The translations under genes were made by a program, and so were the position numbers. A stretch of 27,298 nucleotides of DNA from a virus, in IMG/VR virus record IMGVR_UViG_3300042484_002054, positions 1 to 27,298 of that record. One strand, given 5' to 3'. The notes beneath the pieces are model-generated. The model did no database searches and was not told the DNA's origin. It worked only from the letters and a program-made list of their open reading frames with translations. This document shows, one piece after another, positions 1 through 27,298 of the stretch (the stretch's first letter is position 1; the number at the start of each line of letters is the position of its first letter).

Positions 1-1
1 A

Positions 2-91
2 ACACCTACGCCAACACCTACGCCAACACCAACACCAACACCGATATTGTGTGGTATGTCCGGATATACTTTTGAAATAAACCAACCATAA
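2..91 (+). CDS. 3' end of a Pro-Thr-repeat virion protein (5' truncated)
   Basis: The reading frame is open from the window edge and ends at TAA 89-91. The visible 29 residues are seven Thr-Pro pairs (bases 2-43) followed by a short tail ILCGMSGYTFEINQP. The same Thr-Pro hexamer coding (ACACCN) is found in the 596-aa protein at 8963, and both genes open the same kind of gene series, so this is probably the end of a paralogous stalk-type surface protein. The next gene starts 14 bases downstream after an AAATAAAAT leader. Function beyond a proline-threonine stalk cannot be read from the fragment. Confidence 0.7.
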   Translation, partial: TPTPTPTPTPTPTPILCGMSGYTFEINQP

Positions 92-104
92 AATAAAATA
101 AAAT

Positions 105-2339
105 ATGCCATTTTCAGCGGTAACATGTTTATCATATACAGGAACAACATCATTGGGTGGGTTACTTAATCTATATAGTGACACTGATAGTTATACTACT
201 GCGTTCCAAACTAATATAAATTTATCTGCCATAACGGGTAATGAATGCCCATACTACATTAATAATGTACCTGATGGTACGACACAAATTAGAATTTTTG
301 ATAATGGCACAGGATGTTATTGTGATATACCTATACAGTCTAATGATTTATGTGTTTCATGTGATTTAGATTTTAACGAGTATAGTGCGTCTACAGTTGG
401 TAGAATTGTTGCAGGTGATTTGACAGGATTGTGTGACCCAAGTATTACCGATTATAGAATATATTGGTATAATACAGGAGACACGACAACACCAATCTTT
501 ACCTCTGGATTTGGAACTGAATACCAACCTTATTCGTTTACACATCCTTTAATTGGGAGTGGTGCTATTTTTGCTCCTGCAGGAACTTATGTACCAATTA
601 TAGATAAAATAAAATTAAGTGGTTTAACATTTTCACAAACAGGTGGAACCGGAAATATACCAGCAGAACTTGATTGTTTTACTGCAACAACAGTAACTGT
701 GGATTATTTTACGTGTGACAATGGTGGTACGAGTAGTAATGACCCTAATTACGAACATAGGGTACAATTTTCAGGAGCATCTGCGGGAGTTACTCCTCAA
801 ACTTTGTTTTCTGATTTTTTATTTACCGGCACAACCAATTACTTTGCTTGGAAATTTTGTGGGTTTGCAGTTGAAGATAGATTAAGATTAACCTATTCAG
901 GTTCCGCATATTCAGAACCAATAATTATTGAGGATATAGTTGTTGGGTCTAATTTATCTACAAGTAATTTTAGTTTAACTTTAATTCCTAAAATGGCGGA
1001 TACTATAGGAATTAACCGTTATATTAAAAAAGTTTCTTGTTTAACAGGATTAACAAGAAATATAAACGACACTTTGAGACTTGAAGTAATCCCAAACAGT
1101 GCAAACACTCAAACAAATTGGGACTTTTATTTTCAATGTTTAAATACTTTTGATCAAAATCCATGTATTATATCAAATAGTCCATATAAAATATCAGCAT
1201 CAACTATAACAAGTACTACAGGAAGTTGTAATACTAATAATATAAGTTATTTTATAAGCGGGTGTACAATAAATAGTGACGATTTTAGTAAATATTTTGT
1301 TAGTGGTGGTGGGGATGTACTTAATGGTATTATATATAATAATTCTCAAGCGTATAATTCAAGTAATTTAACACAGACATTTAATAGTAATTTGACAATT
1401 AACTCATCATTATTTAGTAGTCAGAATGTTAAAAACACTCCACTAATCTGTACAACACCAAATACAGATATAATAGAGTATAAAAAATATGTTAGTGGTG
1501 GAACAATAGGGATAATTGATATGACTTTTAATAATATCAGTAATCTTAATCATTATTATAATAGTTACCTATCAGTTATTACTAATACTACAACACTTAT
1601 TGGTAATTGTACATCAGCATCAGGTGCGTGGAGCGGGACACCAACAGACTCTAGTGATATACGGTATTATAGATATTTTAGCTTAGGTATACCTAGTAAT
1701 ACTGGTTCTACAAATTGTGGTGACGGTACAACCATTAGATCCTACAATATACACCCATCTTCTGTTGTAACTACAGGAATATCAGGATCTAATTATACTA
1801 TGAGATTAACAATGCCAACAGTGGTTAACAATATGACTGATCCATGTATAACTGCAGGAACCCAAAATGTGGTTAATATTATAAATTCATGGTCTACTGG
1901 AACATCTAATAATTTTACGGGTACTACTTTAACCGGTAGTAAATACGTGGACCCATTTTATGTTGTTTCGGTAAGTTGTAGTGGTGTAACGTCTATAAGT
2001 GCATCAACTTCGCAAGGGTTTATTGCTTACCCTAAATATTTAAATGAAACAATTACATATACGGGAACATCACCTACATTAGTAAATTCATTAAGTGCTC
2101 AAACTTTTGATTTTAGTTACCCTAGATTTACTCAAACCACCCAATCCTTTAATTTATCATATTATAGAAGATACCAATTTTATTATCTTACGGAATTAAA
2201 TAACCCTTCTGATTTTAGAGATTTTGAAATTTATGCTAGATCATTTACCGGAGGAACTACGGGGACTGATACTCTAATTTATAGTTATACGGGGGCAACT
2301 TCAGCATCAACAATACATGACCCAAGTTATTTTATCTAA
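105..2339 (+). CDS. 744-aa Ser/Thr/Asn-rich virion surface protein, unknown function
   Basis: The 744-residue product is dominated by Thr, Ser, Gly, Asn and Tyr with few charged residues, the composition of beta-rich phage fibre or baseplate-decoration proteins. The first ~110 residues contain a cysteine cluster (CYC, then CVSC and CDLDF). No signal peptide, membrane segment or catalytic motif is evident. The ATG follows an A-rich leader (AAATAAAAT), the context seen at 5922, 10757 and 12957. Its stop overlaps the next start as TAATG, suggesting translational coupling. Position between a Pro-Thr protein and SprB-like small proteins places it in the adhesin module. I do not recognise a named family. 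Confidence 0.8.
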   Translation: MPFSAVTCLSYTGTTSLGGLLNLYSDTDSYTTAFQTNINLSAITGNECPYYINNVPDGTTQIRIFDNGTGCYCDIPIQSNDLCVSCDLDFNEYSASTVGRIVAGDLTGLCDPSITDYRIYWYNTGDTTTPIFTSGFGTEYQPYSFTHPLIGSGAIFAPAGTYVPIIDKIKLSGLTFSQTGGTGNIPAELDCFTATTVTVDYFTCDNGGTSSNDPNYEHRVQFSGASAGVTPQTLFSDFLFTGTTNYFAWKFCGFAVEDRLRLTYSGSAYSEPIIIEDIVVGSNLSTSNFSLTLIPKMADTIGINRYIKKVSCLTGLTRNINDTLRLEVIPNSANTQTNWDFYFQCLNTFDQNPCIISNSPYKISASTITSTTGSCNTNNISYFISGCTINSDDFSKYFVSGGGDVLNGIIYNNSQAYNSSNLTQTFNSNLTINSSLFSSQNVKNTPLICTTPNTDIIEYKKYVSGGTIGIIDMTFNNISNLNHYYNSYLSVITNTTTLIGNCTSASGAWSGTPTDSSDIRYYRYFSLGIPSNTGSTNCGDGTTIRSYNIHPSSVVTTGISGSNYTMRLTMPTVVNNMTDPCITAGTQNVVNIINSWSTGTSNNFTGTTLTGSKYVDPFYVVSVSCSGVTSISASTSQGFIAYPKYLNETITYTGTSPTLVNSLSAQTFDFSYPRFTQTTQSFNLSYYRRYQFYYLTELNNPSDFRDFEIYARSFTGGTTGTDTLIYSYTGATSASTIHDPSYFI

Positions 2340-2626
2340 TGTCGAGTCAACTTATTATATCGGGTGAAACGGGTGGTACTCCACCCTATGAGTTTTATGT
2401 ATGTGATGAATACATGAATAATTGTTTTTTGTTGGGACCAACAAGCGGAACCTATACGTTAAATTCTTTTTTTTCAACCGCACAAACATTGATAATAAAA
2501 TTGGTTGATAGTACGGGATGTTTTATTTTTAAATATGTTTACTGCCAATTAGACACCTTCTTTATTTTAACTGAGAATGGACTCATAATAACCACAGAAA
2601 GTGGGGATGAATTAGTTTGGATATAA
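2339..2626 (+). CDS. Small single-domain SprB-like beta-sandwich protein (paralogue 1)
   Basis: The product has 95 residues. The pattern ISGETGGTPPYEFYVCD near the N-terminus and IKLVDSTGCFIF in the middle match the start and end of an SprB-type repeat (GGTxPYxxxx ... VxDxxGC), here as a free-standing domain. The C-terminus (TENGLIITTESGDELVW) differs from the two paralogues at 2628 and 10757. Start overlaps the upstream stop (TAATG). Likely a small virion decoration or fibre-associated protein; the role is inferred from context only. Confidence 0.75.
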   Translation: MSSQLIISGETGGTPPYEFYVCDEYMNNCFLLGPTSGTYTLNSFFSTAQTLIIKLVDSTGCFIFKYVYCQLDTFFILTENGLIITTESGDELVWI

Positions 2627-2627
2627 A

Positions 2628-2915
2628 ATGATTATTGAAATTACAGGAGTAACGAGCGGACAGGCACCATACGACATTTTTATATGTGACTCAACAAACA
2701 CGTCTTGTTTTTTTGTTTCAGGAAGTACCTTTATACCACCAAGTGTTATATTTGATAGTGATGACTTTTTTCCAAACGAAAATTACCTTTATTTAAGAAT
2801 TGTTGATACAAATGGATGTGTTTACTCAATAGTTATTAATTGTGAGGGGCAAAAGGCGTTTCAAAATGATATATATTTTAATTTTATGGACGGAGTAGGT
2901 TATATTTTCCAATAA
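2628..2915 (+). CDS. Small single-domain SprB-like beta-sandwich protein (paralogue 2)
   Basis: The product has 95 residues and is clearly related to the protein at 10757: both begin with a VTSGxxPYDIxxCD motif, have xIxDxNGCVY in the middle, and finish with FMDGxxYxFQ. In both cases the next gene is a fibre with 61-residue repeats, so the pair is probably inherited and used as a unit. The gene starts one base after the upstream stop. It has paired cysteines (ICD ... SCFF, NGC, NCE). The SprB relation is a pattern match; a structural or capping role is inferred. Confidence 0.78.
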   Translation: MIIEITGVTSGQAPYDIFICDSTNTSCFFVSGSTFIPPSVIFDSDDFFPNENYLYLRIVDTNGCVYSIVINCEGQKAFQNDIYFNFMDGVGYIFQ

Positions 2916-2919
2916 ATAA

Positions 2920-2932
2920 TATTTATTAAATA
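2920..2932 (+). promoter_or_regulatory. AT box TATTTATTAAATA before the fibre gene
   Basis: TATTTATTAAATA lies 4 bases before the ATG at 2937. Close variants precede the genes at 8963, 16699, 19578 and 20255. It resembles a late-type -10 box, but the spacing would place the transcript start at the start codon, so it may instead be an unstructured translation-initiation leader. Confidence 0.3.
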
Positions 2933-2936
2933 AACT

Positions 2937-5918
2937 ATGCCAACATACCAATTATTAACAGATAGATCATTAGCTCAATCATCGGCGATTACACCAACGA
3001 CGTTGATTCATATTGTATATACGGGTGATCCGTCACAAAATATTGCTGGATCGTCATATAAAGCGGAACTACAACAATTATCAAGCTTATTTAGTACTTC
3101 TACTTTTAGTGGTGGTACAGTATCGGGAGCAACTAACTTCACAAACGGTTTAACGGCGTCGACAGTTTCCGCAACTACGTACCAAAACTTACCTGTAAGT
3201 GGACTAACAGGTGGAAGTAACATTAATGTAAGTGGAGTTAGTGGAAATTTTACAATATCTGTTACAGGAATAACAGGTGGATCAACATTTACTGGCGGTA
3301 CTGTATCGGGACCAACAATATTTACAAGTGGATTAACGGCAACAACAGTTTCCGCAACAACATATCAGAACTTACCTGTAAGTGGTTTAACTGCTGGTAA
3401 TAATATTAATGTTAGTGGTTCTAGCGGAAATTTTACGATATCGTTTACTGGTGTAACAGGTGGATCAACATTCACTGGAGGAACAGTAAGTGGTGCAACT
3501 AACTTCACAAATGGTTTAACTGCAAATACAATATCAGCAACAACGTACCAAAACTTACCTGTAAGTGGCTTAACTGCTGGTAATAATATTAATGTTAGTG
3601 GGTCTAGTGGTAATTACATAATATCTGTTACAGGTTTAACACAAGGATTAACAGGTGAATACCTTCCATTAAGTGGTGGAACAGTAACAGGTAACACAAC
3701 ATTTACAAGTGGGCTGACTGTAAATTATCTTGATTTCGATACAACACCAACGGTACCGTCACCAACAGGAGGTACTTTATATTATGATTCAATAGAAAAC
3801 GCGTTATCATATAAACCAATCACACCAAGTAATGATGTTACTGTTAATTTAGGACAAGAAAGTATAATTAGATTCTATAATAATTTAGGGGTACAAATTA
3901 ATAACGGACAGGCACTACACATTACAGGTTCAACATCTGGATCACCAACAGTTTCTTTGGCGATTGGTTATGGGGGTGATGCTGAACAATTTCAAATATC
4001 GGGAATTGCAACTCACGACGTACCTAATTCTTCATATGGGTTTATGACTGTTTTTGGGGTTGTTAGAGACATAAATTTAACAGGATTTACGGTTGGGGAA
4101 CAAGTTTATTTATCACAGACAATACCGGGTGGTTTTGAGTCTTATTCGGGACTTTCTTTTACTGGTAGGACGTGTGAAGTTGGGCACGTTTTAGATAATT
4201 CAGTAACAGGAAAAATACAAGTAGCGATATTAAATGAAATCGAGGGTACAATAATTACGACACAAGAAAATAATATACTTGCATCAAATAACAGCTCAAC
4301 AGGGGTTTTTCAATTTAGTGGATTAACAATTGATACACCATCGGGAACAACCTTCAGTGTTGCTCCGGTAGAGGGTTGGATTATTGATAATGTAACCTCA
4401 CCAACAAATCCGACAATTAAACTTATTATATATTCCGGATCAACAGGAAACACTGCTTTATATGTTTCATCGGCAACAGAAACATACATTTTACTAACAA
4501 GTGGATTAACATTAACCCAACAAACAACATTTCCAACACCACAACAAAGAAGACAAAATTTATATCTCGGAAAATTCGGTCATGCGAATAGACAATATTT
4601 GATAAATGCATTTAATGAACCTGACTCGTCTTTATCTCCAGTTTCTCAATTAAGAGATATGTTTACCCCAATTAGATTAATTAATGAAGGGGTAATTGTA
4701 TCGGCAAATGGGGCAAACTTAAATATTAATACTTCTGCAGGTGTATTATACGGACTTGGTATTGGGTATATTATAAATAAATTAAACCCAAATAGTTTAT
4801 CAGTATTAGGAACTAGTCCTTGTACTTTCCAATACAGGACACAAACAGGTGGAACCGCATCAAATACAACTTTAATTACTCCAGGAGTTTATGATAACAA
4901 TGGTGTAGTAACGTCTGTCGGAGGTGGTTCAAATGCATCAACAAACCAAAGAATATATTTGGTTCAGAATGGTCAATTTAGAATACAATATGGACAACAA
5001 GTTTATGGTTCATTGACCGCGGCAATTGAGGCATCTCAAAATGAGGCATTCACAACATTTAGTAATTTTAGAGATAATGCTATATTAATTGGTATTTTAT
5101 CTGTCAATAAAAATGCGACCAATTTATCTAATACAACACAAGCAAGATTCTTACTAACATCAAAATTTGGTGAGACTGTTGGAGCTGCGGGAGGTTTATC
5201 TACAACAACATTACAACAAGCATATGATAACTCAACAACACCCGAAATAACAACTAATTCTACATTAGGTCCATTAAGTGTTAAAAATGGTGCTGGAACT
5301 TTAGATAACGTCACAAACGTATTTGAGGGTGTAAACTCAGGAGGAACGACAACTTCTTATGTTCGTGCTGATGGTGCAATTTATGGTAGTACCATATCAG
5401 GAGTAACGATATCAGCAACAACGTACCAAAATTTACCTGTAAGTGGCTTAACTGCTGGTAATAATATTAATGTTAGTGGTTCTAGTGGAAACTTTACAAT
5501 ATCAGTAACAGGAATAACTGGTAATTATTTACCAATAAGTGGAGGTACTGTATCAGGAGCAACTAATTTTACAAATGGATTAACAGCAAACACAATTAGT
5601 GGTGGTACGTATATTGGGGATGGTAGTCAGTTAAATGTGGCAAACCCAAGTACAGGAACAACAATAACTTTTACTGCCGGAACGATATATAATACACCAA
5701 CATCCGCAGCAACTGGAGATATTTCAGCAGATACCACAAATGCTAAAATAGGTATTGTTCAGAAAATTTACCATAACCATTCAGTAGCACCAACATTTAA
5801 CCCATCAGGGTGGGTTAAATTAGGTATCGGTACATACACAACATCAACATTAAATGTAATTTACGCTGAATGGGTAAGTGGTACTAGAGTCGAATATTGG
5901 ATTGTAAATGGTAGTTAA
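2937..5918 (+). CDS. Long tail-fibre protein with 61-residue repeats
   Basis: The 993-residue product looks like a trimeric phage fibre. An N-terminal segment of about 54 residues (LIHIVYTGDPSQ ... GSSYKAELQQ) is shared with the protein at 11063 and is probably the attachment domain. Three consecutive 61-residue repeats follow (bases 3099-3281, 3282-3464 and from 3465), each with TFTGGTVSG, SATTYQNLPVSGL and GNFTISVTG. The middle (about residues 295-430) resembles a phage fibre domain with NNGQALHITG and GFTVGEQVYLS. A further repeat copy lies near 5400-5600, and the end has a fibre-terminus-like GIVQKIYHNHS ... RVEYWIVNGS. The gene follows an SprB-like small gene and precedes an adhesin gene. 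Confidence 0.87.
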   Translation: MPTYQLLTDRSLAQSSAITPTTLIHIVYTGDPSQNIAGSSYKAELQQLSSLFSTSTFSGGTVSGATNFTNGLTASTVSATTYQNLPVSGLTGGSNINVSGVSGNFTISVTGITGGSTFTGGTVSGPTIFTSGLTATTVSATTYQNLPVSGLTAGNNINVSGSSGNFTISFTGVTGGSTFTGGTVSGATNFTNGLTANTISATTYQNLPVSGLTAGNNINVSGSSGNYIISVTGLTQGLTGEYLPLSGGTVTGNTTFTSGLTVNYLDFDTTPTVPSPTGGTLYYDSIENALSYKPITPSNDVTVNLGQESIIRFYNNLGVQINNGQALHITGSTSGSPTVSLAIGYGGDAEQFQISGIATHDVPNSSYGFMTVFGVVRDINLTGFTVGEQVYLSQTIPGGFESYSGLSFTGRTCEVGHVLDNSVTGKIQVAILNEIEGTIITTQENNILASNNSSTGVFQFSGLTIDTPSGTTFSVAPVEGWIIDNVTSPTNPTIKLIIYSGSTGNTALYVSSATETYILLTSGLTLTQQTTFPTPQQRRQNLYLGKFGHANRQYLINAFNEPDSSLSPVSQLRDMFTPIRLINEGVIVSANGANLNINTSAGVLYGLGIGYIINKLNPNSLSVLGTSPCTFQYRTQTGGTASNTTLITPGVYDNNGVVTSVGGGSNASTNQRIYLVQNGQFRIQYGQQVYGSLTAAIEASQNEAFTTFSNFRDNAILIGILSVNKNATNLSNTTQARFLLTSKFGETVGAAGGLSTTTLQQAYDNSTTPEITTNSTLGPLSVKNGAGTLDNVTNVFEGVNSGGTTTSYVRADGAIYGSTISGVTISATTYQNLPVSGLTAGNNINVSGSSGNFTISVTGITGNYLPISGGTVSGATNFTNGLTANTISGGTYIGDGSQLNVANPSTGTTITFTAGTIYNTPTSAATGDISADTTNAKIGIVQKIYHNHSVAPTFNPSGWVKLGIGTYTTSTLNVIYAEWVSGTRVEYWIVNGS
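3099..3650 (+). repeat. Tandem 183-bp repeats in fibre gene
   Basis: Three in-frame direct repeats of about 183 bp begin at 3099, 3282 and 3465. They share segments such as CAGAACTTACCTGTAAGTG with the repeats of the second fibre gene at 11210-11660 and 12242-12607, and with a copy near 5420. They are substrates for in-frame recombination. Confidence 0.85.
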
Positions 5919-5921
5919 AAT

Positions 5922-7286
5922 ATGAGTTTATATTATAGAAATTTAATACAAAATGCTGGATTATTAGACATGTATCCAAATGCTGCAGTTGCCTATTCTT
6001 TACGTAAGTTAAGAGATGGGTATTCCGGTTATGCAATAAAAGTAAGAAGATCTTTTGATAGTGAAGTACAAGATATAGGATTCAAATCATCTGGAGATTT
6101 AGACACTACATCTCTTAATAATTTTTTTGGTAATAATATTATTTTACAATCTGAAAACTTTAGTGTCACTCCTTGGTTAAGGGGTAATAGTATAGTCACC
6201 ACCGGTACGACTATTTTAAGTCCTAATGGTGTGGATTATGCAAATAAATTAGATGAGAATACAGTTTTAGCCTCACACATAGTAACTCAAGCATGTACAT
6301 TAACGATTAATCGTACTTATTTTTTATCTATCTATTTAAGAGCTGGTGAAAGAGATATTGTTGATGTTGTAAGTGGTATTGATAATACTTCTAGAGTTGC
6401 TAGACTTAATCTTACAACAGGTACAATTGATTCAACAACATTTGTTAATGGAGGAACACTAACGTCTGTTGGTAGTGGTTGGTATAAATTTGAAGTTACT
6501 GTAACTTCAGCTGTAACATCAATACCTACTGGTCTTCAAGTTAGATTAACTAATGGATTAACTCAAACTTATTCTGGAACTACAGGATGGGGTTGTTATA
6601 TTTGGGGGGCACAGGTTAGTGGTTATATAGATAGTGTTGTACCTTATTTTAAAACAACAGCAGTTAGTGCTGCCTCAGCATTTATTGAAACTTGGTATGA
6701 TCAATCTACTAACGGAAATAATGCGTCACAAACAGCGGGAGGAAATCAAGCTCAATTAGTAGCAAATGGGCAGATAATTAGGGATACCACAACAGGTAAA
6801 CCAACAACAACTTGGTCCAGTGACAGATATGCATTGGTAACAGGTATAAACCCTAATACAAGGTATTTATCAATTGGTGTTGTTAATAGAACTAGTAACT
6901 CCACTAATAATATAATACACATAGGACAAACTGGATTTGGAGGAGTAAATGGACAACAACCATTTTTTTGGGTGGCTACAACAGGAAATGTCAGAAGTGA
7001 TATGTACTCAATAGTTATTCATGGTACTAACACTTCTACTGGACCTTTTATAACGACTTCAGAAAAAAATGTGAGTGATTTAAAAACAGCATATCTAAAT
7101 GGAATGGCATTAGCAACAACAGCCACAGAACCACCGTTTGCAGGAACAGGTATGGATACATTTGGACGAGCAGGTGGAATTTTTACAACCTGTCAATACG
7201 CCGAATACATATATTGGAACAGTGAACAAAGTACTTATAGATCAGCCATAGAAACGGCTATAAATAATTATTATAATATATACTAA
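5922..7286 (+). CDS. Adhesin with arabinofuranosidase/LamG-like domain interrupted by a lectin-like domain
   Basis: The 454-residue product starts with a segment (about residues 21-70: AYSLRKLRDGYSG, IKVRRSFD, DIGF, LDTTSLNNFFG) that resumes at about 251-270 with AFIETWYDQSTNGNNASQ. Together these are the hallmark of the arabinofuranosidase-B-like/concanavalin-like domain common in phage and Bacteroidetes proteins. Between them, residues about 71-245 form a separate domain (NIILQSENFSVTPW ... YFLSIYLRAGERD ... GSGWYKFEVTV) typical of a jelly-roll carbohydrate-binding module in phage fibres. The likely role is glycan recognition at the host surface; catalytic activity is not shown. It follows the 993-aa fibre and its stop overlaps the next start (TAATG). 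Confidence 0.82.
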   Translation: MSLYYRNLIQNAGLLDMYPNAAVAYSLRKLRDGYSGYAIKVRRSFDSEVQDIGFKSSGDLDTTSLNNFFGNNIILQSENFSVTPWLRGNSIVTTGTTILSPNGVDYANKLDENTVLASHIVTQACTLTINRTYFLSIYLRAGERDIVDVVSGIDNTSRVARLNLTTGTIDSTTFVNGGTLTSVGSGWYKFEVTVTSAVTSIPTGLQVRLTNGLTQTYSGTTGWGCYIWGAQVSGYIDSVVPYFKTTAVSAASAFIETWYDQSTNGNNASQTAGGNQAQLVANGQIIRDTTTGKPTTTWSSDRYALVTGINPNTRYLSIGVVNRTSNSTNNIIHIGQTGFGGVNGQQPFFWVATTGNVRSDMYSIVIHGTNTSTGPFITTSEKNVSDLKTAYLNGMALATTATEPPFAGTGMDTFGRAGGIFTTCQYAEYIYWNSEQSTYRSAIETAINNYYNIY

Positions 7287-7504
7287 TGATAATAAAAGGT
7301 TACAAATGGAAAACAGTTGAAGAGGCTGATTTAGTAATGGCTCAATTAAATGAATTTTATGGACTACCCGTACCTAATGGAATTACCATATTTGACAATA
7401 GGGCTTATAGACAAATAGATGATTTTTATTTTTTAGATGAAGACGAAATGTCATTACGGGTTTTAGGAGAACCAATAGCTATCACTATTGATGTTAATAT
7501 GTAA
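7286..7504 (+). CDS. 72-aa small protein following the adhesin
   Basis: A 72-residue mixed protein starting MIIKGYKWKTVEEADLVMAQ with an acidic centre (FYFLDEDEMS). It is translationally coupled to the adhesin (TAATG). A 73-aa protein holds the same place after the adhesin of module B (14828), although I see no convincing sequence similarity between the two. Small genes after receptor-binding genes are often fibre-assembly chaperones or tip proteins; that is inference from position. No motif is recognised. Confidence 0.72.
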   Translation: MIIKGYKWKTVEEADLVMAQLNEFYGLPVPNGITIFDNRAYRQIDDFYFLDEDEMSLRVLGEPIAITIDVNM

Positions 7505-7558
7505 TTAATGGAGATGACTTCCGTTTTTATGGAACGTTCCTGAACAATATTTATTTAT

Positions 7559-7587
7559 GTGATATTACATTAACCTACACTTATCTT
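7559..7587 (+). promoter_or_regulatory. Promoter-like site upstream of the glycosyltransferase
   Basis: GTGATA (7559-7564), 17 bases, then TATCTT (7582-7587). The 3' part, CTACACTTATCTTA, matches the two TTGACA-N17-TATCTT sites at 20111 and 20841 (ATACACTTATCTTA in the first), with the -35 matching TTGACA at 4 of 6 positions. It faces the gene at 7703. Confidence 0.5.
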
Positions 7588-7605
7588 ATGTATCAAATAA
7601 GATAA
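7581..7605. repeat. Inverted repeat TTATCTTAT-N7-ATAAGATAA
   Basis: Perfect 9-bp arms 7581-7589 and 7597-7605 with a 7-base spacer. The left arm covers the TATCTT -10 box, so the site could be an operator or an initiation-region hairpin. Confidence 0.6.
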
Positions 7606-7702
7606 TACAATAGAACCTTCTGTGGATACGACATCAACATAATTTTACAAATCTATTTATTAATAGTGTTTGATTTTTATATTTTCTTTAAATGAAGAAA
7701 CT

Positions 7703-8899
7703 ATGAAAATATTCGTACAAATAGCGTCTTATAGGGATCCTGAATTATTACCCACGATTAGGGATTGTATTGATAAAGCAAAACATCCTGAAAATTTAAC
7801 ATTTGGTATTTGTTGGCAACGAGACGAAACCGAGTCAATGGAAGAATTCACAAATGATGAAAGATTTAAAATCTTAGATTATCATTGGAGTGAAAGTAAA
7901 GGTCTTTGTTGGGCTCGTTCTGAAATTCAAAAATTATGGAATGGTGAAGAGTATACTATACAATTAGATTCACATATGCGTTTTGAAAAACAATGGGATG
8001 TAGAATTGATTGAAATGATGAATATGGTTGACTCAGAAAAACCAATAATTTCTTCATACCCTGGTATGTATAGACCAAGTGATAATCAATTACTAAATGT
8101 TGAACCATATAAAATGGTTGCGAATAATTTCACACCAAGCGGAACTATAATGTTTTTTCCAACCACAATCGAGAATTGGCAAGATTTAAAAAAACCGATT
8201 AGGTCTAGATTTGTTGCGGGTGGTTATTTTTTTACAATAGGAAAACACTGTGAAGAATATAAGTATGATCCTAATTTATACTTTGCTGGAGATGAGATTA
8301 GTTTAGCAATTAGATCATACACTTTAGGTTATGATTTTTTTCACCCACATAAAACAATTATTTGGCACGAATATACAAGAGAGGGTAAAACAAAACATTG
8401 GACCGATTTTAATGAAGATAACAAAAAATCTGGTGTTGTTGAAAAACAATGGTCAGAAATGGACAACGAGGCAAAAAGAAGACTCAGACATATGTTACAA
8501 GAAGAGGATAACAATATCGATTTAGGTGAGTATGGTTTAGGAAGTGTAAGAACACACAAAGAGTATGAAGATTATGCCGGAATTAACTTTAAATATAAAA
8601 AACTACACCCAAAAACATTAAAAGGTATCGAACCCCCCATTAATGATTACACTGAGTGGTACCTAAAAGACGAAAAAGAATATGAATTTAAACTTTATAT
8701 CCCTTACACTGAAAATTTTAAATTTATATATATAGGAATTGAAAATGAGTCAGGTAATGTATTACATAGACAAGACATGTACAGTTATCAGGAATATTTA
8801 AACGTTAAACTAAAAACGACAGAAACTCCCGTTAAATGGGTGTATTGGGTAAACGATAAAGAAGGTAATTGGGTAAACAGAATTGACTTTAGTTTATAA
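7703..8899 (+). CDS. GlcNAc-transferase-like glycosyltransferase (GT60/PF11397 type)
   Basis: The 398-residue product begins MKIFVQIASYRDPELLPTIR, the signature N-terminus of the GlcNAc family (PF11397, Skp1-type polypeptide N-acetylglucosaminyltransferases). FGICWQRDE (35-42) and the D-x-H nucleotide-sugar/metal motif QLDSHMRF (87-94) follow, then a GGYFF/GDEIS region in the GT-A fold. The last ~100 residues look like an added beta domain. The frame is open from TTG 7670, but ATG 7703 fits the family start. The family transfers GlcNAc onto protein hydroxyproline or threonine in eukaryotes. It has its own promoter-like region and sits between two surface-protein modules rich in Thr-Pro, suggesting virion proteins as acceptors (inference). 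Modification of a host glycan is the alternative. Confidence 0.85.
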   Translation: MKIFVQIASYRDPELLPTIRDCIDKAKHPENLTFGICWQRDETESMEEFTNDERFKILDYHWSESKGLCWARSEIQKLWNGEEYTIQLDSHMRFEKQWDVELIEMMNMVDSEKPIISSYPGMYRPSDNQLLNVEPYKMVANNFTPSGTIMFFPTTIENWQDLKKPIRSRFVAGGYFFTIGKHCEEYKYDPNLYFAGDEISLAIRSYTLGYDFFHPHKTIIWHEYTREGKTKHWTDFNEDNKKSGVVEKQWSEMDNEAKRRLRHMLQEEDNNIDLGEYGLGSVRTHKEYEDYAGINFKYKKLHPKTLKGIEPPINDYTEWYLKDEKEYEFKLYIPYTENFKFIYIGIENESGNVLHRQDMYSYQEYLNVKLKTTETPVKWVYWVNDKEGNWVNRIDFSL

Positions 8900-8936
8900 T
8901 TTTAAAAACAAACCATCAATAAAATAAACTTTTGAT

Positions 8937-8949
8937 TATTTATATAATA
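8937..8949 (+). promoter_or_regulatory. AT box TATTTATATAATA
   Basis: Identical over 13 bases to the box at 16687-16699 and 13 bases upstream of the ATG at 8963. It could be a late-type -10 element for module B; AT-rich chance similarity is not excluded. Confidence 0.35.
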
Positions 8950-8962
8950 AAGTAATAATTCA

Positions 8963-10753
8963 ATGGCATTAGTTAACATAGAAAGTTGTTTAAATAGTAG
9001 TGTAAACTTTAGTGTAAGTGGGTGGAGTTATTCGCCAACGATCGGTTTAGTCTTTAATATTACAGGTGACACAAATATACCTGATGGTTGTTATACTATT
9101 GGGTCATTAGGAAGTAGTCCCGTTACAATTGATGGTGTCGCTACTTCGGTTACTGACTGTAATGACTCACTTTGTAGTGGGTATTGTCAAAATAACTATT
9201 GCTTATCAATACCTATTGATTCATATAGTGGATATAATGGTACGTATACATTAGAAGGTAGTTATGGTGGCGATTATTATTGGACAGGAGGTACCACTCC
9301 GGGATATATGTTTTTTAACGGAACAAATTGGTGTTTAAGTAATTCATTAGGTGGAACCTGTGATTTTTTTGGACAGAACCCAACAACATACGGATGTCCC
9401 GATTTAGATAGTACTATAATGTACGAAGGTAATTGTTCAATAACGCCAATTCCAATTGACCCGTGTTCTGTTTTAGACTTTGACGTGTTATTGGAATGTG
9501 ATATTCCAACACCGACACCGACACCGACACCAACACCGACACCAACACCGACACCAACACCGACACCGACTCCCGATATTTGTAGTGCGTTTACTGCAAC
9601 AATATCTACTTCGTCTTCAGGGGAAACCCCTACGCCAACACCAACACCTACGCCCACACCATCATATTGTCCTGTAACACCATCCGCTGATACAGTAACA
9701 TTTGTTGTTGATATCGGAGATTTTGTTTGTTCTTCAGTTAAAGATTTATTGGATTGTGATACGGGTGAACATTACTATATTACAGAACCTATAACATATT
9801 CAGGGTCGGTTGTTAGTACGGGAACAACATTCTTAGCCCTTTTATATGGAAGTGCGTCAAATCAAATACAATGTGTAACATATATTGGTAAAACAACTTC
9901 GTCCTCAAATAGAAACTTAATACAGGTATTAGATGTTTATTCAGGTTGTTCGGTTTGTGTAACACCAACCCCTACACCAACCCCTACACCAACCCCACAA
10001 TGTTATTGCTATACGGTAACAAGTGAAAGTGGTTGTACCGTAAATTGGGTTGGTTGTTCTGGAAACTCTGAAACATTAATAATAACGGGTAATACAAGTT
10101 TTGGTATTTGTGCTCAAGAAAATACAGTATCATTTAGTTGTGTGACAGGAACAACTACAATAGTATCGGGAAATACTTGTATAGACGATACTGAATGCGC
10201 ATTACCAATACCAATATCATACCCTATGGGAACACAATTCATATTTACATCTTGTACTAATAATACAATGATTATACAAAACGCGTATCCACCAACAAAC
10301 GTATTGATTGGTAATATCTTAAAAACCACAGGGGACTGTTATAATTACATCGGTAACTATGTGGGTTATATACCACCATCAGGATTTATATCAGTAACAC
10401 AAGATACTTTTACAGCAACTACCGCGACAACATATGTAACTTGTTTAGAATGTTTAGCTCCTGAACCAACACCAACACCAACATATAAAGAATGGAGAGC
10501 ATCAGGAGAATTTTCACTCTCTTGTCCTATTTGTGAACTCACTAATTTTGGAGTTGTCGCTAATTTCTTTACATTGTTTAATGTAAACACAATACAAACG
10601 GGGGTATATGCTTACGAAGATAGTTCATTAACGACACCTTTGAGTGTAACATACATAAAAGTACCGATTAACCAAAGTGGTATTGTGAAAATATTTGAGG
10701 TTGATGGTAATGGTAAGTTAACATTCAGATGTACACCAAACGGAAACTGTTAA
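8963..10753 (+). CDS. Cys-rich modular virion protein with Pro-Thr stalks
   Basis: The 596-residue product alternates small domains with Thr-Pro linkers. Residues 80-150 form a Cys/Trp-rich domain (YNGTYTLEG, YYWTGG, FFNGTNWCLS) reminiscent of sugar-binding or decoration domains. The first Pro-Thr tract covers residues 182-204, followed by one at about 222-233, one at 334-345 and a short one after LECLAPE. Two intervening domains end in G/T-C-x-x-C directly before a Thr-Pro run (YSGCSVC, VTCLEC); the protein at 15049 has the same ending. No enzyme motif or signal peptide is visible. The architecture suggests flexible surface stalks. It starts the second adhesin module, just downstream of the glycosyltransferase, and is the most obvious O-glycosylation candidate (inference). 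Confidence 0.82.
   Translation: MALVNIESCLNSSVNFSVSGWSYSPTIGLVFNITGDTNIPDGCYTIGSLGSSPVTIDGVATSVTDCNDSLCSGYCQNNYCLSIPIDSYSGYNGTYTLEGSYGGDYYWTGGTTPGYMFFNGTNWCLSNSLGGTCDFFGQNPTTYGCPDLDSTIMYEGNCSITPIPIDPCSVLDFDVLLECDIPTPTPTPTPTPTPTPTPTPTPTPDICSAFTATISTSSSGETPTPTPTPTPTPSYCPVTPSADTVTFVVDIGDFVCSSVKDLLDCDTGEHYYITEPITYSGSVVSTGTTFLALLYGSASNQIQCVTYIGKTTSSSNRNLIQVLDVYSGCSVCVTPTPTPTPTPTPQCYCYTVTSESGCTVNWVGCSGNSETLIITGNTSFGICAQENTVSFSCVTGTTTIVSGNTCIDDTECALPIPISYPMGTQFIFTSCTNNTMIIQNAYPPTNVLIGNILKTTGDCYNYIGNYVGYIPPSGFISVTQDTFTATTATTYVTCLECLAPEPTPTPTYKEWRASGEFSLSCPICELTNFGVVANFFTLFNVNTIQTGVYAYEDSSLTTPLSVTYIKVPINQSGIVKIFEVDGNGKLTFRCTPNGNC
9506..9574 (+). repeat. Hexamer tract encoding Thr-Pro repeats (longest)
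   Basis: 23 codons of alternating CCN and ACN (mostly CCAACA/CCGACA) in frame. Shorter tracts of the same type are at 2-43, about 9626-9661, 9962-9997 and about 10464-10482. Hexamer gain or loss keeps the reading frame, so stalk length can vary by slippage. Confidence 0.9.
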
Positions 10754-10756
10754 AAT

Positions 10757-11038
10757 ATGGCAACAATAGTAACAATTAATTCAGTAACATCAGGAACATC
10801 ACCATACGATATATGGGTTTGTGATACCTGTTATGGTACTTGTCAATACATTGACACTACATCAACAATACCGTACACATTTACGTTACCTGTAATATAT
10901 GAAACATACAGTAGTTATGTCGTAAAAATTATAGACGATAATGGATGTGTCTATTGTGATACAGAAATATTCTATAAACAATTCCAAAATTCAGATTTAT
11001 TTGAATTTATGGATGGAGCACCATATGAATTTCAATAA
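10757..11038 (+). CDS. Small single-domain SprB-like protein (paralogue 3)
   Basis: The 93-residue product is paralogous to the 2628 gene: VTSGTSPYDIWVCD, KIIDDNGCVY and the terminal FMDGAPYEFQ. It carries extra cysteine pairs (CDTCYGTC, CVYCD). It begins 3 bases after the upstream stop in the context TTAAAATATG. As in module A, it lies immediately before the 61-residue-repeat fibre gene. The SprB-like beta-sandwich fold is inferred from the GTxPY and DxNGC patterns. Confidence 0.8.
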   Translation: MATIVTINSVTSGTSPYDIWVCDTCYGTCQYIDTTSTIPYTFTLPVIYETYSSYVVKIIDDNGCVYCDTEIFYKQFQNSDLFEFMDGAPYEFQ

Positions 11039-11062
11039 ACTTATATATATTATAAAAAAGAA

Positions 11063-12946
11063 ATGGCAAAATTAACAACAAGATCGTTAGCAACGGGAGT
11101 AACAACAAGTGATTTAATACATATTGTTATTCCTAGTGACGTATCACAAGATCCAAACGGGTCATCATATAAAGCATCAATACAACAAGTATTTGATGCG
11201 TTCTCTTCAGTAACATTCACAGGCGGAACCGTCCCTGGATCAACAACATTTACAAATGGTTTAACCGCAAATACATTATCAGCAACAACATATCAGAACT
11301 TACCTGTAAGTGCTTTAACTGAGGGTACAAATATCGCAATAACAAATACAAGTGGTAATCATACAATATCTGTAACGGGAATAACAGGTGGATCAACATT
11401 TACTGGAGGAACAGTAACTGGAGATACAACATTTACAAGTGGTTTAACCGCAAATACAATTTCTGCAACAACATATCAAAACTTACCAGTTAGTGGTTTA
11501 ACAGAGGGATCAAACATAAGTTTAACAAATAATAATGGAAACTTCACAATTGAGGTAACGGGAGTTACTGGTGGATCAACATTTACTGGAGGTACAGTAA
11601 GTGGGGAAACCATATTTACAAGTGGTATAACAGCAAATACAATATCCGCAACAACCATTGGTACTAGTGGTAACTGTGTTGATGATATCTACGTATATAA
11701 TATACATTCCTGTTCACCATTAAATATAAACCCATTGAATGAAGGTAATGTTTATTTCGGACAAACAAGTGGTATTACAATTGATGTTACAAATAATAGA
11801 CTTGGTATTAATAACCCAACACCAACATATCCGTTAGATATTTTAGGTAATGGTAATTCTGGTAGTTTTTATTATACACCATCAAGTGCTGGAGGTATTA
11901 CTTTTTTAAGTGGTACCACAACAACACCAACAGACTCAATTGTGAGGTACGGAGTATCAACACCATCGTATTTAACAAAACCAACAGCATCAATGACATT
12001 TGGTATTAGAGGGTGGGGTGACTCAGCATATATTGCGTATGGTAATAATGGTGATGGTTTTATACGAGCCTCGATTGAAGTGAATGGATTGACGTTTATA
12101 AAAGCCCAAGGATCGGGAACAAGTGATTATATTCGTTTCTTTGCTGGATCAAACCCAATACAAACACCAAACTTGATGATAAACGGTACAGGAGCAACCC
12201 AAGGGTTTGTCGGGATCAACACATCAACACCAAGTGAAAGATTACACGTAAGTGGAAATACTTTAATTAGTGGTGGTTTAACAGTTAGTGGTTTAACCGC
12301 AACAACAGTTTCCGCAACAACATATCAGAATTTACCTGTAAGTGGTTTAACTGCAGGTAGTAACATTAATGTTAGTGGATCTAGTGGAAATTTTACCATA
12401 ACATTTACCGGTGTCACAGGTGGATCAACATTTACTGGAGGTACTGTAACAGGTGCAACATCATTTACAAATGGTTTAACCGCAAATACATTATCAGCAA
12501 CAACATATCAGAACTTACCTGTAAGTGCTTTAACTGAGGGTACAAATATCTCAATAACAAACACAAGTGGTAATCATACAATATCTGTTACGGGTGTTAC
12601 GGGAGGTTCTTCAATAAACCCATACAATAATTCAGGTAGTGGATCAACAATCTCTTGGGATGTTTCAGGTGTTAGTACAAATTATGAGGCAACACTAACA
12701 GCAGCAACAACACTGAATTTAACAAACGTTAGAAATGGTGATTTCGGAACTATCATAATTAAACAAGATAGTGTTGGTAGTAGGACTTTATCTTTGGGGA
12801 CAATAAGTCCATTGGGAACACATAGAGTTGCGAATGGTGGTGGTGGTTCTATTATATTAACATCAAATGCGAGTGCCATTGATATTTTAACATTCACATA
12901 TAATGGTTCAATAATGTTCTGGACTGTTGGTAACGATTATACTTAA
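11063..12946 (+). CDS. Tail-fibre protein with 61-residue repeats (second copy)
   Basis: The 627-residue product is a paralogue of the 2937 fibre. The ~49-residue N-terminal segment (DLIHIVIPSDVSQ ... GSSYKASIQQ) matches it, followed by 61-residue repeats at bases 11210-11392 and 11393-11575 and a partial third. A middle part has two 'GIN..TP...L.I.G' motifs (LGINNPTPTYPLDILG; VGINTSTPSERLHVSG) typical of fibre and tail-spike shafts. Two more repeats (12242-12424, 12425-12607) and a C-terminal beta domain (NGDFGTIIIKQDSVGSRTL) follow. No intramolecular-chaperone (S74) motif is seen. The likely role is a shaft carrying the next gene's adhesin. Confidence 0.85.
   Translation: MAKLTTRSLATGVTTSDLIHIVIPSDVSQDPNGSSYKASIQQVFDAFSSVTFTGGTVPGSTTFTNGLTANTLSATTYQNLPVSALTEGTNIAITNTSGNHTISVTGITGGSTFTGGTVTGDTTFTSGLTANTISATTYQNLPVSGLTEGSNISLTNNNGNFTIEVTGVTGGSTFTGGTVSGETIFTSGITANTISATTIGTSGNCVDDIYVYNIHSCSPLNINPLNEGNVYFGQTSGITIDVTNNRLGINNPTPTYPLDILGNGNSGSFYYTPSSAGGITFLSGTTTTPTDSIVRYGVSTPSYLTKPTASMTFGIRGWGDSAYIAYGNNGDGFIRASIEVNGLTFIKAQGSGTSDYIRFFAGSNPIQTPNLMINGTGATQGFVGINTSTPSERLHVSGNTLISGGLTVSGLTATTVSATTYQNLPVSGLTAGSNINVSGSSGNFTITFTGVTGGSTFTGGTVTGATSFTNGLTANTLSATTYQNLPVSALTEGTNISITNTSGNHTISVTGVTGGSSINPYNNSGSGSTISWDVSGVSTNYEATLTAATTLNLTNVRNGDFGTIIIKQDSVGSRTLSLGTISPLGTHRVANGGGGSIILTSNASAIDILTFTYNGSIMFWTVGNDYT
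11247..11335 (+). repeat. 89-bp perfect direct repeat (copy 1; copy 2 at 12462-12550)
   Basis: Bases 11247-11335 and 12462-12550 are identical over 89 bases, lying within the first and last full 61-residue repeats of the same gene. Identity including third positions points to recent duplication or gene conversion. Confidence 0.88.
12462..12550 (+). repeat. 89-bp perfect direct repeat (copy 2)
   Basis: Second copy of the 89-base identity with 11247-11335, separated from it by about 1.1 kb of the same reading frame. Confidence 0.88.
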
Positions 12947-12956
12947 AAACTAAAAT

Positions 12957-14828
12957 ATGAGTAGACAACAATTTACGGCAAGAAATAATATTGGTAGTGT
13001 GTTAACATTTCAAAAGAGTGGTGCGACCGCGTCTTTTGATCCAAACGTTCTTTTTGGCGGTGGCGGTTCAAGACGTGTTTCTTGGAAATTAGATAATGGT
13101 ACAAATGTTACTCAAACAGCAGGAAATACTTCATTAACATATACTGGTTTTACATCAGACCCTGGGGTTAGAACGATACAAATGAAAGGTAATAGTTTTA
13201 GAGGTATTACGGGTTTATCTTTAGATAATGAAAATTTATATGGTCATATTGATTTATCTGGATTAAATAATTGGGGGGTTGGTGGTACATCTAGTTTAGA
13301 CTTATTCACAAACCCAAATTTAACTGGTATAACAAACCCAAACATCACTATTCCAACACTAAATAACTATAGAATTCAAAGTACAGGAATTGTTGGCAAT
13401 TTAGATATGACACCAATAACAGCGAATATAAGCATATTTAATGTTTCTGTTAACCCAACTTTAACTGGAATTACACATAACACAACGTCAAGAATTACTA
13501 ATGCTTATGATGCATATTCTTGTGGTATAACAGGAAATTTAAATTTACCTTACACGGGAATGTCAGGTACTTTTCAAGTTTTTTCAAACTCCAATTTAAC
13601 AGGTATTACACACGCACCATCATCACAAAACATCACCTTATATTTTGCAAATAGTTGTAAACTAACAGGAAATTTAGATTTAACACCATTATCCGGTTTA
13701 GGTGGATCGTTCGCCGTTCATAATAACACGTTGTTAACAGGAATCACACATTCGGTGTCATCACAAAATTTTAGTAGTTATTATGCATATGGTTGTAATC
13801 TAACAGGAAATTTAAATTTAACACCGTTATCTGGACTTGGTGGTGATTTTAGAGTTCAGAATAATAGTGGTTTAACTAGTGTAACACATTCAGTATCGTC
13901 ACAAAATTTTACAAGATATTACGCAAACAATTGTAACCTAACAGGAAACTTAGATTTAACACCGTTATCTGGTCTTGGTGGTGACTTTAGGGTTTCTAGT
14001 AATAGTGGTTTAACAAGTGTAACACATTCAGTATCGTCACAAAATTTTACAAGATATTACGCATACGATTGTAATCTAACAGGAAATTTAAACGTACCGT
14101 TTTCTGGGTTGGGTGGTGTTTTTTGGGTTAGCTCAAATCCAAATTTAACCGGGATTACACACGTACCGTCATCACAAATTTTTAATGATTATTATGCGTA
14201 CGATTGTAATCTAACAGGAAATCTAAATTTACCATTATCGGGATTAGGTGGTGAGTTTATTGTTAATAATAATACTGGGTTGACTAGTATTACACACGTA
14301 TCCTCATCACAAAATTTTAATAATTATAGTGCATTCAATTGTAATCTAACAGGAACTTTAGATATATCACCTTTAACCAATCTAGGTTATAGCCCTACCG
14401 ATGACAATAATGCGAAAATAAACTTACAATATAACCCAAATTTAACCAATATAATTTTTCCAAATTCAACTCAATTTTTTAGAAATGGTGGAATAAGTGA
14501 AGATAGTAGTGCGTTCTCAATAGATTTTTGCGACTTAGGTTACGTTGATTTTAAACCGCTTTCAGGTGCCACGTTAGTATCTGGAGCAACTGTAGGAATT
14601 CCAAGAATAATATTACGAGATAACAATATGTCTGCCGCAGATGTTAACCACATATTAGTTGATTTCAGTGGAAACACAACACATAACCCAACAGGGTGGT
14701 CAAATGTAAATTTAAATATTGGAGGAACAAACGATCCCCCAGACTCAGCTTCGGGTGGTTATAATGGTTTAACAGCAATAAGTTTTTTAACGGGTTCTCC
14801 ACGTAATTGGGTAATAACACACACATAA
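12957..14828 (+). CDS. Leucine-rich-repeat-like adhesin with 46-residue repeats
   Basis: The 623-residue product has an N-terminal attachment-type segment (MSRQQFTARNNIGSVLTFQ, then GGGGSRRVSW) followed by seven clear 45-46-residue repeats (bases 13395-14351) of the form GNLxLxPLSGLGGxFxVxxN, LTGITHxxSSQNF, YYAYxCNLT, with degenerate copies on both sides. The regular L and N spacing resembles leucine-rich repeats of the BspA/phage-fibre kind. The C-terminal LRR cap (LRDNNMSAADVNHILVDFSG ... NIGGTNDPPDSASGG) is familiar from other phage proteins. The likely role is a receptor-binding solenoid. It occupies the slot of the 5922 adhesin in module A and its stop overlaps the next start (TAATG). 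Confidence 0.8.
   Translation: MSRQQFTARNNIGSVLTFQKSGATASFDPNVLFGGGGSRRVSWKLDNGTNVTQTAGNTSLTYTGFTSDPGVRTIQMKGNSFRGITGLSLDNENLYGHIDLSGLNNWGVGGTSSLDLFTNPNLTGITNPNITIPTLNNYRIQSTGIVGNLDMTPITANISIFNVSVNPTLTGITHNTTSRITNAYDAYSCGITGNLNLPYTGMSGTFQVFSNSNLTGITHAPSSQNITLYFANSCKLTGNLDLTPLSGLGGSFAVHNNTLLTGITHSVSSQNFSSYYAYGCNLTGNLNLTPLSGLGGDFRVQNNSGLTSVTHSVSSQNFTRYYANNCNLTGNLDLTPLSGLGGDFRVSSNSGLTSVTHSVSSQNFTRYYAYDCNLTGNLNVPFSGLGGVFWVSSNPNLTGITHVPSSQIFNDYYAYDCNLTGNLNLPLSGLGGEFIVNNNTGLTSITHVSSSQNFNNYSAFNCNLTGTLDISPLTNLGYSPTDDNNAKINLQYNPNLTNIIFPNSTQFFRNGGISEDSSAFSIDFCDLGYVDFKPLSGATLVSGATVGIPRIILRDNNMSAADVNHILVDFSGNTTHNPTGWSNVNLNIGGTNDPPDSASGGYNGLTAISFLTGSPRNWVITHT
13395..14351 (+). repeat. Seven tandem 135-138-bp LRR-like repeats
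   Basis: Units start at 13395, 13533, 13668, 13806, 13944, 14082 and 14217. The units at 13806 and 13944 are the most alike (GGDFRV, GLTSVTHSVSSQNFTRYYA in both). Confidence 0.85.
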
Positions 14829-15049
14829 TGATTTGGAGATTAATATACACAAATACAGAGGTTATTGATTTGTTAGAAACAAATGGAATAACATCAACAC
14901 CACATAAAATTTTTGAGGCAATTACTCAAGATGAATGTTTCGATAAGATCGATGAATTAAAATTAACTTATTACTACCCTTTGAATGAAAATGAAATACT
15001 ATTATTTAGTGGGGGTACAAGAACATTAATAAATAAAGAACATATTTGA
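14828..15049 (+). CDS. 73-aa small protein following the LRR-like adhesin
   Basis: The 73-residue product begins MIWRLIYTNTEVIDLLE. An upstream in-frame TTG (14807) exists, but ATG 14828, overlapping the adhesin stop (TAATG), is the better start, and the stop overlaps the next ATG (TGATG). The product is mixed alpha/beta with an acidic-polar middle (DECFDKIDELK) and no known motif. The location directly after a receptor-binding gene parallels the 72-aa gene at 7286, suggesting a fibre assembly or tip protein (inference). Confidence 0.72.
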   Translation: MIWRLIYTNTEVIDLLETNGITSTPHKIFEAITQDECFDKIDELKLTYYYPLNENEILLFSGGTRTLINKEHI

Positions 15050-16638
15050 TGGGACAATTAAGTGGAAATAGTTGTAATATTATAACAATTTTACCTTTAG
15101 GTTTAGATTGTGATAGTATAAATGCGTCAACACCGCAATCAACCAATGGTTTAATTGCGTTATTTGTAACAGGAGGAACGTCTCCGTATAATGTTACTTG
15201 GAACAACGGTTCACAAGGGACATTATTAACTAATTTAAGTCCAGGTAATTATACTGCAACTGTTGTTGATTATTATGGTGATTTTACTGCAACAACAACA
15301 TGTACGGTTGGTTATGATAGTTTTTACATAGAAACATTTGAGGATTGTAAAACACCGGGTAATTTTATTTATTATTTAGCAGATTTAGTTAACCCATTAA
15401 GTGGTGGGTCAGTTTATCAGTTAACAACACAAATAGGTTGTTGGACTAACAGTGGAACAACATTATATACAGGACAAACTTATATTGGTAATTTCCCGAT
15501 AGTGTCTGATGGGCCGTTTACAGGTTGTACCGAATGCCTACCACCACCCACACCTACACCCGTATATCCAAATGATTTGTGTTTACAACTTACTCAAGGG
15601 ACAAATATAACACAATTTAATTTTAGTTCAGGATCAACAATAAATGGGTACCCGTCATGGACAAGTAATACACAAACAATGTATTATAATACAGGATTAA
15701 CACAATGGAACGTTAGTGGGTGGACATATCCAGGAGGATTGTATTATACGACACCAACTATACCACCAACAGGTAATTGGGTATTGACAGGTTCTTTATC
15801 TTACGGATCAACCGTTTATGTTAGTTCAGGTATTTGTCAAACACCACCATTAACAATGACAGTTAATAAGACAGATCCAACTTGTTCTCGAACAAGTAAC
15901 GGTTCTATAACAATAACCCCTAATGGCGGGTTATTACCATATTTATATTCTATAGATTCTGTAAATTACCAAGTATCAAATACATTTATTGGTTTATCCC
16001 CTGGCACTTACACTGTTTATGTTAAAGACGCTAATTTAACAGTTATCAGTCAAACGGTTGTTTTAACACCACAACAATTATTTCAAAATTACAATGTAAG
16101 TTTATCTTTAACTCCTGGTACAAATATAACGGTAGGTAACTCAACAACAAAAACTTCTAATTGGTCGATAAGTGTTAGTCCATATCCTTTACCTGTAGGT
16201 ACCGTTATTAATATGAATTTATTATTTAATATTAATACAACTGCCTATACGATTACTTCACCTACGATTAGTTATAGTAATAATATCACAACAAACCAAA
16301 CAGGTGGGTTTACGATATCATCACCAACAACAGGACCGACAGTTGGATCAACATCTTTTAATCCGGCATGTGAAGGAGGTAATATAAATTTAAGTTCTTA
16401 CACAACCTCTTATACTGTACAATTATCAGGTAGTGGGGGTATATCAGGAACTATCGTACAATATATAGACACCCCTTGTGTTGTAAAAGATCGTTGTAAT
16501 TTATTTGGGATGATAAAAGATAGTGTTAATATACAAAACATAACAATAACACCTACACTATGTAAATCGGTTAACTCTTCTGTTAATCCTCAAGAAGTGA
16601 CATTAGTGAAAACCGGATTAATATGTAAACCGAATTAA
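15049..16638 (+). CDS. Virion protein with SprB repeats
   Basis: The 529-residue product (ATG 15049; an in-frame TTG three bases earlier lies in the upstream stop region) carries two SprB-type repeats (PF13573 pattern). The first, about residues 19-87, has VTGGTSPYNVTWNNGSQG and NLSPGNYTATVVD; the second, about 268-340, has SNGSITITPNGGLLPYLYSI and LSPGTYTVYVKDAN. Between them lie a domain ending FTGCTECLPPPTPTP, as in the 8963 protein, and a Trp/Tyr-rich domain (NTGLTQWNVSGW). SprB repeats are typical of the large gliding adhesin and other secreted proteins of Flavobacterium, so this virion protein uses a host-lineage adhesin fold. A role in surface attachment is inferred. Confidence 0.83.
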   Translation: MGQLSGNSCNIITILPLGLDCDSINASTPQSTNGLIALFVTGGTSPYNVTWNNGSQGTLLTNLSPGNYTATVVDYYGDFTATTTCTVGYDSFYIETFEDCKTPGNFIYYLADLVNPLSGGSVYQLTTQIGCWTNSGTTLYTGQTYIGNFPIVSDGPFTGCTECLPPPTPTPVYPNDLCLQLTQGTNITQFNFSSGSTINGYPSWTSNTQTMYYNTGLTQWNVSGWTYPGGLYYTTPTIPPTGNWVLTGSLSYGSTVYVSSGICQTPPLTMTVNKTDPTCSRTSNGSITITPNGGLLPYLYSIDSVNYQVSNTFIGLSPGTYTVYVKDANLTVISQTVVLTPQQLFQNYNVSLSLTPGTNITVGNSTTKTSNWSISVSPYPLPVGTVINMNLLFNINTTAYTITSPTISYSNNITTNQTGGFTISSPTTGPTVGSTSFNPACEGGNINLSSYTTSYTVQLSGSGGISGTIVQYIDTPCVVKDRCNLFGMIKDSVNIQNITITPTLCKSVNSSVNPQEVTLVKTGLICKPN

Positions 16639-16686
16639 TATGTCCAAAAGTTATAAAAGAAAGTTAAATAAAAATATAAAAAATAG

Positions 16687-16699
16687 TATTTATATAATA
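16687..16699 (+). promoter_or_regulatory. AT box TATTTATATAATA at the start codon
   Basis: Identical to the 13-base box at 8937-8949; its last base is the A of the ATG at 16699. As a -10 box it would give a start site inside the gene, so a translation-leader role is at least as likely. Confidence 0.3.
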
Positions 16700-18912
16700 T
16701 GTCATATATCATCAAAAATACCGCAGCATTAATAAATACGTTAATAACAGACGCCGCTAGAAAAAAAATATCACAAGGAAAATTTGATATCGCCTACTTT
16801 CAAATAGGTGACAGTGAGGTTTGTTATGATTGCGTATCAAACATGGATATGGTTGATTATAATGTATTGATGCCACAGTACAACGCTCAAAATTTATCAC
16901 CAGTACCTCAAAAAAATAGAATGCATATTAAGTATCCACTTTTTATTGATTCAACATCAGGAAGTACTTTTGGGGTACCTTTTGATAATTCTTATATTGA
17001 TAGTGTATATAACAGTGCAGCACCAAGAGGATTTTTTAGCGGTTCAACTGGAACATCAATTAGTTTTAGTGCGTTTACCTCATCTGCATATACTATTAAC
17101 CCTAATTTTGTAGTCGATAATACAACAATAATGTCAGGTAATGTTATAACTTTATCTGCGACAACAATTAACCCGTCTGTTTCAGGTACAGTAACTCCGG
17201 GAATGTTTTTAACACTTTTTAGTAGTGATAACATACAACCATTATCTGCCGCAACACCTATGTTTACATATTTAGTTGTTTCAGTAACTGGCGATAGCTC
17301 AACGGCAACAACAATTAATATTGAAGTGGACAGAAACTTACCAAACTATAGTAATGTTGGGTTGAGTGGAACGTCAAGTGTAGTTTTTTACCCTAGTGGT
17401 ATGACAGTAATGTATGATACATTTACTCCTGAACCATTTTGGGCCACTGATGTGTTTAATTTTGAAACTAATTGTGATGTGTCACAAAGAAATGTATATG
17501 TTTGGAATATGAACATTCCGTGGACGGAATCACCAGCAGGATTATTCAGTAATACGTACCAAGACTTTAACCAATTTAAATCCACAGGATATACAAACAC
17601 AAAAGAATATTTAGGGTATAACAGTGAAGATGGACAATTGGACACAGATTCAGTTTACTACTACAACTCATTTTTAGAAGAAATTACAGTAACACCAACG
17701 GATCAAAAAGCAATATCAATCATTCATTATACTAACCAATCTATTGATAATTTTTATGGTGAAAAGTTTGCTATGGAAGATTTTGACCCTACAAACCCTG
17801 GAAATACAGGACAAGCAAGAAACTTTAAATTATCTATTCCTTGGCTAATGTGGCATAAAAACCCAAACGCAACTATAGGTGAAACGTTCTATACCGATCC
17901 ATCAGGATTTACAACACAAAACTTATTTGAAGTACATTATATTAAATCAAAAAAAGATAATAATTTTAACGCACCTGGTTTAAGATATTACCATTTATGG
18001 GATACTCACGCAAACACTAATGGAGTACCAAATAGAGTGGGTAAAGTATTTCCTGATTTAAAAATTATTGTTTTTGATGACGATGAAATAATTGCAGCTT
18101 TAAATTATAAGTCTAATCGTTCTTGGACTTTACCGGCACCTAAATTAGGGTTGGTAACACCAAATACCTTTAGTGGTGTTTTAGGGGGAACTGTAGGTTT
18201 ATTAACAGGTAGTAGTGAAACTTTATTTTTAACGTATTTGTTTGAAAATACAGGATTTACTAATTCCTTACACTGTAATTATTATTCTAAAATAACCGGT
18301 AATGAACAGAGTTTACTACCAGGAGCGTCAGACATATTAGTTAGGTTTGGTAATGAGTTCCCATTCTTACAGGAAAATATATCAGGATTACCTTCAGGGT
18401 TTACCGCAAATAATATAAAAATATTGGCTCAAAAAGTTGGTAGTGGAACCACAAGACCATCAGCAACATTATGGAAAGAAATAGATATTTATTCACAAAT
18501 ATCTGCAACCACTATAAATAATTATTTAACACAAACAGGTATGACAGGGACTACCATACAGATTACAAAAAATATGTATGATACTGCGCCTACTTACGAT
18601 TTAAATAATTATATCCAATTACCACAAATAGGACAAACAGGTTTAACTTTAAATTTTGGGGGAGAATATTATTTTTTTGGTAATATTGAAACAGATATTC
18701 AGGCAACTATCTATGTAATGAACTTTCTTTGTAACTTAGGTCAGACACAATTCTTTGATTCATCTAACCCAACGTGGAATAATTCAACACCACCATACAT
18801 AACAGAAGTTGCTCTTTACAACGCTAATAAAGAACTTATGGTTATATCGAAGATACAATCACCTGAAAAAAGACAGGGAATACAACAGTATCCGATTAAG
18901 TTAGATTTTTAA
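16699..18912 (+). CDS. 737-aa virion structural protein with a fibre-base-like N-terminus
   Basis: The N-terminus NTLITDAARKKISQGKFDIA followed by YFQIGDSEVCYD has the form of the attachment domain found in many T4-like phage fibre/baseplate proteins (x-x-LTDAGRKxIAxGxF then FxxGDSEV). The rest is a long beta-rich body with moderate charge, including TPEPFWATDVFNFET and a region (about 335-520) with Trp/His/Tyr-rich segments (LSIPWLMWHKNP, LRYYHLWDTHAN, KVFPDLKIIVFDDDEIIAAL). The end, YITEVALYNANKELMVISKI, resembles the close of baseplate or neck proteins. No enzyme motif is seen. It is the last structural gene before the DNA-metabolism genes. Baseplate/fibre-connector is the best guess. Confidence 0.7.
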   Translation: MSYIIKNTAALINTLITDAARKKISQGKFDIAYFQIGDSEVCYDCVSNMDMVDYNVLMPQYNAQNLSPVPQKNRMHIKYPLFIDSTSGSTFGVPFDNSYIDSVYNSAAPRGFFSGSTGTSISFSAFTSSAYTINPNFVVDNTTIMSGNVITLSATTINPSVSGTVTPGMFLTLFSSDNIQPLSAATPMFTYLVVSVTGDSSTATTINIEVDRNLPNYSNVGLSGTSSVVFYPSGMTVMYDTFTPEPFWATDVFNFETNCDVSQRNVYVWNMNIPWTESPAGLFSNTYQDFNQFKSTGYTNTKEYLGYNSEDGQLDTDSVYYYNSFLEEITVTPTDQKAISIIHYTNQSIDNFYGEKFAMEDFDPTNPGNTGQARNFKLSIPWLMWHKNPNATIGETFYTDPSGFTTQNLFEVHYIKSKKDNNFNAPGLRYYHLWDTHANTNGVPNRVGKVFPDLKIIVFDDDEIIAALNYKSNRSWTLPAPKLGLVTPNTFSGVLGGTVGLLTGSSETLFLTYLFENTGFTNSLHCNYYSKITGNEQSLLPGASDILVRFGNEFPFLQENISGLPSGFTANNIKILAQKVGSGTTRPSATLWKEIDIYSQISATTINNYLTQTGMTGTTIQITKNMYDTAPTYDLNNYIQLPQIGQTGLTLNFGGEYYFFGNIETDIQATIYVMNFLCNLGQTQFFDSSNPTWNNSTPPYITEVALYNANKELMVISKIQSPEKRQGIQQYPIKLDF

Positions 18913-18916
18913 CAAT

Positions 18917-19522
18917 ATGTCAGACAAATCAGATTTTAAAAATACCCCTAAAGTGTTGGGGTTGGATATCTCTACCAAAACAATAGGGTGGAGTTTATTT
19001 GATATTAAAACAAAAGAACTTTTAGAGTTAACCCACTTCTCACCCACTATAAAACCAAAAGTAGATGATAAGATACACGAGTTACTATTAAAAGTAGACT
19101 TATTTGAAGAAAAACTACAAGGATATAAAAACTTAGGGATAGCTAAAGTCATCATTGAAGAACCACTATTAAATTCTAATAATGCGTGGACAGTGGGAAC
19201 ATTATTAAGATATAATTCAATGATTACCAAATCTATATATGATATTTTAGGTATCGTACCTAATTACATATCAACATATAATTCAAGAAAATATGCTTGG
19301 CCTGATTTTGTACAAGAAAACGATAAAGGAAAACACGTATTATTTGGGGGACTACCAAAAGATATTGATAAGAAAGAATTAATTTGGAAAAAAGTATCAG
19401 ACAAAGAACCACAAATACAATGGTTATATACTAAAAATAATACCCTTAAAAAAGAGTGTTATGATATGGCAGATTCTTACACTTGTGTTCTTGGTTATAT
19501 GAATCAAGAAAAAATTTGGTAA
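18917..19522 (+). CDS. RuvC-like Holliday junction resolvase
   Basis: The 201-residue product has the RNase H-fold resolvase layout: first strand LGLDISTKTIGWSLFD with catalytic Asp17, second acidic site VIIEEPLL (Glu81/82), and a C-terminal helix ECYDMADSYTCVLGY with Asp183/Asp186. It should cleave four-way or branched DNA during replication-recombination or before packaging. Start ATG 18917 follows the structural gene by 4 bases. The last 15 codons plus stop are duplicated at 20136-20184, where the same peptide is encoded with one change (Asn196 to Ser). RuvC-fold proteins of other function (YqgF type) are less likely given D-x-x-D spacing and context. Confidence 0.85.
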   Translation: MSDKSDFKNTPKVLGLDISTKTIGWSLFDIKTKELLELTHFSPTIKPKVDDKIHELLLKVDLFEEKLQGYKNLGIAKVIIEEPLLNSNNAWTVGTLLRYNSMITKSIYDILGIVPNYISTYNSRKYAWPDFVQENDKGKHVLFGGLPKDIDKKELIWKKVSDKEPQIQWLYTKNNTLKKECYDMADSYTCVLGYMNQEKIW

Positions 19523-19523
19523 A
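19475..19523 (+). repeat. 49-bp direct repeat, copy A (3' end of ruvC-like gene)
   Basis: Matches 20136-20184 at 47 of 49 bases. It spans the last 15 codons, the stop codon and one further base. The two differences fall in one codon (AAT to AGC), so copy B still reads SYTCVLGYMSQEKIW-stop. Confidence 0.95.
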
Positions 19524-19549
19524 TTAGTGGAAAAACTGATTTTTTTTCT
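19524..19549 (+). terminator. Weak hairpin plus T-tract after the ruvC-like gene
   Basis: TTAGT (19524-19528) can pair with ACTGA (19535-19539, one G-T pair) around a six-base loop, followed by T8. The stem is weak, and copy B of the ruvC tail lacks it while keeping poly-T. Confidence 0.3.
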
Positions 19550-19558
19550 TTTATAATG

Positions 19559-19570
19559 TATTTATAAATA
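19559..19570 (+). promoter_or_regulatory. Late-promoter-like box TATTTATAAATA
   Basis: Contains TATAAATA (19563-19570), the T4-type late -10 sequence, 7 bases before the ATG at 19578. A similar box, also containing TATAAATA, precedes the second cassette gene (20229-20236). Confidence 0.4.
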
Positions 19571-19577
19571 AAAACCT

Positions 19578-20054
19578 ATGAAAAGAATTATAAAATTAAC
19601 AGAATCAGATTTAACAAGAATTGTTAGAAGAATAATTAAAGAGACTGAAGAAAATGATATTTCTGCCGACGTTACCTTACTTGATAATAAACTTAAAAAT
19701 AAGACCGTAAACCTTTACACCGACTTTAATGAGAAAGAAAATAATTTACTTAAACAAGTAACTATTCAGCGTGTGGGATTGGATAGTACAGAAGAAACAC
19801 CAAGACTTTTTATGAGAACATCTAATTCAATGGATTTAAAATTTCAGTGTGGTGATAACTTTTTCACTAGTACTAAATATTCCGGTACTTATTACAAAGA
19901 TCAAAAGAAAAAAATTTACAATAAAGAATTAATGGGGGTAATAACTTCCGGTAATTTTTGCAAAACAAAAAGAGATGGTAAGGGGGATTTTAAAACAGTT
20001 CCTAATGCCGATTTTGCTGATAATAAAGGGGGTATTGATAATCGTATATCGTAA
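19578..20054 (+). CDS. Cassette gene 1: 158-aa protein with charged helical leader
   Basis: The first ~23 residues (IIKLTESDLTRIVRRIIKE) form a charged amphipathic helix, a leader type I recognise from unrelated proteins of other Bacteroidetes phages. It ends in I-K-E, matching the (I/L)-x-E rule of T4 prohead protease sites. The remainder is a lysine-rich, probably beta-rich domain (VNLYTDFNEKEN, RLFMRTSNSMDLKFQCGDNF, two further Cys-free strands, GNFCKTKRDGKGDF) with no recognised family. The gene is monocistronic: an AT box before it and a strong terminator 25 bases after it. It lies between the two copies of the ruvC tail. A capsid-delivered or internal protein is a hypothesis only. Confidence 0.75.
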   Translation: MKRIIKLTESDLTRIVRRIIKETEENDISADVTLLDNKLKNKTVNLYTDFNEKENNLLKQVTIQRVGLDSTEETPRLFMRTSNSMDLKFQCGDNFFTSTKYSGTYYKDQKKKIYNKELMGVITSGNFCKTKRDGKGDFKTVPNADFADNKGGIDNRIS

Positions 20055-20078
20055 ACACAATTTTTAAAATATTATTTA

Positions 20079-20106
20079 AACCCACCCCATAAAGGTGGGT
20101 TTTTTA
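20079..20106 (+). terminator. Intrinsic terminator after cassette gene 1
   Basis: Perfect 8-bp stem AACCCACC (20079-20086) / GGTGGGTT (20094-20101), 7-base loop, followed by a T-rich tail. The following promoter-like site begins within 10 bases. Confidence 0.88.
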
Positions 20107-20140
20107 TTATTTGACAAAACCACTCCATACACTTATCTTA
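20107..20140 (+). promoter_or_regulatory. Promoter copy 1 (TTGACA-N17-TATCTT)
   Basis: TTGACA at 20111-20116 and TATCTT at 20134-20139, spaced by 17 bases. The 34-base block matches 20837-20870 at 32 positions. Here the block runs directly into copy B of the ruvC tail, so the promoter would drive cassette gene 2 through a leader of about 110 bases. Confidence 0.7.
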
Positions 20141-20184
20141 CACTTGTGTTCTTGGTTATATGAGCCAAGAAAAAATTTGGTAAA
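20136..20184 (+). repeat. 49-bp direct repeat, copy B (displaced ruvC tail)
   Basis: 47/49 identical to 19475-19523 and still readable as the RuvC C-terminus plus stop, but with no upstream ruvC body. The first five bases TCTTA are shared with the promoter -10 block, marking the recombination joint. Confidence 0.95.
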
Positions 20185-20220
20185 AATTCTTTTTTTTTTT
20201 GATTTTTTTAAAATGATATA

Positions 20221-20236
20221 TATTTATATATAAATA
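20221..20236 (+). promoter_or_regulatory. Late-promoter-like box TATTTATATATAAATA
   Basis: Ends in TATAAATA (20229-20236), 18 bases before the ATG at 20255. It parallels the box before cassette gene 1. Confidence 0.4.
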
Positions 20237-20254
20237 AAAAAAAATAATTAAATT

Positions 20255-20728
20255 ATGAAAAATATTATATCTGAAATTACACAAGAAGAAAAAAATAGAA
20301 TTCTTGAAATGCATAGAAAATCAACAAATAGATTATATTTAAGTGAAGAAGAAACAACACCTTCAGGAACTGGTGGACCTTTAGTTGGAATAATGGTTAG
20401 TAGAGCTGATGGTGGAACATATAATTGGGGTGATACTGTAGAGTTTAAATTTCCTGGATTAAAAAACGCAGGACAAGCACCTATAGTAGTTAATCAATTT
20501 ATGGGTAGTAGTGATAATATGACATCAAGTTTAAAATTACCAATGACGGTACCTGCTGGTGGAAATACCGGACCTTTTAGTGTTATGGTTCGTTTAGAAC
20601 TAGGAGGAACTACAACAAGACCCGATGTTAATGATCTTATTAATTATGATGTTCCAGCTTATTTAGTTACTGATGGTAAAAAACCTAAATATCAAATTTA
20701 CTGTAGAGGTGAATTTAGAGTTAGATAA
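20255..20728 (+). CDS. Cassette gene 2: 157-aa protein with charged helical leader and beta-sandwich-like domain
   Basis: The leader (ISEITQEEKNRILEMHRKS) is another short amphipathic helix of a type I recognise from Bacteroidetes-phage proteins, and it contains I-L-E, again an (I/L)-x-E site. From residue ~45 the chain looks like one Ig-like beta-sandwich (TYNWGDTVEFKFPGLKNAGQ, APIVVNQFMG, MTVPAGGNTGPFSVMVRLE) with a pattern loosely like DUF1573/ASPM-type domains, then KYQIYCRGEFRVR. The function is unknown. It has the same flanks as cassette gene 1 but no obvious body similarity to it. A terminator follows 23 bases after the stop. Confidence 0.75.
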   Translation: MKNIISEITQEEKNRILEMHRKSTNRLYLSEEETTPSGTGGPLVGIMVSRADGGTYNWGDTVEFKFPGLKNAGQAPIVVNQFMGSSDNMTSSLKLPMTVPAGGNTGPFSVMVRLELGGTTTRPDVNDLINYDVPAYLVTDGKKPKYQIYCRGEFRVR

Positions 20729-20751
20729 AAAATAATTAATAAAACGTATAT

Positions 20752-20784
20752 AACCCATCTCTCAAACAGGTGGGTTTTTTGTTT
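20752..20784 (+). terminator. Intrinsic terminator after cassette gene 2
   Basis: 9-bp stem AACCCATCT (20752-20760) / AGGTGGGTT (20768-20776, one G-T pair) with a 7-base loop and a TTTTTTGTTT tail. It shares AGGTGGGTTTTTT with the terminator of cassette 1. Confidence 0.85.
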
Positions 20785-20836
20785 ATCGTTAAATCAAACA
20801 ATAAAATAAAATATCGTTTAATTAACCGATATTATT

Positions 20837-20870
20837 TTATTTGACAAAACCACCCCATACACCTATCTTA
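20837..20870 (+). promoter_or_regulatory. Promoter copy 2 (TTGACA-N17-TATCTT) for primase
   Basis: TTGACA 20841-20846 and TATCTT 20864-20869 with a 17-base spacer. The expected start site (~20876) coincides with the primase ATG, so the message may be leaderless. Probably drives the replication gene series. Confidence 0.72.
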
Positions 20871-20875
20871 TACGT

Positions 20876-21796
20876 ATGGATGATGAATCACTATTAGTAG
20901 ATTTAATACTGACGATGTTTGGGGAACCAAAAAGCGTAAACGAATATTCTGGACAAATTTCAGTTGATTGTCCTGTGTGCTCATACGATATTAAAGGACT
21001 ATCAAAAACAGATGGTAAAGGAAACCTTGAAATTAATTACCAAAATCACGTTTATAAGTGTTGGGCATGCGCAGAAACTCACGAAACCTATGGACACTTG
21101 GGTAAATTAATTGACAAGTATGGTTCAAAAAAAGATAAGAAAACTTATAAACTAATTCGTCCTGATAAGTTTGAAAAGAAAGAAAAGATTTTTAAAGAAT
21201 TAGAACTACCTAAAGAATATAAGAAGTTTGATGAAATACACCCCCTACATATACCAAGAAAAGAGGCATTTAATTACCTTAAAAAACGAGGGATAACACA
21301 AGAAATTATAGACAAGTACAAAATTGGACTTTGTATTGAAGGGGAATATGCGGGTAGAATAATAGTTCCGTCGTTTAATAAAAAGGGAGAATTAAACTTT
21401 TTTGTTTCAAGATCTTGGAACCCAAAATCAAAACTTAAATATAAAAACCCTGAAGCGGCAAAGGACTTTCTAATCTTTAATGAAAGTCTAATAGATTTTA
21501 AAAAAGACATCTATATTGTTGAGGGAGTTTTTGACTCCTTCTTTTTAGAAAACTCAATCGCGTTACTTGGTAAATATATCAATGACAATATGTGGGAAAA
21601 ACTATATACCAAAGCAAAAAAAGACATCATTATCTGTTTAGATGGGGATGCTTATGATGATGCAAAAAAACTATACGATAAACTAAACGGAGGTGCCCTC
21701 TATAATCGAGTAAAACTCGTAAAACTACCAAAGGACAAGGATGTTTGTGATTTAAGAGGTGATATTACTCCATATTATATAGAAGAAAAAGAATGA
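20876..21796 (+). CDS. DNA primase (zinc-binding plus TOPRIM), DnaG/gp61-like
   Basis: The 306-residue product has an N-terminal zinc-binding module with Cys32/Cys35 (DCPVC) and Cys62/Cys65 (KCWAC), a primase-core signature around 138-152 (RGITQEIIDKYKIGL), and a TOPRIM domain with IVEGVFDSFF (Glu216) and CLDGDAYDD (Asp256, Asp258). It should synthesise RNA primers at the fork. It is short for DnaG and has no helicase domain, like T4 gp61. ATG 20876 sits at the predicted transcript start; Met14 (20915) is a fallback start that would keep both Cys pairs. The stop overlaps the next ATG (ATGA). Confidence 0.88.
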   Translation: MDDESLLVDLILTMFGEPKSVNEYSGQISVDCPVCSYDIKGLSKTDGKGNLEINYQNHVYKCWACAETHETYGHLGKLIDKYGSKKDKKTYKLIRPDKFEKKEKIFKELELPKEYKKFDEIHPLHIPRKEAFNYLKKRGITQEIIDKYKIGLCIEGEYAGRIIVPSFNKKGELNFFVSRSWNPKSKLKYKNPEAAKDFLIFNESLIDFKKDIYIVEGVFDSFFLENSIALLGKYINDNMWEKLYTKAKKDIIICLDGDAYDDAKKLYDKLNGGALYNRVKLVKLPKDKDVCDLRGDITPYYIEEKE

Positions 21797-22662
21797 AAGA
21801 CATAAAACAAATTGCAGAAGACATAAGAAATGTCTTATCGATAAGACGAAATGAGTTAAATTTATCTTTTGAAGAAGAAGGTCACGAATATACTATGATG
21901 GATGTTGATGGAAAATTTAAAAAAGATTTCCCATCGGTTTCAAAAGTAATGAAATTATTTTATGATGAATTTCCCACTGAGGAGGCAGCAAGAGCAAAGG
22001 CGAAGGGAGACCCTTATGTGATGCAAACATTACTTGCTGAATGGGAAGAAATGGGTAAGATATCCACAAATATGGGTAGTCGGGTTCACTACGAGTTAGA
22101 AATTGAGACGTTAAAAAGGTGTGGAATTAATAAAGAGGTAAGACAACCAATTTATGAGTGTGATATGGAAATGATTATGAAGGGTGATCGCATGATTAAG
22201 GCCGGTTATAATTTTTTAAAACTAATGGAAGAAAGAGGTGCGATATTAATTGACACTGAAATTGTTTTAGGTGATCCCGAAATGGGTTATGTTGGTCAGG
22301 GGGATACTTGTTGGTTAATTATGAATAAAAGTAAAACCGGATATGGATTTATTATTACCGATTATAAAACAAACAAAAAGAAAAATATGGAAACCAATAA
22401 CTACACAAAACCAATGAGAGAACCATTCAAACACTTACCAAACAACGCTCTTGGACACTATAACACACAGTTACCATTATATGGCAAATTATTATTAAAA
22501 ATGTTAAGAGGCACAAAGTACGAAAACTTACCTCTTTTAGGTTGTATTATTGTCCACCTTACAGACGAACAAGAATTTGTAGAATACCGAGTATCAAAAG
22601 AAGATATTGACACAATATTGAAAATGGATATAAAACCAAAGTTGACAACATTAAAAAAATAA
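21793..22662 (+). CDS. PD-(D/E)XK nuclease, RecB/Cas4-like exonuclease
   Basis: The 289-residue product shows the motif series of the PD-(D/E)XK exonuclease family: GSRVHYELE (His99), a Glu near 156, GYVGQGDTCWLI (Asp171), ITDYKTNKKK (Asp190, Lys192) and QLPLYGKLL (Gln226, Tyr230). The first 60 residues (EEGHEYTMMDVDG, FPSVSKVMKLFYDEFP) match the opening of phage exonucleases of this type. A likely role is DNA end resection or host DNA degradation. It overlaps the primase stop by 4 bases, so the two are co-expressed. No Fe-S cysteine set is seen, so a true Cas4/AddB type is unlikely. Confidence 0.82.
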   Translation: MKDIKQIAEDIRNVLSIRRNELNLSFEEEGHEYTMMDVDGKFKKDFPSVSKVMKLFYDEFPTEEAARAKAKGDPYVMQTLLAEWEEMGKISTNMGSRVHYELEIETLKRCGINKEVRQPIYECDMEMIMKGDRMIKAGYNFLKLMEERGAILIDTEIVLGDPEMGYVGQGDTCWLIMNKSKTGYGFIITDYKTNKKKNMETNNYTKPMREPFKHLPNNALGHYNTQLPLYGKLLLKMLRGTKYENLPLLGCIIVHLTDEQEFVEYRVSKEDIDTILKMDIKPKLTTLKK

Positions 22663-22675
22663 ATTATATTATACA

Positions 22676-22768
22676 ATGGAAAGTACAATTACACCTGTTT
22701 GGTATTATACCACAAGTTGGGATAGCCAATTACCGATTAAAATAAACATAAATTATATTATAAAATAA
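22676..22768 (+). CDS. Possible 30-aa peptide gene
   Basis: ATG 22676 opens a 30-codon frame (MESTITPVWYYTTSWDSQLP ...) whose TAA overlaps the next ATG (TAATG), the coupling used elsewhere in the window. The same 15-base sequence ATAAATTATATTATA lies upstream of this ATG (22659-22673) and of the next gene (22748-22762). Aromatic-rich start, no family. It could be just a leader. Confidence 0.35.
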   Translation: MESTITPVWYYTTSWDSQLPIKININYIIK

Positions 22769-22980
22769 TGGACGACATTATAAAACCAAAAATTAATCTA
22801 AGAGACCAACCTACAGTTGAGTGCGATAAATGCAAATCAAAATACTTTAAAGAAGTAGTGATTTTGAAAAAAGTATCAAAAATTTTAACTGGAGGTTCTG
22901 AAGACAGCATCGTGCCCTTTCCAACATATATGTGTAATGATTGTGGTAACGTAAATAAAGATTTTGAATTATTTGACTAA
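22768..22980 (+). CDS. Small zinc-ribbon protein
   Basis: The 70-residue product has two CxxC knuckles, VECDKCKSKYF (near residue 20) and YMCNDCGNVN (near 55-60), separated by a hydrophobic strand EVVILKKVSKIL. This is the layout of a rubredoxin-type zinc ribbon common in small phage proteins. The function is unknown; a DNA- or RNA-associated accessory protein of the replication operon is plausible. It starts overlapping the upstream 30-codon frame and is followed after one base by the 48-aa gene. Confidence 0.78.
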   Translation: MDDIIKPKINLRDQPTVECDKCKSKYFKEVVILKKVSKILTGGSEDSIVPFPTYMCNDCGNVNKDFELFD

Positions 22981-22981
22981 A

Positions 22982-23128
22982 ATGGAAATAGGTAAGATGA
23001 TCATAAGTGAAGCATACCCACACCTTAGAAGTGTTGCACTTGCTTATGGGTTAAAATTAAACAGAGCAAAAGAATTTAAGTTCGCTAGGATTATTTTAGC
23101 AAACCTTTATAATCGAGAATTAATTTAA
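22982..23128 (+). CDS. 48-aa basic small protein
   Basis: ATG 22982 begins one base after the zinc-ribbon stop and runs 48 codons to TAA 23126-23128, 5 bases before the next gene. The product (MIISEAYPHLRSVALAYGLK ... RIILANLYNREL) is helical and basic with a repeated LxxAYGLKLNRAKEF-like amphipathic pattern. Tight spacing on both sides and coding-like composition support a real gene. No family is recognised. Confidence 0.6.
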   Translation: MEIGKMIISEAYPHLRSVALAYGLKLNRAKEFKFARIILANLYNRELI

Positions 23129-23133
23129 ATAAA

Positions 23134-23334
23134 ATGGGAAAAAAATTAGTATGGTTTGAATCTTACACAACGATTTGTAAGTATTCTACCGAGTTAACAG
23201 ATGAAGAGGCAAAACTGTTTGAAGAAGATGAAGACAAGTTTTATGAAGAAGTGGATTTTAGAGGAGATCAAGAATTGGAGTGGGATAAGATTGAAAATGA
23301 AGATGAGTACGATTTTAGTTTAGAGGAGGAATAA
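23134..23334 (+). CDS. 66-aa acidic protein
   Basis: A highly acidic product (MGKKLVWFESYTTICKYS, then long Glu/Asp-rich stretches ending FSLEEE). No motif. Such acidic small phage proteins can act as DNA mimics or inhibitors, but nothing in the sequence proves this. The 3' end contains the purine-rich ribosome-binding-like sequence for the next gene. Confidence 0.65.
   Translation: MGKKLVWFESYTTICKYSTELTDEEAKLFEEDEDKFYEEVDFRGDQELEWDKIENEDEYDFSLEEE
23324..23329 (+). promoter_or_regulatory. AGGAGG ribosome-binding site
   Basis: A consensus AGGAGG lies 7 bases before ATG 23337. It is unusual here because most genes have only A-rich leaders; it also encodes Glu codons of the acidic gene, so it may be coincidental. 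Confidence 0.45.
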
Positions 23335-23336
23335 TT

Positions 23337-23570
23337 ATGTTAACACACAAAGAATTTTATTTTTGGTTAGAAGGATACCTACACGGTAGGTTAGAAGATG
23401 AAATAATCCCTATAACACCTATTGTTGAAAAAATGAAGGAAGTTAAAGATGCCGAAAACAGTTTTACAAGGATTTCACGAACCACCATTCCTTCACCATT
23501 TAATCCGGTTATTATACCGTTAAAAAATAATGATGACCCACATAAACCACCTTTTGATATTACTTGTTAA
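23337..23570 (+). CDS. 77-aa small phage protein, unknown
   Basis: Begins MLTHKEFYFWLEGYLHGRLE, an aromatic-rich helix of a kind seen at the start of small phage proteins, followed by a proline-rich, probably disordered tail (TTIPSPFNPVIIPLKNN, HKPPF). It starts 2 bases after the acidic gene behind the only strong Shine-Dalgarno. The function is unknown. Confidence 0.65.
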   Translation: MLTHKEFYFWLEGYLHGRLEDEIIPITPIVEKMKEVKDAENSFTRISRTTIPSPFNPVIIPLKNNDDPHKPPFDITC

Positions 23571-23581
23571 ACAAAAATTAA

Positions 23582-24361
23582 ATGATAAAGAAATTAGTAC
23601 ACTTTTCAGATCTTCACGTAAAATTATTTAAAGATCACGAACAATACCGAAAGATATTAGAGAATGCGATTGAACAATGGAAAAAACTAAAACCTTGTCG
23701 TATCGTGTTCACAGGGGATTTAGTTCACTCTAAAAATCAAATGACTCCTGAACTTATTGAGTTCGTTGCTTGGATTTTAACTGAATGTGCAAACATTGCA
23801 AAAACTATTATTATACCAGGTAACCACGACTTTTTAGTGAACAATATTGATAGGTTAGACGCATTATCTCCGATTATCGACTCATTAAATAACAAAAACA
23901 TTGTTTATTACAAAGACAGAGGTGTGTATGAAGACGATAATGTTAGTTGGTGCGTGTACTCACAATATCAAGGAAACATTCCACCTGATATTAGTGAATC
24001 AAAAGGAATTAGAGTTGGTTTATTTCACGGACCAATACAAGGTATGACAACTGACTTAGGTTATGACTTTGGTGATCACGCATATGATACTGAAAAGTTT
24101 GATGGACTTGAAATCGTTTTATGTGGTGACATCCACAAAAGACAAGAGTTTAGTTTTAAAACTGGTAAGGGGTATATGATTGGATCACCAATTCAACAGA
24201 ACATTGGGGAGAGTATCCGAAATCACGGTTTCGGAACTTACGATTTCGGAACTAAAGAGTATACCTATACGGACCTTGAAAACCCAAAACCATTTTTGAA
24301 GTTTTCTATTAAATCATTTGAAGATATTGAAAATGGAACTGAATTACTCAGAAATATTTAA
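23582..24361 (+). CDS. Mre11/SbcD-like metallophosphoesterase (T4 gp47 type)
   Basis: The 259-residue product has all five calcineurin-like motifs in order: HFSDLHVK (Asp10, His12), IVFTGDLVHS (Asp46), IIPGNHDF (Asn81, His82), GLFHGP (His149) and LCGDIHKRQ (Asp183, His185). It lacks the long C-terminal cap of cellular SbcD. It should be the nuclease subunit of a recombination/end-processing complex with the Rad50-like ATPase starting at 25637. Unusually, three genes separate the two partners. The coiled-coil gene begins inside its 3' end. Confidence 0.9.
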   Translation: MIKKLVHFSDLHVKLFKDHEQYRKILENAIEQWKKLKPCRIVFTGDLVHSKNQMTPELIEFVAWILTECANIAKTIIIPGNHDFLVNNIDRLDALSPIIDSLNNKNIVYYKDRGVYEDDNVSWCVYSQYQGNIPPDISESKGIRVGLFHGPIQGMTTDLGYDFGDHAYDTEKFDGLEIVLCGDIHKRQEFSFKTGKGYMIGSPIQQNIGESIRNHGFGTYDFGTKEYTYTDLENPKPFLKFSIKSFEDIENGTELLRNI

Positions 24362-24977
24362 TAAACAAATTATAAAGTCATTATCTGAATATTGTAAATT
24401 AAACAATATTGAGAATGTTGATGGGTTTATTAAAAAATGTTTTGATACTGGATTTAACATTGAGAAGTATGGGTTGTTGGGAAAAACACTTAATGATGGT
24501 GAAAAAGACTTAAAAACGGGTAAAGTTGAGGAAAAACACGTAATAAAAGAAGTTATTGTTGAAAAACGAGTGGAAATTCCAGTTGAGATTATCAAAGAGG
24601 TTGTGGTTGAAAAAATCATTACAATAACAAATGATAAGGAATTAGAAGAAAATATTTTCCACTTAAATGAACAAATTGAGTCAGAAAGGAAAATTTTTTC
24701 CACTAAGATAGAAGAAATGGAAAATAATTTCCATTATGAATTATCTAATAAGGATAAAGAGTTAGACGAACTTAGACGTAATTTAGACATTCCTGTAGAC
24801 GATAATAAGTTAAAGATGTTACAACAAACGGTTCAAAACCTTACTTCGGAGGTTAGAGAATTAAAAAAGAAAAACGAAGAATTAGAAAAACAATTGTTAG
24901 AATCACCAAAAAAAGTGGGTAATATTCCCGCTAAGTTTTACGGAAATTCTAACCTAAACGATGATTTATACAAATAA
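24333..24977 (+). CDS. Coiled-coil protein, unknown
   Basis: The 214-residue product overlaps the phosphoesterase by 29 bases. The frame also contains a TTG at 24318, but ATG 24333 is preferred. The N-terminal ~50 residues form a compact helical domain (SLSEYCKLNNIENVDGFIKK, GFNIEKYGLLG). A valine/glutamate-rich strand-like stretch (EVIVEKRVEIPVEIIKEVVV) follows, then a long heptad-rich coiled coil to about residue 195. The lysine-rich C-terminus ends NIPAKFYGNSNLND. No enzyme motif. Location between Mre11- and Rad50-like genes suggests a partner or scaffold (inference). Confidence 0.75.
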   Translation: MELNYSEIFNKQIIKSLSEYCKLNNIENVDGFIKKCFDTGFNIEKYGLLGKTLNDGEKDLKTGKVEEKHVIKEVIVEKRVEIPVEIIKEVVVEKIITITNDKELEENIFHLNEQIESERKIFSTKIEEMENNFHYELSNKDKELDELRRNLDIPVDDNKLKMLQQTVQNLTSEVRELKKKNEELEKQLLESPKKVGNIPAKFYGNSNLNDDLYK

Positions 24978-24979
24978 TT

Positions 24980-25330
24980 ATGGAAATTTTAGTTTGGTTC
25001 ATTTTAAGCTACGGGTTAATGAACATTATGGTATACGGAAGTATATTTCAAGGGTTAAGAAACTTTTTTGCGAAGTGGGGTAACGATAAACATTTACCTT
25101 TAAGTTTTTTAGGTGGATTCATTTCGGGTATTTTAACTTGCCCTATGTGTTTCTCAACTTGGGGAGGGTTCATCATATCCCTATTGATATACTCACCAAC
25201 AAATGTTATGTTTAATACACCTGAATCGGTATCGTGGTTTTTTGACGGCGTTCTATCATCAGGGGCAGTATGGGGGATAAACGCAATAATTGAATGGTTC
25301 GAAGAGAATCGACCAAGTAATAACAAGTAA
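24980..25330 (+). CDS. Small integral membrane protein (DUF1360-like)
   Basis: The 116-residue product has three hydrophobic segments: about residues 1-20 (ILVWFILSYGLMNIMVY), 41-71 (LSFLGGFISGIL then TWGGFIISLLIY) and 84-106. A CPMC motif (TCPMCFSTWGGF) inside the second segment is the hallmark of small phage membrane proteins resembling DUF1360. Its function is unknown. It starts 2 bases after the coiled-coil gene. The in-frame stop lies in a TAATAACAAG repeat with extra in-frame TAA codons after it. Confidence 0.72.
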   Translation: MEILVWFILSYGLMNIMVYGSIFQGLRNFFAKWGNDKHLPLSFLGGFISGILTCPMCFSTWGGFIISLLIYSPTNVMFNTPESVSWFFDGVLSSGAVWGINAIIEWFEENRPSNNK

Positions 25331-25362
25331 TAACAAGTAATAATAACTAATAATAATTAATA
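25315..25362 (+). repeat. Short tandem repeat AAGTAATAAC across a stop codon
   Basis: About two and a half copies of AAGTAATAAC followed by related TAATAA units fill the junction between the membrane-protein and 84-aa genes. Each unit brings a TAA, so slippage would still terminate the upstream frame. Confidence 0.75.
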
Positions 25363-25617
25363 ATGGGAAAAGCGGCAAAGGCTCATAGAGCGAAGGTAGC
25401 GAAAAGAAACGCTAATTTAAAAGTACAAGAAAAAAGAACCCAAAAAATTTGGCAAGAAGCATTTGAGGAACAAATGAAAGTAATGAAAGAAAAATTTGAA
25501 TCAATGTCTGGAGACACCATGTCAGGATTAACAGGATTATTAGAAGATGAGGAAAACGTACAAGAAGAAACAACACAGGAAGAATCCGAATCAGCTGAAC
25601 CTATTCAAGGAGAGTAA
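25363..25617 (+). CDS. 84-aa protein with basic N-terminus and acidic C-terminus
   Basis: The first ~25 residues are strongly basic (GKAAKAHRAKVAKRNANLKV), the middle is helical and Met/Lys/Glu-rich, and the last ~25 residues are very acidic (EDEENVQEETTQEESESAEP). The opposite-charge layout is typical of small nucleic-acid-binding or scaffold-like phage proteins, but no family is assigned. It lies directly upstream of the Rad50-like gene. Confidence 0.68.
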   Translation: MGKAAKAHRAKVAKRNANLKVQEKRTQKIWQEAFEEQMKVMKEKFESMSGDTMSGLTGLLEDEENVQEETTQEESESAEPIQGE

Positions 25618-25636
25618 ACAATTTAATTACGAATTA

Positions 25637-27298
25637 ATGACAAAAGAAATAGACTTTTCAAAGTTTGAAAACCCCTACATACAAGTGGTTTGGGAAGACG
25701 TTAACGAAAACTTCACTCAAGATAGAATTAAGAGTGTAAAACATTATTTCCAAAAAAAATATAACACAACAAATGTTAATGTTATTACTAAAGTAAAAAC
25801 AACACAGGAAGATGGTGAACAAACGGTTGACGTGTCTGTAAATGTTATGGACACCAACTACCAAGTTGAGTTGTTGAAACAATACTTAACAAATAAGGGA
25901 TACGACAATTATTTGGATAGGATTTTGAATCATAATCTAATGGTTGAAAATAAGATGCAAGAAAATGAAATGCCATCGACTGTATTTAAAAAATGGTATA
26001 TTAAAAACATTGAGTTTTCTAACTTTTTATCATACGGTGAGAACCAAAAGATTGATTTTGAAAAGTGTAATGGATTAACAGTTATTGAGTCAAATCCCCC
26101 GAATTTTGGCGGAAAAACGGTTTTAAGTGTGGATTTATTGTTATTTTTATTCTTTAATGAAACAACAAAAACAACAAAAGCTGAAGAAATATTTAATCGA
26201 TTTACAGATAAAGACACTGTAACGGTTAAAGGTGAAATCATTATTGATGGTGAAGAATATATCATTGTAAGAAACATTGAAAGAAAGATGTCTAAAAAGG
26301 GTGAATGGAATGTTAAAACTGAGTTGGACTTCTTTAAAAAATTATCTGACGGAACACTTCAAAACTTTACTGGTGAACAAAGACGAGAAACTGAAAAGTT
26401 TATCAAAGAATCTATTGGAACTAAAGATGACTTCTTAATGACAATACTTACAACGGCAACAAACCTTGAAGAGTTAATTGATGCAAAACCAACAGCAAGA
26501 GGACAAGTACTAACTCGTTTTATGGGACTTGAGTTTTTAAAAAGAAAAGAAGAAGCGGCAAAGGTTATATATTCTGACTTTTCAAAATCAATGTTATCCA
26601 ACATCTATAACACTGAACAACTTAAAACGGATAACGAAAACAACGAATTAAGAATAGTAGAATTAAAGGGTAATGTTGAAACCTATAAAGTTGAGTTTCA
26701 AACTATTGAAGATAACATTGTTAAGGGTAAAGATTACCGTGATGATATGTTAAGAAAAAAACATACGGACATTGATGTTGAGTTGAGTAGAATGAACCCA
26801 AGTCAAGTGAAACAAGAAGTTGAAGGACATGAGTATCAAGTAGAACAAACAAGACTAAAACTTAACGAACTTAATGTTGTTGAACCAAAAGAATATTACA
26901 AAGAGGACGAACATGACAAGGTAAAAGAGGAATATAATGTTGCGTTTAAAGAAAAAGTTCAGTTGGATACTAAGATATCTGAAATTGAAAAATTAAAAAG
27001 TTCTGTTAAGGGAGGTATAAAGTGTGAACACTGTGGAATTGATTTAATGAATGCATCGATCACACAACAAAAGATATCTGAACTTGATGGTTATATCATG
27101 CAAAAAGGGGAAAAAGAGGACTTAATGACTGTTTTAACAGGCAAAGAAAAAGGATTTGTTGATATTAAAAGGCAGTTTGATGAGTACGAAAAAAACAAAC
27201 TTATCAAGGAAAAGTTTGAGGCAACAATTGAGAACTATCAGTTAAAAATTGGAGGACTTCAAACCAAGTTAACTGAGTATGATAAAATGTTAGATAAA
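25637..27298 (+). CDS. Rad50/SbcC-like ATPase (T4 gp46 type), 3' truncated by window end
   Basis: 554 codons are open to the window edge. Residues ~120-161 begin the ABC ATPase head (IKNIEFSNFLSYGENQKIDF, then a Walker A variant NPPNFGGKT ending at Lys160/Thr161). A Q-loop-like region (TILTTATNLEELIDAKPTAR) and a long coiled coil follow, with the zinc-hook motif CEHC at 463-466. The second half (return coil, signature and Walker B) is beyond the window. It should pair with the Mre11-like nuclease at 23582. Odd features are an extra ~110 N-terminal residues (FENPYIQVVWEDVNENFTQD ...) before the ATPase head, and Pro/Phe replacing two Walker-A glycines. ATG 25940 (Met102) is an alternative start, but the upstream frame is coding-like and follows the previous gene closely. 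Confidence 0.88.
   Translation, partial: MTKEIDFSKFENPYIQVVWEDVNENFTQDRIKSVKHYFQKKYNTTNVNVITKVKTTQEDGEQTVDVSVNVMDTNYQVELLKQYLTNKGYDNYLDRILNHNLMVENKMQENEMPSTVFKKWYIKNIEFSNFLSYGENQKIDFEKCNGLTVIESNPPNFGGKTVLSVDLLLFLFFNETTKTTKAEEIFNRFTDKDTVTVKGEIIIDGEEYIIVRNIERKMSKKGEWNVKTELDFFKKLSDGTLQNFTGEQRRETEKFIKESIGTKDDFLMTILTTATNLEELIDAKPTARGQVLTRFMGLEFLKRKEEAAKVIYSDFSKSMLSNIYNTEQLKTDNENNELRIVELKGNVETYKVEFQTIEDNIVKGKDYRDDMLRKKHTDIDVELSRMNPSQVKQEVEGHEYQVEQTRLKLNELNVVEPKEYYKEDEHDKVKEEYNVAFKEKVQLDTKISEIEKLKSSVKGGIKCEHCGIDLMNASITQQKISELDGYIMQKGEKEDLMTVLTGKEKGFVDIKRQFDEYEKNKLIKEKFEATIENYQLKIGGLQTKLTEYDKMLDK

Follow-up and report, generated by a model that had tools for sequence, protein, structure and literature searches.

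The window analysed here is the entire IMG/VR record IMGVR_UViG_3300042484_002054 (27,298 bases). Between its genes for a RuvC-like Holliday junction resolvase and a DnaG-type primase lie two units, each with one tagged cargo gene set within flanks that are largely shared, and we refer to this interval as the slot (Table 1). The end of ruvC and the block that carries the primase promoter recur as direct repeats of 49 bp (47 identical) and 34 bp (32 identical), the latter with 0 matches expected in shuffles, and the bodies of the two cargos are unrelated. The repeated flanks around different genes that were noted in a preliminary description of this DNA are thus confirmed, as is the exact joint, where the first promoter block meets the second ruvC tail. 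That description also gave both units the same order; this is true of the shared flanks, but a hairpin ahead of the promoter block is present only in unit 2. Because the second ruvC tail lies outside the RuvC frame, we regard it as a scar rather than a gene. On folding, both terminators consist of a 9-bp stem followed by a T run, and both promoter blocks have the form TTGACA-N17-TATCTT.

Table 1. Features of the ruvC-primase slot in the window.
Feature	Position	Strand	Remarks
RuvC-like Holliday junction resolvase, left border of the slot	18917..19522	+	phrog_159, E 5e-6; neighbour conserved in all relatives
ruvC tail, genuine in-frame copy	19475..19523	+	
TATTTATA late-promoter-like motif, unit 1	19559..19566	+	
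Cargo gene 1 (c1), 158 aa, body without detectable relatives	19578..20054	+	
Tag A of cargo 1 (MKRIIKLTESDLTRIVRRIIKE), predicted cleavage after E22	19578..19643	+	[ILV]xE in 35/35 tag-A cargos; conservation collapses beyond
Intrinsic terminator, unit 1	20078..20108	+	with promoter 1, 97% to L033 over 63 bp
Promoter block 1 (TTGACA-N17-TATCTT), displaced primase promoter, L033 type	20107..20140	+	
TCTTA joint, 5-bp microhomology of promoter -10 and ruvC	20136..20140	+	
ruvC tail, second copy, out-of-frame scar	20136..20184	+	47/49
TATTTATA late-promoter-like motif, unit 2	20221..20228	+	
Cargo gene 2 (c2), 157 aa, predicted Ig-like beta sandwich	20255..20728	+	relatives in L067, L042, L051, L020, L055, L069
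Tag B of cargo 2 (MKNIISEITQEEKNRILEMHRKSTNRLYLSE), predicted helix and disordered linker	20255..20347	+	
Intrinsic terminator, unit 2	20752..20781	+	
ATATCG..CGATAT inverted repeat (hairpin) ahead of promoter 2	20811..20832	+	also in L067; as ATCG..CGAT in empty slot L021
Promoter block 2 (TTGACA-N17-TATCTT), current primase promoter	20837..20870	+	
DnaG-type primase, right border of the slot	20876..21796	+	phrog_47, E 3e-38

The TATAAATA box to which attention had been drawn earlier, considered here as a T4 late box, was rejected for lack of enrichment in the window (10 found vs 7.65 expected). The informative motif that takes its place is TATTTAT(A), which stands on the coding strand once in each unit, at 19559 and 20221. 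For the analysis of motifs, head genes and leaders we used G021, a relative of 291,867 bp (about 292 kb; L083-L097). There, TATTTAT shows the strongest sense bias of all 7-mers upstream of genes, being found in sense in 75/156 intergenic upstream regions against 18-23 in antisense. It precedes 12 of 14 tagged genes in G021 and also the genes for the tail sheath and the head protease and a scaffold-like gene. In the window, the motif lies ahead of tail-fibre-like genes and of both cargos, and the TTGAC promoter ahead of primase only. We infer that TATTTATA may act as a late-type promoter motif and TTGACA-N17-TATCTT as an early-type promoter.

About 60 non-redundant relatives were recruited by RuvC and primase searches, and the 43 distinct ruvC-primase intervals with both borders visible served as the base of a slot census. 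These intervals hold between zero and three cargo genes (0 in 11, 1 in 25, 2 in 6 and 3 in 1). The preliminary description had suggested that the interval is a cargo slot and that a comparison across relatives could reveal differing numbers of units; both ideas hold, since cargo number varies and cargo differs between relatives while flanks match. The cargo bodies fall into 22 groups at E 1e-4. The terminator and the TATTTA motif are each present in 32/32 filled slots vs 1/11 empty ones, so that what is gained or lost is a cassette made up of the late-type motif, the tagged gene or genes and the terminator. Such cassettes have their own promoter and terminator and are inserted between genes that are adjacent in relatives. 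The TTGAC-TATxTT primase promoter persists in 10/11 empty slots, where it lies almost directly 3' of the ruvC stop, and in 28/32 filled slots; the other 4/32 are precisely those with an endonuclease gene. That 11 distinct slots of relatives carry no cargo is no more than suggestive of dispensability for phage growth. All three outgroup contigs with a readable interval (L028, L030 and L031) have an empty slot, so the ancestral slot may have been empty and not, as had been proposed earlier, occupied by one tagged gene. Two distant relatives, L024 (5583-7388) and L029 (2201-4171), have a ruvC-primase gap of 1.8-2.0 kb without tagged sense genes.

Dedicated scans for relatives of c1 and c2 returned none that passed; relatives of c2 turned up inside slots already in our set. 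Two leads on c1 were rejected: when scored for distant membership of the NFYL cargo family, it stayed within the shuffled range, and an hhalign match stemmed from the tag. The structure model of c2 is an Ig-like sandwich whose N-terminal 37 residues are poorly ordered, as expected of a removable leader, and a fold search with it found nothing beyond generic Ig-like sandwiches. Among the cargos scanned, there was no match to the internal head protein families of PHROG and Pfam.

The main clue to the slot is the tag, not the flanks. Two unrelated leaders predominate among slot cargos: tag A, MKRIIRLTESDLTRIVRRVIxE (35 distinct), and tag B, MKNILSEITxxEKNRILEMHxKxTxxxYLxE (11). The putative cleavage motif [ILV]xE occupies residues 20-22 of every tag A, at the point where strong conservation stops, and the leader end of tag B in 11/11, so that a predicted site closes the tags of 46/46 slot cargos. 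The cargos of L052 and L054 bear different tags on one body (93% over 144 aa), and fused cargos retain an inner tag end with [IL]xE (FINE/Q in L057 and VLRE/Q in L010, the slash marking the tag end). At least 48 genes in G021 carry leaders, of about six types, and 47 have hydrophobic-x-E in the leader region, a loose pattern. Other leaders seen in G021 are MKIIITESQYxxLxE, MNLQENIRRIQxMMG..E, M(R/K)xLIRKVLKE and MxxxLLEEIxRFKxM, and many of its leader-bearing genes are clustered at 208-275 kb. Models of tags A and B found nothing in the cultured phages immuto, Colly_1 and Mel-JY01 and gave one weak match in a 484-kb uncultured phage.

The window is a 27-kb fragment without head genes, and the head genes (protease, capsid) were located in relatives. 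G021 encodes a head maturation protease (phrog_207, E 8e-43), a T4-like major head protein (phrog_138, E 4e-67) and a portal (phrog_213); a search with the Pfam protease model PF03420 gave no match, and its controls likewise gave none. In T4, gp23 is processed after an LxE-type site. The capsid protein here has HLINE/A at the expected cleavage place, a predicted site that is conserved in five records. The first 10 residues of T4 IPIII suffice for packaging and are removed by gp21 (PMC9026906). We infer that the tags are probably head-targeting and that the cargo is probably packaged and injected. The tags would be leaders that target the capsid and are then removed, the T4-like head protease cutting after [ILV]xE, and the tagged proteins would be packed in the head and then injected. 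Variable cargo delivered in this way would probably counter variable host defences.

The tags could instead be some other localization or interaction signal, such as one for membrane, nucleoid or ribosome binding, in which case the slot would be an ordinary accessory locus. Tag A is indeed a basic amphipathic stretch, and the tags resemble no described sequence, LTESDL being found in no paper by a text search of the literature. We nevertheless hold such a signal to be unlikely, though worth keeping in mind, as the unrelated tags have only the final [ILV]xE in common, with conservation stopping there, and are interchangeable on one body. The same motif also occurs at the predicted maturation site of the capsid protein, in a phage with a T4-like head protease.

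Judging from DNA comparisons, slots of different phages recombine at ruvC tails, terminator/promoter blocks and tag-body boundaries as well as within cargo genes. That the slot exchanges genes by recombination had been suspected before and is evident. In L012, a second ruvC tail of 150 bp follows three cargos and is 92% identical to L046 but 84% to the ruvC of L012 itself, which ranks 48th of 67. Between L054 and L052, the tag-body boundary marks a step in DNA identity from 84% to 94%. L057 is a chimera, its front 94% identical to L069 and its back 96% to L055. Cargos 1 and 2 of L020 are separated by an inner terminator and a primase-type promoter that has decayed, and a leader is repeated there. 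Most multi-cargo slots have no ruvC-tail scar. At 3303-3360 of L050, ruvC has lost 24 codons from its 3' end and passes directly into a cargo leader, the deletion counterpart of the ruvC-tail duplication in the window.

The two units of the window have different closest relatives. The terminator and promoter of unit 1 are best matched by the one-cargo slot of L033, and the terminator, hairpin and promoter of unit 2 by L067 (80% over 133 bp), with part of the unit 2 spacer also matching the empty slot L021. L067 holds a member of c2's cargo family with the same tag type; the donor of unit 2 itself is absent from the relatives sampled, since L067 is only 80% identical across the spacer and 56% for the protein, and the MSQEKIW ruvC allele was found in no relative. 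The primase of the window belongs to the L033-L036 type, and the ruvC closest to that of the window is found in L003. Because the unit 1 spacer matches L033 and the cargo family, tag and hairpin of unit 2 match L067, we favour two joined slot types over a simple tandem duplication. The simplest account of these matches would be a join of the slots of two phages at TCTTA, rather than a duplication within one genome. Events of this type find support in the independent cases L012, L020, L050 and L057. A one-gene, L033-like slot (ruvC, c1, terminator, promoter) would have been joined to an L067-like unit (ruvC tail, c2, terminator, hairpin, promoter) from a relative, via TCTTA, a 5-bp microhomology that the promoter -10 box shares with the ruvC tail. 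An origin in a related phage, surmised at the outset for the second cargo, is most likely correct for the second unit.

The preliminary description had favoured an unequal crossover at TCTTA that doubled the slot. Taken as an event within one genome, with one cargo later replaced or diverged, this is consistent with the clean joint and with flanks that repeat at 94-96% identity, and the two ruvC tails (47/49) are too alike to separate import from local duplication by themselves. However, cargo, tag, terminator loop and hairpin all differ between the units, which correspond to two slot types found singly in different relatives. The closest relative of each spacer lies elsewhere (L033; L067), and spacers, tags and cargo point to different closest relatives rather than to one parent. 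In the independent case of L012, moreover, the first ruvC tail did not give rise to the second. We therefore consider doubling within one genome quite improbable and prefer the join of two phages' slots.

A gene for an HNH/endonuclease VII-like protein (phrog_1035, E 6e-26) lies between cargo and primase in L003 (6226-6747), L010, L020 and L080. It could be imagined that a homing endonuclease moves the cargo, cutting empty or different slots so that repair copies the cargo along, and the gene does occur exactly where the primase promoter has been replaced. Yet it is missing from the window and from 28/32 filled slots, and when phages are compared its DNA is no better conserved than that of the neighbouring primase, which makes us strongly doubt such a role. 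Recent spread of the endonuclease between phages was likewise rejected, because endonuclease and primase are equally alike, within a single continuous alignment at 79-85%. Read by eye, the end of the endonuclease gene appears to supply a replacement promoter for primase, TTGAT..TATxxT; in all four slots the stop codon region (TTTTGAT) is seemingly the -35 of that promoter.

That the composite is an assembly chimera of two co-occurring strains in the metagenome would fit its being a single contig, with no second contig bearing the joint found by an exact scan of IMG/VR. We hold this to be very improbable: the joint shares 5 bp only, too short for a graph mis-join, and other samples yielded the independent composites L012 and L020. 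An exact IMG/VR scan with the promoter block also found none.

We consider it likely that these observations belong together, the ruvC-primase interval being a cassette hotspot, the window a join of two phages' slots, and the cargo capsid-targeted and probably injected. A wider proposal is that these phages load head cargo in a modular way. Unrelated tags, at least two and probably about six of them, would be interchangeable capsid tickets for at least 48 proteins per genome, and slots at late/early boundaries would trade tagged effectors via cleavage-site recombination. For this extension the case for and the case against seem to us evenly balanced.

Repoila et al. (1994) reportedly suggested that repeated promoter-bearing flanks mediate shuffling at the internal-protein (IP) loci of T-even phages, and the slot similarly has repeated non-coding flanks and a promoter able to mediate shuffling (the terminator/promoter blocks and ruvC tails). 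The T-even IP loci are polymorphic, with variable genes whose sole common part is an N-terminal leader that targets the capsid and is cleaved off by the prohead protease (PMC3012670, PMC12373910). Once injected, T4 Ip1-3 inhibit distinct type IV restriction enzymes (PMC12373910, PMC3012670). Slot bodies likewise vary in number and identity at one site (0-3 cargos in the 43 distinct slots), all 46 slot cargos have a leader ending in a predicted head-protease site, and a T4-like head maturation protease is encoded in the slot relative G021. The slot differs in its longer tags, with at least two interchangeable types per slot and about six per genome, in its promoter motif (TATTTATA), its site between ruvC and primase and its predicted Bacteroidetes hosts, and in that its cargos have no known relatives or targets. 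Our best reading is that the slot, known here from sequence alone, would work like the T-even IP loci. We do not file it as a homologous member, because no IP family match was obtained and packaging is itself a prediction.

Morons, autonomous units of promoter, gene and terminator that sit between conserved phage genes, are known mainly from prophages and are expressed in lysogens. The slot cassette resembles them in bringing its own promoter motif and terminator between genes that are adjacent in empty relatives, and differs in that its carriers are large T4-like phages, its motif is of the late-gene kind and its genes bear a probable head-targeting tag. In the giant phages SPN3US and phiKZ, many head proteins have propeptides that are cut after a short motif ending in E (PMC7411985, PMC10052503). 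The slot leaders likewise end in a predicted E-terminated cleavage motif; unlike those phages, for which we found no such description, the slot clade has an exchange hotspot with swappable leaders.

If this interpretation is true, the tag would be a signature for picking injected effector candidates, most of them without database relatives, in widespread uncultured phages, and the slot would be a place to seek genes that counter the immunity of Bacteroidetes. The arms race around T4 internal proteins would extend to another phage lineage and host phylum. It would also become testable whether unrelated leaders serve one packaging route and are swapped by cleavage-site recombination.

The clade of G021 very probably corresponds to the bS21-encoding Bacteroidetes phages of Chen et al. 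2022 (PMC9723584), because the bS21 gene of G021 (156097-156255) sits on the strand opposite to the head genes, between head protease and portal. That paper covers bS21 and core structural genes; the passages of it that were searched were not found to mention the slot or the tags. Elsewhere in the window, at 15046-16638, a predicted protein has SprB repeats (PF13573), which are familiar from surface adhesins of Flavobacteria. In Flavobacterium phage immuto (MW353176.1; L103, 477-2537), four short-leader genes with the leaders MKKSELVKLIKEEL, MKKSQLREIIRKEL, MISIYNILKE and MENTFDLKKFLVE lie directly upstream of primase, here part of a primase-exonuclease pair, which hints that cargo beside primase is older than the slot clade.
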